Positions 1 to 64,000 of a DNA stretch of 64,000 nt are shown in pieces. The notes under the pieces were generated by a model. The model was not told where the DNA came from, did not search any database, and saw nothing but the letters and a program-made list of their open reading frames with translations. Numbering within the stretch: position 1 is the first letter of the stretch; every line of letters starts with the position of its first letter. Origin of the DNA: Pseudomonadota bacterium (GTDB lineage Bacteria; Pseudomonadota; Alphaproteobacteria; Acetobacterales; Acetobacteraceae); NCBI GenBank assembly GCA_021805545.1, contig JAJZFB010000067.1:32906-96905 (forward strand), given 5' to 3'. The translations under genes were made by a program, and so were the position numbers.

Positions 1-2
1 TA

Positions 3-1124
3 AATGCCGGGCCGGAAGCCTCGCGCCTGCTGGCTGAGTTTGTGCGGATGACGGGGTTTCCCTGCACCAATACGCTGATGGCGCTGGGGGCGTTTCCGGC
101 CAGTGACGGGCAGTTTTTGGGTATGCTGGGCATGCACGGCACGTACGAGGCCAATTGGGCCATGCATGATTGCGACGTGATGCTGAATATCGGCGCGCGG
201 TTTGATGACCGGGTGACGGGGCGGCTGAATGCGTTCTCGCCTGGCTCGAAGAAAATTCATGTGGATATTGATCCATCCAACGTGAATAAATCGGTTGCGG
301 TGGATGTGGCTGTTATTGGCGATGCGCTGGCGGTGCTGAAGGCGCTGATTGCGGCATGGAAGCAGGACGGCACGGTGCAGGACCGTGGCGCGCTGGCGCA
401 ATGGTGGCAGCAGATTGACGTGTGGCGGAGCAAAAATTCGTTGCGCTATACGCAAAGCCGCGATACGGGCGCGATTATAAAGCCGCAATACGCCATCGAG
501 CAGCTTTATAAGGCCACGCGCGGGCGCGATACTTACGTGACCACCGAGGTTGGGCAGCACCAGATGTGGGCGGCGCAATATTTTAAGTTTGAGAAGCCGA
601 ACCATTGGATGACATCCGGCGGGCTGGGCACGATGGGCTATGGGCTGCCTGCCGCCATGGGCGTGCAGGTGGCGCACCCGGATGCGCTGGTGATCGATAT
701 TGCCGGCGAGGCCAGCATTTTGATGAATATTCAGGAGATGGGCACGCTGGCGCAGTACCGTTTGCCGGTGAAGATTTTCATCCTTAACAACCGCTATATG
801 GGCATGGTGCGGCAATGGCAGGAGCTGCTGCATGGCAGCCGGTATTCGCAAAGCTATAGCGAGGCGCTGCCGGATTTCGTGAAGCTGGCCGAGAGCTTCC
901 ATGCCGTTGGCCTGCGCGCGGAGAAGGTGGATGATTTGGACCGCGTGATTGCCGAGATGCTGGCGGTGGACAAGCCGGTGATTGCCGATATTTGCGTGGA
1001 TGAGAAGGAAAACGTGTTCCCCATGATCCCCTCTGGCGCGCCGCATAACGAGATGCTGCTGGGGCCGGAGCATAAGGGGCACGACAAGCCGGGTGTGACC
1101 GATGCGGGGATGGCGCTCGTCTAA
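3..1124 (+). CDS. ilvB: Acetolactate synthase large subunit, 5'-truncated by window edge
   Basis: This catalytic subunit condenses two pyruvates, or pyruvate with 2-oxobutyrate, in the first step of valine, leucine and isoleucine synthesis. The reading frame is open to the left edge (NAGPEASRLLAEF precedes the first ATG at 42), so the gene starts outside the window and about the last 373 residues are present. The middle domain (FDDRVTGRL) and the C-terminal thiamine-diphosphate domain (GEASILMNIQEM, then ILNNRYMGMVRQWQ) are clear. GEAS in place of GDAS is the form I associate with alphaproteobacterial enzymes. The stop overlaps the ilvN start (TAATG), implying translational coupling. It could be named ilvB, ilvG or ilvI; the sequence does not decide. 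Confidence 0.96.
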   Translation, partial: NAGPEASRLLAEFVRMTGFPCTNTLMALGAFPASDGQFLGMLGMHGTYEANWAMHDCDVMLNIGARFDDRVTGRLNAFSPGSKKIHVDIDPSNVNKSVAVDVAVIGDALAVLKALIAAWKQDGTVQDRGALAQWWQQIDVWRSKNSLRYTQSRDTGAIIKPQYAIEQLYKATRGRDTYVTTEVGQHQMWAAQYFKFEKPNHWMTSGGLGTMGYGLPAAMGVQVAHPDALVIDIAGEASILMNIQEMGTLAQYRLPVKIFILNNRYMGMVRQWQELLHGSRYSQSYSEALPDFVKLAESFHAVGLRAEKVDDLDRVIAEMLAVDKPVIADICVDEKENVFPMIPSGAPHNEMLLGPEHKGHDKPGVTDAGMALV

Positions 1125-1633
1125 TGGAGACCAAAAACATGCGTAGCGCGACGATTTCGGTTCTGGTTGAGAATGAATCCGGCGTTCTGGCCCGTGTTAT
1201 CGGGCTGTTCTCGGGCCGTGGATATAATATCGACAGCCTGACCGTGGCGCCGGTGGAGCGCGATGGCAGCAAGAGCCGCATTACCATTGTGACGCAAGGC
1301 ACGGAGATGGTGATTGAGCAGATAAAGGCGCAGCTGGACCGGCTGGTGCCCGTTTACAAGGTGCTGGATTTGACCGAAGGCCCGCACCTCTCGCGCGAGC
1401 TGGCGCTGATTAAGGTGTTGGGCACGGGCGAGAAACGCGCCGAGGCGCTGCGGCTTGCGGATGCTTTTCGTGCCAGGGTGATTGATGCGACGACGGAGAG
1501 TTTTACGTTTGAGCTGACCGGGGCGACGGATAAGCTGGATGCGTTTTTGGATTTGATGCGGCCCGTGGGGCTGGCTGAGGTTTCCAGGACGGGGGTTGCG
1601 GCGATTGCGCGGGGGGTTGGGACGATTGAGTGA
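1124..1633 (+). CDS. ilvN: Acetolactate synthase small (regulatory) subunit
   Basis: This is the regulatory subunit of acetolactate synthase; it activates the large subunit and carries the valine feedback site. The 169-residue length is normal. An N-terminal ACT domain (residues about 8-80) shows SVLVENESGVLARVIGLFSGRGYNI, and the C-terminal ALS_ss_C domain covers about 85-165. The ATG shares one base with the ilvB stop, so the two subunits are probably made in equal amounts from one message. In related genomes ilvC usually follows directly; here about 1.4 kb of unrelated genes intervene. Confidence 0.97.
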   Translation: METKNMRSATISVLVENESGVLARVIGLFSGRGYNIDSLTVAPVERDGSKSRITIVTQGTEMVIEQIKAQLDRLVPVYKVLDLTEGPHLSRELALIKVLGTGEKRAEALRLADAFRARVIDATTESFTFELTGATDKLDAFLDLMRPVGLAEVSRTGVAAIARGVGTIE

Positions 1634-1727
1634 GGGGAGTCAGCGAAACCTATCAATTCGAGGACAACGCAACAAAATGGATTACGTGTCGCTTACTCTC
1701 CCCATATTTGCTATGCCATGCGGTAGA

Positions 1728-2144
1728 TCAGATTAGCGCCTCCCATGCCAAATTAAGGAATGAAACGGCTGAATCGGTGTCACCAACATTATGTGCATCG
1801 TTCCATATCTCGTTAGCACGGGTATTCGCTTGCTCGGGGGTCATAGCTTTATTGCGGCGGCTAATTTCGAGCACTAATCGTTCGATAACAGCAACAACAT
1901 TGCGCCGGCCATCTGAATTGTATGCTGACGAAAAAATACCAGGAAAGTATTTGGATTTTTTTGTGACGATTTGAGCGATTGCTTTGATAGTCGGATCGGA
2001 TTGCAAACCATTTTGTAGAAGACGACGAACCGCTTCTGTTTCTGTCGGTATCTGATGGAAATGACGATATTGCGCAATCCGATCCCAAAGCTCATCGGGA
2101 AGAGTGACGGTCTTACGTGAAACCGCGTTTTGCGGGGATGACAT
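1728..2144 (-). CDS. Hypothetical protein with ribbon-helix-helix-like N-terminus
   Basis: I do not recognise this 138-residue protein as a named family. The N-terminus (SRKTVTLPDELWDRIAQYRHFHQIPTETEAVRRLLQNGL) has the pattern of a CopG/Arc-type ribbon-helix-helix DNA-binding motif: a short strand, then two helices. The rest (ISRRNKAMTPEQANTRANEIWNDA) looks helical. The start at 2144 is preferred over the TTG at 2150 because AAGGAG lies 7 bases upstream of the ATG. The gene and its upstream stretch are much richer in A and T than the neighbours and run against the ilv genes, which suggests acquisition by transfer. It may be a lone antitoxin or regulator. Confidence 0.7.
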   Translation of the reverse strand: MSSPQNAVSRKTVTLPDELWDRIAQYRHFHQIPTETEAVRRLLQNGLQSDPTIKAIAQIVTKKSKYFPGIFSSAYNSDGRRNVVAVIERLVLEISRRNKAMTPEQANTRANEIWNDAHNVGDTDSAVSFLNLAWEALI

Positions 2145-2361
2145 TAGCAAACTCCTTGCATCTTAAATCACCATATACACCAATATTACCAATGATGCAA
2201 TTGATGATTTTGGTGATACGGTGTGGGGTCGATAAGCGTAGAGCTGCCCGCTTTTGTGCCCTACCTTGGTAATCCGAAAGCCAAACTGCTATTCACGGGC
2301 TTTTTGCTCGACAGCCCAAGGTGGACGTATTACAAATCGTCATACAAGGAGCCGCTCAGCC

Positions 2362-2592
2362 ATGTCCGCCACCGTCACCCTCCGCAAAACCGGCAATTCC
2401 GTCGGCATCGCCCTCCCTTCAGACACGCGCATCCGTCTGGGCTTGGAAGCCGGGCAGGAACTTACCCTCGTCGAGCTGTCCGACGGCATAAAGCTGGTGA
2501 AGCGCAACCTTGAGCTGGAACGCCAGTTGGCCGCCGCGCGCGCCGTGCTGCGTGAGCAGGCGGATGCGTTGCAGGAGTTGGCCAAGAGGTGA
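2362..2592 (+). CDS. AbrB/MazE-type antitoxin of a Doc toxin pair
   Basis: This 76-residue protein has a SpoVT/AbrB-like swapped-hairpin N-terminus (TVTLRKTGNSVGIALPSDTRIRLGLEAGQELTL) and a helical C-terminal tail (LERQLAAARAVLREQADALQELAKR) of the kind that binds a toxin. The ORF track starts at 2254, but AAGGAG sits 11 bases before the ATG at 2362 and the upstream 36 residues do not look like protein. The gene overlaps the Doc start by four bases (GTGA), typical of toxin-antitoxin operons. Its role is inferred: it should neutralise the downstream toxin and repress the shared promoter. Confidence 0.85.
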   Translation: MSATVTLRKTGNSVGIALPSDTRIRLGLEAGQELTLVELSDGIKLVKRNLELERQLAAARAVLREQADALQELAKR

Positions 2593-2972
2593 GCGCCCCG
2601 GCGTTTATTGAGCCGGATGCCGTATTGTACCTGCATGATTTTTCCGTCCGTGAATGGGGCGGGTACCATGGGGTGCGCGATGCGGCCTTGCTGGAAAGCG
2701 CGCTGCACCGCCCGCGCGACCGGTTTGCCTATGAGCCTGAGTGCGGCATCTTCCGGCTTGCCGCGGCCTATGCGTTTGGTATTGCCAAGAACCACCCGTT
2801 TTTGGACGGCAATAAACGCACGGGCTGGGCGGTTTGTGTCACTTTTCTTAAGATCAACGGGATAGACCTGACCGTCCCGGCCATGGCGGTGGTGGAAACC
2901 ATGGTAGCGCTGGCCGAAGGGGGGCTGGATGAGCCCGGCTTTTCCGCATGGCTGGCCCGTTTCGCGGCCTGA
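2589..2972 (+). CDS. doc: Doc-type toxin (Fic/Doc fold)
   Basis: This 127-residue protein carries HPFLDGNKRTGW at about residues 72-83. The Lys in NKR replaces the Gly of the Fic motif (HPFxxGNGR); in the studied Doc toxin this goes with phosphorylation of elongation factor EF-Tu rather than AMPylation. The N-terminus (VLYLHDFSVREWGGYHGVRD) also matches Doc-family proteins. It begins with GTG overlapping the antitoxin stop. The pair sits inside what would normally be a continuous ilvBN-ilvC operon. Family assignment is firm; activity in this host is inferred. Confidence 0.92.
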   Translation: MSAPAFIEPDAVLYLHDFSVREWGGYHGVRDAALLESALHRPRDRFAYEPECGIFRLAAAYAFGIAKNHPFLDGNKRTGWAVCVTFLKINGIDLTVPAMAVVETMVALAEGGLDEPGFSAWLARFAA

Positions 2973-3033
2973 ACTGCCCCCGCAGGGTGACAGAATGGCG
3001 AAAAAGGAATAGGGAGCCGCCAGTATTTTTTGA

Positions 3034-4077
<1,044 letters not shown>

Positions 4078-4082
4078 TTGCC

Positions 4083-4526
4083 ATGGATGGCACGCGGCCG
4101 CCCCACCAGCCCCGCGTGCATCTCATAAAACTTGCCGTGGGGGTGCGCGATTTCGCGCATCTCGCGGCCATACAGCAAGCAAGGGCGGCGGCAACGCCGC
4201 CCTTGCGGCATTTAACGCGCAATTTTCCCAAGCGGACGGAAGAGCTGCTGGCCGGCGGGTCTATTTACTGGGTGATTGGCGGGCTTATTTCCGCGCGGCA
4301 GTTGCTGGCGGGGGTGGAGCGCGCGGCGGAGGCCGATGGCACGCCCTGCACCGCCCTGGTGCTTAACCCGGCGCTGGTGCAGGTGGCGCCGCGGCCCATG
4401 CGGGCCTTCCAGGGCTGGCGGTATTTGGCGCCGCAGGACGCGCCGCCGGATTTGGGGGCGGATGGCGGCGATGCCGCAATGCCCGAGGAGATGCGGCGGC
4501 AATTGGCGGCGCTGGGGCTGTTGTAA
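4083..4526 (+). CDS. DUF1489 family protein
   Basis: This 147-residue protein matches the alphaproteobacterial DUF1489 pattern: VHLIKLAVGVRDFAHL near the N-terminus, LTRNFPKRTEELLAGGSIYWVIGGLISARQ in the middle, and PRPMRAFQGWRYLAPQDAPPDL near the C-terminus. Function is unknown. I start it at the ATG five bases after the ilvC stop; the ORF-track start at 4035 lies inside ilvC. Tight spacing suggests it rides on the ilvC message. A family A palindrome follows its stop codon and may end the transcript. Confidence 0.85.
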   Translation: MDGTRPPHQPRVHLIKLAVGVRDFAHLAAIQQARAAATPPLRHLTRNFPKRTEELLAGGSIYWVIGGLISARQLLAGVERAAEADGTPCTALVLNPALVQVAPRPMRAFQGWRYLAPQDAPPDLGADGGDAAMPEEMRRQLAALGLL

Positions 4527-4563
4527 GAACCCGGATTGCCGTCACCGCGAGCTATGGCTTAAC

Positions 4564-4655
4564 TGGTTGGTATCGCGCGTGGGGCTAGCGGGGCGGCCAC
4601 GCGCCAAGCATAAGCCTTATACCAACGGTCATGCTCAATGACCGTTGGTATAAGC
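4564..4655. repeat. Dispersed palindromic repeat, family A, copy 1 (composite form)
   Basis: This composite has a half arm (GGTTGGTATCGCG), a hairpin GCGTGG...CCACGC, a linker (CAAGCATAAGCC), and a full palindrome ATACCAACGGTCA-TGCTCAA-TGACCGTTGGTAT. Near-identical composites occur at 12058-12184 and 30435-30524, and core-only copies at 10055-10085 and 44091-44125. It lies 37 bases after the DUF1489 stop and before fabD. The position suggests a terminator or REP-like element, although there is no T-run. Confidence 0.9.
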
Positions 4656-4719
4656 AAATTTTGCGTCTGCCCGGAGCCATGCTATCGCCCGGCCCAAATT
4701 CACGCAGGAGACGCATCTA

Positions 4720-5676
4720 ATGGCGGTTCACGCCTTCATATTTCCTGGGCAAGGCAGCCAGGCCGTTGGCATGGGGCGCGACCTGGCGGCGGCCTTCGGC
4801 CCGGCGCGCCAGGTGTTCGAGGAAGTGGACGAAGTGTTGAAGCAGAAGCTGACCAAGCTGATGTTTGACGGCCCCGCTGATGAGCTGACCCTGACGGAGA
4901 ACGCGCAGCCCGCGCTCATGGCGGTGTCTCTGGCCGTGCTGCGCGTGCTGCAGGCGGAGGGCGGCATTACGCTGAAGGACAAGGTGGCGCTGGTGGCCGG
5001 GCATAGCCTGGGCGAATACAGCGCCCTGGCGGCGGCGGATGCGTTTTCCGTCGCCGATACGGCACGGCTGCTGAAGCTGCGCGGCCAGGCCATGCAGAAG
5101 GCCGTGCCCGCCGGGCAGGGCGCCATGGCCGCGCTGCTGGGTGCCGAAATGGCGCTGGCCCAGCAAATTTGCGCCGAAGCCGCGGAAGGCCCGGATGGGC
5201 GTGAGGTGATCGGTTGCGCCAACGATAATGGCGGCGGGCAGGTGGTCATCTCTGGCCATAAGGCGGCGGTGGACCGCGCCATTGAAATTGCCAAGACCAA
5301 GGGCGTGAAGCGCGCCATGCTGCTGCCGGTTTCCGCCCCGTTCCATTGCGCGCTCATGGCCCCGGCGGCGGATGCCATGGCGGAAGCCTTCGCCAGCACG
5401 CCGCCGCGCGCGCCCATTGTACCGGTGGTGGCCAATGTTACGGCGCAAAAAGTGACCGGCCCGGCGGAAATACGCAACCTGCTGGTGCAGCAGGTAACGG
5501 CCACCGTGCGCTGGCGCGAGAGCGTGCAGGAAATGGCGGCGCTTGGGGTGGACAGCTTCATCGAGCTGGGTGCGGGCAAGGTGCTGTCCGGGCTGGTGAA
5601 GCGTATCGTGCCCGATGCCAATGCCATCTCCGCCGGCTCCCCCGCCGACATCGAAGCTCTGCTGAAGGTTCTGTAA
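4720..5676 (+). CDS. fabD: Malonyl-CoA:ACP transacylase
   Basis: It transfers malonyl from CoA to the acyl carrier protein, making the extender for fatty acid synthesis in the cytoplasm. The 318-residue protein has the FPGQGSQ start, the catalytic serine in GHSLGEYSALAA (about residue 92), and the active-site His region PVSAPFHCALM (about 204). CAGGAGACG upstream acts as ribosome binding site. It abuts fabG with no gap (TAAATG) and starts the fabD-fabG-acpP-fabF-mltG run, a conserved fatty acid synthesis order. Confidence 0.97.
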   Translation: MAVHAFIFPGQGSQAVGMGRDLAAAFGPARQVFEEVDEVLKQKLTKLMFDGPADELTLTENAQPALMAVSLAVLRVLQAEGGITLKDKVALVAGHSLGEYSALAAADAFSVADTARLLKLRGQAMQKAVPAGQGAMAALLGAEMALAQQICAEAAEGPDGREVIGCANDNGGGQVVISGHKAAVDRAIEIAKTKGVKRAMLLPVSAPFHCALMAPAADAMAEAFASTPPRAPIVPVVANVTAQKVTGPAEIRNLLVQQVTATVRWRESVQEMAALGVDSFIELGAGKVLSGLVKRIVPDANAISAGSPADIEALLKVL

Positions 5677-6414
5677 ATGTTTGACCTGACTGGTAAAACC
5701 GCACTGGTTACCGGCGCCTCCGGTGGCATAGGCGCGGAAATTGCCCGCGCGCTGCACCGCCAGGGCGCGGTGGTGGCGCTCTCTGGCACGCGGCGCGAGG
5801 CCCTGGATGCCCTGGCCGCCGAGCTAGGGGAGCGCGTGCATGTGCTGCCCGCCGACCTTGGCGTGGCGGAAGAAGCGGCGCGGCTGATCGCCGATGCCGA
5901 AGCCGCCATGGGCAAGGTGGATATTCTGGTGAACAATGCCGGGCTGACCAAGGACGGGCTGGTTTTGCGCATGTCCGACGCCGATTGGGACAAGGTGCTG
6001 AACGTGGACCTCGGCGCGCCCTTCCGCCTGACCAAGGCGGTGCTTAAATTCATGCTCCGCCGCCGCGCCGGGCGCATCATCAATATCGGCTCCATCGTGG
6101 GCGCCACGGGCAACCCGGGCCAGGCCAATTACTGCGCCGCCAAGGCCGGGCTGGTGGGCATGACCAAATCTCTGGCGCAGGAAGTCGCCTCGCGCGGCAT
6201 TACGGTGAACCTGGTCGCCCCCGGCTTTATCGAAACCCCGATGACCGATGCGCTGACCGAGGCGCAGCGCACTGACCTTTCGGGCAAAATCCCGCTGGGC
6301 CGTTTGGGCCAGCCGGGGGACATCGCCGCCGCCGTGGTGTATCTGGCCGCCGATGAGGCGGGCTGGGTCACCGGCTCCACCATTCATGTGAATGGCGGCA
6401 TGGCGATGGTTTGA
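5677..6414 (+). CDS. fabG: 3-oxoacyl-ACP reductase
   Basis: This NADPH-dependent short-chain dehydrogenase reduces 3-oxoacyl-ACP in the elongation cycle. The 245-residue sequence has the cofactor glycine motif TGASGGIG (about 13-20), NNAG (about 86), and the Ser-Tyr-Lys triad around NIGSIVG and YCAAK. The ending VNGGMAMV is typical of FabG. Its ATG follows the fabD stop directly. The fab context makes FabG much more likely than the PHA paralogue PhaB, which is encoded at 41 kb. Confidence 0.97.
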   Translation: MFDLTGKTALVTGASGGIGAEIARALHRQGAVVALSGTRREALDALAAELGERVHVLPADLGVAEEAARLIADAEAAMGKVDILVNNAGLTKDGLVLRMSDADWDKVLNVDLGAPFRLTKAVLKFMLRRRAGRIINIGSIVGATGNPGQANYCAAKAGLVGMTKSLAQEVASRGITVNLVAPGFIETPMTDALTEAQRTDLSGKIPLGRLGQPGDIAAAVVYLAADEAGWVTGSTIHVNGGMAMV

Positions 6415-6496
6415 GCGCCAGGATTTGAGCCATGCGCCCCCGGCTTGGCGTGGCGCAAAAAACCATGCTAAGCGCCACCCCGGCTTACATCTGGGC

Positions 6497-6515
6497 TGGG
6501 GCCAAACCGGCCCCA
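6497..6515 (+). terminator. GC hairpin between fabG and acpP
   Basis: TGGGGCC-AAACC-GGCCCCA forms a perfect 7-bp stem with a 5-base loop, about 80 bases after the fabG stop. No T-run follows, so it may attenuate or stabilise ends rather than terminate fully. Stronger expression of acpP than of fabG from a separate promoter would fit; this is inference. Confidence 0.4.
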
Positions 6516-6593
6516 AGGTTAGCGCTTAACCCCATACGGTGCTAAGGTTGCGCCGTATCTCCACCAAACCAGTTTGCAGGAAAGTAAATTTTT

Positions 6594-6833
6594 ATGAGCG
6601 AAATCGCCGACAAAGTTAAAAAAATTGTTGTCGAGCATCTCGGCGTGGACGAAGGCAAGGTGACCCCCGAAGCCTCCTTCATCGACGATCTGGGCGCTGA
6701 CTCGCTGGACACTGTGGAGCTGGTGATGGCGTTCGAGGAAGCCTTCGGCGTGGAAATCCCCGAGGATGCCGCCGAGAAGATCGCGACCGTGAAGGATGCG
6801 GTTGAGTATATCGAGAAGCAGAAGGCCGAATAA
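6594..6833 (+). CDS. acpP: Acyl carrier protein
   Basis: This is the 79-residue acidic carrier that holds growing acyl chains on a phosphopantetheine arm. The attachment serine is Ser37 in [15 protein letters not shown], the canonical site. GCAGGAAAG upstream is a plausible ribosome binding site. It is flanked by a GC hairpin upstream and the large family D hairpin downstream, so it may be a transcription unit of its own within the fab cluster. Confidence 0.98.
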
Positions 6834-6973
6834 AAACTGGTTAAAACGCGTTCTGGTGGCCGCACAGGGGCGAAAATCTCCGCTCCGGTGCTCATGTACT
6901 GATGTACACTCCGCTCCGGTGCTCGAAATTCGCCCCTGTGCGACTCACCAGAGCGCGTTTTAATCCAGTTTTT
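6832..6973. repeat. Long hairpin repeat, family D, copy 1
   Basis: The acpP stop codon runs into an imperfect inverted repeat of about 140 bases. Paired blocks, outer to inner, are AAAAACTGG/CCAGTTTTT, AAACGCG/CGCGTTT, CTGGTG/CACCAG and CGCACAGGGGCGAA/TTCGCCCCTGTGCG. The core holds two direct copies of CCGCTCCGGTGCTC around GTAC-TGAT-GTAC. A second copy at 21690-21795 keeps the core and the CTGGTG arm but has different inner arms that are again complementary. The right arm ends in T5, so it could also terminate acpP transcription. Confidence 0.85.
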
Positions 6974-7011
6974 GGGTCCGCCAGGTAGATTGAGCCGTCC
7001 GAGGAGTTGCC

Positions 7012-8271
7012 ATGCGCCGTGTTGTCGTAACCGGAATGGGGATCGCCTGCCCGCTTGGGCTAGGCGCCGATCATGTCTGGAAGAGGCTGATTAACGGAGA
7101 ATCCGGGATTTCAGCCGTCACGCAGTTCGACACCACGGAGCTGACCGCCAAAATCGCGGGCCAGGTGCCCGCGGGCTCCCGCGCGGATGGCGGGCTGGAC
7201 CTTGCCGAGTGGATTCCCGTGAAGGAACTCAAGAAGATGGACCGCTTCATCCATCTGGGCATTGTCGCGGCCTCCATGGCCATCGAGGATTCCGGCTGGG
7301 CGCCGCGCACGGAAGAAGACAAATACGCGGCGGGCGTGATGATCGGCTCTGGCATTGGCGGGCTGCAGACCATTTATGAGGGCGCGATTACGGTGCATGA
7401 GGGCCGCGCGCGGCGCCTCTCGCCGTTTTTCATCCCGGCTGCGCTCATCAACCTCATCTCGGGCCAGGTTTCCATTAAATATGGGCTGAAAGGCCCCAAC
7501 CATTCCGCCGTTACGGCCTGCGCCACCGGCGTGCATGCCATTGGCGACGCAGCCCGGCTGGTCGCTTATGGCGATGCCGACATCATGGTGGCGGGCGGTG
7601 CCGAGGCGGCGGTGAACCCGCTGGGCATAGCCGGATTCTGCGCCGCGCGCGCTCTCTCCACCAACTTCAACGGCCGCCCCGCCGAAGCCTCGCGCCCCTG
7701 GGACAAGGACCGCGACGGGTTTGTGATGGGCGAGGGTGCTGGCGTGGTGGTGCTGGAGGAATACGAGCACGCCAAAAAGCGCGGCGCGAAGATTTACGCC
7801 GAGATTGGCGGCTATGGCATGTCGGGCGACGCGCACCACATTACCGCCCCGGCGGAGCACCACGATGGCGCTTTCCGCGCCATGAAGGCGGCTTTCAAAA
7901 ATGGCGGGCTTGGCCCGGCGGATGTGCAATATATTAACGCGCACGGCACCTCCACCCCGCTGGGGGATGATTTGGAGCTGGAGGCGGTGGAGAATATGTT
8001 CGGCGCGCATGCCAGCAAGGTTGCCATGTCGTCCACCAAATCGGCCATTGGGCATTTGCTGGGCGCGGCGGGCGCGGTGGAAGCCATTTTCTCCATCCTC
8101 GCCATCCGCGACAATGTGGCGCCGCCGACGCTGAATTTGCATGAACCCAGCCGCGCCTCGGCGATAGACCGCGTGGCGCTGCAGGCGCAGGAACGGAAGA
8201 TTGGCGTGGCCCTGTCCAACAGCTTCGGCTTTGGCGGCACCAACGCCTCCATTCTGTTCAAGCGCGCCTAA
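7012..8271 (+). CDS. fabF: 3-oxoacyl-ACP synthase II
   Basis: This condensing enzyme extends acyl-ACP with malonyl-ACP. The 419-residue protein has the start VVVTGMGIACPLG, the active-site Cys in SAVTACATGVHAIG (about residue 170), and the two histidines in NAHGTSTPLGD and KSAIGHLLGAAG. The C-terminus NSFGFGGTNASILFK is typical. GAGGAGTTGCC precedes the ATG. A run of 11 bases separates it from mltG, with which it is likely co-transcribed. Confidence 0.97.
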   Translation: MRRVVVTGMGIACPLGLGADHVWKRLINGESGISAVTQFDTTELTAKIAGQVPAGSRADGGLDLAEWIPVKELKKMDRFIHLGIVAASMAIEDSGWAPRTEEDKYAAGVMIGSGIGGLQTIYEGAITVHEGRARRLSPFFIPAALINLISGQVSIKYGLKGPNHSAVTACATGVHAIGDAARLVAYGDADIMVAGGAEAAVNPLGIAGFCAARALSTNFNGRPAEASRPWDKDRDGFVMGEGAGVVVLEEYEHAKKRGAKIYAEIGGYGMSGDAHHITAPAEHHDGAFRAMKAAFKNGGLGPADVQYINAHGTSTPLGDDLELEAVENMFGAHASKVAMSSTKSAIGHLLGAAGAVEAIFSILAIRDNVAPPTLNLHEPSRASAIDRVALQAQERKIGVALSNSFGFGGTNASILFKRA

Positions 8272-8282
8272 GCCCAGCCGCC

Positions 8283-9242
8283 TTGCGCCGTTCCGGCCGC
8301 ATTTTCCTGCTGCTTCTGACCCTGCTGGTCACGTTAAGGGTTGGGGAGCGGGCGGTGTATCAGGCGTATCACGCGCCGGGCATAGGCCAGCAGAGCCAGG
8401 ATTTTTTCGTGCAGGCGGGCACCAGCCGCGATGTGGCCGACGCGCTGGCCAAGGCGCGGATCATCAAATACACATCGGTGTTCCGCGCCGCCGAATTTTT
8501 CACGCGCGGCCAGGGGCCGTTGCGCACGGGTGAGTATCTGGTGCCGGCCCATGCCTCGGTGGCGGAAATTTTGCGCTTGCTGCGCCAGGGCAAGCAGGTA
8601 GAGCACCAGCTCACCATTCCCGAGGGGCTGACCAGCCAGCAGATTGCCGCGCTGATAAACGCCGCCCCCCTGGCCGCGGGCAAGGTGGCGCCGCCGCCAG
8701 AAGGCAGCGTGCTGCCGCAAACCTATAATTACTTATGGAACACCCCCCGCGCCACCCTGCTGCGCCGCGCCCAGGCGGCCATGCACACGGCGCTGCATGC
8801 GGCCTGGGCCGGGCGCGCGCCAGGCCTGCCCCTGCACAGCAAGGCGGCGGCGGTGAACCTGGCCGCCATTGTGCAGGCCGAGGCCAAGCTGACCGCCGAG
8901 ATGCCCCGTATTGCCAGCGTGTATGAGAACAGGCTGAACCAGGGCATGAAGCTGCAAGCCGACCCAACGGTGATTTATGCCATAACCAATGGCGCCAAGG
9001 TGGGCGGGGTAGATTTGCAGCCGGCGGATTTGTCCAACCCCTCGCCCTATAATACCTACATGCATGGCGGGCTGCCGCCCGGCCCCATCTGCACGCCAGG
9101 GCTGGCGGCGCTAAATGCCGTGCTGCACCCGGCCCAGACGGATGATTTTTACTTTGTGGCCAATGGCACGGGCGGGCACACATTCTCGCGCAGCTTCCAG
9201 GGCCAGTTGCGGGCCATCAAGAAATACCTCGATACGCGCTGA
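8283..9242 (+). CDS. mltG: Endolytic murein transglycosylase MltG
   Basis: This inner-membrane lytic transglycosylase cuts nascent peptidoglycan strands. The 319-residue protein starts with one membrane anchor (FLLLLTLLVTLRV, about 7-19). A LysM-like segment follows (FFVQAGTSRDVADALAKARII). The catalytic YceG domain has LAAIVQAEAKL with the expected Glu, NRLNQGMKLQADPTVIYAI, and GLPPGPICTPGLAAL. The TTG start at 8283 has no clear ribosome binding site. Placement after fabF matches related genomes. Confidence 0.93.
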   Translation: MRRSGRIFLLLLTLLVTLRVGERAVYQAYHAPGIGQQSQDFFVQAGTSRDVADALAKARIIKYTSVFRAAEFFTRGQGPLRTGEYLVPAHASVAEILRLLRQGKQVEHQLTIPEGLTSQQIAALINAAPLAAGKVAPPPEGSVLPQTYNYLWNTPRATLLRRAQAAMHTALHAAWAGRAPGLPLHSKAAAVNLAAIVQAEAKLTAEMPRIASVYENRLNQGMKLQADPTVIYAITNGAKVGGVDLQPADLSNPSPYNTYMHGGLPPGPICTPGLAALNAVLHPAQTDDFYFVANGTGGHTFSRSFQGQLRAIKKYLDTR

Positions 9243-9274
9243 CCGGCCCGGGCGCCAAACGCCCGTGCCAGGAT

Positions 9275-9808
9275 CTATTGTCCTAACGGCTTCTCTTTTG
9301 AGGTAAACTCGCCGGTCAAAGCCGATAACTCCCCAATATCTTTATGATTTTCCGAGTCATATATCGTTCCACTCACCGGAATCGAGGTATCCGCTGAACC
9401 GGCTACACATGCCGCGGCCCTAGCAAATCCCGTCTTGGCGGTAAAATCCAGCGGTGCCCATAAGTCGTTTTCCACCACCATGCTGTACGAGGTAAGGCCC
9501 GGTGCTTGGCGCCAAGTCAAAGAATCGACCAACCCGGCATTTTTTGCTGTATTTATGAGGCCTTTGCATTTTGCCAGCAGCGCCAGATCAGGCGTTGCCG
9601 GCGCCGCCGGTGCACCTTGGCCGCCAGTATCGGATGCGCCGATTAGGATCATCAATCCAACTATTCCAGCCACGGAAAACCACACAATTTGCCGCCCGGA
9701 AAGTTGAGTTCCCTTGCTTCTAGCAGGTTTCGTCACACCACAATGCGGGCAAACCTTCGCTTGGCTGCTTATTTGCCCGGAGCATTCACGGCACCGCACT
9801 AATGCCAT
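9275..9808 (-). CDS. Zinc-ribbon, single-pass membrane protein of unknown function
   Basis: The N-terminus is a zinc ribbon (CRECSGQISSQAKVCPHCG, residues about 6-24). One membrane segment follows (IVWFSVAGIVGLMILIGA, about 42-60), then a Ser/Ala/Pro linker and an exported domain of about 100 residues that I do not recognise (WRQAPGLTSYSMVVENDLW). The start at 9808 is chosen because AGGGA lies six bases upstream; the ATG at 9814 touches it. Codon use is less GC-rich than in the neighbours. Its upstream DNA ends in the remnant of a YaaH-family gene, so it probably arrived by an event that destroyed that gene. Confidence 0.75.
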   Translation of the reverse strand: MALVRCRECSGQISSQAKVCPHCGVTKPARSKGTQLSGRQIVWFSVAGIVGLMILIGASDTGGQGAPAAPATPDLALLAKCKGLINTAKNAGLVDSLTWRQAPGLTSYSMVVENDLWAPLDFTAKTGFARAAACVAGSADTSIPVSGTIYDSENHKDIGELSALTGEFTSKEKPLGQ

Positions 9809-9913
9809 CTTCATTCCCTAATCTTATGCATCTGTTCGTTACATTAAACCGTAGAAATTTCAAACGCTACAATTAGGTTGAAAGAATATCGGTAAATATA
9901 AATGCATATGCCG

Positions 9914-9991
9914 GGCATTGACCATGCTGAGCAGCCAGGTGGTGAGCGCGAAGCCGAAAAGCCCCAGCGGGGCTGGATTTGCAAGTTTCAT
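9914..9991 (-). pseudogene. Remnant N-terminus of a GPR1/FUN34/YaaH (SatP) acetate transporter
   Basis: An intact ribosome binding site (GGAGG, six bases before the ATG at 9991) leads into MKLANPAPLGLFGFALTTWLLSMVNA. This matches the start of SatP/YaaH acetate-succinate transporters (KLANPAPLGL-GF--TT-LL). After about 26 residues the similarity stops where AT-rich DNA begins, and the frame ends at 9860. The other roughly 160 residues expected of the family are absent. This is a gene start left behind after a deletion or insertion. Confidence 0.82.
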
Positions 9992-10054
9992 GCCGGTCCT
10001 CCGGTAATTCTGGTTTTTAGGGTGCCGTGCGCAAGCTGCGCCGCAACGTGCTTG

Positions 10055-10085
10055 TACCAACGGTCATTGAGCATGACCGTTGGTA
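10055..10085. repeat. Dispersed palindromic repeat, family A, copy 4 (core only)
   Basis: TACCAACGGTCAT-TGAGC-ATGACCGTTGGTA is the family A core palindrome, in the opposite orientation to copy 1 judged by its loop (TTGAGCA against TGCTCAA). It lies between the YaaH remnant and the 3' end of hemA. Confidence 0.88.
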
Positions 10086-10120
10086 TTATAGCACCAGGTT
10101 TGAGACGGAGGGTGAAATTA

Positions 10121-10198
10121 GCGCGATGGCTTGAGATGCGCCCGCTTTGCGCGCGATTCGAAAGTCTGAATCGCGCTCTACCGCGTTGATTGAGAGCC
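10121..10198. repeat. Dispersed repeat, family C, copy 1
   Basis: The sequence GCGCGATGGCTTGAGATGCG, then CGCTTTGCGCGCGATTCG and AAAGTCTGAATCGCGCTC, ends near TTGATTGAGAGC. It contains an inverted pair (GCGCGATTCGAAAG / CTGAATCGCGC). The reverse complement occurs at 25963-26040 and a truncated copy at 63829-63865. The hemA stop codon and its last six or so codons lie inside this repeat. Confidence 0.88.
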
Positions 10199-11449
10199 GG
10201 TTTGCCCGGTTACGGGGCAAGACAATACCGGCCCGGCGGAAGCGGGCGCCTTGTCTTCCAGCAGAATCTGCCGCAGCGCCGCCACCAGCTCGTCCATCAT
10301 CTCGTCCGTATGGCTGGGGCCGGGGGTAAAACGCAGCCGCTCCGTGCCGCGCTTCACGGTGGGGTAATTTATGGGCGTGGCATACATGCCGAATTCACGG
10401 ATGAGCCGCATGGAAACAGCGGTGGCCTTGGCGGCATCGCCGATCATCAGCGGCACGATATGGCTCTCGCTTGGCATGACCGGCAGCCCGGCGGCGGCGA
10501 ATTTGGCTTTCAGCGTTTCGGCGCGGTTGAACAGAAGCGCGCGCCGCGCATGATCGGCCCGCAGCGTGCGGATGGAGGCGAGTGCCGCGGCCACGGTGGG
10601 CGGCGGCAGGGCGGTGGTGAAGATGAACCCGGCGGCAACCGAGCGGATATAGTCCAGCACCTTGAAATCGCCGGTGATATAGCCACCGTGGCAGCCATAG
10701 GCCTTGGCCAGGGTGCCCTCGATGATGGTGATGCGGTGCGCGACCCCGTCGCGCTCCGCAACACCGCCGCCTTGCGGGCCGTACATGCCCACGGCATGCA
10801 CCTCGTCCAGGTAGGTGAGCGCCCCGTATTTATCGGCGAGATCGCAAATCTCCTGCAGGGGCGCGATGTCGCCATCCATGGAATACACGCTCTCGAACGC
10901 GATGAGCTTGGGCGCGTCCTTGGGCGCTGCCGCCAGCAACCGCTCCAGATCCGCCATGCTGTTATGCTTGAAGACATGGACCGTGGCCTCGCGCGCATCC
11001 TTGATGCCCACGATCATGGAATTATGGTTCTGCTCGTCGGAGAACACATGCCAATCGGGCAGGGCGCGCAGAATGGCGCTGAGCGAAGCCTGGTTGGACA
11101 CGTAGCCGGAGGTGAACAGCAGTGCCGCATCCTTGCCGTGCAAATCGGCCAGCTCCTGCTCCAGCGCCACATGCAGGGGCGATGACCCGGCGATGTTGCG
11201 CGTGCCGCCAGCCCCCGCGCCGTAGCGCTGCGCTGCCTCCACCGAGGCGGCGATGACCGTGGGGTCTGTGCCCATGGCCAGGTAATCGTTGGTGGACCAG
11301 ACGAGAATGTCGCGCGTGCGGCCTTCCATCGTTACCGAATAATACGGGAAGCGGTCCGTCAGTTTTTCCAGCGCCACAAAGCGGCGGTAGCGCCCCTGGG
11401 CGGAAATCTCGGCCAGGGCTTCTTCGCATTTTACAAGAAACTTGTGCAT
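10178..11449 (-). CDS. hemA: 5-aminolevulinate synthase (C4 pathway)
   Basis: This PLP enzyme condenses glycine and succinyl-CoA to 5-aminolevulinate, the entry to heme synthesis in alphaproteobacteria. The 423-residue protein has STNDYLAMG, the glycine loop [14 protein letters not shown] (about 77-90), [13 protein letters not shown] with the PLP Asp, and the Schiff-base Lys249 in [14 protein letters not shown]. The last residues (TGSQSTR) are encoded by repeat C and extend past the conserved end. The ribosome binding site is weak. It stands alone; hemC and hemD are at 49 kb. Confidence 0.96.
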
Positions 11450-11621
11450 TCTGAACCATTATGTGGCGTGGCGCGGCCAGCAAAACCCCGCCTGGGGGGC
11501 AGAGTCAATGATATGCCTCAAATTGCCGCCGCGCCGCGCCGCCGCAACATGGCTGGCAGGCAAAAGCCGTATTAACGGCGCGGTAAAAAACCGCCTGGTG
11601 GCAAATGGGGTGTTAACCTGT
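11450..11621. other. Non-coding stretch upstream of hemA
   Basis: This 172-base region, with the following hairpin element, makes the 340-base gap between hemA and the next small gene. It should contain the hemA promoter (minus strand). No convincing -35/-10 pair stands out by eye, and I see no ORF with a ribosome binding site. Confidence 0.4.
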
Positions 11622-11755
11622 GGACCCTAGTGTGATGGTTCTGAAATTCGTGATGTGAAATATCGCGAATTTCAGAACCATCACACTAGCTTATTGATTT
11701 TTCTAGTGTCCACCATGGTTCTGAAATCCAACGGATTTCAGAACCGGGACCCTAG
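11622..11755. repeat. MITE-like double-hairpin element flanked by GGACCCTAG
   Basis: Hairpin 1 (11627-11689) has perfect 24-base arms, CTAGTGTGATGGTTCTGAA...TTCAGAACCATCACACTAG. Hairpin 2 (11717-11745) has 13-base arms, GGTTCTGAAATCC/GGATTTCAGAACC. Both share GGTTCTGAAAT. The whole is bounded left and right by GGACCCTAG in the same orientation, which could be a target duplication. No coding capacity. It sits upstream of the small membrane protein gene. Confidence 0.7.
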
Positions 11756-11790
11756 AAACAGCTTGCACAACGCAGTTGCGGGAGCCTTTC

Positions 11791-11961
11791 ATGGTCAAGT
11801 TCACGTTTATTCCCTTTGTTGTTTTCACCCTTGCCAGCCTGCTCACCTGGGCGGTGGGGCGGTATGTGGCGCTGTCTCAGGCGCAGCGCCACGCCGCGGC
11901 CAGCTGCCCGCGCGGGCGGCCTTATGGCACGGCGCTGCCCAAGGCGCTGCGGCGCAGTTAG
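11791..11961 (+). CDS. Small membrane protein, hypothetical
   Basis: This 56-residue protein has one hydrophobic segment (FIPFVVFTLASLLTWAVGRYV, about residues 5-25) and a short basic tail ending in LPKALRRS. GGGAG lies 7 bases upstream of the ATG at 11791, so the ORF-track start at 11776 is not needed. No family recognised. The good ribosome binding site and clean membrane segment support it being real, but its size and repeat-rich surroundings leave doubt. Confidence 0.5.
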   Translation: MVKFTFIPFVVFTLASLLTWAVGRYVALSQAQRHAAASCPRGRPYGTALPKALRRS

Positions 11962-12009
11962 AGTATCCGATCAATCGGAAACGCTAAATTTGCTTGGGCG
12001 AGCAATTCC

Positions 12010-12048
12010 ATCCGATCAGCTTAAATCTTCGATTCAAGCTGATCGGAT
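12010..12048. repeat. Inverted repeat with ATCCGATCAGCTT arms
   Basis: ATCCGATCAGCTTAAATC-TTC-GATTCAAGCTGATCGGAT has 18-base arms with one mismatch. A partial related copy (TATCCGATCAATCGGA) lies at about 11964. It follows the small membrane protein gene and may end its transcript, or be one of the mobile hairpin families of this genome. Confidence 0.75.
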
Positions 12049-12057
12049 ATTCTAGCT

Positions 12058-12184
12058 AATACCAACGGCTATAAAGGATGACTCATCCTTTAGCCGTTGG
12101 TATCGCGCGTGGGGCTGGTGGGGCGGCCACGCGCCAGGCATAAGCCTGATACCAACGGTCATGCTCAATGACCGTTGGTATCAG
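12058..12184. repeat. Dispersed palindromic repeat, family A, copy 2 (two palindromes)
   Basis: The first palindrome keeps the ATACCAACGG outer arms but has a different inner stem (CTATAAAGGATGA...TCATCCTTTAG). The second is the standard ATACCAACGGTCA-TGCTCAA-TGACCGTTGGTAT. The CGCGCGTGG...CCACGCGCC hairpin and linker join them. The mrdA stop codon (12181-12183) lies in the right edge, so this copy probably forms the mrdA 3' end. Confidence 0.9.
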
Positions 12185-14016
12185 GCCTTCATGTCCTCGA
12201 AGGCCCGCGCAAATACATCCCTGGCCGCGGCAACAGGGTCGAGAAGGGTGCCGTGTTCGATGACGGCAGCCACCGCGAAACGAGGGTTTTTTAAGGGGGC
12301 ATACCCGACAAACAGAGCGTTTGGACGGTACTTCCAAGGTAAATCTGAATGATTGCGGCTGGCTTCCTCCCGTTCGACGCTATCGTTCACCACTTGCGCC
12401 GTGCCGGTTTTTCCCGCCATGCGAATACCGGGCAATTCCAGCCGCGCGCCCCAGGAGGTTCCCAGCGGGGTGTTGACCACGTCATCCATGCCTTGCCGCA
12501 CCAGGGCAAGATGTGCCGGGTTAAGCCCTAATGACCCGGCTTGCGGATGCACGGCCCGCCGCTGACCCACCGCTTCGGCCAAATATGGAGAAATGGCGCG
12601 GCCGGTTGCGAGGCGTGCCGTCATTATGGCCAGATTCAAGGGTGTTAAAAGCGTATAGCCCTGCCCAATACCCTGAATGGCCGTGTGGCCCTGTGTCCAG
12701 CGGATGCCGCGCTTGCGGGCCCAGCGCCTGGTGGGCAAAAACCCCGGCGCAAGGGCGGGAAAATCCAGTGCTGGAACGCCGGTCAGGCCAAGCCGCGCGC
12801 CCATTGCGGCCATTTTATCGATGCCCGCACGCAGGGCCACATGGTAGAAGAAGACATCACAGCTCTGTTGCAGGGCGGATACCGTATCCATCCAGCCATG
12901 GCCGCTGCGCAGCCAGCAATAAAATGTCCTGTCGCCAATTTTCATATGTCCTGGGCAAAAGAATTTTGTTTTCGCGGAAATGGCGCCAGCGCCCAGCCCG
13001 GCCAAAGCCACGGTTGGCTTGAATGAGGAACCGGGCGCGTACAGCCCCTGCGTGCTACGGTCGAGCAATGGATGCCGGGGGTCGTTCACCCAGCGCGACC
13101 ATACATCGTTGGGCACGCCGTTATCGAAATAGCTGGGATCAAACGAAGGGGCGCTGACCATGGCGCGGATGGCGCCTTGCTGCGTATCCACCAAAACCAG
13201 CGCGCCGGGCCTGTTGCGCAACACATTGGCGGCATGGCGCTGCAACCCGGAATCAAGCGATAACGTAACGGTGCCGCCCGGCTGCCCCGCCATATGGTCG
13301 AGCACCCGTACCACCGCGCCCTGGTCGTTCACCTCGGATTCAATCAGCCCTGGCTTGCCAAACAAGGCCTTGTTATGCGCGTACTCAATCCCCGCCCCTC
13401 CCACACGCATTCCGGGCAGGCCCAGAACGGGATTTGATTTGATTTGCGCCGCGCTGGGGGGAGCAACATACCCGACGGTATGCGCCGTACCGGCCCCCAG
13501 CGGGTAATGGCGGATAAAGCTGCGATCGACGATCACGCCCGGTAAATCGGGCTTGTTGACCTCAAGCCGCGCCGCTTCATCCCAGGGGAGATTATCCTTG
13601 AGGACGATGGGCACATATTGCCTGGGGCCATGGACGATTTTCATCAATCGCGCACGGTTGGCGGCTGACAGCGATAAGAGGCGCTCGACGCGGGCCACGG
13701 CAATTGGCGCACTGGCCCAATCCACCGGCATCAGCAGGGCGCGCCAGCGCTGGTGATCATCCGCCAGGGGAATGCCTGAACGGTCCGTGATGATGCCGCG
13801 CTTGGGCGCCAGCAGGCGCTCCACCAGCGCGTTTCTGCGGGCCAGCTTGCTGTAATGCCCAAATTGCAGAATCTGCAAATCGTACAGGCGTTTGGCAAGC
13901 ATGGCGAAGGTCAGCGCCTGCGCCCCCCCGATCAGCATGGCCCGGCGCGTGAAGCCGCGCCTTTGTGCAATTCCGCGTTTCATCATTTTTAGCCGTTTTG
14001 AGCTTCCGCCAGGCAT
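12181..14016 (-). CDS. mrdA: Penicillin-binding protein 2 (elongasome transpeptidase)
   Basis: This is the peptidoglycan transpeptidase of the rod elongation complex. The 611-residue protein has an N-terminal membrane anchor (AMLIGGAQALTFAMLAKRLYDLQIL, about 26-50) and the dimerisation domain starting RNALVERLLAPKRGIITDRSGIPLA. The transpeptidase domain has the nucleophile motif SSFK (about 330-333), SCD (SxN position), and KTGTAQV near residue 540. Starts at 14016, 13986 or 13983 are all possible; none has a strong ribosome binding site. Its usual partner rodA and mreBCD are not in the window. Confidence 0.94.
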   Translation of the reverse strand: MPGGSSKRLKMMKRGIAQRRGFTRRAMLIGGAQALTFAMLAKRLYDLQILQFGHYSKLARRNALVERLLAPKRGIITDRSGIPLADDHQRWRALLMPVDWASAPIAVARVERLLSLSAANRARLMKIVHGPRQYVPIVLKDNLPWDEAARLEVNKPDLPGVIVDRSFIRHYPLGAGTAHTVGYVAPPSAAQIKSNPVLGLPGMRVGGAGIEYAHNKALFGKPGLIESEVNDQGAVVRVLDHMAGQPGGTVTLSLDSGLQRHAANVLRNRPGALVLVDTQQGAIRAMVSAPSFDPSYFDNGVPNDVWSRWVNDPRHPLLDRSTQGLYAPGSSFKPTVALAGLGAGAISAKTKFFCPGHMKIGDRTFYCWLRSGHGWMDTVSALQQSCDVFFYHVALRAGIDKMAAMGARLGLTGVPALDFPALAPGFLPTRRWARKRGIRWTQGHTAIQGIGQGYTLLTPLNLAIMTARLATGRAISPYLAEAVGQRRAVHPQAGSLGLNPAHLALVRQGMDDVVNTPLGTSWGARLELPGIRMAGKTGTAQVVNDSVEREEASRNHSDLPWKYRPNALFVGYAPLKNPRFAVAAVIEHGTLLDPVAAARDVFARAFEDMKA

Positions 14017-14193
14017 CGCGCGAGCAGGCAGGGCCGGTAAACAAGCCCCGGGCTGGAAAACCCGAGCCGCCAGGTCATTGTGAGATGCTGCCCATGCAAT
14101 ATATCCTGAATTCTACGGCGGCATTATAGCTGACCAGGCCGCCGGTAATTTTTCAGAACATGTCGCTTTTTTGCATTTTGTTATGCCGCTATG

Positions 14194-14218
14194 CCCGTCA
14201 AATTCACCCTCTGACGGG
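14194..14218. terminator. Hairpin downstream of smc
   Basis: CCCGTCA-AATTCACCCTC-TGACGGG forms a perfect 7-bp stem, followed on the plus strand by GTTTT. It lies between the smc stop (14272) and the mrdA start. No gene reads into it on the plus strand, so it may mark the smc 3' end. The rest of 14017-14271 shows no ORF or repeat. Confidence 0.4.
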
Positions 14219-14271
14219 GTTTTCAGGGTGGTGCTTTTATGAAACTGGCACGAACCCGCCGCTAAACCGCC

Positions 14272-17200
14272 CTACTCCGCCGCCATGGCGGTGTGCCCCG
14301 GATCGATCATTTCCACCGCGCGCGCGAACTCGACCGAGAGCAGGCGTGAAACGCCGCGCTCCTGCATCGTCACCCCGTACAGCCGGTCCATGCGCGCCAT
14401 GGTGAGGTGGTGGTGTGTCACCACCAAAAACCGCGTGCCGGTTTCGCGCACCATGTCTTCCAGCAAATTACAGAAGCGCTCCACATTGGCATCGTCCAGC
14501 GGCGCGTCCACCTCGTCCAGCACCGAAATGGGGGCGGGGTTGCATTTGAACACGGCAAAGATGAGCGAGAGCGCGGTCAGCGCCTGCTCGCCGCCCGAAA
14601 GCAGCGAGAGCGTGCTGAGTTTTTTACCCGGCGGCTGCGCGTAAATTTCCAGCCCGGCTTCCAGCGGGTCGTCTGAGCCAACAAGCGCCAGATGCGCCTT
14701 GCCGCCGCCGAACATGCGGCTGAACAGCGTCTGGAAATGCTTGTCCACCTCGGCAAACACCGCGCCCAGCCGCTCGCGCCCCTCGCGGTTAAGGTGGCCG
14801 ATGGAGCCGCGCAATTTGGCAATGGCCGAGGTAATCTCGTCGCGCTCGCGGCCGATGGTGGCAATGGCCTCTTCCGCCTCGCCCACCTCTATTTCGGCAC
14901 GCAAATTCACCGGCCCCATTTCCTCGCGCTCGCGCGTCAGCCGCTCCCAGCGCTTGCGGGCCTTGTCCTCGGCTTCCGGTGTCAGCTCCGCCGGCGGGTC
15001 GGGCAAAGCCGGGCTGGCGCCCAGCCGCTCCAAAATGCGCTCCGCCACGCTGCCCCAGGCATGGTTGGCGGCGGTTATGTTGCCTTCCTCGCGCGCACGG
15101 GCCTCGCGCGCGCTGCTTACCGCGGCCTCGGCGGCGCGGGCGGCGCGGCTGGCGGCCTCGGCGGCTTTCTGCGCGGCATCCAACGTGGCGGCGGCACGTT
15201 TATGCCCGGCTTCCACATTGCTAAGGTTATCCAGCGCCGCGCGCCGTGCCTGCGCGGCTTCGTCCGGCGCGGCGGTAAGGGCCATAATGGCGGCCTGCGC
15301 CTCGCCCAGCCGGGCGGTCAGGTCGGCCAGCCGGTCGGCGGCATCCAGCCCGCGCTCGCGCCAGTCCTCCATCTCGCGTTGCAGCGTCTCCAGCCGCAAA
15401 TTGCGCTGCGCATCCGCCGCCTTAAGCGCCGAAAAGCGCGTGCGCGCCGCATTTTCCGCCTGCCGGGCCAGGTTAAGCGCGGTGCGGGCCTTGTCCACCA
15501 TGGCGCGGGCCACGGTCACATCCGGAATATCAGCGGCCTGGGCGCGCATTTGGGCCAGCGCGGCCTCCGCCTCGGCGGCTTCGGCGGCGCTCTGGTCACG
15601 TTGCGCCGCGGCGGCGGCGGCACGGCTGGCGCCGCGCTCGGCCTCGGCGGTCAGCCGGATAGCCTCGTTGCGCGCCTTATCGAAATTCTGCTCGGCCACG
15701 CGGCGGGCCTCGCGCGCGGCGGCTTCGGCGGCGCGGCGTGCCTCGCGGGTCTTGCCCTCATCGGCGCGGGCCTGGCGCTCGGCGGCTTCGGCGGTTTCGC
15801 GTTCCTTGCGGGCCTCGGCGGCGGCCGCGCGCGTGGTGTCGCGCTCGCGCTCCAGCGCCGCCAGCCGGTTGCGCTGCTTCAGCCGCACCGCGGCTTCCGA
15901 TGCCGCACCCGCGCGCATTGTGTAGCCATCCCAGCGCCACACCCCGCCCTCGCGCGATACAAGTATTTGCCCCGGCGTCAGGTTGCCCTGGTGCACATCG
16001 CCATCCGCCCCTTCCGGCAGCAGCAGAATATGCGAGAGCGCGCGCTTCAGCGCCTCCGGCCCCTGCACCAGGCTGGCGAAGCTCTTGAGCGGCACCACGG
16101 CCAAATCCAGCTCCGGCAGCTTGCGCCAATGGCGCGGCGCCTGCGTGTCGGCCGAGGCCGAAAGCTCCTCGCGCAACGCGGCACCCAGCGCGGCTTCCAG
16201 CCCTGGCGGCACGGAAATCTGGTCCAAAATCGGCGCGGTCTCGCGGCCGAATTTCTGCGCCAGCAGGGCGGCCAGCGCATCGTACTCGGTGGCCACCTTG
16301 GTGGCGGCGGCATCGGCGGCGCTGGTTTTGGCGCGGGCGGCGGCAAGGGCGGCCTCGGCCCCGGCGCGGGTGGTGGCGGCGTCTTCCTCGGCCTTCACGC
16401 GGGCGGCTTCGGCCTCGGTCACGGCCTCGCGCGCGGCCACCAGGGCGGCTTCGGCTGTGGCACGCGCGGTTTCCGCCGCTTCCACGCGCTCTGGCGGCAC
16501 CAGGGTGGCGGCAATTTTCTGGTACTCGGCGGCGGCCTCGGCGGCGCGCAGGCTGGCGCGGCGGGCGCGCTGCTCGGCCTCGGCCAAGGCGCGGCGCGCG
16601 GCTTCTGCCTCAGCCGAGATTCGTGCCGCGTCCTCGGTGGCGCGGCTGGTCTGGGCCTCGGCCTCGCGCACCGCTTCCAGCGCCGCATCCTCGGCCTGCC
16701 CGGCCTCTTCCAGCGCGGCGGGGGCGGAAACGGTTTCCTCCAGCAGCCGGTGTTGCTCCTGCTCCAGCCGTGTTTTGGCGGCTTCAGCATCGGCCACCAG
16801 CCTGGCGGCATGGGCATGGTCGCGGGTTACGGCCTCCAGCCGTGTTTTGGCTTCGGCCAGGGCGGCGCGGGCGCGGCCCTCGGCCTCGGCCATCTGCTCG
16901 GCGGCAATGCGCGCGCGCTCCAGCACGGTGCGGGCCTCGCCTTCTTCCGCGCGCAAGGCGGGCAAGGTGGCCTCGGTTTCGGCGGCCTTGGCGCTGGCGG
17001 CCAGCGATTCAGCGGTGGCTTCCGCCACCAGCGCCTCGGCCAGGGCGAATTCCGCCTGCGCCTTCTCGCGCGCCTGCACGGCCAAGGCGCGCTGGATGGA
17101 CAGCAGCTCCGCCTCCGCCTGGCGGATCATGCCCGAGAGATTTTTGTACCGCGCCGCCTGCCGGGCCTGCTTTTTCAGCGCTTCCAGCCGGGCTTCAATC

Positions 17201-17805
17201 TGCCCCTGCAAATCATCGGCGCGCAGCAAATTGGCTTCGGCGGCTTTCAGCTTCAGCTCCGCCTCGTGTCTGCGCGCATGCAGCCCGGTAATGCCGGCGG
17301 CTTCCTCCAGCAAAGCCCGCCGCTCATCGGGCCGCGCATTCACCAGCGCGCCCACGCGCCCCTGGCTCACCATGGCCGAGGCGCGGGCGCCGGAGGCCAG
17401 GTCGGCGAACAGCGTCTGCACGTCGCGCGCGCGCGCCTCCTTGCCGTTCACCCGGTAGGCGCTGCCCGCGCCGCGCTCGATCTTGCGCGAAATCTCCAAA
17501 TCCGGCGCCTCGTGGAAGGGTGGCGGCGCCAGCCCTGCTGTTTCCTCCAGCGAGAGCGTAACCTCCGCCAGATTGCGTGCCGCGCGCCCGGTGGTACCGG
17601 CGAAGATCACATCCTCCATCTCGGTGCCGCGCATGTTGCGGGCATTGGCCTCGCCCATGGCCCAGCGCAGCGCCTCGATAACATTGGATTTGCCGCACCC
17701 GTTCGGCCCCACCACGCCCGTCAGCCCCGGTAAAATCTCCACCACCGTGGGGTCGGCGAAACTTTTGAAGCCGGCGATGCGCAGACGGGCGAAACGGGCG
17801 GGCAT
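14272..17805 (-). CDS. smc: Chromosome segregation protein SMC
   Basis: This SMC ATPase organises and segregates chromosomes with ScpA/ScpB. The 1177 residues show Walker A (GPNGCGKSN, about 33-41), a long Ala/Glu/Arg-rich coiled coil, a hinge near 500-620, a second coiled coil, then the signature LSGGEQALTALSL and Walker B SVLDEVDAPLDDANV. It starts 5 bases after the stop of the DsbA-like gene. The coiled coils produce a 1013-residue antisense ORF that is not a gene. The dsbA-smc order recurs in related genomes. Confidence 0.97.
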   Translation of the reverse strand: MPARFARLRIAGFKSFADPTVVEILPGLTGVVGPNGCGKSNVIEALRWAMGEANARNMRGTEMEDVIFAGTTGRAARNLAEVTLSLEETAGLAPPPFHEAPDLEISRKIERGAGSAYRVNGKEARARDVQTLFADLASGARASAMVSQGRVGALVNARPDERRALLEEAAGITGLHARRHEAELKLKAAEANLLRADDLQGQIEARLEALKKQARQAARYKNLSGMIRQAEAELLSIQRALAVQAREKAQAEFALAEALVAEATAESLAASAKAAETEATLPALRAEEGEARTVLERARIAAEQMAEAEGRARAALAEAKTRLEAVTRDHAHAARLVADAEAAKTRLEQEQHRLLEETVSAPAALEEAGQAEDAALEAVREAEAQTSRATEDAARISAEAEAARRALAEAEQRARRASLRAAEAAAEYQKIAATLVPPERVEAAETARATAEAALVAAREAVTEAEAARVKAEEDAATTRAGAEAALAAARAKTSAADAAATKVATEYDALAALLAQKFGRETAPILDQISVPPGLEAALGAALREELSASADTQAPRHWRKLPELDLAVVPLKSFASLVQGPEALKRALSHILLLPEGADGDVHQGNLTPGQILVSREGGVWRWDGYTMRAGAASEAAVRLKQRNRLAALERERDTTRAAAAEARKERETAEAAERQARADEGKTREARRAAEAAAREARRVAEQNFDKARNEAIRLTAEAERGASRAAAAAAQRDQSAAEAAEAEAALAQMRAQAADIPDVTVARAMVDKARTALNLARQAENAARTRFSALKAADAQRNLRLETLQREMEDWRERGLDAADRLADLTARLGEAQAAIMALTAAPDEAAQARRAALDNLSNVEAGHKRAAATLDAAQKAAEAASRAARAAEAAVSSAREARAREEGNITAANHAWGSVAERILERLGASPALPDPPAELTPEAEDKARKRWERLTREREEMGPVNLRAEIEVGEAEEAIATIGRERDEITSAIAKLRGSIGHLNREGRERLGAVFAEVDKHFQTLFSRMFGGGKAHLALVGSDDPLEAGLEIYAQPPGKKLSTLSLLSGGEQALTALSLIFAVFKCNPAPISVLDEVDAPLDDANVERFCNLLEDMVRETGTRFLVVTHHHLTMARMDRLYGVTMQERGVSRLLSVEFARAVEMIDPGHTAMAAE

Positions 17806-17810
17806 GTGGC

Positions 17811-18476
17811 TTAGCTTCCTGCGGTGGCTTGCGCTACCCGGCGGGCAAAAGTGGGGTAATCCATTTCGCCAGGGTAGATTTTGCCATTGATGATGAAGGT
17901 GGGGGTCGCGTCGATATGGTAGGCGGTCTCATCCTTCTTCTGGCCATCCAGAATCCACTGCGCCAGCGCCTTGTCGTTCCAGGCCTTGTTGTAGGTGGCC
18001 TGGTCCATGCCCGCCAGCGCGGCGTATTTGAAGATGGAGTCGTGATAATTCTCGCCCGGCTGAAAGGCCCAGTCATTCTGGCTGGCAAACAGCGCCTCGA
18101 TGAACGGGTAATATTCGTCCAGGGGCAGATAACGCGCCACCTGCGCCGCCTTCAGCGCCACCTGGTCCAGCGGAAAATCATGGTACACAAACTGCGCCTT
18201 GCCGGTATCCACCAGCTTGGCCTTCACCTCGGGCATGATGGTGGTGCCAAAATGCGAGCAATGGGTGCAGGTGAGAGAGAAATATTCCAGCACCTTTACC
18301 GGCGCGGAGGCCGAGCCCAGCGTGCGCGGGGCGTATTGCGGGCCGGATGGCGTGGCGGCGGGCGCCGGGGCTGGCGCGGCGGTGGCGGCCATGGCGCGGC
18401 GGCCAAGCCATGGCAAACCCGCCGTGGCGGCGGCTATACCCACAACAGGTAGTAGTGTACGGCGTGTAATCGGCAT
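17811..18476 (-). CDS. DsbA-family thiol-disulfide oxidoreductase, exported
   Basis: This periplasmic disulfide oxidoreductase of about 221 residues has an N-terminal signal with a twin arginine (MPITRRTLLPVVGIAAATAGL), an Ala/Pro linker, the thioredoxin-fold active site CTHC (Cys70 and Cys73), and the cis-Pro loop ATPTFIING. The start at 18476 is chosen because AGGAG lies 7 bases upstream; the ORF track begins 27 bases earlier. It lies between DUF721 and smc on the minus strand, with only 5 bases to smc. Oxidase versus reductase or isomerase role cannot be told from sequence. Confidence 0.92.
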   Translation of the reverse strand: MPITRRTLLPVVGIAAATAGLPWLGRRAMAATAAPAPAPAATPSGPQYAPRTLGSASAPVKVLEYFSLTCTHCSHFGTTIMPEVKAKLVDTGKAQFVYHDFPLDQVALKAAQVARYLPLDEYYPFIEALFASQNDWAFQPGENYHDSIFKYAALAGMDQATYNKAWNDKALAQWILDGQKKDETAYHIDATPTFIINGKIYPGEMDYPTFARRVAQATAGS

Positions 18477-18536
18477 TTTCACTCCTAGATGTAGTGTAGA
18501 CAAAATTTCACGGCAAAGTCTAACGAGGATTTTGAG

Positions 18537-19046
18537 TTATCCACGGGTTTTTAGCCCCTGGTATAGCCGGGCCAGTGCCTCGCCCAGCGCGCCGGGCGGC
18601 AAATCCTGCGGCGCGGCCATGGCGCGCGGTTTTGGGCGCGGCGCGGCCGCGGCGGGCAGGCGCGGCGATTGCTGCACGAAGCGCAGCCGCTCCACCATGG
18701 CCTGGCCCAGCCCCAAATTGAGCCGGGCGATAATCTGCGCCTCGGCGAATTGCAGCTCCATGGCGGTGGGGCCGGTGCAGCCCAAAGTGAGCGTGCCGCC
18801 GGCGAATTTTACCGGCACGGCGCGTGCCGCCAGCTCTGGCCCGGCCAGTTGCGCCCAGTCGGCCAGTAATTGCGCGGCGGCGGGGGCGCGGCGGCGGAAT
18901 ACGGGGCGGGTAATGGGCGCCAGCACGGCGGCAATGGGGCGCGGCGCGTAGTTGCGCGGCGCCTCTGCCTCCACCAGGTTGCGCGCATTCGCGCGGGCGG
19001 GCACACTTGGCGCCTGTGCGACAGTCTTTTTCTTCACCCCCGGCAC
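18537..19046 (-). CDS. DUF721 family protein (DciA-like)
   Basis: The central segment (LLADWAQLAGPELAARAVPVKFAGGTLTLGCTGPTAMELQFAEAQIIARLN) matches DUF721, whose member DciA helps load the replicative helicase in bacteria without DnaC. The N-terminus is Pro/Ala/Arg-rich and the C-terminus has a Pro-rich linker. Several GTG codons could start it; the one at 19046 has AGGAG five bases upstream. Its 5' end overlaps that of mutY on the other strand. Followed by the DsbA-like gene and smc. Confidence 0.85.
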   Translation of the reverse strand: MPGVKKKTVAQAPSVPARANARNLVEAEAPRNYAPRPIAAVLAPITRPVFRRRAPAAAQLLADWAQLAGPELAARAVPVKFAGGTLTLGCTGPTAMELQFAEAQIIARLNLGLGQAMVERLRFVQQSPRLPAAAAPRPKPRAMAAPQDLPPGALGEALARLYQGLKTRG

Positions 19047-20041
19047 GGACACTCCTTTCCTGGTACGCGAAGCATCGCCGCCATCTGCCCTGGCGCGCCG
19101 CCCCCGGCCAGCTTGCCAACCCCTACCATGTCTGGCTGTCCGAGATCATGCTGCAGCAGACGGTGGTGGCCACCGTGCGCCCCTATTACGCCAAATTTCT
19201 GGCCGCGTATCCCCGTATCGAAGACCTGGCGGCGGCGAGCGTGGAGGAGGTTTGCGGGCATTGGGCGGGTCTCGGCTATTACGCGCGCGCGCGCAATTTG
19301 CATAAATGCGCCCAGGCCGTGGCGGCGCTGGGGGCATTTCCGCAAACCATCGAGGGGCTGCGGGCCTTGCCGGGCATAGGGCCATATACGGCCAATGCCA
19401 TTGGCGCCATCGCCTTCCGGCTGCCCGTGCTGCCGGTGGATGGAAACATAGAGCGTGTGGCGGCGCGCATATTCGCCATTACCGCGCCCTTGCCGCAAGC
19501 CAAGCCACAGATTGTAACGGCGGCGCAGGCCTTCATTCAGGACAAACACGCGCAACAGGCGCCGGGCGATTTCGCGCAGGCCTTGTTCGACCTCGGCGCC
19601 ACCATCTGCACCCCAAAATCGCCCAACTGCCCCGCCTGCCCCTGGGCGGCGCATTGCCAGGGCGCCGCGCAAGGCATTGCCGCCACCCTGCCCGCCAAAT
19701 CGCCCAAGGCCGCGCGCCCGCACCGCACCGGCACGGCCTATGTGCTGTTGGATGCGGCGGGCGATGTGCTGCTGCTGCGCCGCCCCGCGCGCGGGCTGCT
19801 GGGCGGTATGCTGGCTTTGCCCGAAGAGCCGCCCATAACCGCGAAATGGCGCGACGCGGGCAGTATCGAGCATGTATTCACCCATTTCACCCTCACCCTC
19901 GGCGTTAAGGCGGCGCGGCGCAAAACCCTGCCCGATGGCGCGCTGCGCGCCCCGGCCGCAACCGCGCCCTTGCCCAGCGTGATGCGAAAGGCGCTTGACG
20001 CGGGGCGCCGGGCGCTCAACCATGCCGCCAATGGAGAATGA
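19007..20041 (+). CDS. mutY: A/G-specific adenine DNA glycosylase
   Basis: It removes adenine mispaired with 8-oxoguanine. The 344-residue protein has WYAKHRRHLPWR, the catalytic Glu region VWLSEIMLQQT, the helix-hairpin-helix LPGIGPYTANAIGAIAF followed by the catalytic Asp (LPVDGNIERV), the [4Fe-4S] cysteines in CTPKSPNCPACPWAAHC, and a NUDIX-like C-terminal domain (AYVLLDAAGDVLLLRRP). No ATG is available before the conserved region; TTG at 19007 or GTG at 19016 is likely. It faces DUF721 head to head with overlapping 5' ends. Confidence 0.94.
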   Translation: MAPVRQSFSSPPARTLLSWYAKHRRHLPWRAAPGQLANPYHVWLSEIMLQQTVVATVRPYYAKFLAAYPRIEDLAAASVEEVCGHWAGLGYYARARNLHKCAQAVAALGAFPQTIEGLRALPGIGPYTANAIGAIAFRLPVLPVDGNIERVAARIFAITAPLPQAKPQIVTAAQAFIQDKHAQQAPGDFAQALFDLGATICTPKSPNCPACPWAAHCQGAAQGIAATLPAKSPKAARPHRTGTAYVLLDAAGDVLLLRRPARGLLGGMLALPEEPPITAKWRDAGSIEHVFTHFTLTLGVKAARRKTLPDGALRAPAATAPLPSVMRKALDAGRRALNHAANGE

Positions 20042-21077
20042 TTTGCATAATGGCCTGCTGGCCATCGACACACATGTTGATATTCCCTGGCCCGAAGGCC
20101 CCAGCCCGTTTGAGGATGGGCCGCGCTGCGTGGATTTGCCCAAGCTGAAGCAGGGCGGCATCGCGGCGGTGTGCTTCGTGGCCTATGTGCCGCAAGGCCA
20201 CCGCGACGCGGCGGGGCATCTGGCCGCCGCCGGGCGCACGCGCGCCATGCTGCACGCCATTGCCGGCATGGCCCCGCCCGATGGCTCCGGCGGCGTGCTC
20301 GCCCGCACGGCGGATGAGATCGAGGCCGCTTACGCCGCGGGCAAGCCGGGCATCGTCCCCGCCATCGAGAATGGCTACGGCATTGGCCGTGACCTGACAT
20401 TGCTGGAGGAATTCGCCGGGCTGGGCGCGCGCTACATCACCCTCACCCATAACGGGCATAACGAAATTGGCGACGCCGCCATACCCTTACGCAACCTTGG
20501 CGATGACGACACGCAATATGGCGGGCTGTCCGATTTCGGGCAGAGCGTGGTGGACCGCATGAACGAGCTGGGGGTGATGGTGGATATTTCCCATGCCGCT
20601 AAAACCACCATGATGCAGGCGGTAAAACGCTCCAAGGCGCCGGTGCTGGCCTCGCATTCCTGCATGCGGGCGCTGTGTGACCATAAGCGCAACCTGGATG
20701 ACGAGCAGCTGGAGCTGATCGCCGCCACGGGCGGGCTGGTGCAGGTTACCATGGTCTCCAACTTCCTGCGCCCGCGCGCCCGCGCGGCGGATGTAACCGT
20801 GGCCGACATTGCCGACCATATCGATTACGGCGTGCAGCGCATGGGCATAGACCATGTGGGCATCGGCACCGATTTCGACGGCGGCGGCGGCGTAAAGGGC
20901 TTCATGCACATAGGCCAGGCGCGCAATTTAACCGCCGAGCTAACGCGGCGCGGCTATGGGCGCGAGGAGCTGGCGAAGATATGGGGCGGCAATGTGCTGC
21001 GCCTGCTGCGCCAGGCCGAGAATGTGGCGGCGGCCAGCCAGAAAGCCCCCTTGCGGCAGCCCGGGGCCATGGCCTGA
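20031..21077 (+). CDS. Membrane dipeptidase (M19, renal dipeptidase family)
   Basis: This zinc-dependent M19 peptidase of about 348 residues has IDTHVDIPW (metal HxD), VPAIENGYGIG (bridging Glu), LTHNGHNEIGD, DISHAAKTTMM (His ligand), ASHSCMRAL (His ligand) and GIGTDFDGGGGV. I start it at the ATG at 20031, overlapping the mutY stop by 11 bases; the ATG at 20022 is equally possible. Family substrates are dipeptides, including D-residues at the C-terminal position. No signal peptide is visible, so it is probably cytoplasmic. Confidence 0.9.
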   Translation: MENDLHNGLLAIDTHVDIPWPEGPSPFEDGPRCVDLPKLKQGGIAAVCFVAYVPQGHRDAAGHLAAAGRTRAMLHAIAGMAPPDGSGGVLARTADEIEAAYAAGKPGIVPAIENGYGIGRDLTLLEEFAGLGARYITLTHNGHNEIGDAAIPLRNLGDDDTQYGGLSDFGQSVVDRMNELGVMVDISHAAKTTMMQAVKRSKAPVLASHSCMRALCDHKRNLDDEQLELIAATGGLVQVTMVSNFLRPRARAADVTVADIADHIDYGVQRMGIDHVGIGTDFDGGGGVKGFMHIGQARNLTAELTRRGYGREELAKIWGGNVLRLLRQAENVAAASQKAPLRQPGAMA

Positions 21078-21114
21078 GAGGGGGTTCAACCCTCTCGGCT
21101 TGCCGTATACGCCG

Positions 21115-21657
21115 TCAGGCGCGCGGGCCGCGCTGGAACAGGCGGGTTGCGAGTACGCCGTAGCTGGTCTCATGCGGGAAGGTGGCGGGGTTGAGGGGGA
21201 CGGTGGCGCTGTCGCCTTGCGGGTATTGGGCGGGGTGCTTGCTGGAATAATCGTAGGTGACGACGCGCTTGGCAAAGCGCCATTTGCCGCCATCCTTGCG
21301 GTAATGGTCGATATAGCGGACGAAGCGCAGGTCTTCGAGCCAGCCGCCTTTGCCGTCGGGGATGATGTGGAAGGCGAGCGCGTAGATTTCGCCTTCACCC
21401 GTATCGCCATCGACGCTGACGAGATGGTTGCAGATATGGTGCCCGCTATAGCGCATATAGGGGAAGGATTTTTCCAGGAAATCCACATAGGCTTCCGCAT
21501 CGCCATCGAAACTGTCGCCATGTGTGTCGGTAGCGCCGGGGGCGTAGAGGGAGCGGAGCAGGGCGCCGTCCTTGCGGTCCACGCCACGGGAATAAAGCTG
21601 GCCAAGCTCGCGGATGGCTTCTTTGTCGAGCAGGGTTTGCAGGGCTTTGTCTGTCAT
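21115..21657 (-). CDS. SnoaL-like (NTF2-fold) protein
   Basis: This 180-residue protein has the SnoaL_4 pattern: DKEAIRELGQLYSRGVDRKDGALLRSLYAPGATDTHG, then HHICNHLVSVDGDTGEGEIYALAFH and a C-terminal YGVLATRLFQRG. Members include hydratases, isomerases and small subunits of ring hydroxylases. The start at 21657 has AGGAGG upstream; the 241-residue ORF-track version reads through repeat D. It is the last minus-strand gene of the catabolic cluster. The specific reaction is unknown. Confidence 0.82.
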   Translation of the reverse strand: MTDKALQTLLDKEAIRELGQLYSRGVDRKDGALLRSLYAPGATDTHGDSFDGDAEAYVDFLEKSFPYMRYSGHHICNHLVSVDGDTGEGEIYALAFHIIPDGKGGWLEDLRFVRYIDHYRKDGGKWRFAKRVVTYDYSSKHPAQYPQGDSATVPLNPATFPHETSYGVLATRLFQRGPRA

Positions 21658-21689
21658 CGGGTGCCTCCTTAGGGAGTGTTGCAGAAGCC

Positions 21690-21795
21690 GCTCTGGTGAG
21701 TCGTCAAGCGGTGATTTTTGAGCACCGGAGCGGAACGTATTCCAGTACGTAAGCACCGGAGCGCAGAAAATCGCCGCTTGACGACTCACCAGAGC
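21690..21795. repeat. Long hairpin repeat, family D, copy 2
   Basis: Arms of 29 bases pair almost perfectly: GCTCTGGTGAGTCGTCAAGC...GCTTGACGACTCACCAGAGC. The core has two copies of AGCACCGGAGCG around ACGTATTCCAGTACGT. Read on the minus strand it aligns with copy 1 at 6832-6973: same core, same CTGGTG/CACCAG arm, different inner arm. It sits between SDR 1 and the SnoaL-like gene. Confidence 0.87.
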
Positions 21796-21814
21796 AGGCG
21801 TTTGGGACGGCCCC

Positions 21815-22621
21815 CTATTGTGCGAAGGAATAGCCGCCATTGACCGGGTAGGTCTGGCCGGTGATCCAGGATGAGGCGGGGGCGGCGAGCAGCAGGGCCA
21901 TCAGCGCCACATCGTCCGGCTTACCGTAGCGGCGGATGGCGTAGCGGGCGAGCTGCGCCTTTACCTGGTCGCGGGCCATGAAGGCTGCCTCTTCTTCCTC
22001 GGTCATCGGGTGGGCGATGGAGGACAGGGAGATGGCGTTGCAGGTGATGTTGTAGCGCCCGGTTTCGCGCGCCAAGGCGCGGATGAACCCGGCGGCGGCG
22101 GCCTTGGCGGCGGAATAAACGGCCAGGCGCTGCTCGCCCACACGCCCGGCATCGGACACGATGGTGATGATGCGGCCGAAAGTGGCGGCCACCATGTCTG
22201 GCACTGCCACATGGCAGCAATTTAGCACGCCGGTGGCGTTGGTGCGGAAGAAGCGGTCCCACTCCTCGGGCTTGGTTTCCCAGAAGGGCGGAGACATGCC
22301 CATGGTTACGTTGGGGCCGGCATTGCCCGCGTTGTTCACCAATATGGTGGCAGGCGCGCCAAGCTCGGCCTTGGCCTTGGCGAAGGCGGCGGAGACGGAG
22401 GCGTGGTCGCCCACATCGGCCTGCACGGCGGCGGCTTTTACGCCCAGCGCGCGGATTTCCCCGGCCACGGCCTCGGCGCGCTCCAGCACGAAGTCGTTTA
22501 CCGCGATGCCGCCCGCATTATGGCGGGCGAGGGTGAGGGCAATGCCGCGCCCGACCCCCTGGCCAGCGCCGGTAACAAGGGCGATACGGCCTTGCAGGTC
22601 AAAAGGGTCGTTTCCGATCAT
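21815..22621 (-). CDS. Short-chain dehydrogenase/reductase (SDR 1 of cluster)
   Basis: This 268-residue classical SDR has the cofactor motif TGAGQGVGRGIA (about 17-28), NNAG (about 94), a serine in IVSDAG and YSAAK for catalysis, and the ending GQTYPVNGGYSFAQ. NAD(P) specificity is not clear. A CATATTCG-type operator lies 14 bases upstream of the ATG, so it probably has its own regulated promoter within the minus-strand run. Likely an alcohol/ketone step in a catabolic pathway; substrate unknown. Confidence 0.9.
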   Translation of the reverse strand: MIGNDPFDLQGRIALVTGAGQGVGRGIALTLARHNAGGIAVNDFVLERAEAVAGEIRALGVKAAAVQADVGDHASVSAAFAKAKAELGAPATILVNNAGNAGPNVTMGMSPPFWETKPEEWDRFFRTNATGVLNCCHVAVPDMVAATFGRIITIVSDAGRVGEQRLAVYSAAKAAAAGFIRALARETGRYNITCNAISLSSIAHPMTEEEEAAFMARDQVKAQLARYAIRRYGKPDDVALMALLLAAPASSWITGQTYPVNGGYSFAQ

Positions 22622-22635
22622 GGCGTTTGCTCCAG

Positions 22636-22659
22636 CATATTCGACGATAACCGAATATA
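22636..22659. promoter_or_regulatory. Operator-like palindrome, copy 2 (CATATTCG-N8-CGAATATA)
   Basis: CATATTCG ACGATAAC CGAATATA lies between the LLM gene stop and the SDR 1 start. On the minus strand it overlaps TATATT, a plausible -10 box, with TTGCTT about 15 bases upstream as a possible -35. The same palindrome, same 8-base spacer, occurs at 24394-24417. Binding there would block the promoter, so repression is expected. Confidence 0.7.
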
Positions 22660-22671
22660 CTCCGGTTTTGA

Positions 22672-23544
22672 TTAAAGCAAGGCGGCGGCAAGGGTGCGCC
22701 AGCCGGGGCGGACGGCGGACACGGTGGGGCGCTCGGCGCCGGTGATGAGCTGGACGCAGACATGGTCCGCCCCGGCGGCCAGATGCGCCTGCACCCGCGC
22801 GGCAATTTGCGCGGGGCTGCCCCAGGCGAACAGGGCGTCCACCAGACGGTCGGCGGCGCTGTCGATCTCGGCTTGGGTGAAGCCGAGGGCGAGCCAGCTA
22901 TTCACGTAATTGGGCAGGCGGCCGTAATGGCCGATGACCGTGCGGGCGGCGGCGCGGGCGGTTTGCGGGTTGGTGTCCAGAATCACGCCTTGCTCGGGGG
23001 CCAGCAGCGCAGCTGGCCCCAGCACTTGGCGGGCCATGGCGGTGTGTTCTGGCGTAACCAGGTAGGGGTGGGCGCCCAAGGTGCGGTCGCGGGAAAGTTC
23101 CAGCATTTTGGGGCGCAGGGCAGCCAGGCACAGGGCGGAGGACGGCACGCCCTCGGCGGCCAGGCCGTCGAGGAAATTGCGCATGACGGTGAGGGGCTTG
23201 CCATAATTTTCGCCGATGATGGGGCCGTGGCTGACGCCCAGCCCGAGCAGGGTGCGCGATTGCTGCGCGGGGCTTTGGGTACGCCACCAGCTGCCAACCT
23301 CCTGCGGGGTGTGCTTCCAGATATTCAGGATGCCGGAGCAGAGGGTGGTGTTTTTCGCCGCGTCACGCAGCTGGGCGAGGTCGCCCAGAATATCGCCGCC
23401 AATGCCGCCGGGGACCCAGATGGCGCCGAAGCCCAGCTCGTCCAGCTCCGCCGTGGCTTCCAGCGCCTCGGCGCGGGCGCCAAAGCGCAGCTCCATAGAC
23501 CAGATACCGATTTTGCCGAGGCGGTTTTTATCCGCGGTGCTCAT
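22672..23544 (-). CDS. LLM-class (luciferase-like) oxidoreductase, F420-type family
   Basis: This 290-residue TIM-barrel flavin-dependent oxidoreductase has GKIGIWSMELRFG, AELDELGFGAIWVPGGIGGD, LCSGILNIWKH and LGLGVSHGPIIGENYGKPL. These resemble the MSMEG_4141-like subfamily annotated as F420-dependent. Use of F420 or FMN cannot be decided, and no F420 synthesis gene is in the window. The start at 23544 has GGAGGA just upstream; the ATG at 23559 precedes that site. It lies between the two SDR genes, so oxidation of a hydroxylated intermediate is plausible. Confidence 0.85.
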   Translation of the reverse strand: MSTADKNRLGKIGIWSMELRFGARAEALEATAELDELGFGAIWVPGGIGGDILGDLAQLRDAAKNTTLCSGILNIWKHTPQEVGSWWRTQSPAQQSRTLLGLGVSHGPIIGENYGKPLTVMRNFLDGLAAEGVPSSALCLAALRPKMLELSRDRTLGAHPYLVTPEHTAMARQVLGPAALLAPEQGVILDTNPQTARAAARTVIGHYGRLPNYVNSWLALGFTQAEIDSAADRLVDALFAWGSPAQIAARVQAHLAAGADHVCVQLITGAERPTVSAVRPGWRTLAAALL

Positions 23545-23577
23545 GTCTTCCTCCGTCATTCTTCCAGGGCAGCGTAG

Positions 23578-24333
23578 TCAGCCCGCGGTCACACCGCAAT
23601 CCGCTGTCCAGACAGCGCCATGCACCGCGCTGGCGGCGGGCGAGGCGATGAAGGCGACGACAGATGCCACCTCGGCCGCCTGGGCGGGCGGGCGGATGCC
23701 GGAATAGCGCTTGATTTTGGCGAAATCGGCATCGGCGGGCGGGCGCGTGCCGGTGGAAATTTCGGTCATCATGGCGCCAGGGGCGACGGCGTTGATGCGG
23801 ATGGGTTTGTCCGCATATTCCATGGCGAGCGATTTGGTGAGTTGCAGCAGAGCGGCCTTGGACATGGAATAGGGCACGATATAGGACGCGCCCATGAGCG
23901 CGCTTTGCGAGAGCACGTTGACGATGTTGCCCTGGGTTTGCAGCAGATGCGGAATGGCGGCCTGGCACAGCCAGAACGGTGCCGCGGCGTTGACCTGCAT
24001 GATGCGCCAGAATTCGTCCTCGGGCACATTGGTGGCGTGGTTGAAGCGCATGAGGCCGGCGGCGTTGATGAGGATGTCCAGCCTGCCATAAGTGGCGATG
24101 GCGGCCTCCACGGCGGCGGTGCAGTTGGCTTTTGCCGAAATATCGGTGGCGAACGCGGTGGCCGGGGCGCCGGTTTGTTTCAGCTCCGCGCAGGTTTCTT
24201 CCAGGCGGTCCGCCAGAATATCCACCAGCAGCAGGGCCACGCCCTGGGCCGCCAGGGCCTCGGCAATGGCGCGGCCCAGGCCGCGCGCGGCGCCGGTGAT
24301 GATGGCGGCGCGCTGGGGGTGCTGTGTGGGCAT
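23578..24333 (-). CDS. Short-chain dehydrogenase/reductase (SDR 2 of cluster)
   Basis: This 251-residue classical SDR has ITGAARGLGRAIAEAL (about 12-27), NAAG (about 90), the serine in VLSQSALMG, and YSMSK for catalysis, ending AVWTADCGVTAG. The start at 24333 has AGAAGGA upstream. It heads the minus-strand run and is divergent from the regulator gene, with a CATATTCG-type operator between them. It shares little with SDR 1 beyond family motifs, so the two probably act on different intermediates. Confidence 0.9.
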   Translation of the reverse strand: MPTQHPQRAAIITGAARGLGRAIAEALAAQGVALLLVDILADRLEETCAELKQTGAPATAFATDISAKANCTAAVEAAIATYGRLDILINAAGLMRFNHATNVPEDEFWRIMQVNAAAPFWLCQAAIPHLLQTQGNIVNVLSQSALMGASYIVPYSMSKAALLQLTKSLAMEYADKPIRINAVAPGAMMTEISTGTRPPADADFAKIKRYSGIRPPAQAAEVASVVAFIASPAASAVHGAVWTADCGVTAG

Positions 24334-24393
24334 GCGTTGTCCTTCTGGCTGCGGGGCGTGTGAGCGTTTTATCTGGTTTTCCCCCGGCCGAAT

Positions 24394-24417
24394 CATATTC
24401 GATAGATGCCGAATATG
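24394..24417. promoter_or_regulatory. Operator-like palindrome, copy 1 (CATATTCG-N8-CGAATATG)
   Basis: CATATTCG ATAGATGC CGAATATG is a perfect 8-bp inverted repeat in the divergent region between SDR 2 (minus) and the MarR/GbsR-type regulator (plus), 61 and 74 bases from their starts. The second copy at 22636 has the same arms and spacing. The natural candidate to bind it is the adjacent regulator. Confidence 0.75.
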
Positions 24418-24490
24418 TCAAAACGCTTGGCAGGCCACGGGGCTGGACGTTATTTGCCCTGATGCGGCGGCTTTGCAGGGATTGCGAAAC

Positions 24491-24949
24491 ATGATGAATG
24501 ACATGACGGACAAAGCGCGCCCTGACCGGAACGACCCGTTTATCGCGGCGCTGGAACGGCTGATTGTGCCCATGGGCATGCCGCCCATCGCGGCGCGGAT
24601 GCAGGGCTATATCATGCTGTGCCAGGAACCGGTGAGCCTGGATGAGATTGTGGACGGGCTGGGGGTGAGCAAGAGCAGCGCCTCGGTCGCCGCGCGGCTG
24701 CTGGAGCGGTACGGGATTTTGCGCTGCTACACCGCGCGCGGAACGAAGCGCGTGCGCTACGGGGTGACCGCGCATTGCGCCGGGTTTCTGCTGGAGCAGA
24801 TGCGCTCCATCGGCACGATGGCGGCGCTGCTGCGGGATGCCGCGCGGGCGCGGCGCGATGAGGCGGTAACGGCGCGGCTGACGGATATGGGCGCGTTTTA
24901 TGCGCGCGTGCATGCGGCGCTGGAGAGCGTGCTCCCGGAAGGGGGTTGA
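24491..24949 (+). CDS. MarR/GbsR-type winged-helix transcriptional regulator
   Basis: This 152-residue protein has ARMQGYIMLCQEPVSLDEIVDGLGVSKSSASVAARLLERYGILRCYTARGTKRVRYGV: a helix-turn-helix and wing in the GbsR-like arrangement. A C-terminal helical segment (RRDEAVTARLTDMGAFYARVHAALESV) would form the dimer. Several close ATGs exist (24491, 24494, 24503). It is divergent from the catabolic genes and next to the operator palindrome, so it probably controls the cluster in response to the pathway substrate or product. Confidence 0.85.
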   Translation: MMNDMTDKARPDRNDPFIAALERLIVPMGMPPIAARMQGYIMLCQEPVSLDEIVDGLGVSKSSASVAARLLERYGILRCYTARGTKRVRYGVTAHCAGFLLEQMRSIGTMAALLRDAARARRDEAVTARLTDMGAFYARVHAALESVLPEGG

Positions 24950-25034
24950 AGGCGCGGGTGGTGGATTTCAGCCGGGGCTGCCTATAGGGTGGGGTGGCAA
25001 TACGGCGGAATCAGCCATTAAAGGGAGAAACCAG

Positions 25035-25907
25035 ATGCCAGGACAGGGTGAGAAGCTACGCAAACTTGTTGAAAGCGGCGCGCATTTTGTGGCCGCCGAG
25101 GCCTATAGCGCGCTGACCGGGCGGATTGTGGAAAGCGTGGGGTTCAAGGCCGCGTATCTGGGCGGGCATGCGTGCAGCGCCTTCCATTATGCGGTGCCCG
25201 ATAATGGAATTTTCAGCCAGGTTGAGCAGATTGAGCAGGCCGCGCGCATCGCCCAGGCGATGAATATACCGTTGATTGCCGATGCGGACACGCTGGGCGA
25301 AACGGTGGCGGATGCGTATCATTTTACCCGGCGCTACATCCAGCAGGGCATTGCGGGCATTCATATCGAGGATGAGCGCAACCCGAAACATTCGAAATAT
25401 GTGAACGGGCTGTGCTCGATTGAGGATATGCAGGCGCGGATTGACGCGGCGGTGCGCGCGCGGCGCGATATGGGGGCGGATATTCTCCTCATCGCGCGGT
25501 GCGATGAAATGTATTCTAGCGAAATGGGCGGCGGCGGCACGGGCAGCATGGAAGAGGCGATACGGCGCGGCCATGCCTATGGCGAGGCCGGGGCGGATGC
25601 CATTGTGTTCGTGCCACGGCCCGACCCGATTCCGGAGCTTGCCAAGGCGATGAGGATTCCCGTTTGCACGCTGGGCTTCAACATTCCTGGCACGGCCTTT
25701 ACGCTTTCCACCGGCTGGGGCTGGGTGAGCGCTGCCGCCAACCATTTGAAGATGGCGAAGGAGCTGATGGAGACGGGCAAGGTGACGAGTGCCAATTTTG
25801 CCTTCCCCGAAAAATACGATTTGCTGGGCCACCCGCTTTATGACGGGCTGGTTGAGGAATGGGCGCAGAAAACCGGCCGCCCGAGCCGGCCCAACCACGC
25901 GCCTTAG
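25035..25907 (+). CDS. Isocitrate lyase/PEP mutase superfamily protein
   Basis: This 290-residue TIM-barrel enzyme has LIADADTLGETVADAYHFTRRYIQQGIAGIHIEDERNPKHSKYVNG and LLIARCDE. Members of this superfamily cleave or form C-C or P-C bonds next to carboxylates. The Cys loop of isocitrate and 2-methylisocitrate lyases (KKCGH or KRCGH) is absent; PKHSKY stands there, so those reactions are unlikely. GGGAGAAACCAG precedes the ATG at 25035. It follows the regulator on the same strand, 85 bases away. Substrate unknown; a PEP-mutase-like hydrolase or decarboxylase is possible. Confidence 0.85.
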   Translation: MPGQGEKLRKLVESGAHFVAAEAYSALTGRIVESVGFKAAYLGGHACSAFHYAVPDNGIFSQVEQIEQAARIAQAMNIPLIADADTLGETVADAYHFTRRYIQQGIAGIHIEDERNPKHSKYVNGLCSIEDMQARIDAAVRARRDMGADILLIARCDEMYSSEMGGGGTGSMEEAIRRGHAYGEAGADAIVFVPRPDPIPELAKAMRIPVCTLGFNIPGTAFTLSTGWGWVSAAANHLKMAKELMETGKVTSANFAFPEKYDLLGHPLYDGLVEEWAQKTGRPSRPNHAP

Positions 25908-25925
25908 CGCCGGATGATTTGTGAT

Positions 25926-26040
25926 CGGATCACGTTGTGATCCGGCCTGAAATCTGAATCCAGCTCTCAATCAATGAGGGAGCGCGCGATTCAGACTTTC
26001 GAATCGCGCGCAAGGCGCGCGCATCTCAAGTCATCGCGCG
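25926..26040. repeat. Dispersed repeat, family C, copy 2, with adjacent hairpin
   Basis: From 25963 this is the reverse complement of copy 1 (GCTCTCAATCAATGAGGGAG, GATTCAGACTTTCGAATCGC, CATCTCAAGTCATCGCGC). A separate small hairpin, CGGATCAC-GTT-GTGATCCG (25926-25944), lies just before it. The tlyA stop codon and last codons fall inside the repeat, and it also follows the lyase-superfamily gene, so it could end both convergent transcripts. Confidence 0.85.
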
Positions 26041-26781
26041 CTCATCGCCCCGCCGCGCGGCGATGAGGAATTCGATATTGCCTTCCGGCCCCTTGATGGG
26101 GCTGGGGGTGATGCCGAGCACCGTCCAGCCCGGGAGGGATGAGAACCAGGCTTCGATGCGGGCGCAGACGTCCTGGTGAATGGCGGGGTCGCGGACCACG
26201 CCGCCTTTGCCGACCTGGCCGGGTCCGGCCTCGAATTGCGGTTTGATGAGGGCGATGGCGAAGGCGCCCGGCGCGCAGAGGGCAAGCCCGGCGGGCAGCA
26301 CGGTTTGCAGGCCGATGAAGCTGGCATCGCACACCAGCGCGCCGATGGGTTCCGGGATGATTTCGGCGTTAAGGTGGCGGGCATTGGTTTTTTCCAGCAC
26401 CACCACGCGCGGGTCTGAGCGGAGCTTCCAGGCGAGCTGGCCATGGCCGACATCCACCGCGTACACTTTGGCGGCGCCGTTGGTGAGCAGCACATCGGTA
26501 AAGCCGCCGGTGGAGGCGCCGATATCAAGGCAGATGCAGCCTTCAGGCGAGAGGCCGAAATGGGTGAGGCCGTGGGCGAGTTTTATGCCGCCGCGCGAGA
26601 CCCAGGGGTGGTCCTGGCCCTTGACGGAGAGTTGCGCGTCTTGCGCCAGCATGTCTCCCGCCTTGGCCACGCGCGCCGTGCCGGCATAGACGAGGCCGGC
26701 CATGATGAGGGCCTGCGCCTTGGCGCGAGACTCCACCAGGCCGAGATTTACGAGCAGGAGATCGGCGCGCTGTTTTGCCAT
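26026..26781 (-). CDS. tlyA: TlyA family rRNA 2'-O-methyltransferase/hemolysin-like protein
   Basis: This 251-residue protein has an N-terminal S4 RNA-binding domain (RADLLLVNLGLVESRAKAQALIMAGLVYAG) and an FtsJ-type SAM-dependent methyltransferase domain (CLDIGASTGGFTDVLLTNGAAKVYAVDVGHGQLAWKL, then ALIKPQFEAG). TlyA in mycobacteria methylates 16S and 23S rRNA; the alphaproteobacterial role is inferred. The C-terminal residues DERAMT come partly from repeat C. Its start overlaps the end of the metallo-hydrolase gene by 34 bases. Confidence 0.93.
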   Translation of the reverse strand: MAKQRADLLLVNLGLVESRAKAQALIMAGLVYAGTARVAKAGDMLAQDAQLSVKGQDHPWVSRGGIKLAHGLTHFGLSPEGCICLDIGASTGGFTDVLLTNGAAKVYAVDVGHGQLAWKLRSDPRVVVLEKTNARHLNAEIIPEPIGALVCDASFIGLQTVLPAGLALCAPGAFAIALIKPQFEAGPGQVGKGGVVRDPAIHQDVCARIEAWFSSLPGWTVLGITPSPIKGPEGNIEFLIAARRGDERAMT

Positions 26782-27761
26782 GGCTCGCTGTAAACCAGCG
26801 GCGCGCTCTCTCCAACATCGAGGGTGAAGAAGCGCTCCAGAGGCTGTTCGGCGGCGCGCATGGCCGCTTTCAGCTCGTGCAGCGGGGCGTCCATGGGTTC
26901 GGCGGTGAGCTGGAACGTGCCGAAATGCATGCCCACGGCGCGGGTGGCGTGCAAATCCAGCATCGCGCGCACGGCTTCCGCCGGGTCCATGTGGACGGGG
27001 CCCATCATCCAGCGCGGCTCGTAAGCGCCGATGGGCAGCATGGCGAGGTCTGGCGCGCCGAGGCGGTGGCGGATTTCGGCGAAATACTTCGTGTACCCTG
27101 TATCGCCGGCGAAGTAGATTTTATGGCCCTTGTAGGTGAGATACAGCCCGCCCCAGAGCATCTCGTTTCTGTCCCATAGCGTGCGGGCGGAAAAATGCCG
27201 GGCGGGGGTGATGGTGACATGCGCGCCATGCACCGTGGCTGACTGCCACCAATCCAGCTCGATGGCCGTGTGGATGCCGTTTTTGGCCAGATACGCGGCA
27301 TTGCCCAGCGGGGTGACGATGCGCGCGCCGGGCGAATGGCGGTGCAGGGCGCGCAGCGAGTCCAGATCCATGTGGTCGTAATGGTTGTGCGAGAGCAAAA
27401 TCAGGTCGATGCGCGGCAGATCCGCCAGGGCGATGCCCGGCGCGCGCACACGCTTGGGGCCGGCGAAACGGACGGGTGAGCAGCGCTGGGAAAACACCGG
27501 CTCGGTAAGCACGGTAAGGCCGGGCAGGCGGATGAGGAAGGTGGTGTGGCCGATCCAGGTGATGCTGGTTTCGCCCTCGGGCGGGGGATATTGTGTGTTT
27601 TCAACCCATTCGGGCCATTTTGCCCACACGGAGCGGTCGCGCCGCAAACGGGCCAGAAGCAGGCGCCAGATGCCGCCGCGCTGGGCGTTGTCTGGGCGTA
27701 TGGTGGGTTCGGGGTTGAAGAAATGGGTGCCGTTGAAGTGATTGGAGGGAGGAAATGCCAT
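26748..27761 (-). CDS. Metallo-beta-lactamase-fold hydrolase, NAPE-PLD/UlaG-like
   Basis: This 337-residue protein has SITWIGHTTFLIRLPGLTVLTEPVFSQRCSP, the metal motif HNHYDHMD (HxHxDH), FAGDTGYTKYF and GMHFGTFQLT. The RFAGPKR segment and overall layout match NAPE-hydrolysing phospholipase D-like enzymes of bacteria, which are thought to act on phospholipids or related esters. No signal peptide. It overlaps tlyA by 34 bases on the same strand, so they are likely co-transcribed. Confidence 0.88.
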   Translation of the reverse strand: MAFPPSNHFNGTHFFNPEPTIRPDNAQRGGIWRLLLARLRRDRSVWAKWPEWVENTQYPPPEGETSITWIGHTTFLIRLPGLTVLTEPVFSQRCSPVRFAGPKRVRAPGIALADLPRIDLILLSHNHYDHMDLDSLRALHRHSPGARIVTPLGNAAYLAKNGIHTAIELDWWQSATVHGAHVTITPARHFSARTLWDRNEMLWGGLYLTYKGHKIYFAGDTGYTKYFAEIRHRLGAPDLAMLPIGAYEPRWMMGPVHMDPAEAVRAMLDLHATRAVGMHFGTFQLTAEPMDAPLHELKAAMRAAEQPLERFFTLDVGESAPLVYSEPWQNSAPISCS

Positions 27762-27919
27762 GAATACCGATATGGAGATGCGCGATGGCTTTTGAATGGC
27801 ACGCGGGCCGGTGAGGAAAATCCATATTGCGCCATGCGCTTACCGCAACTCTCTCTTGTAACGGCGCGCAGACGGCGGATATGTAGCTCAGTGCAAGCAT
27901 TCAGGAAGATTCGCGTTCC

Positions 27920-28885
27920 ATGGCTGAAGTCAAGAAAACCAAGGTTCTCATCATCGGCTCCGGGCCCGCGGGCTATACGGCCGCCATTTATGCGGCCCGG
28001 GCCAATTTACGCCCCGTGCTGGTGGCGGGGCTGCAGCCGGGCGGGCAGCTGACCATTACCACCGATGTGGAGAACTACCCGGGCTTTGCTGACCCCATAC
28101 AGGGGCCGTGGCTGATGGAGCAGATGGCCAAGCAGGCCGAGCATGTGGGCACGGAAATTCTCTACGATATTGTCACCAAGGTTGATTTCTCGCAGCGCCC
28201 CTTCAAAGCCACCACCGATGGCGGGGTGGTGTTTGAGGCGGAGGCCGTGATTATTTCCACCGGGGCGCAGGCGCGCTGGCTGGGGCTGGAATCGGAGCAG
28301 AAATACCAGGGCGGCGGGGTTTCCGCCTGTGCCACCTGCGACGGGTTTTTCTACCGCGGCAAGCGCGTGGCGGTGATTGGCGGCGGTAATACGGCGGTGG
28401 AAGAGGCCATTTACATGACCCACCATGCCAGCCACGTAACGCTGGTACACCGGCGCGGCACCCTGCGCGCCGAGCGCATTTTGCAGCAGCGTTTGTTCGA
28501 GAACCCCAAGATCTCGGTGATCTGGGACCATAATGTGGACGAGATTCTCGGCGGCGGCACGCCCGAAGTGGTGAATGCCGTGCGGCTGAAAAACGTGAAG
28601 ACGGGCGAGACGCAGGTATTGCCGGTGGAGGGCGTGTTTGTCGCCATCGGCCACTCGCCGACCACGGCCATCTTCCAGGGCCAAGTGAAGCTGGATGACG
28701 AAGGCTATATCATCACCAAACCAGGGACGGCGGAGACCTCCATTGCCGGCGTGTTCGCGGCCGGAGACGTGCAGGACAAGATTTACCGCCAGGCGGTGAC
28801 CGCCGCCGGGACGGGCTGCATGGCGGCGCTGGAGGCCGAAAAATTCCTGGGCAACATACCGCTGCATGTCAGCGAGGCGGCATAA
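27920..28885 (+). CDS. trxB: Thioredoxin reductase (NADPH)
   Basis: It reduces thioredoxin using NADPH and FAD. The 321-residue protein has the FAD motif IIGSGPAGYTAAIYAARA (about 11-28), the redox pair CATC (Cys137 and Cys140) and the NADPH motif VIGGGNTAVEEAIYM. The C-terminal FAD contact GVFAAGDVQDKIYRQAVTAAGTGCMAA is present. It abuts the LysR-family gene with no gap (TAAATG), so the two are translationally coupled. Confidence 0.96.
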   Translation: MAEVKKTKVLIIGSGPAGYTAAIYAARANLRPVLVAGLQPGGQLTITTDVENYPGFADPIQGPWLMEQMAKQAEHVGTEILYDIVTKVDFSQRPFKATTDGGVVFEAEAVIISTGAQARWLGLESEQKYQGGGVSACATCDGFFYRGKRVAVIGGGNTAVEEAIYMTHHASHVTLVHRRGTLRAERILQQRLFENPKISVIWDHNVDEILGGGTPEVVNAVRLKNVKTGETQVLPVEGVFVAIGHSPTTAIFQGQVKLDDEGYIITKPGTAETSIAGVFAAGDVQDKIYRQAVTAAGTGCMAALEAEKFLGNIPLHVSEAA

Positions 28886-29797
28886 ATGACCGGACAGAAA
28901 ATGGATTGGGACAAGCTGAGGGTTTTCCACGCCGTGGCGGAGGCCGGCAGCTTCACCCATGCGGGTGATACGCTGAACCTCAGCCAATCGGCGGTTTCGC
29001 GGCAGATTTCGGCGCTGGAAGAAGCGCTGGCCGTGCCGCTGTTCCACCGCCATGCGCGCGGGCTTATCCTTACCGAGCAGGGCGAGGCGCTGAACCGCAC
29101 GGTGCGCGAGGTGTTCGCCAAACTGGCCATGACCGAGGCGCTGCTGGCGGAAAGCAAGGAAAAGCCCGCCGGGCGGCTGAAAGTGACCACCACGCACAGC
29201 TTTGGCGTGGCGTGGCTGGCGCCAAGGCTGCGGCATTTTCTGACACAGCACCAGGATGTAACCGTCTCGCTGCTGCTGGATGATACCGACCTGGACCTGG
29301 CGATGCGCGAGGCCGACGTGGCCATACGCATGCACCCGCCGCGCCAGCCAGACCTGGTGCAGCGCCATTTGGGCGAAATCCGCAGCCAGATTTGGGCCTC
29401 GCCGGATTATGCCAAGCAATACGGCCTGCCCCATACGGTGGAGGAGCTGGATAACCACAAGCTCATTTTGTTTGGCGACCGCAAGCCGCCCGTGCCGGAT
29501 GTGAACTGGCTGGGTGAGATTGGCCGCAAGGATGGCACGGCGCGGCGCGGGGTGCTGGAGGTGAACTCGCTGCAGGCGGTGCTGGCTTGCGTGCGCGCTG
29601 GCATCGGCATTGGCACCGTGCCGGATTACCTGGTGCTGGACCAGACAGGGCTGGTGCCCGTGCTGCCCGAGGTGAAGAAACCCGCCATCGACATGTATTT
29701 TGTGTACCCGGAAGAGCTGCGGAACAGCAAGCGTGTCTCGGTTTTTCGTGACTTTTTGGTGAATTCCATTTCAGACCGTAACGGGCTGCCGCGCTGA
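28886..29797 (+). CDS. LysR-family transcriptional regulator
   Basis: This 303-residue regulator has the LysR helix-turn-helix (LRVFHAVAEAGSFTHAGDTLNLSQSAVSRQISALEEALAVPLF, about 10-52) and a co-inducer binding domain (GRLKVTTTHSFGVAWLAPRL, VAIRMHP, VNSLQAVLACVRAGIGIGTVPDYL). It directly follows trxB, which hints at redox or oxidative-stress control, although target and ligand are unknown. Being downstream of trxB rather than divergent, it may be controlled with it. Confidence 0.94.
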   Translation: MTGQKMDWDKLRVFHAVAEAGSFTHAGDTLNLSQSAVSRQISALEEALAVPLFHRHARGLILTEQGEALNRTVREVFAKLAMTEALLAESKEKPAGRLKVTTTHSFGVAWLAPRLRHFLTQHQDVTVSLLLDDTDLDLAMREADVAIRMHPPRQPDLVQRHLGEIRSQIWASPDYAKQYGLPHTVEELDNHKLILFGDRKPPVPDVNWLGEIGRKDGTARRGVLEVNSLQAVLACVRAGIGIGTVPDYLVLDQTGLVPVLPEVKKPAIDMYFVYPEELRNSKRVSVFRDFLVNSISDRNGLPR

Positions 29798-29879
29798 ACG
29801 CGGCGGTTTGCCTTGAGTCCAGCGCGCCGCTGGAACATGGCGATACAAAAAATCAACAGAAAATGCGTCTACCCCCCTT

Positions 29880-30041
29880 AAAAAATTCTCCCTGTGGCGT
29901 ATATACAACATTGTCCGGTGCGAGCCGGACATCATCTGGTTCTCTTGGGCCAGATTGGGACTTCGGTCCCAACGTCTCCCAGACGTGAAGCCTCCCTGTT
30001 GACTTGACCCGCTGGCCCATTAGGTGCCGGCGGGTTTTTTT
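29880..30041 (+). ncRNA. Candidate structured RNA or leader with intrinsic terminator
   Basis: The 261-base gap after the LysR gene holds four consecutive hairpins: GTCCGG/CCGGAC (29913-29930), ATCTGG/CCAGAT (29934-29955), TTGGGAC-TTCG-GTCCCAA (29955-29972), ACGTCT-CCC-AGACGT (29972-29986). A terminator follows: CCCGCTGGC...GCCGGCGGG plus T7 (30008-30041). TCCCTGT occurs twice in single-stranded parts, and CUCCC-type loops recall alphaproteobacterial sRNAs. TATATA at 29901 could be a -10 box. Alternatively this is an attenuating leader of the DUF167 gene, which starts 18 bases after the T-run. Confidence 0.5.
30008..30041 (+). terminator. Intrinsic terminator of the candidate RNA
   Basis: CCCGCTGGC-CCATTAGGT-GCCGGCGGG, a 9-bp stem with one U-G pair, is followed by seven T residues. 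This is the clearest rho-independent terminator in the window. Confidence 0.85.
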
Positions 30042-30058
30042 ATGCGCGCAAGGGCCGG

Positions 30059-30358
30059 ATGAGCTTTTACCAGCAAACACCAGAGGGGCTTGTGGTGGCC
30101 GTGAAGGCGCAGCCAGGTGCCAGGCGCGCCGCCATTGGCCCGGTTCTGCCCGCCGCCCCTGCCCCGGGCTGGCCTGATGCGCGGCTGAAAATTGCCGTGA
30201 CCGCGCCGCCGGAAGATGGCCGGGCCAATGAGGCCATTATTGCCGCCCTGGCCGCCTGGCTGGGCGCCAAGCCAGCCGCCATTACCCTGACGGCCGGGGC
30301 CACGGCGCGCGATAAGCGGTTTATTGTGGCGGCGGCGTGCGGGGTGCCGGATGTTTAG
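30059..30358 (+). CDS. DUF167 (YggU) family protein
   Basis: This 99-residue protein has the DUF167 core: VVAVKAQPGARRAAIGPV, then DARLKIAVTAPPEDGRANEAIIAALAAWLG and ITLTAGATARDKRFIV. The family is small and widely conserved but without a settled function. It lies just downstream of a terminator hairpin, so its expression may depend on readthrough. A family A repeat lies 77 bases after its stop. Confidence 0.88.
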   Translation: MSFYQQTPEGLVVAVKAQPGARRAAIGPVLPAAPAPGWPDARLKIAVTAPPEDGRANEAIIAALAAWLGAKPAAITLTAGATARDKRFIVAAACGVPDV

Positions 30359-30434
30359 GGTGCGGCAAGCCTTGCGTGAGGAGATCCCCGCTTGCGCGAG
30401 GATGACGGAATGGGTGGTTTGGGGTTTTATGCCC

Positions 30435-30524
30435 GCTGGTATCACGCGTGGGGCTGGCGGGGCGGCCACGCGCCAAGCATGAGCCTTATACCAACGGGCA
30501 TGCTCAATGACCGTTGGTATAAGG
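30435..30524. repeat. Dispersed palindromic repeat, family A, copy 3 (composite form)
   Basis: The same layout as copy 1: CGCTGGTATCACG, hairpin GCGTGG...CCACGC, linker CAAGCATGAGCC, then ATACCAACGGGCA-TGCTCAA-TGACCGTTGGTAT with one changed base in the left arm. It lies between the convergent DUF167 and MaoC-Pta genes, six bases from the latter's stop. Confidence 0.9.
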
Positions 30525-30529
30525 CAGGC

Positions 30530-31927
30530 CTAAACCGCTTGCCGCGCCCCGGCGGCGATGACGGCCAGGGCGCAGGAGGCCAGGCGGGTGCGGGTGCTGT
30601 CGGCGCGGCTGGTGAGGATGATGGGGATTTTGGCGCCAAGGACGATGCCCGCTGCATCGGCGCCGGAGAGGAAGGTGAGCTGCTTGGCAAGGATATTGCC
30701 GGCCTCGATGCCGGGCACGACGAGGATGTCCGCCTGGCCGGCGACGGGGGAGTTTATCTCCTTGCGGGCGGCGGCGAGGGGGGAGATGGCGTTGTCGAAG
30801 GCGAGCGGGCCGTCGAGTATGGCGCCGGTGATCTGGCCGCGATCGGCCATTTTGCACAGGGCGGCGGCGTCCAGCGTGGCCTGCATGGCGGGGTTTACGG
30901 TTTCCACCGCGGCGAGGATGGCGGCGCGCGGGGTTTCGATGCCCAGCATATGGGCGAGATCGATGGCGTTCTGGACGATGGCGATCTTGTCCTCAAGCGT
31001 GGGGGCGATGTTGATGGCGGCGTCGGTGATGAAAAGCGGGCGGGGATAGGATGGGACATCCATGGCATAAACATGGCTGAGGCGCCTGCCGGTGCACAGG
31101 CCGGTGTTTTTCTGCATCACCTCGTGCAGCAATTCATCGGTATGGAGGGCGCCTTTCATCAGCAGCCCCGCCCGGCCCGCGCGCACCAGGGCCACGGCCT
31201 GGGCGGCGGCGGCATGGCTGTGGGGCGCGTGCTCGATGTGGAATTTGGAGATGTCGAGCTGGTAGCTGGCGGCGCAGGCGCGGATTTTTTCCGTGGGACC
31301 GACCAGTATGGGCTCGATGAGGCCGCGCGCCGCACCCTCGACGGCGGCGCGGAGCGAGGGTTCATCGCACGGATGGGCGATGGCGGTGGGCAGCGGCGCG
31401 CCGGAGGTGGCGCGGGTGAGCAAAGCGCGGAAACGCTCATGGCGCAGCAGCCGCACCTCGGGCAGGGCAATGGCGGGGCGGCTGACCTTTTCGGTGGGCG
31501 CCTGCACCGTGGCGGTGCCGCTCAGCACCTCGGTGCCGTTCTGGTTGGTGCAGTGGCAATCCAGGATGACGCGGTGTTTCTCTGGAATCAGGCTGGTCAC
31601 GGTGCAGGTGGCGGTAATGGTATCGCCAGGGCTGACGGGGGCGCGGAATTTAAGCTCCTGGGCGAGGTAAATGGTGCCGGGGCCAGGCAGCTTGGTGCCG
31701 AGCACGGCGGAAATGAGGCCAGCCGTAAGTACGCCCTGGGCGATGATGTGCCGGAACATATCCGTGGCGGCATAGTCCGGGTCGAGATGGGCAGGGTTTA
31801 CGTCGCCGGAAATGGTGGAGAAGAGAACGATGTCGTCCTGCGTGATCTGGCGCGTGACACTGGCGGAATCGCCGGGTTTGATTTCATCGAAAACACGGTT
31901 TTCCAGCAGCTCGGTTGGCATGTCCAT
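30530..31927 (-). CDS. Bifunctional enoyl-CoA hydratase (MaoC) / phosphate acyltransferase
   Basis: This 465-residue fusion protein has an N-terminal MaoC-like hot-dog hydratase (residues about 1-150) with the hydratase 2 motif FSTISGDVNPAHLDPDYAA. A C-terminal phosphotransacetylase/phosphotransbutyrylase domain (about 165-465) has LIEPILVGPTEKI, LLMKGALHTDELL, LFITDAAINIAP and DILVVPGIEAGNILAKQLTFL. The 60 residues upstream of 31927 in the ORF track overlap phaC and are not coding. GGGAGACG precedes the ATG. It follows phaC by 14 bases, suggesting a role in feeding or draining hydroxyacyl-CoA around PHA. Confidence 0.93.
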   Translation of the reverse strand: MDMPTELLENRVFDEIKPGDSASVTRQITQDDIVLFSTISGDVNPAHLDPDYAATDMFRHIIAQGVLTAGLISAVLGTKLPGPGTIYLAQELKFRAPVSPGDTITATCTVTSLIPEKHRVILDCHCTNQNGTEVLSGTATVQAPTEKVSRPAIALPEVRLLRHERFRALLTRATSGAPLPTAIAHPCDEPSLRAAVEGAARGLIEPILVGPTEKIRACAASYQLDISKFHIEHAPHSHAAAAQAVALVRAGRAGLLMKGALHTDELLHEVMQKNTGLCTGRRLSHVYAMDVPSYPRPLFITDAAINIAPTLEDKIAIVQNAIDLAHMLGIETPRAAILAAVETVNPAMQATLDAAALCKMADRGQITGAILDGPLAFDNAISPLAAARKEINSPVAGQADILVVPGIEAGNILAKQLTFLSGADAAGIVLGAKIPIILTSRADSTRTRLASCALAVIAAGARQAV

Positions 31928-31941
31928 CGTGCGTCTCCCGC

Positions 31942-33648
31942 TTAGCGTTGCAGAACATAGGTGCCGGGCGCGGGGCCGGTTATGGGGTAGCCTGCGGCTG
32001 GCGCGCCTTGCTGCGGCGGGTTGATTTTTGGCCCGGCGTGAGTGTGGAGCCATTCCACCCAGCCGGGCCACCAGGAGCCTTGCGTGCAGGCGGCATGGCT
32101 TTGCCATTCATCGGGTGGCACATGCAGGTCTCCCGGTTTGCGCCGCATAACGCAGAAATGACGGTTGGGGTGGCCCGGCTCGCTGACCACGCCAGCATTA
32201 TGCCCGCCGGAGGTGAGCACGAAGGTGAAGTCTCCCGCATTATAGAGTTGCAGTTTATAGACCGAGCGCCACGGGGCGATGTGGTCGGTTTCTGTGCCGA
32301 TGACGAAGAAGGGCGCGTGAATATCGGCGAGCGAGATTTTACGGCCCTCGACCTCGTAACGGCCTTCGGCGAGGTCGTCGTTGAGAAACAGGCGGCGCAG
32401 ATATTGCTTGTGCATGCGGTAGGGCAGGCGTGTGGCATCCATGTTCCAGGACATCATGTCGTTCGGGTGGTCGTCCTCGCCCAGATAATAGCGGCGGACG
32501 AGGTGCGACCAGATGAGGTCGTTGGCGCGCAGCATCTGGAAGGCGCCGGCCATTTGCGAGGAATCGAGATAGCCTTGTTCCCACATCACATCTTCAAGAT
32601 ACGCCAACTGGGATTCGTTGATGAAGAGTTGCAGCTCGCCAGCCTCGGTGAAGTCGGTTTGCGCGGCGAGCAGGGTAATGGTGGCCAGGCGCTCATCACG
32701 ATCGCGCGCCATGGCGGCGGCGGCGATGGCGAGCAGCGTGCCGCCAAGGCAATAGCCGGTGGCGTGGATTTTAGTATCGCCGCAAATGGCCTTGATGGCA
32801 TCGAGTGCGGCCATGACGCCGAGGCGGCGGTAGTCGTCCAGCTCCACATCGCGCATCGAGGCATCGGGGTTGCGCCAGGAGATGCAGAAGACGGTGAAGC
32901 CCTGCGCCACCAGGTAGCGCACCATGGAATTGTGCGGCGAAAGATCGAGAATGTAATATTTCATGATCCAGGCCGGGACGATGAGGATAGGCTCCGGGCG
33001 GACGGTTTCCGTGGCGGGGCTGTATTGCAGCAATTCGATGAGGCTGTTGCGGAAAACCACCGCGCCTGGGGTGAGGGCGACATCGGTGCCCGGCTGCATG
33101 GGAAGCGGCTGTGCCGCCGAGCCGCCGAGCACGCGCAGATCCTCGATGAAATGCCGGGCGCCCTCGCGCAGATTATCGCCGTAGCTGACGAGGGTTTTGC
33201 TGCGGACCTCGGGGTTGAGGGCGGGAATGTTGGAGGGGGCCAGCATGTCCATGACCTGGCGGGCGGCGAAATTGACGATGCGCTCGCTGACTTTCGCAAC
33301 GCCGGGGGTGTTGGTGGTGGCTTTGTCCCAGAAATGCTCGGCGCGCAGGAAGGCCTGCATGGCGATGGCGGCCGGGCCATATTGCCAGCCCGGATCGGTG
33401 AAGCGGTGGTCGCCAGGCGCGGGGGTGAGTGTTTCCGTGGGCAGGCCGAGAATCTGCCGGGTGAGGGCTGCCCAGCCGGCCCCGAGCTGGCGGCCAAGGG
33501 CAAGCTGGCGGCCAGGCTGGCTGGACAGGTGCATGAGCCAGTCGGCCATCGCCAAGGGCAGCGCGGCGGGAGAAAGACCGCCGCTGAACCGGGCCTGGAT
33601 GGCGTTGAGGGAACGGTCGAAATCTCGCAGGTCGGTTTCTTCGGTCAT
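31942..33648 (-). CDS. phaC: Class I poly(3-hydroxyalkanoate) synthase
   Basis: It polymerises (R)-3-hydroxyacyl-CoA into storage polyester on granules. The 568-residue protein has the alpha/beta-hydrolase core with the lipase-like box GYCLGG (catalytic Cys300), the Asp region VIGTETDHIAPW and the His region SGGHNAGVVSEPGHPN. PAWIMKYYILDLSPHNSMVRYL and FCISWRNPD are typical of class I enzymes, which work without PhaE. TAAGGAG precedes the ATG. It lies between the FabI-like gene and the MaoC-Pta fusion. Confidence 0.96.
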   Translation of the reverse strand: MTEETDLRDFDRSLNAIQARFSGGLSPAALPLAMADWLMHLSSQPGRQLALGRQLGAGWAALTRQILGLPTETLTPAPGDHRFTDPGWQYGPAAIAMQAFLRAEHFWDKATTNTPGVAKVSERIVNFAARQVMDMLAPSNIPALNPEVRSKTLVSYGDNLREGARHFIEDLRVLGGSAAQPLPMQPGTDVALTPGAVVFRNSLIELLQYSPATETVRPEPILIVPAWIMKYYILDLSPHNSMVRYLVAQGFTVFCISWRNPDASMRDVELDDYRRLGVMAALDAIKAICGDTKIHATGYCLGGTLLAIAAAAMARDRDERLATITLLAAQTDFTEAGELQLFINESQLAYLEDVMWEQGYLDSSQMAGAFQMLRANDLIWSHLVRRYYLGEDDHPNDMMSWNMDATRLPYRMHKQYLRRLFLNDDLAEGRYEVEGRKISLADIHAPFFVIGTETDHIAPWRSVYKLQLYNAGDFTFVLTSGGHNAGVVSEPGHPNRHFCVMRRKPGDLHVPPDEWQSHAACTQGSWWPGWVEWLHTHAGPKINPPQQGAPAAGYPITGPAPGTYVLQR

Positions 33649-33660
33649 GGCGGCTCCTTA

Positions 33661-33700
33661 AGTCAGGCGAGCAGATGCTGAGTCAGGCGAGCAGATGCTG
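33661..33700. repeat. 20-bp tandem duplication at the end of the FabI-like gene
   Basis: AGTCAGGCGAGCAGATGCTG occurs twice in direct succession. Each copy contains the TCA that reads as stop (TGA) on the minus strand; the FabI-like gene stops in the upstream copy, and the second copy lies in the short gap before phaC. A recent slippage or recombination duplication is the simplest reading. Confidence 0.9.
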
Positions 33701-34471
33701 GCCGCCATCGACGGGTATGATGGTGCCGGTGAGCATTTGCGCGGCATCGGAAACCAGGAAGGCGGCGAGACCGCCGCAATCCTCGATGGTGGCGAGGCGG
33801 CGGGCGGGGGATTCCCGCATGGCGGCGGTTAGCAGATTATCGAAATGCGCGATACCGCCGGCGGCGCGCGTGGCGATGGGGCCGGGCGAGATGGCGTGGA
33901 CGCGGATGCCCTGCGGGCCAAGCTCGGCGGCGGCGTAGCGCACGGCACTTTCCAGCGCCGCCTTTACCGGACCCATGATGTTGTAGTTTGGCACCACGCG
34001 CTCTGAACCCAGATACGTGACCGAGAGCAGCGTGCCGCCTTGGGGCATGAGCGGGGCGGCAAGCCGGCAGGCGCGCAGGAAGGAATGGCAGGAAATATCC
34101 ATGGCCAGGGCGAAGCCTTCAGCGGAACTGTCGATAACGCGGCCGTGCAGGTCTGGCGCCGGGGCGAAGGCGATGGAATGGAGCAGGAAATCGAGCCGGC
34201 CCCAGCGCTGCTGGATTTCGGCGAAGACGGATTCCAGCGCGCCGGGCTGGTGCACATCGCAGGGCACGAGGAACTCGCAGGGCAGCGCGCTGGTTACCGC
34301 GGCGGCGAACGGGCGGGCTTTTTCGTTGAGGCAGGTGGCGCCAAGCGTGGCGCCGCAGGCGGCGAAGGCGCGCGCGCAGCCCGTGGCGATGCTCTCCTCG
34401 TTGGCGATGCCGAGGACGAGGCCCCGGCGGCCTTGCAGGCTGAACAGGCGCGGCGGGGCTGCGCTGTTCAC
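33683..34471 (-). CDS. fabI: Enoyl-ACP reductase FabI-like
   Basis: This 262-residue SDR-type enoyl-ACP reductase has GLVLGIANEESIATGCA (the FabI cofactor loop), LLHSIAFAP, and the catalytic Tyr-x6-Lys in YLGSERVVPNYNIMGPVKAALE, ending TGTIIPVDGGQHLLA. FabI reduces trans-2-enoyl-ACP in fatty acid synthesis. Its place inside a PHA operon, away from the fab cluster, suggests a second or specialised copy. It starts with GTG overlapping the upstream small gene's stop (GTGA). Confidence 0.92.
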   Translation of the reverse strand: MNSAAPPRLFSLQGRRGLVLGIANEESIATGCARAFAACGATLGATCLNEKARPFAAAVTSALPCEFLVPCDVHQPGALESVFAEIQQRWGRLDFLLHSIAFAPAPDLHGRVIDSSAEGFALAMDISCHSFLRACRLAAPLMPQGGTLLSVTYLGSERVVPNYNIMGPVKAALESAVRYAAAELGPQGIRVHAISPGPIATRAAGGIAHFDNLLTAAMRESPARRLATIEDCGGLAAFLVSDAAQMLTGTIIPVDGGQHLLA

Positions 34472-34737
34472 GCGGGGCGCTGCTCCGGCTTGTGCACGTC
34501 CTGCGCCGGGCGGTCGCGGGTGCCGGGTATTGGGCGCTCCATAATGGCGGCGAGCAGGGCGGCGTTGGCGCGCATAAGCTCTTGCACATAGGTGGCATTG
34601 GCCTGCGCCACATCGCGCATCACCTCTCCCATGCGGGAATAGATGCGGGTGGAGGGCATGAATTTTTGCGGCGCGGAAAGCATCTCGCGTGAGATCTGAA
34701 ACAGATCCAGCGGGTCGGGGGCGGGTTTGTCAGTCAC
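34468..34737 (-). CDS. Small PHA-operon protein of unknown function
   Basis: This 89-residue protein starts at GTG and overlaps the FabI-like start by four bases. It reads DPLDLFQISREMLSAPQKFMPSTRIYSRMGEVMRDVAQANATYVQELMRANAALLAAI: mostly one amphipathic helix, with a charged Pro-rich tail. I do not recognise the family. Its position at the head of the fabI-phaC-maoC/pta run and its helical make-up would fit a granule-associated phasin-like or PHA-synthase partner protein, but that is a guess. Confidence 0.7.
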   Translation of the reverse strand: MTDKPAPDPLDLFQISREMLSAPQKFMPSTRIYSRMGEVMRDVAQANATYVQELMRANAALLAAIMERPIPGTRDRPAQDVHKPEQRPA

Positions 34738-34757
34738 GGCACTTCATCCTTCACAAT

Positions 34758-34789
34758 GTTTAACGACCATTAAGTTTAACGACCATTAA
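34758..34789. repeat. 16-bp tandem repeat upstream of the PHA operon and diguanylate cyclase gene
   Basis: GTTTAACGACCATTAA is repeated twice in tandem in the AT-rich divergent region between the small PHA-operon gene (minus) and the GGDEF gene (plus). It could be a double operator or a simple duplication. The rest of 34738-34954 is AT-rich and probably holds both promoters. Confidence 0.75.
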
Positions 34790-34954
34790 GCTGAATAGGC
34801 TGGATATGGCGTTGATTTGCGTCAATCGTGTACAAATTAACGGTTTCTTCATGTTGCGCGAGCGTGAATTCGTAAACAGGTTTGTAACAAAATCCGGCTG
34901 TGGAAACTGGTTGTTTACGAATTTGGCTTAGCCCTGCGCCTGCCGTTTGCGGGG

Positions 34955-36169
34955 ATGATGATGACAAGCGTTTTTGACCGGAACCTGCTTCCGCTGATTG
35001 ACCGCGCGCTGGCGGACCCTGGCTGGCTGCCGGCCATTCCGGCGCCGTCGCGGGCGGTTTATGCCGAAGAGCGGCTGGAGCAATGCAGGCTGTTCAACCG
35101 GCGGCTGCTGATGGTGCTGACCCTGGTTTTCGATTTTTACTGGGTGGGAGAATTTGTTACCGCGCCCGAGATTGTGAGATTCTCCGGCTTGTTGCGCTTT
35201 GGGCTGATGACGCCGGCGGTGATTTTGTTTCTGGCGCTGGACCGGCAAAAGCGGGTGGGGCGGCGCTACGGGTTTTGGCTGCTGCTGCTCACCCTGGCGC
35301 CGGCGTTAATTTCGGCGCTGGTGTGCCTGCGCACCACATCGCCCGGCGCGTTGCTGGATATAAGGGCCACGCCGCTGATTTTGCTGGGCACATGCCTGGC
35401 GGTGCGGATGCCGCCGCGCGAGTTTCTGGTCAACACCGTTACAGTTCCGTTGCTTTACATCGGCTCGCTGTTTTTTTGCCGTGTGGTGCCGCGGAACGAG
35501 GTGGCGGCGCTGGCGCTGATTGAGGTTGCGATAGCCGTGGCGGCGGCGGGGTTTAATTTGCAACTGGAATGGCGCGACCGGCGCATGTTTTTGCTGAACA
35601 GCGCCGACCGCATTATGCGCGGGCTGCTGGAAGCGGCCAATTTGGGGCTGACGCGCGAGGCGCTGACCGATAAGCTGACTGGCGTGGCGAACAGGCGCTG
35701 TTTTGACGATACGCTGGCGGTGTTCTGGCAGGATGGCGCCGCCACGCGCGGGGCGGTGGGGCTGATTATGGCGGATATAGACCATTTTAAGCGCTATAAC
35801 GATTATTACGGGCACCAGGCGGGGGATGACTGCCTGCGCCTGGTGGCTGGGCGCATTGCCGGGCTGATACGCGAGCAGGACGTGCTGGCGCGCTACGGGG
35901 GCGAGGAATTTGCCATTTTATTGCCCGGCGCCACGCCGGAGACCGTGCGCGGCGTGGCGGAGCGCGTGCGGGCTGGGGTGGAGGCGCTTTGCATTGCCCA
36001 TGACGGGCTGACGCCGCCGGGGATTGTAACGCTGAGCTTGGGCTATGCGTGCATTGCCCCGCACCGGGGCGCGGTTATGCGCGATTTGGTGGCGCTGGCG
36101 GATGGGGAGTTGTACGCCGCCAAGCGCGGGGGGCGGAATATGGCGGTTTGTTCGCAGGAGGGCGGGTAG
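34955..36169 (+). CDS. Membrane diguanylate cyclase (GGDEF)
   Basis: This 404-residue protein makes cyclic di-GMP. The first 210 residues hold about six hydrophobic segments (LLMVLTLVFDFYWVG, FGLMTPAVILFLAL, FWLLLLTLAPALISALV and others), an integral sensor without a recognised ligand. The GGDEF domain (about 230-395) has LTDKLTGVANRRCFDD, the active loop GGEEF, and an intact inhibitory I-site (REQD five residues before it). No EAL domain. The ATG at 34955 starts a run of three ATGs. It is divergent from the PHA operon. Confidence 0.93.
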   Translation: MMMTSVFDRNLLPLIDRALADPGWLPAIPAPSRAVYAEERLEQCRLFNRRLLMVLTLVFDFYWVGEFVTAPEIVRFSGLLRFGLMTPAVILFLALDRQKRVGRRYGFWLLLLTLAPALISALVCLRTTSPGALLDIRATPLILLGTCLAVRMPPREFLVNTVTVPLLYIGSLFFCRVVPRNEVAALALIEVAIAVAAAGFNLQLEWRDRRMFLLNSADRIMRGLLEAANLGLTREALTDKLTGVANRRCFDDTLAVFWQDGAATRGAVGLIMADIDHFKRYNDYYGHQAGDDCLRLVAGRIAGLIREQDVLARYGGEEFAILLPGATPETVRGVAERVRAGVEALCIAHDGLTPPGIVTLSLGYACIAPHRGAVMRDLVALADGELYAAKRGGRNMAVCSQEGG

Positions 36170-36292
36170 GTTGCGGCGCGTATTGGCCGTTCGGCAAAGT
36201 TTTTCCGCCTTGCCCCTTCACCCGTGCGGGTGGCCAGGGTTTACTCCCCCCGGGGCTTGCCGTATCGGTAGGCGGCGCACCGGCGTAGCGCC

Positions 36293-36309
36293 GCGGGTGC
36301 AGCTCAATG
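36293..36309 (+). repeat. Partial duplicate of the tRNA-Gly 5' end
   Basis: GCGGGTGCAGCTCAATG directly precedes the tRNA gene, which starts GCGGGTGTAGCTCAATG. Sixteen of seventeen bases are identical. It is a partial tandem copy of the acceptor and D-arm region with no remaining tRNA body. Confidence 0.85.
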
Positions 36310-36311
36310 CT

Positions 36312-36385
36312 GCGGGTGTAGCTCAATGGTAGAGTCCCAGCCTTCCAAGCTGGCTGTGCGGGTTCGATTCCCGTCACCCGCTCCA
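36312..36385 (+). tRNA. tRNA-Gly (anticodon TCC)
   Basis: The acceptor GCGGGTG pairs with CACCCGC; the D arm is AGCTC-AATGGTA-GAGT; the anticodon stem CCAGC/GCTGG encloses CTTCCAA (anticodon TCC); the T arm is GCGGG-TTCGATT-CCCGT. CCA is encoded at 36383-36385. The cloverleaf is complete. A partial 5' duplicate lies just upstream. Confidence 0.97.
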
Positions 36386-36651
36386 GTTGCGTTGCGAAAG
36401 AGTGGCCATGCAGGTGCTCGAATAGCGGAAATCCGAGCGAAACCAGTTCTCTAAAGGCGTCGCCCGGCAAAGCGCCGCTATTGATTTTAGCGGAGAGACC
36501 CATGGGCAAATAGGGGGCATTCCTGAATTCGGCCAGTGCCGCGGCCCGAGTGCTGACGTCAAACTCTTTGGTTTTCCACGCGGATGAAGCGGGAAAGCAT
36601 CCTGGCGGCCCTGAAACGGTTATTTTTATTATCATTTTCAGTGAAATTTAT
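36386..36651. other. Gap between tRNA-Gly and yoeB
   Basis: This 266-base stretch has only an antisense ORF (36075-36635) that crosses the tRNA and contains the known artefact peptide ERVTGIEPAQPAWKAG, so it is not a gene. The right end is AT-rich. Nothing else is supported; a degraded mobile-element remnant next to the tRNA is possible. Confidence 0.45.
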
Positions 36652-36921
36652 TCAGTAATGATACCGGCACTGGATGATCTCAAGCCGCTGATCCTCTCCG
36701 GGCTTGCCCTTTACCCGATACACCAACCGGTGCTCGCCGGTAATGCGGCGGGACCACCAGCCAGAGAGGTCGCCCTTCAGTGCCTCGGGCTTGCCGAGGC
36801 CGGAAAATGGATGGCGGCGGGCGTCTTCGATCAGCTCGTTGAGGCGGCGCAGAATATCCGGCGCGGCTTGCGCCCAATGCAGATAATCTTCCCAGCTATC
36901 GCCGTTGAAGAAAATATTCAC
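36652..36921 (-). CDS. yoeB: YoeB-family toxin (mRNA interferase)
   Basis: This 89-residue toxin has MNIFFNGDSWEDYLHWAQAAPDILRRLNELIEDARRHPFSGLGKPEALKGDLSGWWSRRITGEHRLVYRV and ends RLEIIQCRYHY. These are the conserved YoeB features, including the catalytic region GEHRLVY and the C-terminal His-Tyr. YoeB cuts mRNA at the ribosome. The ATG overlaps the YefM stop by four bases (ATGA). Confidence 0.96.
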   Translation of the reverse strand: MNIFFNGDSWEDYLHWAQAAPDILRRLNELIEDARRHPFSGLGKPEALKGDLSGWWSRRITGEHRLVYRVKGKPGEDQRLEIIQCRYHY

Positions 36922-37178
36922 GCGCCAGGCAAAAGCTCGCGCGGCTTTGTCTCGCCGGCTTCGGCCTGCGCAATGCCGCGCAGCAGGCGCTCGGCATTGC
37001 GCGGGCTGGAGAGCAGATGCACGGTCTGCTGCCAGCCGGCGAATTCTTCTTCGGAGATCATCACCACATTGCCCTTGCCGCCCTGGCGCGTCACCGTGAT
37101 GGGCGCGCGGGTTTTCACCGCCTCGTCGAGGTAGCGGGAAAGGTTTTGGCGCAATTCGGTATAGGATACGTGTGCCAT
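36918..37178 (-). CDS. yefM: YefM-family antitoxin
   Basis: This 86-residue antitoxin reads MAHVSYTELRQNLSRYLDEAVKTRAPITVTRQGGKGNVVMISEEEFAGWQQTVHLLSSPRNAERLLRGIAQAEAG, the Phd/YefM fold with a toxin-binding C-terminus. The real start is 37178; the 217-residue ORF-track version reads across tRNA-Trp and secE. It represses its own operon, and a matching palindrome lies 30 bases upstream. Confidence 0.95.
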   Translation of the reverse strand: MAHVSYTELRQNLSRYLDEAVKTRAPITVTRQGGKGNVVMISEEEFAGWQQTVHLLSSPRNAERLLRGIAQAEAGETKPRELLPGA

Positions 37179-37207
37179 GTGTGCTTGACCTGATTGCTGA
37201 GAGTAAG

Positions 37208-37223
37208 GTACAGATTTATGTAC
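37208..37223. promoter_or_regulatory. YefM operator-like palindrome
   Basis: GTACA-GATTTA-TGTAC lies 30 bases upstream of the yefM start. Its TGTAC/GTACA halves resemble the TGTACA core of the E. coli YefM site. Autorepression by YefM with YoeB is expected from the family. Confidence 0.65.
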
Positions 37224-37325
37224 GTCAAGCAGAAATGCCATGCCCGGAATGGCCCGGCGCGATACCCGGCACTTGACATTGGGCGCGCCAGAGTGTGGAA
37301 GGCGCTTTCCGTGCTGGTACGGATT

Positions 37326-37402
37326 AGGGGCGTAGCTCAATTGGCTAGAGCGCCGGTCTCCAAAACCGGAGGTTGAGAGTTCGAGACCCTCCGCCCCTGC
37401 CA
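37326..37402 (+). tRNA. tRNA-Trp (anticodon CCA)
   Basis: The acceptor AGGGGCG pairs with CGCCCCT; the anticodon stem CCGGT/ACCGG encloses CTCCAAA (anticodon CCA); CCA is encoded at 37400-37402. The T stem GAGAG/CCCTC has one A-C mismatch where GAGGG would be expected. It precedes secE-nusG, the usual order in many bacteria. TTGACA at 37273 is a possible -35 but has no good -10 at standard distance. Confidence 0.95.
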
Positions 37403-37443
37403 TCCCCCCAGCATGTGCATGGCTTCTGTCTCGGAGTTCGGTT

Positions 37444-37638
37444 TTGACGTTCAACCTGGTGAAATTTGCGCGCGATGTGCGGGCCGAGGCGGGCAAGACC
37501 ACCTGGCCGTCGCGCAAGGAGACCCTGCAGACCACAGGGCTCGTGCTCGCCATGGTGTTCGTCACGGCCATGTTCTTCCTCGCGGTCGATCAGATCATCG
37601 GCGCTGGCATGCGCCTGCTGTTCGGCGTTGGTTCTTAG
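37444..37638 (+). CDS. secE: Preprotein translocase subunit SecE
   Basis: This 64-residue single-span subunit of the SecYEG channel has the conserved amphipathic part FARDVRAEAGKTTWPSRKETLQTT and one membrane helix (GLVLAMVFVTAMFFLAVDQIIG). It starts at TTG with CGGAG upstream. Located between tRNA-Trp and nusG, the standard position. Confidence 0.96.
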   Translation: MTFNLVKFARDVRAEAGKTTWPSRKETLQTTGLVLAMVFVTAMFFLAVDQIIGAGMRLLFGVGS

Positions 37639-37649
37639 GGAATTTATTG

Positions 37650-38180
37650 ATGGCCAAGCGCTGGTACGTGCTGCATGTCTATTCGGGCTTCGAGAAGAAG
37701 ATCTCGCAGCAGATTAAGGAACAGGCCGGGCTGAAGGGCCTCTCGGACGCGATCGGCGAGATTGTGGTGCCGTCGGAAGAGGTGACCGAGGTGCGCCGCG
37801 CCCAGAAGGTGAATACCGAGCGCAAATTCTTCCCCGGCTATGTGCTCATCCACATGGAAATGAGCGACGATGCCTGGCACCTTGTGAAAGATGTGCCGAA
37901 GGTGACCGGGTTTCTGGGCAACAAGAACAAGCCCAGCCCCATTTCCGATGCCGAGGCCGAGCGCATTATGAAGCAGCAGCAGGAAGGCACGGAAACGCGC
38001 CGCCCGGCTGTCATCTTCGAGGTGGGCGAGCAGGTGCGCGTGGCCGATGGGCCGTTCACCAGTTTCAACGGTGTTGTGGAAGATGTGGACGAAGACAAGG
38101 CCCGCGTGAAGGTGATGGTCTCGATCTTCGGCCGGCCCACGCCGGTGGATTTGGAATACGCGCAGGTGGAGAAGCTCTGA
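37650..38180 (+). CDS. nusG: Transcription termination/antitermination factor NusG
   Basis: NusG binds RNA polymerase, supports elongation and Rho-dependent termination, and links to the ribosome. The 176-residue protein has the NGN domain (AKRWYVLHVYSGFEKKISQQIKEQ, KFFPGYVLIHMEM, VTGFLG) and a C-terminal KOW domain (FEVGEQVRVADGPFTSFNGVVEDVDEDKARVKVMVSIFGRPTPVDLEYAQVEK). The start at 37650 is 11 bases after secE; the longer ORF-track version reads through secE in another frame. Confidence 0.97.
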   Translation: MAKRWYVLHVYSGFEKKISQQIKEQAGLKGLSDAIGEIVVPSEEVTEVRRAQKVNTERKFFPGYVLIHMEMSDDAWHLVKDVPKVTGFLGNKNKPSPISDAEAERIMKQQQEGTETRRPAVIFEVGEQVRVADGPFTSFNGVVEDVDEDKARVKVMVSIFGRPTPVDLEYAQVEKL

Positions 38181-38239
38181 CGCGCTTGTAATTGGCGCCC
38201 GCCCGCTTATCTGCAGCCGTGCTGCGGACGAAGAATAAG

Positions 38240-39247
38240 GTGTCTAGTTTGGCTATTTCAAATATCACGAAGCGGCGGCTGGGTATGGCCGCCGCGGTTT
38301 TGGCTGGTGCCGCGCTTATTGTCTGGCTCATCCATTATATTCTTGTTGGCCAATATTTTGTTGAAACCGATGATGCTTATGTGGAAGCGGATTCGAGCCT
38401 GATCGCGGCCAAAATCAGCGGCTATACCGCGCAAGTGGCGGTGCTGCAGGATGAGCCGGTGAAGAAAGGCCAGTTGCTGGCCGTGATCGACCCGGGCGAT
38501 TACGAGAACGCGCTGAAGGAGGCCGCCGCCGCCGTGGCCAATGACCGCGCGGCCCTGGTGCTGCAACAGGCGAGGATTGCCGCCGCCCAGGCCATGCTGC
38601 GCGGCGATGCGGCGCGTAAGGCCTATGCGGCGCGCAACGAGCAGCGCTACGCCAGCCTGACCGCCACGGGGGCTTCCACCAGGCAGCAGGCGGAGCAGGC
38701 CAGCACGGATTTGGCCGAGGCAAAGGCCCAGAACGCGGCGGATGCCGCCAATTTGCAAGCGGCGCGGGCGGAGCTGGGTGTGCTGCGGGCGGCGCTGGCG
38801 CGGGATGAGGCGCGCATGGCCCAGGCCCGGCTGAACCTCTCGCATACGCGCATTGTGGCGCCGTTTGGCGGGGTGGTGGGCGACAAGACCGTGGCGGTGG
38901 GCGATTATTTGCAGCCCGGCGCGCAGATCATGGCCGTCGTGCCGCTCTCTCAGGTTTATGTCATCGCCAATTATAAAGAGACGCAGATTACCCATATCCG
39001 GCCCGGGCAGAAGGTGAGCGTGACCGTGGATGCGTATCCCGGCTTGAGGGTAACGGGCCATGTGGACAGTATTTTCCCGGCCGCGGCCCAGGAATTTGCC
39101 CTGCTGCCGCCGGATAATGCCACGGGCAATTTCACCAAAATCGTGCAGCGCGTGCCGGTGAAGATCATGCTGAATCTCACACCGGCGCTGATTGGCAAGC
39201 TCAGGCCGGGCATGTCCGTGGAGCCCGAGATAGATACGCGCCGATGA
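38240..39247 (+). CDS. emrA: EmrA-type membrane fusion protein of multidrug efflux
   Basis: This periplasmic adaptor of about 335 residues connects EmrB to an outer membrane channel. It has one N-terminal membrane helix (MAAAVLAGAALIVWLIHYILV), VETDDAYVEADSSLIAAKISGYT, two biotinyl-lipoyl-like halves around an Ala-rich coiled-coil hairpin, and LSHTRIVAPFGGVVGDKTVAVGDYLQPG. The start is uncertain: GTG at 38240 is preferred, TTG at 38192 is possible. It overlaps emrB by four bases (ATGA). No outer membrane channel gene is next to it. Confidence 0.92.
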   Translation: MSSLAISNITKRRLGMAAAVLAGAALIVWLIHYILVGQYFVETDDAYVEADSSLIAAKISGYTAQVAVLQDEPVKKGQLLAVIDPGDYENALKEAAAAVANDRAALVLQQARIAAAQAMLRGDAARKAYAARNEQRYASLTATGASTRQQAEQASTDLAEAKAQNAADAANLQAARAELGVLRAALARDEARMAQARLNLSHTRIVAPFGGVVGDKTVAVGDYLQPGAQIMAVVPLSQVYVIANYKETQITHIRPGQKVSVTVDAYPGLRVTGHVDSIFPAAAQEFALLPPDNATGNFTKIVQRVPVKIMLNLTPALIGKLRPGMSVEPEIDTRR

Positions 39248-40815
39248 GCCAGGCGAGCCAGGCGGCGCCAATACCGCTCAAAAACCGCATCGCGGTGTTC
39301 GGCGCGCTGATTGGCGCCTTCATGGCGGTGCTCAACATCCAGGTGGTCAATACCTCGCTGCCCGATATTCAGGGCGGCATCGGCGCCGGGCTGGATAATG
39401 GCGGGTGGATCTCCACCTCGTATCTGGTGGGAGAGATCATCGTCATCCCGCTTTCGGGCTGGCTTTCCAACGTGTTTTCGCTGCGGCGCTACCTTATCAT
39501 CAACACCGCCTTGTTCCTGTTCTTCTCGGTGGCGTGCGGGCTGGCGACCAATTTTACCGAGATGGTGGTGCTGCGCGCGTTGCAGGGGTTCGCGGGCGGG
39601 GTGCTTATTCCGCTGGCGCTGTTATGCGTTATCATCCTGCTGCCAGAGCGGGCGCGGCCCATCGGGTTCTCGGCGTTTGCGCTGACCGCCACGTTTGCCC
39701 CGGCCATAGGCCCCACCATAGGCGGGGCCATTACCGACCTTTACGGCTGGCGCTATATTTTCTTCCTCAATCTCGTGCCCGGCGCGGTGATGCTGACCGC
39801 CTTGTTCTGGGCGCTGGCGCCCGCGCCCATGCGGTTGGGGGAGTTCTGGCGTGGCGATTGGTTTGGCGTGTTGACCATGGCCGTGGGGCTGGGCACGCTC
39901 CAGGTGGTGCTGGAGGAAGGCAACAAGGATGACTGGTTCGGCTCACCCTTCATCACGAAGCTGAGCATCATTTCGGCCGTGGCGCTCACCTTGTTCCTCA
40001 TTCAGGAATTCAGGCCGGGCAACAAGGCGCCGCTGGTTAATTTACGGCTGTTTGCGCGGCGTAATTTTGGCGTGGTCAGCATCTCCAACGGGCTGCTGGG
40101 GTTTACACTTTATTCGGCGGTTTACCTCATCCCGCTTTATCTGGCCGAGGCGCATGGCTATAGCGCGCGGCAGGCGGGCATGGTGATGCTGTGGATCGGC
40201 CTGCCGCAACTGGCCATTATCCCGTTCATGCCGCTGCTCATGCGCCGCATCGACCCGCGCTATTTGCTGGGCTTCGGCTTCGGGCTGTTCGCGGTGAGCT
40301 TGTTCATGAACATGAATCTGGGTCCCAATGATTCCGGGCCGCAAATGCTCATCCCCAACCTTATCCGCGCCGTGGGCCAGGCCTGCGTGTTTCCGCCCAT
40401 TACCATGATCGCCACCGCCGGCATCGCGCAGCAGGATTCCGGTTCGGCCTCGGTGCTGTTCAACATGCTGCGCAACCTGGGCGGGGCTATTGGCATCGCC
40501 ACGGTGCAAACCTTCGTCACCAACCGCGCGCAATTCCATTCCTCCATCATCAATGCCTCGGTCAGCCTGCTCAACCAGGCCACCCGCACCCGGCTGGCGG
40601 ATTTGCAGGCTTATTTCGAGGCGCATGGCATGACCAGCGCGCAAGGCGCGCGCGCGCAGGCGATTCAGGCACTGGGCAGGCTGGTGAATTTGCAGGCCAG
40701 CTATCTGGCCTATGGCGATGCCTTCGCCATGCTGGGCGCGGCAATGACGGCGGCGTGCCTCAGCACCTTGTTTCTGGCCAGACTAAAAGGGCCGGGCGCG
40801 CCCGGCGGGCATTGA
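39244..40815 (+). CDS. emrB: EmrB/QacA (DHA2) family drug:proton antiporter
   Basis: This 523-residue major facilitator has about 14 membrane segments, the DHA2 layout. It starts IAVFGALIGAFMAVLNIQVVNTSLPDIQGGIGAGLDNGGWISTSYLVGEII, with motif C-like GFSAFALTATFAPAIGPTIGGAI following. It works with EmrA to export hydrophobic toxicants across both membranes. Coupled to emrA by a four-base overlap. No regulator gene is adjacent. Confidence 0.95.
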   Translation: MSQASQAAPIPLKNRIAVFGALIGAFMAVLNIQVVNTSLPDIQGGIGAGLDNGGWISTSYLVGEIIVIPLSGWLSNVFSLRRYLIINTALFLFFSVACGLATNFTEMVVLRALQGFAGGVLIPLALLCVIILLPERARPIGFSAFALTATFAPAIGPTIGGAITDLYGWRYIFFLNLVPGAVMLTALFWALAPAPMRLGEFWRGDWFGVLTMAVGLGTLQVVLEEGNKDDWFGSPFITKLSIISAVALTLFLIQEFRPGNKAPLVNLRLFARRNFGVVSISNGLLGFTLYSAVYLIPLYLAEAHGYSARQAGMVMLWIGLPQLAIIPFMPLLMRRIDPRYLLGFGFGLFAVSLFMNMNLGPNDSGPQMLIPNLIRAVGQACVFPPITMIATAGIAQQDSGSASVLFNMLRNLGGAIGIATVQTFVTNRAQFHSSIINASVSLLNQATRTRLADLQAYFEAHGMTSAQGARAQAIQALGRLVNLQASYLAYGDAFAMLGAAMTAACLSTLFLARLKGPGAPGGH

Positions 40816-41001
40816 AGGGCGCCATTTTGCATATTGTGCGTAATTGTTTGACTTAACGCATGGTGGCCCGGTTGATTTTGCTGTGAAAACTTGTTCGGAT
40901 GGGTTTGTGTGCCGCCGCCAGACTGCCTGGCGCAAGCGCATGAATGGCGCAGACCCATCTGCGAACACGTCCAACGTCTAGCGTAACCTGGAGGAACGGC
41001 A

Positions 41002-41724
41002 ATGTCCCGAGTAGCACTGGTCACCGGCGGAACACGCGGCATCGGCGCCGCCATCAGCGTCGCCCTTAAAAATGCCGGGCGGACCGTGCTGGCCAATTAT
41101 GCCGGCAACGACGCGGCGGCGGCGGCATTCCATAAGGAAACCGGCATCGAGGTGGTTAAATTCGACGTTGCCAGTTATGAGCAATGCGCCGAGGCGGTGC
41201 GGCAGATTGAGGCCAGACACGATAAGATTGAAATTCTGGTGAATAATGCCGGTATCACGCGTGATGCGGTGCTGAGCAAGATGAGCCGCGAGATGTGGGA
41301 TGCGGTGATCGATACGAATCTCGGCGCCTGCTTCAACCTGTGCAAGCTCACCTTCGATGGCATGAAGGCGCATAAATTCGGCCGCATCGTCAATATCGGC
41401 TCCATTAACGGCCAGGCCGGGCAATACGGGCAGGTTAACTACGCCGCCGCCAAATCGGGTATTCACGGCTTCACCAAGGCTCTGGCGCAGGAAGGGGCGC
41501 GTTTCTCGATTACCGTCAACGCCGTGGCGCCGGGCTATGTGGATACCGACATGGTGCGTGCCGTGCCGCCCGATGTGCTGGAGAAGATCATCGCCAAAAT
41601 CCCCCGCGGGCGCCTGGGCACCGCCGAGGATATTGCCCGCAGCGTGGTCTTTCTCACGGCCGATGAGGCGGATTTCATCACCGGCTCCACCCTCTCCATC
41701 AATGGCGGGCAGCATATGTATTAA
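41002..41724 (+). CDS. phaB: Acetoacetyl-CoA reductase
   Basis: It reduces acetoacetyl-CoA to (R)-3-hydroxybutyryl-CoA, the monomer for PhaC. The 240-residue SDR has VTGGTRGIGAAIS, NNAGITRDAVLSKMSREMWDAVIDTNL, the Ser in NIGSINGQAGQYGQVNYAAAKSG with Tyr and Lys, and ends SINGGQHMY, the PhaB-type C-terminus. CTGGAGGAAC precedes the ATG. It is separate from the phaC operon and is not next to a phaA thiolase in this window. FabG is encoded at 5.7 kb, so this copy is best read as PhaB. Confidence 0.93.
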   Translation: MSRVALVTGGTRGIGAAISVALKNAGRTVLANYAGNDAAAAAFHKETGIEVVKFDVASYEQCAEAVRQIEARHDKIEILVNNAGITRDAVLSKMSREMWDAVIDTNLGACFNLCKLTFDGMKAHKFGRIVNIGSINGQAGQYGQVNYAAAKSGIHGFTKALAQEGARFSITVNAVAPGYVDTDMVRAVPPDVLEKIIAKIPRGRLGTAEDIARSVVFLTADEADFITGSTLSINGGQHMY

Positions 41725-41728
41725 GCCA

Positions 41729-41759
41729 AGGCGGCGGGCAGGCCTCCTGCCCGCCGCCT
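41729..41759. terminator. Strong GC hairpin after phaB
   Basis: AGGCGGCGGGCAGG-CCT-CCTGCCCGCCGCCT is a perfect 14-bp stem starting five bases after the phaB stop. There is no T-run, but stem strength and position suggest the phaB transcript end. Confidence 0.65.
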
Positions 41760-41825
41760 CATCAGGATTGACGCCGCGCCGGGCGGGCCGGTAAGGCTGC
41801 CGTATTTAGCGGCGGGGAAAACAGC

Positions 41826-42965
41826 TTGGCGGTACAGCAGGCGGCGGACAAAGCGCGGCTTTATTCGCTGGAAATTGGCCGTTTTTTGGCGGCTTTCACC
41901 ATCGTGCTGGTGCATATGCAGCCCTATATGCAGGGCCATGCCGTTAACCCGGCTGGTTTTGCCCCTGCTTTTATCATTCTGCCCGGCCATTTTTGTGTGC
42001 AATATTTTTTCGCGCTCAGCGGGTTTGTCATGGTTGCGGCGCATTACCGCGATTTCGGGCGCATCGCCGCCATTCCGCGCTTTTGGTGGCTGCGTGTATG
42101 CCGTATCTACCCGGCTTACTGGCTGGCGCTGTGTATTCCGGTTTATTACCTGTACGGCGCGCTCACGCCTGGCAGCGCGGCCTCGCTGTTTCTGCTTGAC
42201 CCGTGGCATAGTAAGGAATTCATCCCCGCCGCCTGGACGCTGCGGTACGAATTCGCCTTCTACATCATGTTCGGCCTGTTCATGCTGCCTTATGTGGGCA
42301 AGCCGCTCATGGCCTATTGGATGGTGCTTACATTCTGGCGCTGGAACAATATCCCCGCCCTTGCCATCCACACCAAGCTGCTGCTTTTTCCCAACGGGCT
42401 GGCGGTGACTTATGCTTATAAATTTGTCGATATTTACAACATCTATTTTTTTGGCGGCATGGCGGCGGGGTATGCGTTTACGCGCTGGCGCTGGGGCGCG
42501 CGGGCCTATGCGGCACTGGCGGTTGCGGCGGCGGCGGCGCTGCTGTTTTACATGCTGCCGCAGGAAAACTGGGGCGAGCATTACGGCGGCAATTCGGAAT
42601 TCGACCTCGCCGTTTCGCTCGCGCTGGGCGGGGTGATGCTGGGGCTTACCGGGCTGGAAAGGCTGGGGCATTTGCGCTTTGGGCGCTGGGCGGCGTGGCT
42701 GGGTATGCTCTCCTACCCGCTTTACATCATCCACATGCCGCTGATGCTGCTGGCCGATAACGCGCTGCATTGGGGCCATTACGGCACCGCTGCGCTGTAT
42801 CTGCATTTTGCCTTGCTGCTGGGCGGCACGCTGCTTATCGCCGCGCTTATTACCGTATTGTTCGACCAGCCGGTGCAGCGCCTGTTGCGGCGCCTCACGC
42901 GGCGCATCTGGCGCCCGGCGGCGCAGCCTGGCCCGCATGGCCGGCCGGTAGGCGGGGCGGCATGA
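41826..42965 (+). CDS. Acyltransferase 3 (OafA/YrhL-like), copy 1
   Basis: This 379-residue integral membrane acyltransferase has about ten membrane segments. It reads LEIGRFLAAFTIVLVHMQPYMQGH (the family His), CVQYFFALSGFVM, RVCRIYPAYWLALCIPVYYL and IPAAWTLRYEFAFYIMFGLFMLPYVG. The family O-acylates polysaccharides, lipid A or other surface sugars. It starts at TTG 41826 with no strong ribosome binding site. The next gene is its close paralogue, overlapping by four bases. Confidence 0.9.
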   Translation: MAVQQAADKARLYSLEIGRFLAAFTIVLVHMQPYMQGHAVNPAGFAPAFIILPGHFCVQYFFALSGFVMVAAHYRDFGRIAAIPRFWWLRVCRIYPAYWLALCIPVYYLYGALTPGSAASLFLLDPWHSKEFIPAAWTLRYEFAFYIMFGLFMLPYVGKPLMAYWMVLTFWRWNNIPALAIHTKLLLFPNGLAVTYAYKFVDIYNIYFFGGMAAGYAFTRWRWGARAYAALAVAAAAALLFYMLPQENWGEHYGGNSEFDLAVSLALGGVMLGLTGLERLGHLRFGRWAAWLGMLSYPLYIIHMPLMLLADNALHWGHYGTAALYLHFALLLGGTLLIAALITVLFDQPVQRLLRRLTRRIWRPAAQPGPHGRPVGGAA

Positions 42966-44092
42966 GCGCGGGGCAGGACGGCAAGACCAAGCTGCTATCG
43001 CTGGAGCTGGGGCGTTTTATGGCCGCCGCCATGGTGATGCTGAGCCATGTGGCGCCGTATGTAAACGGGCACGCCGCCCCTGGCGCCAGGCCGGTTTTTG
43101 GCAATATGCTGTTTCCCGGCCCGCTGGGGGTGCAGTATTTTTTCGTGCTGTCCGGCTTCGTGATGGCCAGCACGCATCATGCCGATTTTGGCAAAATTTC
43201 ATCCGTGCCTAAATTCTGGTGGCGCCGGGCTTGCCGCATTTACCCGGCTTATTGGCTGGCTTTATGTATTCCGGCCTATTATCTGTTTGGCGCCATGACG
43301 CCGCGGCTTACGCTGCAACTGGTTACGCTCAGCCCGTGGCATGATCTGGAATATATTCCCGCCGCCTGGACGCTGCGTTACGAGATGGCGTTCTACATCA
43401 TGTTCGGCCTGTGCATGTTGCCTTATGTTGGCAGGCCGGTTTTGGCGCTGTGGGTTGCCGCCACGGTTTGGCACTGCTTCTGGCGGCTTGGCTTCTGGCT
43501 GCTGGGGCCTGTTCTTTCACCGCGCCATATTCTGCCGGTTTATAATTTTATCGGCACGCATGGGGGGCTTTTTGTTGCCTTTGCGCTGTTCTATTTTTTC
43601 ACCGGGCTGGCGGCGGGCTGCGCTTATGTAAAATGCCGTTTTGGCCGCAAGGCGTGGGGCGGTGTGCTGGCGGGCGGGCTGGTGCTGCTGGCGCTGCTGC
43701 TGCCGCACGAGCAATGGGGCGTGACCTATGGCCCAAGCCCGGCCTTCGCGCTGCGCATGGCCTGCGTGCTGGCGGTGGCCATGCTGGGGCTGGCCGGGCT
43801 GGAGCGCGCGGGCGGGTTAAGGCTTGGGCGCTGGGCCGGGTGGCTTGGGGCCATTTCATATCCTCTCTATATCTTCCACGAACCCGCACTGCTGGTGATA
43901 ACCAATGCGCTGCATCCGGGGCGCTATCAGGGGCTGGGGCTGTATCTGCTGCTCGCGGCCATTACGGCGGCCATTCTGGCCCTGGCCGCGCTGGTGACGT
44001 TTTTTTACGACCAGCCCATCCAGCGCCTGCTGCGGCGCGCGGGGCGCGGCAAGGGCGCCGCTGCCCGGTTGAATCCGCTGCCCGGGGCCTGA
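42962..44092 (+). CDS. Acyltransferase 3 (OafA/YrhL-like), copy 2
   Basis: This 376-residue paralogue of the preceding gene aligns along its whole length (LELGRFMAAAMVMLSHVAPYVNGH, GVQYFFVLSGFVM, RACRIYPAYWLALCIPAYYLFGAMTP, IPAAWTLRYEMAFYIMFGLCMLPYVG). It starts at the ATG at 42962 that overlaps the previous stop; the ORF-track start at 42770 is inside copy 1. Tandem duplication with divergence suggests different acyl or sugar specificity. The stop TGA overlaps the start of a family A palindrome. Confidence 0.9.
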   Translation: MSAGQDGKTKLLSLELGRFMAAAMVMLSHVAPYVNGHAAPGARPVFGNMLFPGPLGVQYFFVLSGFVMASTHHADFGKISSVPKFWWRRACRIYPAYWLALCIPAYYLFGAMTPRLTLQLVTLSPWHDLEYIPAAWTLRYEMAFYIMFGLCMLPYVGRPVLALWVAATVWHCFWRLGFWLLGPVLSPRHILPVYNFIGTHGGLFVAFALFYFFTGLAAGCAYVKCRFGRKAWGGVLAGGLVLLALLLPHEQWGVTYGPSPAFALRMACVLAVAMLGLAGLERAGGLRLGRWAGWLGAISYPLYIFHEPALLVITNALHPGRYQGLGLYLLLAAITAAILALAALVTFFYDQPIQRLLRRAGRGKGAAARLNPLPGA

Positions 44093-44138
44093 TACCAACG
44101 GCCATTGAGCATGACCGTTGGTATCAAGTCATCGCGCT
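44091..44138. repeat. Dispersed palindromic repeat, family A, copy 5, plus a family C fragment
   Basis: GATACCAACGGCCAT-TGAGC-ATGACCGTTGGTATC is the family A core with one base change in the left arm. It is followed by CAAGTCATCGCGC, which matches the end of family C. It separates the convergent acyltransferase and glycosyltransferase genes and touches both stop codons, a likely shared terminator. Confidence 0.85.
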
Positions 44139-45491
44139 TTAACGCGGGCTGCACCACGCCACGCCTGCCGGGCAGCCTGTTTGCGCCGCCACGGCGCGGC
44201 TGGCATGGTCCACGCGCAGCGTAACCGCCACGGCCCGCCCGGCTGGAATATGCCCAGGGTGGACCAGCAAAATCCGCATATCATCGGGTGCCGAGGCAAT
44301 GAACGGGCCGGGTATGCCCACGCCATCATTGCCAAACGGCAACAGCACCAGCGCACCGGGGTATGCGGCGGCCTGGCGCGCGGCTTGTGCTTGCGGCTGC
44401 ATGGTGGAGGGCGCCAGCGCCAGCCCGGCAATGGCGGCGGCCTGCGCCGTTAGCACCACCCCCAGCAGCCAGCGTGGCAAGGCGGGGGCCAGCAGCAGCG
44501 CAACATAAGGCGTGGCGAAGGCGAGATAGCGGATTTCGATGGGCGTGTTGCCGAAGATGAAGCCAAGTGCCAGCAAACCGCAGGGTGTGGCCAGCGCCAG
44601 CGCGGCGAAAAACGGGGCGCTGGGGTGGCGGCGCCGGGCCACGCGGCGCAGGCAGGCCGCGAACAGCAAGGCCAGCGCGCCCGCCACGGGCATAGCAAAA
44701 CGCCCGGCATAAAGCGGCAGCCCGCCAAACAGGGAAGCGCCGGAATCACGCGCCAGCAGCGCCAGCGCGTGGGGCAGAGAGAAGGCGGTGAATTGCCCCG
44801 GCCGCGAGCCGCGCTGGGCCAGAAAAAACCAGGCGCAGGCGGGCATGAAAGGCAGAAACCCCGCCAGCGCGGCGGGCAATAACCGGGGGCGGCGCAGCAC
44901 CAGCCAGGCCAGCGCCGCCAAGGCCGGGAACAAGGCCAGGTAATTGGTGAAACACGCCGCGCCAAACGCCATACCCGCCCCGCAAGCCCGCCCCCAGCGC
45001 CGCGCCCGCAATGCCAGCAGCACGCCGGCAAGGGTAAGGGTTTGCGCCAAGGCAAAATCGCGCGCCACAATGCCCGTATAGGCAAACCCGTAGGAAAACA
45101 GCGTGAGAAACAAAGCCGGGTAGAGCGGCACATCCGCTGCCTCCGCCAGCCGCGCCAAAAGCAAAACCCCCGCCAGGGTAAACAGCACGGAAAGCAGCCG
45201 GGCCGCGAACCAGGACGGGCCTATAAGGTTGCGCCAAACCTCCAGCGCCCAGAAATAAAGCGGCGGGTGAACATCGCCCGCGCGCAGGCTCTGCGCGATA
45301 TGCCCAAAACCGGCATGGCCCGCATAAAGCCACCTTACCGACCCGGCGGTGAATACCCCACCGGGCCAGGCCGGGCGGGCATGCCCGGCGGTGAGGAAGA
45401 TGGAATAAGCCTCGTCATATTCCGGTGCCCGCGCCCAGGCGATGGCGGCAAGCAGCGCGGCGGCCAGCACGAAAAACCCGGTAAGCCTCAT
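44139..45491 (-). CDS. GT-C-type membrane glycosyltransferase (PMT/ArnT-like)
   Basis: This 450-residue polytopic protein has YDEAYSIFLTAGHARP near the N-terminus (the catalytic Asp loop) and DVHPPLYFWALEVW in the first large loop, as in lipid-linked sugar transferases of the GT39/GT83 type. About ten hydrophobic segments follow, then a soluble C-terminal part (ALVLLPFGNDGVGIPGPFIASAPDDMRILL). It probably moves a sugar from a polyprenyl carrier to a lipid or protein outside the membrane. It is convergent with the acyltransferases, which could modify the same surface glycan. Confidence 0.8.
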   Translation of the reverse strand: MRLTGFFVLAAALLAAIAWARAPEYDEAYSIFLTAGHARPAWPGGVFTAGSVRWLYAGHAGFGHIAQSLRAGDVHPPLYFWALEVWRNLIGPSWFAARLLSVLFTLAGVLLLARLAEAADVPLYPALFLTLFSYGFAYTGIVARDFALAQTLTLAGVLLALRARRWGRACGAGMAFGAACFTNYLALFPALAALAWLVLRRPRLLPAALAGFLPFMPACAWFFLAQRGSRPGQFTAFSLPHALALLARDSGASLFGGLPLYAGRFAMPVAGALALLFAACLRRVARRRHPSAPFFAALALATPCGLLALGFIFGNTPIEIRYLAFATPYVALLLAPALPRWLLGVVLTAQAAAIAGLALAPSTMQPQAQAARQAAAYPGALVLLPFGNDGVGIPGPFIASAPDDMRILLVHPGHIPAGRAVAVTLRVDHASRAVAAQTGCPAGVAWCSPR

Positions 45492-45527
45492 GCCGCCATG
45501 GTAGCGGGTATGGTGGCGTTTGCAATC

Positions 45528-45956
45528 TCAGGTAGATTTTTTAAGCGGCGAGGGTTGTTGTGCCACATGCTCCAGCGCCGGGTCTATGCAGGCCCAGCGC
45601 GGTGCGCTGCTGGTCCATATGGCGGCGCTGGGCTGGATGATGTTGGGATCGTCGAGCGTGCCCACGCGCACGATGACGAATTCCGGCAGAGCCTCGCCCC
45701 GGCTGCAGATATGCGTGCCACAGACAGGGCAGAAGGATCGGTGCATGATGTTGCCGCTATCGGCGGTGCGGATAAATTCGCGCATCTCGCCCATGAATGT
45801 AATGGCGGCGCTGGGAAAAACGGCATTCACCGTGGCATTGCCCGCGGCGATGTATTGGCAGGCGCGGCAATAGCACAGGCGCGAGACGAGCGGCGCAACC
45901 TGAGCCTGATACCGTACCGCGCCGCATAAGCAGCCGCCTTCAATCATCTCACTCAT
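45528..45956 (-). CDS. GFA family (glutathione-dependent formaldehyde-activating-like) protein
   Basis: This 142-residue zinc protein has CLCGAVRY, CYCRACQ and FCPVCGTHI, the conserved zinc ligands of the GFA/CENP-V fold. Biochemical function of most members is not settled. The 3' end of gpsA overlaps its start by eight bases, so it is probably read from the same message. Confidence 0.92.
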   Translation of the reverse strand: MSEMIEGGCLCGAVRYQAQVAPLVSRLCYCRACQYIAAGNATVNAVFPSAAITFMGEMREFIRTADSGNIMHRSFCPVCGTHICSRGEALPEFVIVRVGTLDDPNIIQPSAAIWTSSAPRWACIDPALEHVAQQPSPLKKST

Positions 45957-46902
45957 CCCTCAATGCGCGGCCCATGAGCGAGGCCATGGTTTGCGGGATA
46001 TTCCTGGCGCCGGAGAGCAATTCCGTCACGGCTTGCGTAATGGGCATGTCCACCCCCGCCGCCGTGGCGCGGGCCAGCAGGGCCGGGGCGGTGGCCACAC
46101 CTTCCGTCACGCTCTCGCGCGCGGCGAGGATGGCCTCCAGCCGCTCGCCCTGCCCCAGCGCATACCCCAGCGAGAAATTGCGGCTGCTGGGGCCGGTGCA
46201 GGTCAGCAGCAAATCGCCCAGGCCCGAGAGGCCGGAAATGGTTTCCGCCCGCCCGCCAATGGCATGGGCCAGCCGGGCGATTTCCGCCAGGCCGCGCGTA
46301 ATGAGGGCGGCGCGCGCATTCTCGCCCAGCCCGGCGCCAATAACGGCCCCGGCGGCAATGGCGATGACATTTTTGGCCGCCCCGCCCAAGGCCGCGCCCA
46401 GGCTGTCGGCGCTGCCGTAAAGCCGCAGCGTGCTGGTGTGCAAGGCGGCAATCAGTTCCGCGCGGGTTGCGGCATCCGGCATGGCCAGCACGGCGGCGGC
46501 GGGCAGGCCGGCGGCAATTTCATGCGCGAAATTGGGGCCGGTGAGCATGGCGGCGGGGCGGTTGGCAACAATTTCCGGCGGCAGAAGCAGGGTTTCGCGC
46601 TCCAGCCCCTTGCAGCATAGCAGCAAGTGCGGGCCGGGCGGCAAGGCGGGCAGAATGGCGCGCAAATGCTGCATGGGCACGGCCAGCAGCAGAATATCCG
46701 CCGCCGGAATCTGGTGCGTGATGGCGAGATTGTCTGGCAGCCTCGCGCCGGGCAGGCGGGGGTTCTCACGCGTGGCCCGCATCTGTGCCGCCTTATCCGG
46801 GCTGCGCGCCCAAAGGGTCACGTTCTTGTCCGCCCCGGCGAAGAGCATGGCGAGCGCCGTGCCCCAGGCCCCGGCGCCGATCACGCCTATATGCCTATTC
46901 AT
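45949..46902 (-). CDS. gpsA: Glycerol-3-phosphate dehydrogenase (NAD(P)+)
   Basis: It reduces dihydroxyacetone phosphate to sn-glycerol-3-phosphate for phospholipid synthesis. The 317-residue protein has IGVIGAGAWGTALAMLFA (cofactor), LLLCCKGLE, MLTGPNFAHEIAAGLPAAAVLA and the catalytic Lys in GAAKNVIAIAAG, with SGLGDLLLTCTGPSSRNFSLG. The ATG at 46902 is used; the ORF track adds a TTG codon. It overlaps rlmJ and the GFA gene by eight bases each, part of the tsaD-rlmJ-gpsA-GFA operon. Confidence 0.96.
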   Translation of the reverse strand: MNRHIGVIGAGAWGTALAMLFAGADKNVTLWARSPDKAAQMRATRENPRLPGARLPDNLAITHQIPAADILLLAVPMQHLRAILPALPPGPHLLLCCKGLERETLLLPPEIVANRPAAMLTGPNFAHEIAAGLPAAAVLAMPDAATRAELIAALHTSTLRLYGSADSLGAALGGAAKNVIAIAAGAVIGAGLGENARAALITRGLAEIARLAHAIGGRAETISGLSGLGDLLLTCTGPSSRNFSLGYALGQGERLEAILAARESVTEGVATAPALLARATAAGVDMPITQAVTELLSGARNIPQTMASLMGRALRDE

Positions 46903-47707
46903 CAATCAGCCGCTCCACCACGGCGCTGCACCCTGGCTCGCCCAAGGCTGCTTCGCAAGCGGCCAGTATGGGGGCGGCTTCATCCTGCAGCCCGAAAGGC
47001 GGGTTGATGACGAGCAGGCCGCAGCCATTCAGCGCGGCGGGGTTCGTGTCTGGGCGGCGTAAAAATTCCAGGGCGATGGCGTCGCGCAGGGGGGTGAGTT
47101 TCAGGCTCTCGAAAAACGCGCGCACCGGGGCGCGGTGTTTTATGGGGTACCACACCACGAACGCACCGGAGGGAAATTTGCGCCACGCCGCCGCCAGCGT
47201 GGCGGCAAGGGTGGAAAATTCGTCCGGGCGCTCGAAAGGCGGGTCGATCAGCACCAGCGCGCGGCGCTCCGGCGGGGGCAAAAAGGCGTTCAGCGCCTCG
47301 TACCCGTCGCGCTCATGCACCGCCACGTTGCTATGGCCGCGCATGGTGCGTTTCAGCGTGGCGGCGTCCTCGGGGTGCAGCTCGCAGGCCACCAGCCGGT
47401 CTTGCGGGCGCAGCAGCGCGGCGGCAATGGCGGGGGAGCCGGGGTAGAGGCCCAGTTTGCGCACCAGCGCCACGTAATCCGCCAGGGCCGGGGGCGGGTT
47501 ATCGAGGATTTTGCCGATGCCCTCGCGCCATTCGCCGGTTTTTTCGGCCTCGCCAGCCTGCAAATTGTAATGGCCGATGCCTGCGTGCGTATCGAGCAGC
47601 AGGAAGGGCTTTTCCTTGCGCTGCATGGCGCGGATGAGCGGGATGAGCAAAGCGTGCTTCATCACATCGGCGAAATTGCCGGCGTGGTAGATGTGCCGGT
47701 AATTCAT
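46895..47707 (-). CDS. rlmJ: 23S rRNA (adenine2030-N6)-methyltransferase
   Basis: This 270-residue SAM-dependent methyltransferase has [21 protein letters not shown], the RlmJ signature start, followed by [13 protein letters not shown] and the catalytic [13 protein letters not shown] (DPPF). It methylates A2030 of 23S rRNA in E. coli. Overlaps tsaD by four bases (ATGA) and gpsA by eight. Confidence 0.95.
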
Positions 47708-48786
47708 GCCAGCGTGTCCAGCGGCCAGCGCGGCTTGCAGGGGGCGGCCAGCGGGCTGGTTATGCCCGCGCGCAGGCGCTCCAGCCCGGCCCAGGCCACC
47801 ATTACGGCGTTATCGGTACACAGGCGCAGCGGCGGGGCGATGAGCGGCTTGCCCGCCTGCGCCGCCACCCCCGCCAGCCGGGCGCGTATGGCCTTGTTGG
47901 CCGCCACCCCGCCCGCCACCACAATGGCGGTGGCGCTGGGGCACATGGCCAGCGCGTGGCTTAGCCGGTCGCCCAGAATATCGGTTACCGCCACCTGAAA
48001 GCTCGCGGCAATATCCGCCGCGCGGGCGCGGGCAATGGCGCCGGGCGGCTCCTCGGCCACCAACTGCGCGATGGCGGTTTTAAGGCCGGAGAAAGAGAAA
48101 TCGCACCCCTCACGCCCCCGTAGCGGGCGGGGCAGCGCAATGCTGGGTGTGCCTTCAAGTGCCAGAGCCTCCAAAGCCGGGCCGCCAGGGTAGGGCAGGC
48201 CGAGCAGTTTGGCGGATTTGTCGAAGGCTTCGCCCACCGCATCGTCCAGCGTGGTGCCCAGCAGCCGGTAGCGCCCCAGCCCTTCCACCGCCACGCATTG
48301 CGAATGCCCGCCGGAGAGCAGCAGCAGTAGATACGGAAAAGCGGGCTGTTCCGGCGCCAGGCCGGGCAGCCGGGCGGTGAGGGCGTGGGCTTCCAGATGG
48401 TTGATGGCGATATAGGGCAGCCCGGCGGCAATGGCGGCGCCCTTGGCATAGGCCGTGCCCACAAGCAGCCCGCCGATAAGCCCCGGCCCGGCGGTGGCGG
48501 CAATGGCGGCGAGGTCCGCAAACCCCAGCCCGGCCTCGCGCAGCGCGTCCTTCACCATGGCATCGAGCGCGGCCAGATGGGCGCGGGCGGCAATTTCGGG
48601 CACCACCCCGCCAAAAGCGGCATGGTCGGCAATCTGGCTCAGCACGCGCTCGGCCAGAATCGTGCCATCCGGCGCCAGAATCGCGGCGGCGGTTTCGTCG
48701 CAGGAGCTTTCTATACCCAGGATGGGCGCGCGCGGGGCTGGTTGGGCGGCCGCGCGCCTTTCAGGGTCTCCGTCTTTTCTTTCCAT
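47704..48786 (-). CDS. tsaD: tRNA N6-adenosine threonylcarbamoyltransferase
   Basis: It transfers threonylcarbamoyl to A37 of ANN-decoding tRNAs with TsaB and TsaE. The 360-residue protein has [14 protein letters not shown] (about 26-39), [17 protein letters not shown], the metal motif [11 protein letters not shown] (HxxxH), [11 protein letters not shown] and [13 protein letters not shown]. The first 20 or so residues are a charged extension. Its start is only 23 bases from the hemC start on the other strand, a head-to-head pair common in alphaproteobacteria. Confidence 0.97.
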
Positions 48787-48809
48787 GCGTCCCGCTCTAG
48801 ACCAGCTTC

Positions 48810-49784
48810 GTGAAAACCGTAACTCCCCCGCACGCCCGCGGGCTGCCGCTTAAAGCCGGCACGCGCGGCTCGCCCCTGGCCCGCCAGCAAACTGCCACCT
48901 TTCTCTCCCTGTTGCGCCAGGTCTGCCCTGTTCTTGGCCGCTCGGAAGTGTTCGAGGAACATCTCATCACCACCACCGGCGATGCGGTGCAGAACCGGCC
49001 CCTGGCCGAGATTGGCGGCAAGGGGCTGTTCGCCAAGGAAATTCACGAGGCGCTGGCGGCAGGGCGGATAGATTTCGCGGTGCACAGCCTGAAGGATCTG
49101 GAGACAGTGCTGCCCGAGGGCATCGCTTTGGCCTGCACGCTGAAGCGTGAGGATGCGCGGGATGTGCTGATTCTGCCCCCCGGCGCCAAGGTGGACCCGG
49201 CGGACCCGTATGGCGCGCTGGCCAATGGCGCCAATATTGGCTCGGCCAGCGTGCGGCGGCAGGCGCAGCTTAAATATGCGCGGCCGGACCTCAATTTCTC
49301 TCTGCTGCGCGGCAATGTGGGCACGCGCCTGGCCAAGGTGGAAAACGGCGAGGTGGATGCCACGCTGCTGGCCTATGCCGGGCTGCGGCGGCTGGGGCTG
49401 GCGGATAAGGCCAGCGTGGTGCTCAGCCCGGAGCAGATGGTGCCATCAGCCTGCCAGGGCATTGTGGGCATTACCGTGCGCAAGGCGGATGAGAATTTGT
49501 GGGAGCTGCTGGCAGCGATTGAAGACCCCGAGGCCAAGGCGGTTTCCGCCGCCGAGCGCGCGCTGCTGATGGCGCTGGACGGCTCCTGCCGCACGCCCAT
49601 TGGCGGCTATGCGCGGCTGATGGAGGATGGCACGCTGCACTTAACCGGGCTGGTGGCGCGGGCCGATGGCACGTTTTTACTCCAGCGCAGCATAACCGGC
49701 GCGGTGGCCGATGCGGCGGCTTTGGGCAATGAGCTGGGGCGCGAACTGAAGGCTGACAGCCCGGCGGATATTTTCGCGCCGTGA
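48810..49784 (+). CDS. hemC: Hydroxymethylbilane synthase (porphobilinogen deaminase)
   Basis: It polymerises four porphobilinogens to hydroxymethylbilane in heme synthesis. The 324-residue protein has [58 protein letters not shown] and the dipyrromethane-binding Cys in [13 protein letters not shown]. It starts at GTG close to the divergent tsaD start. It overlaps hemD by four bases (GTGA) and begins the hemC-hemD-mitofilin-hemY operon. Confidence 0.97.
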
Positions 49785-50449
49785 AATTACTGGTGACCAG
49801 GCCAGAGCCGGGGGCCAGCGCCACCGCGCGGCGCCTGGAAGCCATGGGGCATGAGCCGGTTTTGCTGCCCTGCCTGAGCGTGAAAACCGTGCCGCCCCGC
49901 CTGCCGCCGCACCCCGCCGCGCTGGTGGTAACCAGTGGCCAGGCCGTGCCCGCTTTGCCCGCGCGGCTGCACCATGTGCCGGTATTCTGCGTGGGCGACG
50001 CCACGGGCGCCAAGCTGCGCCAGGCCGGGTTTACCCGTGTGGAAAGCGCGCAGGGCGATGCGGAGGATTTATTCCGGCTGATCGCAGCCCGGCGCGTGCC
50101 GGGGCTGCATGTGCTGGCAGTGGGCGAGCGCCATGGGCAGGCGCTGCTGGCCAGGCTGCGCGCCGCGGGCATTTCCGCCGTGCGGCGCAAGGTTTATAGC
50201 GTGGCCAAGCTGCGGCACATGCCTGAAGACGTGCTGGCGCTGCTGGCGGCGGGCGGGCTGGAAGGCGCCTTGTTCTATTCGGCCGAAACAGCGCGGGCTT
50301 TTGCCGCTTTGCACCCGCCCGGCACGGGCGCCATGGAGGCGTTTACGCTGAGCGAAAATGTGGCCCAGGCCGTTAAAGGCTTGCCCTGGCGGAAAATTCA
50401 TGCCGCATTGGCCCCAACGGAGGCGGATTTGATGGCGTTGCTGGCATGA
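49781..50449 (+). CDS. hemD: Uroporphyrinogen-III synthase
   Basis: It cyclises hydroxymethylbilane with inversion of ring D. The 222-residue protein begins LLVTRPEPGASATARRLEAMGHEPVLLPCL, typical of HemD, with VFCVGDATGAKLRQAGF and GALFYSAETARAF in the second half. The family has low sequence conservation, but position after hemC settles the call. GTG start, coupled to hemC and to the next gene by four-base overlaps. Confidence 0.93.
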   Translation: MKLLVTRPEPGASATARRLEAMGHEPVLLPCLSVKTVPPRLPPHPAALVVTSGQAVPALPARLHHVPVFCVGDATGAKLRQAGFTRVESAQGDAEDLFRLIAARRVPGLHVLAVGERHGQALLARLRAAGISAVRRKVYSVAKLRHMPEDVLALLAAGGLEGALFYSAETARAFAALHPPGTGAMEAFTLSENVAQAVKGLPWRKIHAALAPTEADLMALLA

Positions 50450-51312
50450 GCGAAACCGGAAAGACAGAGATGGTGACCCCTGAGCCGCCGATGGCGCCAC
50501 CCGTTGCGCCACCCGTTGCGGTAAGGCGGCGGCACCCGGTCTGGCCCTACGTGTTCACGCTCGGCTTTGTGGCGCTGGCGGCGGGTGAAGGGTATTTATG
50601 GTACCGGGCCCAGGCGCACCGGGCCGATAGCACCGAGCTGGCCGTGCTGCGCGCGCAGGTGGATGATCTGCGCGCGGCCCAGGCCAGCCGCGCCCCGGCG
50701 CCAGACAGCGTGACGGTGCAGGCGGATTTGGCCCAGAAATACGCGAATCTGGCGGCGCAGTTGCAGGCGGTGCAGGCGCAATCCGCCGCCAACCATGGCG
50801 CGCTTTCCATGCTGCAGGCCAATGCGGTGGATTTGGGCAGGCTCACCCAGCGCATGACGCTGCTTAACGCGCTGGGCACGGCGCGGCTGGCTTTGGATGA
50901 AGGGCAGCCTTTGGGGCAAATCCCCAACGCGCCGCCCGCCTTGGCGCAATTTGCCAATACCGCGCCGCCCACGCAGGCGCAGTTGCGCGAGAGTTTTGAT
51001 GCGGCGGCACGCGCGGCAGAGGCGGCGAGCCTTTCCGGCAACGGGCAGGCCGGGTTCTGGGCGCGGGTGAAATTGCGGCTGGAGGGGCTGATAACCATCA
51101 GCAACGGCACGCAGGTTGTTTTCGGCCCGCCAGCGGCGGCGGCGTTGAACATGGCGCGGCTGGCGCTGGAAAATGGCGATCTGGCCGGTGCTGTGGCGGC
51201 GCTGCGGGATTTGCCGCCGAGTGCCAAGGCCGCGATGGCGGGCTGGCTGGGCCAGGCCAAGGCGCTGCTGGCCGCACGCGCGGCGCTGCTTAGCATGGCG
51301 CAGGGCGCCTGA
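50446..51312 (+). CDS. Mitofilin/HemX-like membrane protein
   Basis: This 288-residue protein has a Pro-rich N-terminus (containing a duplicated APPV segment), one membrane helix (PYVFTLGFVALAAGEGYLWYRA, about 29-50), a coiled coil (STELAVLRAQVDDLRAAQ, LAAQLQAVQAQSAANHGALSML), and a C-terminal mitofilin-like domain. It is the alphaproteobacterial counterpart of Mic60 placed in the heme operon; a role in membrane shaping or heme-synthesis organisation is proposed for the family. It overlaps hemD and shares one base with hemY. Confidence 0.88.
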   Translation: MSETGKTEMVTPEPPMAPPVAPPVAVRRRHPVWPYVFTLGFVALAAGEGYLWYRAQAHRADSTELAVLRAQVDDLRAAQASRAPAPDSVTVQADLAQKYANLAAQLQAVQAQSAANHGALSMLQANAVDLGRLTQRMTLLNALGTARLALDEGQPLGQIPNAPPALAQFANTAPPTQAQLRESFDAAARAAEAASLSGNGQAGFWARVKLRLEGLITISNGTQVVFGPPAAAALNMARLALENGDLAGAVAALRDLPPSAKAAMAGWLGQAKALLAARAALLSMAQGA

Positions 51313-52517
51313 TGCTGACGGCGGCGAAATTTCTGGTTCTGGCCGCGCTGCTGCTGGCGCTGGCCTGGTGGATTGGCGGGCTGCCCGGCGATGTAACGGC
51401 GCATGTGGGCGGCTATGCCATTACCACCAACACCCCGGCGGCCTTGCTGCTGCTGTTTCTCATCGCCGTTATTTTTACCGTCATGCTGCGCGTGCTGGGC
51501 GGCATAAGCGGCACGCCGGGTAAAATAGCGGCCTGGCGCGCGGCCAAGCGGCAGGCGGCGGGCGAGCGTGCCATGCGGCGCGGGCTGGTGGCGCTGGCCG
51601 CGGGCGATGCCGCGGCAGCCACGGCCGAGGCGCGGCAAGTGCACAAGCTGCTGGGCGATACGCCCATGGCGCAGATGCTGCGGGCCGAGGCGGCGCAGCT
51701 GGCGGGGGATACGGCAACGGCCAAAAGCGCGTTTACGGCGCTGGCGCAGGATAAGGAGATGCGCTTTCTGGGCCATCGCGGCCTGCTGCGCGCAGCACTG
51801 GGCAGAGCCGATTTGGAAACCGCGAAGCGCCACGCCCAGGATGCGGAGGAGGCCTATCCCGGCGGCGCCTGGACGCGCGCGCAGCGCCTGCACCTGGCAC
51901 TGAAGGCGCAGGATTATGCCGCCGCGCTGGGGCTGACACAGGATAAGAACGAAATTGCGGCCCTGGCCGTGGCGGCGGGGCAGCAGGCCATAGCGCCGCG
52001 CGATGCGCTGCGCTACGCGCAGACGGCACTGAAAGCCGTGCCGGAATTTGCCCCGGCCCTGGCGCTGGCGGCAGAGTCGCTGCGGCGGCAGGACAAAACC
52101 CGCACCGCCCGCAAAATGCTGCTGAATGGCTGGAAGGAAAAACCGCACCCGCTGATTGCCGCCGCGTGGTTCGCGCCCGATGCCACGCCGATAGAGCGCG
52201 CGCAGGATGCCGCCGCCCTGGCCGCCGCCAACCCTGGCCATGCGGAATCAGAACTTGTGCTGGCACAAACGGCGCTTGCCGCCGGGCTGGTGGCCGAGGC
52301 CAGGCGCCATGCCGGGCTGGCCTTGCACGCGGGGGTGGATGACGGGCGCGCCCAGGCCGTGCTGGACACGCTGGACAGCAAGCCCCCTGCCCCGCCGCGC
52401 AGCGCCTGGGTGTGCGGGGCCTGCCATAACAGCACGCAAAGCTGGGCCGCCTTGTGCCCCGCTTGCGGCAAGCCGGGCGGGCTGCGCTGGCACACGCCCG
52501 GCACGGCCCTGGTGTAG
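51312..52517 (+). CDS. hemY: HemY-like membrane TPR protein
   Basis: This 401-residue protein has two N-terminal membrane helices (FLVLAALLLALAWWIGGL and AALLLLFLIAVIFTVML), the HemY_N pattern, followed by TPR-like helical repeats (ALAAGDAAAATAEARQVHKLLG and onward). A C-terminal zinc-ribbon-like end has CGACHNSTQSWAALCPACGKPGGLRWH. HemY proteins of this type accompany hemC-hemD in proteobacteria; the exact function is unsettled and it is not the protoporphyrinogen oxidase of the same name. A 14-base tandem duplication covers its stop codon. Confidence 0.92.
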   Translation: MLTAAKFLVLAALLLALAWWIGGLPGDVTAHVGGYAITTNTPAALLLLFLIAVIFTVMLRVLGGISGTPGKIAAWRAAKRQAAGERAMRRGLVALAAGDAAAATAEARQVHKLLGDTPMAQMLRAEAAQLAGDTATAKSAFTALAQDKEMRFLGHRGLLRAALGRADLETAKRHAQDAEEAYPGGAWTRAQRLHLALKAQDYAAALGLTQDKNEIAALAVAAGQQAIAPRDALRYAQTALKAVPEFAPALALAAESLRRQDKTRTARKMLLNGWKEKPHPLIAAAWFAPDATPIERAQDAAALAAANPGHAESELVLAQTALAAGLVAEARRHAGLALHAGVDDGRAQAVLDTLDSKPPAPPRSAWVCGACHNSTQSWAALCPACGKPGGLRWHTPGTALV

Positions 52518-52538
52518 GGTTTGCGGTGTAGGGTTTGC
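52511..52538 (+). repeat. 14-bp tandem duplication across the hemY stop
   Basis: GGTGTAGGGTTTGC is repeated twice in tandem; the first copy contains the hemY stop codon TAG. Beyond it, 52539-52641 has an open frame (ARLAPCAAANPLLTGPLYNQ and on to WLQS) that looks protein-like but has no start, perhaps the end of a lost gene. Up to 52677 nothing else is seen. Confidence 0.8.
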
Positions 52539-52677
52539 GCGCCTGGCGCCGTGCGCCGCGGCCAACCCGCTGCTAACCGGCCCGCTTTACAACCAGGAGG
52601 CGGCGGCGCAGATGTTCTGGCCGCCATGGCTGCAATCATAAATTGCAGCGCGGCGCGGCGTGGCGTAAGGCTGGGGC

Positions 52678-53862
52678 ATGGTGCCTTGTCTCTCCCGGTT
52701 TTGCGCGCGGGGTTTGCTGGCGGCGGCTTTGGCGGCTGGGGTGGTGCTGTTCGCGCTGGGGGTAAGGGCGCAAATTTTGCGCGCTTGGCTCTATACGCGC
52801 CACGGACTGGGTTTTGCCGACCCGTATTGCACCACGGGATATTGCGATTACGGCATGTTCTGGGTGGCCGGCGTGATGGCCCGGCACGGCCAGGCCAATT
52901 TGCTGTACGGCCCGCATTACGCGGCGCTGGCGGCGCGTATTTTGCCCTATAAAACCGGGTGGTGGCCGTTTGTGTATCCACCCAGCATTTTGCCCGTGGC
53001 CTATGGGGTGGCGCTGCTGCCGCTTGCGGCGGGGTATTATCTCGTTTCGGCGGGGCTGGTTTTGGCCCAGGCATGGCTGTTGCGCGCGGCGCGGCTGCCC
53101 TGGCGCTGCGTGGTGGCGGGGCTGGCCTCGTTTCCGGCCATGTGGACGCTGTATTTGGGCCAGCTTGGCATGGTGTGCGGCGCGCTGCTGGTTTACGGGC
53201 TGGCGCGGCTGCACGCCCGGCCCGGGCGCGCCGGGGCGGCTTTGGGGCTGTTGGCGGTAAAGCCGCAATACGCGCTGCTGGTGCCGGTGGCGGTACTGGC
53301 GGCAAGGCGCTGGCGTGCCTGCGCGGCGGGGGTGGCGGTGCTTGGGTTGTGCCTGCTGCTCTCCTGGGTGGTGGCGGGCAAAGCGGGCTGGCTGGCTTAT
53401 TTCGGCCCAGGCCGTGCCGCCCTGCGCGCGCTGCTGGAGCGGCCTTTCCCAGGCACGTATGAGATGATGGGCAGCTCCGTGTTTTGGATGCTGCGCAGCC
53501 TGGGCTGGGGGGTTGGCGCCGCTTTTGCCGGGCAAGGCGCGGTGAGCCTGGGCTGTGTGGCCTTATGCTGGGTGTTGTGGCGGCGCGGGGCAGAGAACAG
53601 GCTGCCCGCCACGCTGGCGCTGACCCTGCTGGCCAGCCCCTATGGCTTCACTGGCGATATGGCAATGCTCTGCGCCGTATTGCCGCTTATGGCCCGGCCC
53701 GGCGCGCATTGGCGCAATGCGGCGCTGGGCTGGCTATGGGTGGCCCCGGCCTTTGTGCCGGGGTTTGTGGCGCGGGCCGGGGTTTTGCCCACGCCGCTGC
53801 TGGTGCTGGCGGTGCTGGGGCTGAGTGTTGCACCGGTTTTTACCAGGGATGCCGTTGCTTGA
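52678..53862 (+). CDS. GT87-like (DUF2029) membrane glycosyltransferase
   Basis: This 394-residue polytopic protein has about ten membrane segments. CDYGMFWVAGVMARHGQANLLYGP has the acidic loop expected after the first helix, WPFVYPPSILPVAYG follows, and the AVKPQYALLVP segment matches the KPQ signature of the family, whose members use polyprenyl-phosphate mannose. Substrate here is unknown. It starts at ATG 52678, with no strong ribosome binding site visible. Confidence 0.82.
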   Translation: MVPCLSRFCARGLLAAALAAGVVLFALGVRAQILRAWLYTRHGLGFADPYCTTGYCDYGMFWVAGVMARHGQANLLYGPHYAALAARILPYKTGWWPFVYPPSILPVAYGVALLPLAAGYYLVSAGLVLAQAWLLRAARLPWRCVVAGLASFPAMWTLYLGQLGMVCGALLVYGLARLHARPGRAGAALGLLAVKPQYALLVPVAVLAARRWRACAAGVAVLGLCLLLSWVVAGKAGWLAYFGPGRAALRALLERPFPGTYEMMGSSVFWMLRSLGWGVGAAFAGQGAVSLGCVALCWVLWRRGAENRLPATLALTLLASPYGFTGDMAMLCAVLPLMARPGAHWRNAALGWLWVAPAFVPGFVARAGVLPTPLLVLAVLGLSVAPVFTRDAVA

Positions 53863-53918
53863 GTCTACACATGCTGGAATGGTAGGCTCCCTACATGCAG
53901 CGCCAGGGCGCCGCCGCC

Positions 53919-55577
53919 TTACGATGATTTCTGAGCCTCTTCCGCCAGCAGCTCCTTCTTGGAGAATTTGCCCACCATGGTTTTGGGCAGGCTCTCGCGG
54001 ATTTCCACCTTTTTCGGCATTTCGATGGGGTTGAGATGCGGCTTGAGGAAGGCGAGCAGCTCGTCTTCCGTTAGCGTCGCGCCGCTGCGCAGCGTGACGT
54101 AGAGTTTTGGCGTCTGGCCGCGATACGGGTCGGGCAGGCCGATGGCCACGGCATCCTGCACCGCCGGGTGCTGGTAGGCGGCTTCCTCGATAACGCGCGG
54201 ATAGACCTTGAACCCGCCGCAGATGATGACATCCTTCAGCCGGTCCACGATGAAGAGGCAGCCATCCGCGTCGAGATACCCGACATCGCCAGTGCGGAAC
54301 GCGCCTTCGGTGAACACGTAGGCGGTTTCGTTGGGCTGGTTGTAATAGCCCAGCATGATTTGCGGGCCGCGCGCGCAAATCTCGCCGGTTTCGCCTTGCG
54401 GCAGCAGAATGGCCGGGTTGGCCGGGTCGCGGATTTCGATGATGGTGCCCGGCACGGCTGGCCCCACGCTGCCAGGTTTTTCCTGCCCCAGCCGGGTGAA
54501 GCACAGCACGGGCGAGGTTTCTGAAAGCCCGTAACCTTCCATGATATGGCTGTGGGAAATGCGCTCGAACCGCTCTTTGACCTCTAGCGAAAGCGAGGCG
54601 CCGCCGGAGACGCAGAGTTTGATGAAGCTGAGATCGGTTTGCCCGCGCTTTTCGGCCTCGTTGGCGATGGCGGTGAACAAAGTGGGCACGCCAGGCACCA
54701 CGGTGGGCTTGCGCGCGTAGAGGGTGCGCATGAGCTGCTTAATGTCCAGCCGCGGCAGCAGGATGAGCTCCGCCCCGATGGACAGGCCGAGATTCATTAC
54801 CGCTGTCATGCTGAACACATGAAAGAAGGGCAGAAGTGCCAGGAAACGCTCCTGGCCCTGCTGCAGGCCGGGCATGACAAGCTGGGATTGCTGCAGATTG
54901 ACGGTGATGTTGGCGTGGCTGAGTGCCGCCGCCTTGGGCGTGCCGGTGGTGCCGCCCGTAAATTGCAGCACCGCCAGATCTTTCACCGGGTCTACCGCAA
55001 AGGGTGCGGGGGCGGTTTGCCCGGCGATGAGGGTTTTGAATGGCAGGTACGGGGCATGCCGGGGCACGTTTGCCAGGCTCTTGCGCGCGAATAGCCGCAT
55101 GGCCAGGCCTTTGGCCCAGGGCAGCATATCTGCCAGCGGGCAGATGATGACGCGCTTGAACTGGCCCTGTGCTGCCAGCGTGCCGATATTGTTGAACACG
55201 GCGGCCACATCCACGGTGACCATCATGGCCACCCCGGCCTCGCCCGCCATCGTCTCGATTTCCTTGAGCGTATAAAGCGGGTTGAAATTAACCACCGTGC
55301 CGCCGGCCTTGAGGATGGCGAAATACATGATGATGGAATAGGGGCAGTTGGGCAGGCATAGCCCCACTTTGGTGCCCTTGGTAACGCCCAGCTTCTGCAA
55401 ACCGGCGGCGGCCGCATTGGCCAGGCGCCCCAGCCCGGCATAGCTCAGGCGCTTGCCCATGAAGTCAAGCGCCATGAGCGGGCCGAATTGGCGCACGGCG
55501 CGGTCCAGAATTTCGCCGGCGGCGGTGGGGGCGGGGATGAAGCCAGGCGCGGCGCCTGGCATTATAGGTGCGGTCAT
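53919..55577 (-). CDS. fadD: Long-chain fatty acid-CoA ligase
   Basis: This 552-residue AMP-forming acyl-CoA synthetase activates fatty acids at the membrane. It has the P-loop LQFTGGTTGTPKAAALSHANI, LPFFHVFSM, the acyl-binding region GYGLSETSPVLCF, TGDVGYLDADGCLFIVDRLKDVIICGGFKVYP (hinge and A8) and the catalytic Lys near the C-terminus in KTMVGKFSKKEL. GGGAGAAACG precedes the ATG. Stands alone between the GT87-like gene and cspA. Confidence 0.95.
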   Translation of the reverse strand: MTAPIMPGAAPGFIPAPTAAGEILDRAVRQFGPLMALDFMGKRLSYAGLGRLANAAAAGLQKLGVTKGTKVGLCLPNCPYSIIMYFAILKAGGTVVNFNPLYTLKEIETMAGEAGVAMMVTVDVAAVFNNIGTLAAQGQFKRVIICPLADMLPWAKGLAMRLFARKSLANVPRHAPYLPFKTLIAGQTAPAPFAVDPVKDLAVLQFTGGTTGTPKAAALSHANITVNLQQSQLVMPGLQQGQERFLALLPFFHVFSMTAVMNLGLSIGAELILLPRLDIKQLMRTLYARKPTVVPGVPTLFTAIANEAEKRGQTDLSFIKLCVSGGASLSLEVKERFERISHSHIMEGYGLSETSPVLCFTRLGQEKPGSVGPAVPGTIIEIRDPANPAILLPQGETGEICARGPQIMLGYYNQPNETAYVFTEGAFRTGDVGYLDADGCLFIVDRLKDVIICGGFKVYPRVIEEAAYQHPAVQDAVAIGLPDPYRGQTPKLYVTLRSGATLTEDELLAFLKPHLNPIEMPKKVEIRESLPKTMVGKFSKKELLAEEAQKSS

Positions 55578-55693
55578 CGTTTCTCCCGATTATTCTCAGC
55601 CCTTCTGGGCCTTGGATACGGGCATGGTATGGTGCCTGCCCTTTACGTTAGGTTAGCCTGGAAACGTGCCGGTTGCAATAATAAGGGGCGCAA

Positions 55694-55729
55694 CAAAAAG
55701 GGTGGGGCTGCGGTAAGCGGCCCCACCCT
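55694..55729 (-). terminator. Intrinsic terminator of the cold-shock gene
   Basis: On the minus strand, AGGGTGGGGC-CGCTTACCGCA-GCCCCACCCT is followed by TTTTT. The 10-bp perfect stem begins about 40 bases after the cspA stop. Confidence 0.88.
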
Positions 55730-55769
55730 ATAAAGTTGCAGCAAAGCCGCCCGGCACGCGCCCGGGGTG

Positions 55770-55973
55770 CTAAATGGGCTTGAGATTGATCGCGGCGGCC
55801 TTGCCGCGCTCCATTGCCACTTCGTAAGAGATTTTTTGTCCCTCATTCAGGCCGCGCAGGCCCGCCGACTGCACGGCGGTAATGTGGACGAAGACATCCT
55901 TGCCGCCATCTTGCGGCACGATGAAGCCATAGCCTTTGGTGGTGTTGAACCATTTGACGGTACCGGTCGCCAT
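55770..55973 (-). CDS. cspA: Cold-shock domain protein
   Basis: This 67-residue OB-fold protein has both RNA-binding motifs: GTVKWFNTTKGYGFI (RNP1, KGYGFI) and DVFVHITAV (RNP2). It binds single-stranded RNA and melts structure. GAGGAG lies about 12 bases upstream of the start. It has a leader with a GC hairpin next to the ribosome binding site and a clear terminator downstream. Confidence 0.97.
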   Translation of the reverse strand: MATGTVKWFNTTKGYGFIVPQDGGKDVFVHITAVQSAGLRGLNEGQKISYEVAMERGKAAAINLKPI

Positions 55974-56004
55974 ATTTTCTTAACTCGCTCCTCAAAAGAT
56001 TTGG

Positions 56005-56033
56005 CCCCCATGCGTGTGTGCGCTTTATGGGGG
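56005..56033 (-). promoter_or_regulatory. Hairpin in the cold-shock gene leader
   Basis: CCCCCAT-N15-ATGGGGG forms a 7-bp stem 32 bases upstream of the cspA start on the minus strand. The region 55974-56309 (336 bases) holds this leader and the acs promoter region. Leader structures near the ribosome binding site are typical of temperature-controlled csp genes; that role here is inferred. Confidence 0.5.
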
Positions 56034-56260
56034 ACAACCGCCTTCAGGGTGCCTTGCGCCTCCTAGGAGTGCGAGCCAAGCCATGCCATCACCGATTGCC
56101 TTGAAATTTCACGCAGAAAGCTGCGGAATTGTCAACGATTTGGTGAGGGGCACACAAAAATCCACTATATTTGCCGGGTCTCTTCATCGAATCATCACGC
56201 CGTACGTTTTTGCAGCAATCTTCATGCCCGCGTCCAGGCATCTATCTGCACCCCTGAAAT

Positions 56261-56279
56261 TGGGGCATAATATGCCCCA
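56261..56279. promoter_or_regulatory. Palindrome at the acs promoter
   Basis: TGGGGCATA-A-TATGCCCCA is a perfect 19-base palindrome, 30 bases upstream of the acs ATG. Its centre (CATAATAT) could be the -10 box, so a protein bound here would block acs transcription. No candidate regulator is adjacent. Confidence 0.6.
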
Positions 56280-56309
56280 TATCAGCCAAAACAATGCAGG
56301 AGGAATGTC

Positions 56310-58244
56310 ATGTCGGATGCCGAAATCATACCGGTAAAGCCGGAGATTGCCGCGCATGCGCTGATCGATAAAGCCCGGTACGAGGAGATGTACCGGCGCG
56401 CCGCAGCCGCGCCCGAGACATTCTGGGCTGAGGAAGCCGGGCGCATCGACTGGATAAAACCGCCCGCCAGGATAAAGAACACGGATTTCCATGGCGATGT
56501 CTCGATTAAATGGTTCGAGGATGGGGAGCTGAACGCCGCCGCCAACTGCCTGGACCGGCATCTGGCCGCGCGCGGGGAGCAGGTGGCCATTATCTGGGAG
56601 GGTGATGATCCTTCTGTGTCGCGGAAGGTGACGTACCGGGAGCTGCACGAGAAGGTTTGCCGCCTGGCCAATGTGCTGACCGCCCAGGGCATCCGCAAGG
56701 GCGATGTTGTTACCATCTATTTGCCCATGGTGGTGGAGGCGGCGGTGGCGCTGCTGGCCTGCGCGCGTATCGGCGCCATTCATTCCGTGGTGTTTGGCGG
56801 GTTCTCGCCCGATTCATTGGCCAACCGCATGCAGGATTGCAACTCTGTGGCGCTGATTACGGCCGATGAGGGCCGCCGTGGCGGGCGCCGCGTGGCGCTG
56901 AAGGCCAATGCGGATGAGGCGCTGAAGGACTGCCCCTCGGTGAAAACCGTGCTGGTGGTGAAGGTGACGGGCGGCGATGTGGCAATGCAGGCGGGGCGCG
57001 ATATTTCCTACGACGATGCGTGCGCCGCGGCCTCGCCCAACCATGCTGCCTTGCCGATGAATGCGGAGGATCCGCTGTTCATCCTCTATACATCGGGTTC
57101 CACCGGCAAGCCCAAGGGTGTGCTGCATACCACGGGCGGGTACATGGTGTGGGCCAGCTTCACCCACCAATATGTGTTCGACTACCATCCGGGTGAGATT
57201 TACTGGTGCACGGCGGATGTGGGCTGGGTGACCGGGCACACCTATATCGTTTATGGGCCGCTGGCCAATGGCGCCACCACGCTGATGTTCGAGGGTGTGC
57301 CGAATTATCCCAGCAGCGCGCGCTTCTGGGAGGTGATCGACAAGCATCAGGTGAATATTTTCTACACCGCGCCCACCGCCATACGCGCGCTGATGCGCGA
57401 CGGCGAGGCGCCGGTGAAGAAGACCTCGCGTAAATCGCTGCGGATTCTTGGCTCGGTGGGCGAGCCGATAAACCCGGAAGCGTGGCTGTGGTATGACCGC
57501 GTGGTGGGCGAGCACCGCTGCCCGATTGTGGATACGTGGTGGCAGACGGAGACGGGGGGGATTCTCATCTCGCCCTTGCCTGGCGCCACGGCGCTGAAGC
57601 CGGGTTCCGCCACGCTGCCGCTGCCGGGTGTTAAGCCGCTGCTGGTGGATGGCGAGGGCAAGGAGCTGCACGGGGCCACGGAGGGCAATCTGTGCATCGC
57701 CGATAGCTGGCCGGGGCAGATGCGCACGGTTTATGGCGACCATGCGCGGTTTGTGCAGACGTATTTCTCCACCTTCAAAGGCCTGTATTTTACCGGCGAT
57801 GGCGCGCGGCGGGATGAGGATGGGTATTACTGGATTACCGGGCGCGTGGATGATGTGATTAATGTTTCCGGCCACCGCATGGGCACGGCGGAGATTGAAT
57901 CCGCGCTGGTGGCCCATGAGGCCGTGGCCGAGGCCGCCGTGGTGGGATACCCGCATGATTTGAAAGGCCAGGGCATATACGCCTACGTAACCCTGGTGGC
58001 GGATGTGGAGCCGACCGAGGCGTTGCGCAAGGCGCTTGTGGCCTGGGTCCGCCACGAGATCGGCCCGATTGCAGCACCGGATGTGATTCAATGGGCACCG
58101 GGCCTGCCCAAAACGCGCTCGGGCAAGATCATGCGCCGGATTTTGCGCAAGATTGCCGCGAATGAGACGGACAGCCTGGGCGATACCTCGACCCTGGCCG
58201 ACCCCGGCGTGGTGAAGGAGCTGGTGGACAACAGGGCGGCGTAG
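56310..58244 (+). CDS. acs: Acetyl-CoA synthetase (AMP-forming)
   Basis: It activates acetate to acetyl-CoA in two steps through acetyl-AMP. The 644-residue protein has the P-loop [42 protein letters not shown], the acetate-pocket [39 protein letters not shown] and the acetylation-regulated Lys in [28 protein letters not shown] precedes the ATG. Together with the broken acetate transporter at 9.9 kb and the PHA genes, acetate use appears relevant to this organism. Confidence 0.97.
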
Positions 58245-58286
58245 AGCCTCTTCCCCGGCGCGGCGCGGCCAGTTTAGCTTGTGGCG

Positions 58287-60086
58287 ATGGATGTATTGGC
58301 CGCACCGCAGGATTTGTTGCGCAGCGTCTTTGGGCTGCGCGGCTTCAGGGGGCAGCAGGAGGCGGTGATTGCCCACGTTATGGCGGGGGGCGATGCGATT
58401 GTGCTGATGCCGACGGGCGGGGGTAAATCGCTCTGCTACCAGCTGCCCGCGCTGAGCCGGCCCGGGCTGGGGGTTGTGGTTTCGCCGTTGATTGCGCTGA
58501 TGCGCAACCAGGTGGCCAGTTTGCGCCAGCTTGGGGTGAATGCGGCGGCGCTGAATTCCGCGATAAGCCAGGAAGAGCGTGGCCAGATCTGGCAGGATTT
58601 GCGCGCGGGCACGCTGGATATTCTGTACGTGGCGCCCGAGCGGCTGATGATGCCGGAATTTCTCGACATGCTGACGCGGCGCGAGATTTCGCTGATTGCG
58701 ATTGATGAGGCGCATTGCGTGAGCCAATGGGGGCATGATTTCCGTAAGGAATATCTGATGCTTGCCGAGCTGAGGGAGCGCTTCCCCGGCGTGCCGCGCA
58801 TGGCGCTGACGGCCACGGCGGATGTGCAGACGCGCGAGGAGATACGGTGGCGGCTGGGGCTGGACGGGGCGGAGCTGTTTCTTGCCAGCTTCGACAGGCC
58901 GAATATACGCTATAATATTGCGCCCAAGGCCTCGCCCATGCGGCAATTACTGGCGTTTTTGAAGACGCATGAGGGCGAGAGCGGGATTGTGTATTGCCTG
59001 AGCCGCAATGCGGTGGAGGAAACGGCGGCGGCGCTGAACAGCCATGGCATACGCGCGCTGCCCTACCATGCGCGGCTGGATGCCGGGACGCGGGCGCGCA
59101 ACCAGGATGCGTTTTTGGCCGCCGAGGATGGGCTGGTGCTGGTGGCGACCATCGCGTTTGGCATGGGCATAGACAAGCCGGATGTGCGCTTTGTGGTGCA
59201 TATGGATTTGCCCGGCAGTTTGGAGGCGTTTTACCAGGAGACGGGGCGTGCCGGGCGCGACGGGGCGCCGGCGGAGACGATGCTGCTTTACGGCATGCAG
59301 GATTTGATGCTGCGCAAGAAGATGATCCATGACGGTGAGGCGCCGGACGAGGTGAAGCGCGTGGAGCTGGGCAAGATGGAGGCCTTGCTGGGCGTGTGCG
59401 AGACGGCGGGGTGCAGGCGCCAGGCCATTTTGGGCTGTTTTGGCGAGACGCTGCCAGCACCTTGCGGAAATTGCGATACCTGCCTGACCCCCGCCGAGAC
59501 CTGGGATGCCACGGTGCCGGCGCGCAAGGCGCTCTCGGCCATGCTGCGCACGGGGCAGCGTTTTGGCGTGGGGCATTTGGTGGATGTGCTGCTGGGGGTG
59601 GAGACGGACAAAATTGCCCGCTTTGGGCACGATAAATTGCCGACCTTCGGGGTGGGCAAGGAGCTGGACCGCAAGGGCTGGCAGTCGCTGTTCCGCCAGC
59701 TTGCCGCGCGCGGCGTGGTGGAGACGGACCATGAGAATTACGGCGCGCTGGTGATGACGCAAACCGGGCGGCCGATTTTGCGCGGCGAGGAAGAGGTGCA
59801 TTTGCGCCGGGATGTGAAGCCGCGCACCGCCAAGCGCGCGGACCGGGCCTTTGCCGCAAGCGGGGATACAGCTTTGTTTGAGGCGCTGCGCCAGGAGCGG
59901 GCGCGCATTGCCAAGGAACAGCGCGTGCCGGCTTATGTGATTTTTCATGATACGACCCTCTCGGCCATTGCCGAGGCCAAGCCCGCCAGCCTGACGGCCC
60001 TGGCCGAGGTGCCAGGCATGGGGCGAAGCAAGCTGGACCGCTATGGCGAGACGATTTTGGCCGTGCTGGCGCAGAATGCGGCCTGA
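58287..60086 (+). CDS. recQ: ATP-dependent DNA helicase RecQ
   Basis: This 3'-5' helicase of about 599 residues has Walker A MPTGGGKSLCYQLPA, the DEAH box IAIDEAHCVSQWGHDFRKEY, ALTATAD, and motif VI ETGRAGRDG. The RQC zinc site CRRQAILGCFGETLPAPCGNCDTC is followed by a winged helix, then a C-terminal HRDC domain (RQERARIAKEQRVPAYVIFHDTTLSAIAEAKP). The ATG at 58287 or the GTG at 58281 may start it. Acts in recombination and repair of stalled forks. Confidence 0.95.
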   Translation: MDVLAAPQDLLRSVFGLRGFRGQQEAVIAHVMAGGDAIVLMPTGGGKSLCYQLPALSRPGLGVVVSPLIALMRNQVASLRQLGVNAAALNSAISQEERGQIWQDLRAGTLDILYVAPERLMMPEFLDMLTRREISLIAIDEAHCVSQWGHDFRKEYLMLAELRERFPGVPRMALTATADVQTREEIRWRLGLDGAELFLASFDRPNIRYNIAPKASPMRQLLAFLKTHEGESGIVYCLSRNAVEETAAALNSHGIRALPYHARLDAGTRARNQDAFLAAEDGLVLVATIAFGMGIDKPDVRFVVHMDLPGSLEAFYQETGRAGRDGAPAETMLLYGMQDLMLRKKMIHDGEAPDEVKRVELGKMEALLGVCETAGCRRQAILGCFGETLPAPCGNCDTCLTPAETWDATVPARKALSAMLRTGQRFGVGHLVDVLLGVETDKIARFGHDKLPTFGVGKELDRKGWQSLFRQLAARGVVETDHENYGALVMTQTGRPILRGEEEVHLRRDVKPRTAKRADRAFAASGDTALFEALRQERARIAKEQRVPAYVIFHDTTLSAIAEAKPASLTALAEVPGMGRSKLDRYGETILAVLAQNAA

Positions 60087-60226
60087 CGGCTGGATTTAGG
60101 GTGTGGCCAGGGCGCTGGTCAATCGCCATGCCGATGAGTGCCGGGGGTCATCTTCCACGGTATTGTTGCATTTGCTACTGGCCCGGTTTGCAGAGTGCCC
60201 CTACCGGGCGCTGGAGGAGTTAGCAA

Positions 60227-60550
60227 ATGGCGTTGGTGACATACGTGCGGCATGATGGCACGCGGCATGAGGTTGATGTGCCGGTTGGCGACACGATTAT
60301 GCAAGGCGCGATCAACAACATGGTCGATGGCATTGTGGCGGAATGCGGCGGCGGCCTGGCCTGCGCCACCTGCCATTGCTATGTGGATGAAGCCTGGGCG
60401 GACAAGGCGGGCCAGCCTTCCGCGACCGAGAGCGAGATGCTGGAAGCCGCGGCCTCTGAACGCAAGCCAACCAGCCGGCTAAGCTGCCAGATTAATGTGA
60501 CGGATGAGTTGAACGGCATTGTCGTTTACCTGCCCGAGACCCAGTTCTGA
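60227..60550 (+). CDS. [2Fe-2S] ferredoxin, adrenodoxin/putidaredoxin type
   Basis: This 107-residue ferredoxin has the cluster cysteines in ECGGGLACATCHCY (C-x5-C-x2-C) and LSCQI, and ends VVYLPETQF as P450-type redoxins do. GGAGGAGTTAG precedes the ATG. It lies 42 bases upstream of the cytochrome P450 gene, so it is almost certainly its electron donor. A ferredoxin reductase is not in the window. Confidence 0.95.
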   Translation: MALVTYVRHDGTRHEVDVPVGDTIMQGAINNMVDGIVAECGGGLACATCHCYVDEAWADKAGQPSATESEMLEAAASERKPTSRLSCQINVTDELNGIVVYLPETQF

Positions 60551-60592
60551 GGACATGCGCCGCCATGCGTGGCGGTTTTAAGGAGAGCGATT

Positions 60593-61816
60593 ATGGCTTC
60601 ATCCGCGCCGGTGACAGGCGAGATTAAAATTCCGCCGCACGTGCCGCCCGAGCTGGTACGCAAGCTGGGCATTACCGAGAGCGCGGAATTTTTGGCCGCG
60701 CCGCATAAGTTTATGGCGGCACTGCACCAGAATTGTCCGCCGATTGTGTATAGCTATGGTGACCACAGCCCGCCGGCGTGGAATTTGCTGAAATATGATG
60801 ATGCGTATTTTGTGTTGCGTCATCCTGAGATTTTTACCGCCGAGGGCAGTGGCCCGTTCCCGCGTGATCCGGATGATTATTGGAAGATTATTCCGCTTGA
60901 AATTGAGCCGCCCGAGCACCGCAAATATCGCGCGCTGGTCGATCCGCTGGTCTCCCCCAAGGCCGTGCTGGCGCTGGAGGGTTCAATCCGCCGGCTGGCC
61001 AACGAGCTGATTGATTCATTCATCGGCAAGGGCGGTTGCGATTTTGCCAAGGAATTTGGCCGCCCGCTGCCGGTTGGCGTGTTTCTCGACATTATGGCCC
61101 TGCCGCGGGACATGATGGATGAGTTCGTGCGCTGGGCCATGGGGCTGCTGCACGCGCAGGATAAGGTGATTGCGGCCCAGGTGATGGGCGAGGTGACGCA
61201 GTACCTTAACAAGGTGATTGCGGAGAAGAAGGCCCAGCCGGATGCCGGGCTGGTAAGCGCCATTGTGAATGGCCGGCCGGGCGGCGAGGAAATGTCCGCC
61301 AGGGAAACATTCGGGTTCCTGTTCTTTGTCTGGATTGCCGGGCTGGATACGGTGTTTGCCACGCTGAACCATATTTTCCTGTGGCTGGCGAAGAATCCGG
61401 ACCGGCGCCAGGAGATTATCGATACACCGGACAACATCAATAATGTTGTCGAGGAATTGTTGCGCGTGTTCACCGTGACCTTCTCGGGCCGGACATTACG
61501 GCAAGATTACGAATTGCGCGGCGTAAAGATGAAGAAGGGTGACAAGCTGACTTCCATACTGCCAGCCTGCAATTACGACCCGGAGATTTTCCCCAACCCG
61601 GAGGAGGTGAATTTTCACCGTCCGCGCAAGCCGGTGCTGACTTTTGCCGGTGGCGCGCATAGCTGCCTGGGCGCGCATCTGGCGCGCATGGAGACCAAGA
61701 TCTGCATTCAGGAATTCCTGCGGCGGATTCCTGATTTCCAGGTTAAACCGGGCACGAGGATTGAGTATTGGCCGGGCGGCGTGGTGGGGCCGAAGGAAGT
61801 TCCGCTGGTGTGGTAG
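60593..61816 (+). CDS. Cytochrome P450 (class I, bacterial)
   Basis: This 407-residue soluble P450 has PLEIEPPEHRKYRALVDPLVSP, the I-helix oxygen-activation motif AGLDT, the K-helix ExxR (EELLR), and the heme Cys in FAGGAHSCLGAHLARME. The closest recognised relatives are CYP101-like monoterpene or aromatic hydroxylases; substrate is unknown. AAGGAGAGCGATT precedes the ATG at 60593, so the ORF-track start at 60569 is not used. A strong hairpin follows the stop, so ferredoxin-P450 is a two-gene unit. Confidence 0.95.
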   Translation: MASSAPVTGEIKIPPHVPPELVRKLGITESAEFLAAPHKFMAALHQNCPPIVYSYGDHSPPAWNLLKYDDAYFVLRHPEIFTAEGSGPFPRDPDDYWKIIPLEIEPPEHRKYRALVDPLVSPKAVLALEGSIRRLANELIDSFIGKGGCDFAKEFGRPLPVGVFLDIMALPRDMMDEFVRWAMGLLHAQDKVIAAQVMGEVTQYLNKVIAEKKAQPDAGLVSAIVNGRPGGEEMSARETFGFLFFVWIAGLDTVFATLNHIFLWLAKNPDRRQEIIDTPDNINNVVEELLRVFTVTFSGRTLRQDYELRGVKMKKGDKLTSILPACNYDPEIFPNPEEVNFHRPRKPVLTFAGGAHSCLGAHLARMETKICIQEFLRRIPDFQVKPGTRIEYWPGGVVGPKEVPLVW

Positions 61817-61834
61817 GCTGATATTTGGCTTGCG

Positions 61835-61870
61835 AAAACGGCCCGGGATGGCGGCATCCCGGGCCGTTTT
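61835..61870. terminator. Bidirectional terminator after the P450 gene
   Basis: AAAACGGCCCGGGATG-GCGG-CATCCCGGGCCGTTTT is a perfect 16-bp stem ending in TTTT, with the matching AAAA on the other side, 19 bases after the P450 stop. Confidence 0.9.
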
Positions 61871-62054
61871 GTATGTGCCGGGCTGGGCGGCAAGAGCCGC
61901 TTTGGCGCGGGGCGGGCGCATGCTTGCTTTACGCCGCTGGCCTGTGCCATGCTAACATAATAGTCAATATATGCCTGCGCGTATGTACCATGCGGCGGCC
62001 AGGAATAATGCAAGCCGCGGGAAAAGCGGCCCTAAGAGTGGGTGGGGAAACAGA

Positions 62055-63296
62055 ATGCTGCAAGCCGAGGATGCGCCGCCGGGCGCGAAGAACCATCCAG
62101 CCGCGCCGTGGATGGCCGTGATCGCCTTCATCAACGGGAACATCGTGCTGGCCTGTATCTATGGCACATTCAGCGTGCTGCTGAGTGCGGTGGGGGTACG
62201 GCTGCATGTGAGCAGCGCGTTGAGCACGCTGGGGATACCGGCGGTTAATCTGGCCATTGCCATTTGCGCGCCGGTTATTGGCGTATTGGCGGCGCGTGTT
62301 TCGTTGCGGCTGCTTATGCTGCTGGGGGCCAGCCTGGGGGTGGCGGGATTTCTGCTGCTGGCCCTTACCCATTCTTATCCGCTTTATCTGGCGGCCTATG
62401 GGTTGCTTATTGGCCCGGGCATGGCCGTTGGCGTAATTTTGCCAGGTACGCTGGTGACGCGCTGGTTTGCGGTGAATCGCGGCAAGGCGCTTGGGCTGGT
62501 GAATACAACGATTGGCATGGCCCTGATGCCGCTGGCCATAAACTGGATGCTGCATAGGCACGGGCTGACGGAGAGCTATCTGATGCTGGCCGGACTCTCG
62601 GCGGTAAGCGTGGTGGTGAATCTGTTCGTCATCGACAAGCCGCCGGGCTACAATCCGGCGGGGGCGGTGGAAAAAGGCGCCGTGGCGGGGATGAGCATGG
62701 CGGCGCTCCTGCGTCTGCCGCGTTTCTGGGTGCTGCTGTTCGCCTTTATAGCCTCCTCCACCGGCTCGGTGGTGCTGGGCGCGCATATGGTGCCGATGGC
62801 GCGGAGCTGGAACCTGACCGCCACGCAAGGGGCCACCATGCTGGCCGCCATGTCTCTGATGGGGATTGCCGGCACGCTGCTTTATGGCTGGGTGGCAGAC
62901 AGGCTGGGGGGCATGCTGGCCATTGCCTTCGTGGTGCTGGTGCCTGCGGTGCTCTGGCTGCTGCTGCTGGCGCATCCGCCATTCATCGCGGCGGTGCTGC
63001 TGGTGGGGCTGATTGGGCTGAATGCCGCGGGAATATTGCCCGTGTTCAGCTATGCTTTGTCCGAGGCATTCGGGCGGGAGAGTTTCAGCCGCGCCTACGG
63101 GGTGGCCAACCTCATCAACCTGCCGTTCTCGGTGCTGTGCGTTCCAGCCGCCGCCATTATTTTTGCGCGCACGGGCTCTTATAACGGTGCCATTATCGCT
63201 GTGGCCATTTTTCTGGGCGCTACCGGCCTGGTGGCGTTTACCACCACCCGCCGGCGGCGGCCGGCGGCACCGGTATTGGCGGAGAGTTTGGAATGA
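62055..63296 (+). CDS. Major facilitator superfamily transporter
   Basis: This 413-residue transporter has twelve predicted membrane segments. It reads MAVIAFINGNIVLACIYGTFSVLLSAVGVRLH, GLLIGPGMAVGVILPGTLVTRWFAVNRGKALGLVN, and a second half from LPRFWVLLFAFIASSTGSVVLGAHM. This is the oxalate/monocarboxylate-like MFS type often found beside catabolic genes. The ATG at 62055 has GGGGAAA upstream; the longer ORF-track start is not supported. It overlaps the cupin gene by four bases and probably imports the substrate of the P450 pathway. Confidence 0.9.
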   Translation: MLQAEDAPPGAKNHPAAPWMAVIAFINGNIVLACIYGTFSVLLSAVGVRLHVSSALSTLGIPAVNLAIAICAPVIGVLAARVSLRLLMLLGASLGVAGFLLLALTHSYPLYLAAYGLLIGPGMAVGVILPGTLVTRWFAVNRGKALGLVNTTIGMALMPLAINWMLHRHGLTESYLMLAGLSAVSVVVNLFVIDKPPGYNPAGAVEKGAVAGMSMAALLRLPRFWVLLFAFIASSTGSVVLGAHMVPMARSWNLTATQGATMLAAMSLMGIAGTLLYGWVADRLGGMLAIAFVVLVPAVLWLLLLAHPPFIAAVLLVGLIGLNAAGILPVFSYALSEAFGRESFSRAYGVANLINLPFSVLCVPAAAIIFARTGSYNGAIIAVAIFLGATGLVAFTTTRRRRPAAPVLAESLE

Positions 63297-63829
63297 ATGA
63301 AGAAAACCCGCAAAAGCCGCCGCGTTTCGAGATTTTTCGGGCCGCCGGGGCGCGCGATTATAACGCGCATGAGGTGATGCGGCTGGATGACCTGACGCCG
63401 GCCATTGCCGAAGGGCTGGCGCATTACATGGCGGGGCCGGATGATGCGCAGGGCCAGGTGGTGGAGCTTGTATATGCGGCACCGGGCTTCAGCCTGAGCA
63501 AGGTGTGGTTCAAGAGCGGCTACCCGCTGCCGCTGCATTCGCATACGGCGGATTGCCTGTATTACATAATGGCCGGCAGCCTGAGGATGGGTGACGAGGT
63601 GCTGGGGCCGGGCGACGGGTTTTTTGTGGGCAGCGACGTGCCCTATACCTATATGCCCGGGCCGCAAGGGGTGGAGGTGCTGGAGTTCCGCAACACGGAT
63701 GAGCTGAATATCCGCTTCATGGCCCGTAACAAGGCGTTTTGGGAAAAAGCCGGAGAGAAGATACGTGCGAGCCACGAGGCCTGGAAAAGCGAAAAGCCGC
63801 CTTCCAGCCTGCCGCCCCGCGCGGGTTAG
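63293..63829 (+). CDS. Cupin-domain protein
   Basis: This 178-residue single-cupin protein has GYPLPLHSHTADCLYYIMAGSLRMGDEVLGPGDGFFVGSDVPYTYMPGPQGVEVLEFRN: the two cupin motifs with metal-binding His (HSH) and Glu/Asp positions. Catalytic role (dioxygenase, isomerase or regulator) cannot be assigned. Coupled to the MFS gene by ATGA overlap. A family C repeat starts at its stop codon. Confidence 0.85.
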   Translation: MNEENPQKPPRFEIFRAAGARDYNAHEVMRLDDLTPAIAEGLAHYMAGPDDAQGQVVELVYAAPGFSLSKVWFKSGYPLPLHSHTADCLYYIMAGSLRMGDEVLGPGDGFFVGSDVPYTYMPGPQGVEVLEFRNTDELNIRFMARNKAFWEKAGEKIRASHEAWKSEKPPSSLPPRAG

Positions 63830-63865
63830 CGCGATGGCTTGAGATGCGCTCGCTTTGCGCGCGAT
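63829..63865. repeat. Dispersed repeat, family C, copy 3 (truncated)
   Basis: GCGCGATGGCTTGAGATGCG, then CTCGCTTTGCGCGCGAT, matches copy 1 at 10121 almost base for base and then breaks off where the insertion sequence begins. The rest of the copy may lie beyond the IS, outside the window. Confidence 0.82.
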
Positions 63866-64000
63866 CCGGTCTAAGAACCTGACCGAAAAAGATAGTTGAG
63901 CGATTTCAGTTAGTTGTGATTCTGTTGGTTTGCGACAACTGACGGAGTCACGATGGCCTGGACTGAAACCGCTCGGCGGCGATACTGCCGGGATGAGCTG
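63866..64000 (+). mobile_element. IS5-family insertion sequence, left end (runs off the window)
   Basis: The DNA after the family C fragment leads to a transposase start typical of IS5-family elements. The exact left end is not certain; CTAA at 63871-63874 would fit the YTAR-type target of the IS5 group, placing the end near 63875. The right end is outside the window. Confidence 0.75.
63953..64000 (+). CDS. IS5-family transposase, N-terminal 16 residues only
   Basis: MAWTETARRRYCRDEL is the characteristic beginning of one group of IS5-family transposases (MAWTETTR-x-Y-R---L). ACGGAG precedes the ATG. The gene is cut by the window end, so completeness cannot be judged. Confidence 0.8.
   Translation, partial: MAWTETARRRYCRDEL

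Follow-up and report, generated by a model that had tools for sequence, protein, structure and literature searches.

The locus examined here raises the question of whether two similar inverted repeats, lying beside a run of oxidoreductase genes and a divergent regulator gene, are operators, and if so which protein reads them and with what consequence. The window (the whole stretch of DNA analyzed, 64,000 nucleotides of an Acetobacteraceae contig) contains both repeats, here termed O1 and O2, at the positions given in the preliminary description. That description treated them as one repeat with 8-base arms and an 8-base spacer. For O1 this is accurate, since it is a perfect dyad; at O2 only 7-base arms pair perfectly and the outermost pair is a C/A mismatch, so that O2 lacks the full 8-base arm.

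Table 1. Positions, strands and supporting matches of the genes, predicted promoter and operator-like sites of the locus (window coordinates)
Feature	Position	Strand	Remarks
SnoaL_4-domain protein, 180 aa	21115..21657	-	closes the conserved gene run
SDR1, short-chain dehydrogenase/reductase, 268 aa	21815..22621	-	
Operator-like site O2, CATATTCG-ACGATAAC-CGAATATA	22636..22659		LLM-SDR1 intercistronic space
LLM-class oxidoreductase, TIGR03620 (F420-dependent) family, 290 aa	22672..23544	-	304 bits versus a cut-off of 219.8
SDR2, short-chain dehydrogenase/reductase, 251 aa	23578..24333	-	first gene of the putatively regulated operon
Predicted sigma-70-like promoter of the SDR2 operon, TTGACA-18-TATGAT	24392..24421	-	interleaved with O1; 11/12 matches
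Predicted operator O1, CATATTCG-ATAGATGC-CGAATATG	24394..24417		between SDR2 (-) and the regulator (+); kept in all 5 regulator-carrying genomes
GbsR/MJ223-type winged-helix regulator, 152 aa, proposed binder	24491..24949	+	profile and fold matches
PEP-mutase/isocitrate-lyase superfamily protein	25035..25907	+	downstream of the regulator

The motif is rare. Two matches with at most 3 mismatches were found in the window, against 0.09 expected. When all 96 contigs of the assembly (2.79 Mb) were scanned with the search string proposed in the preliminary description, fewer than 3 mismatches in 16 positions occurred at three places only: O1, O2 and a perfect site at C35:9352-9375, upstream of an unlinked sulfotransferase gene, which thereby emerged as a further target. 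The six other matches, each with 3 mismatches, are at background level (a reversed control pattern gives seven). A scan for the exact core over 200 genomes of the family gave its three occurrences in the present genome and a single one in another, G011, which belongs to a different genus; that match was treated as chance because it lies inside an open frame. A few one-mismatch matches outside the known loci of the genus were inspected (in G596, G611 and G607), and only the one at the G607 sulfotransferase gene has a TTTGA/promoter context. In the papers inspected, the joint presence of the strings ATATTCG and CGAATAT was coincidental (primers; an NsrR operator oligonucleotide), and a literature search found no paper describing the SDR2-LLM-SDR1-SnoaL cluster.

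Within the genus, 38 genomes were compared. The exact 14-base core is present in G000 (this genome), G607, G611, G614 and G615, which are exactly the five that carry an orthologue of the regulator (66 to 92% identical), and in 0 of the 33 others (Fisher p = 2e-6, a value that ignores relatedness). The five belong to one genus and two of them are close (92%), leaving few independent lineages, and a single gain of the regulator together with its targets could yield the same pattern. All five genomes retain the gene order SDR2-LLM-SDR1-SnoaL, with the regulator gene next to it and divergent. The SDR2 site (O1) is likewise kept in 5/5, and the SDR1 and sulfotransferase sites in 4/5 each; the former recurs at the same position in G607, G614 and G615 and is reduced to a half-site in G611, an 86% complete assembly in which no sulfotransferase orthologue was found. 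Over 13 sites and 14 core positions there is one deviation in 182 cells, the single mismatch at the G607 sulfotransferase site. Comparison of the promoters of orthologous clusters, as the preliminary description had suggested, showed invariant arms with drifting spacers and flanks: mean pairwise identity within site classes is 0.96 to 1.00 for the arms, 0.50 to 0.62 for the spacers and 0.29 to 0.46 for the upstream flank. Arms that overlap the -35 and -10 elements are partly held by promoter function; the SDR1 sites, and the site in the distant genome G395 described below, lie outside that setting. The sulfotransferase orthologues (66 to 89% identical) occur only in regulator-carrying genomes, though on another contig, and other homologues in the genus are at most 35% identical; the surroundings of the gene differ in G614 and G615. 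Promoter sites of co-inherited genes are thus kept in relatives and rare elsewhere, as befits an operator-defined regulon. The preliminary description had called the unit self-contained, which is wrong: the sulfotransferase gene is unlinked and has a third site in 4/5 genomes.

The regulator has, over its full length, the winged-helix fold of the GbsR/MJ223 type within the MarR superfamily. Profile searches matched it to 5jbr, 4nb5 and 1ku9 (MJ223) with E values of 4e-16, 8e-8 and 9e-10, and a Foldseek search with its AlphaFold2 model (mean pLDDT, 87) returned these same three as the sole matches at E≤0.001, with TM scores of 0.63 to 0.73. No Pfam model matched at E≤0.001 (MarR_2 reached 17.5 bits against a curated cut-off of 27), and the NCBIfam GbsR-type model CudC scored 23.5 bits against a cut-off of 218. 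Because these curated family models are not passed, the protein is assigned to the GbsR structural type only and is not CudC/GbsR proper; nor do its candidate sites indicate control of choline or betaine genes, as the three lie at SDR2, between the LLM gene and SDR1, and at the sulfotransferase gene. The regulator gene is chromosomal-looking and rare.

Two relatives of the regulator bear on its identity as the binder. In G395, a genome of another family of the same class, a homologue about 40% identical (43% by BLAST) has TATATTCG-N8-CGAATATG overlapping its start codon, and no other gene of the cluster was found within 15 kb of it. The same operator at a regulator that stands without the other cluster genes makes the regulator the likely binder. 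Within the genus, a paralogue 34 to 40% identical to the regulator carries the recognition helix SN[AV]CAAAK and a palindrome of its own, ATATTCTG-N6-CAGAATWT, which lies over its start in G000, G614 and G615, is weaker in G611, and has no exact match elsewhere in the 38 genomes. This variant operator has the same geometry as that of the window regulator. Outside the recognition helix, the G395 protein is equally distant from both groups (0.29 to 0.35 versus the window regulator group, 0.29 to 0.36 versus the paralogue), whereas its helix resembles the window group (0.75 to 0.80) more than the paralogue (0.45 to 0.55), and its operator, like its helix, is of the window regulator's type. A tree also places G395 with the window group, weakly, so that common ancestry may account for some of this match between helix and operator. 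In this genome the paralogue lies on contig C73 (L031) at 6199-6650, divergent from an aldehyde dehydrogenase gene. A further relative in G305 (L030, 5080-5333), with half a paralogue-type palindrome at its start, is matched in two frames and looks decayed or frameshifted. A distant GbsR-like match in G905 has a different helix and no motif.

The placement of O1 suggests how such a regulator could act. A hexamer-pair scan of 22400-24700 found the promoter interleaved with O1 to be the sole promoter-like site. At all nine SDR2 and sulfotransferase sites, including the SDR2 loci of all five genomes, TTTGA precedes the operator, which is framed by TTGACA and, 18 bp on, TATRNN. Since the operator lies inside the promoter at both genes, promoter occlusion is the likely mechanism: a regulator dimer would contact both half-sites with its recognition helix (residues about 61 to 73), filling the space from -35 to -10 and blocking RNA polymerase, and a small molecule related to the pathway substrate would presumably release it. 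The regulator is probably autoregulated, since O1 separates two divergent genes and the right arm of the operator contains the regulator start codon in G614 and G395. The sites, their conservation, the co-occurrence and the promoter geometry were computed, and from them we infer binding, repression, induction and roadblock. Activation in place of repression is the less likely mode.

We conclude, with good though not complete confidence, that the adjacent GbsR/MJ223-type regulator has ATATTCG-N8-CGAATAT as its operator and that repression would proceed by promoter occlusion. A trivial explanation for the palindromes could be chance or base composition, given that short AT-rich arms can recur; the background lies far below the observed count and the sites are kept at orthologous promoters. 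The scan of 38 genomes already refutes this reading, to which we assign practically no weight. The sites could also be bound by another transcription factor encoded elsewhere (e.g., of the TetR type), with the adjacent regulator a bystander, and a dyad of 22 to 24 bp is indeed typical for other dimeric regulators as well. Such a factor would, however, have to account for the exact match in presence and absence between the core and the adjacent regulator in 38 genomes, for the same operator at the G395 homologue with no shared cluster genes in 15 kb, and for the variant operator of the same geometry beside the paralogue, and we regard it as very improbable. The preliminary description had named the adjacent MarR/GbsR-type regulator as the natural binder; co-occurrence and the G395 and paralogue operators make it the best-supported candidate, and very probably it binds both palindromes.

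The preliminary description placed a likely promoter before SDR1, which our data do not bear out: O2 sits in a gap of ∼50 nucleotides between the LLM gene and SDR1 within a codirectional gene run, 14 nucleotides upstream of the SDR1 start (14 to 21 over the genomes with the site), and the scan of 22400-24700 found no promoter-like hexamer pair there. That O2 nevertheless marks a separate promoter for SDR1-SnoaL is unlikely in our estimate; the right arm does place TAT[GA]C[TG] where the other sites have their -10 hexamer, but the hexamers at -35 spacing are GGAGTA/GCAGTA, so that no recognizable or conserved -35 element is present, and the TTTGA of all nine other sites is absent. The same intercistronic position and lack of a detected promoter would suit an mRNA hairpin acting in RNA stability or processing rather than a DNA operator, and the main point in its favor is a dyad lengthened to a 16-bp stem (-24 to -27 kcal/mol) in G614 and G615. 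This extension is absent in G000 and G607 (-12 to -13 kcal/mol), sequences of the SDR2 site fold about equally well, and G611 retains only a half-site. Moreover, the O2 arms are letter for letter those of the operator, invariant in four genomes and without compensatory change. We give the hairpin about the same low probability as the separate promoter. Our guess favors a roadblock over both, in which regulator bound at O2 would probably add another layer of control over the distal half of the operon.

The gene content suggests what the regulon may be for. Redox and conjugation chemistry on a hydrophobic alcohol or ketone is suggested by the combination of two short-chain dehydrogenases/reductases, an F420-type LLM enzyme, a SnoaL protein and a sulfotransferase, and enzymes of these classes could belong to the catabolic unit that the preliminary description predicted. 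The genome also encodes CofD of F420 biosynthesis (C65:34328-35218, L080; 288 bits versus a cut-off of 257), which makes F420 a plausible cofactor for the TIGR03620 enzyme. The unlinked target is a Sulfotransfer_3 gene whose product is, among solved structures, closest in sequence to 2z6v and 2zq5; on the other side of its site lies a divergent DapB-like gene, an arrangement seen in G000 and G607. In G614, the sulfotransferase gene comes after genes for an enoyl-CoA hydratase, a ChsH2-like protein and a thiolase, a set that would be typical of side-chain beta-oxidation. The PEP-mutase-superfamily gene adjoins the regulator in G000 and G607 only, and no operator of its own was found. DapB-like (DAP_DH_C) and PEP-mutase-like genes recur near the loci in varying combinations (L005, 5454-6551; L058, 5872-8600), and in G611 both lie alongside genes for a nitroreductase and an aldo/keto reductase. 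In a contig of the metagenome-assembled genome ZJ7.bin6 (L012/L027), a run of N splits the LLM gene at ∼2550-3091 of L012 and is flanked on either side by duplicated sequence; this has the look of a scaffolding artifact and not of a real duplication.

Taken together, the data describe a regulon that is new, under a regulator whose kind is known; the class of switch is ordinary and its wiring is unusually well mapped from sequence alone. Tentatively, and with somewhat less than even confidence, we picture one GbsR-type repressor using one operator sequence in two geometries, within the promoter at SDR2 and the sulfotransferase gene and as an internal roadblock at SDR1, together with a helix code in which SSASV versus SN[AV]CA would correspond to inner operator bases CG versus CTG. 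Shared regulation and co-inheritance would join the oxidoreductases, the SnoaL protein and the unlinked sulfotransferase into one putative pathway. Few targets are known for this little-characterized group of regulators, to which a defined operator is now added along with a natural variant of operator and helix; the operator makes searches for ligand and substrate directly testable by reporter.

The closest parallel is with GbsR and OpcR of Bacillus subtilis, small MJ223-type winged-helix repressors with several inverted half-site operators and autoregulation (PMC7396694). OpcR blocks access of polymerase at -35 and GbsR acts as a roadblock downstream of the transcription start (PMC7396694); both geometries appear to have a counterpart here. 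The systems differ in spacing, the half-sites of the A/T-rich GbsR operator being 4 bp apart (PMC7396694) and the ATATTCG arms 8 bp apart, and in targets, which are choline or betaine genes for GbsR and OpcR and SDR, LLM, SnoaL and sulfotransferase genes here. The best profile and fold matches, 5jbr (Bcav_2135, an uncharacterized protein), 4nb5 and 1ku9, are only 16 to 24% identical to the regulator, and the operator of MJ223 is stated to be unknown (PMC7396694). Canonical MarR repressors (MarR, MepR and HpaR) share the general fold and palindromic operators near promoters but are structurally more remote, with Foldseek TM scores of about 0.42 to 0.46 against the regulator and a MarR_2 match below cut-off.
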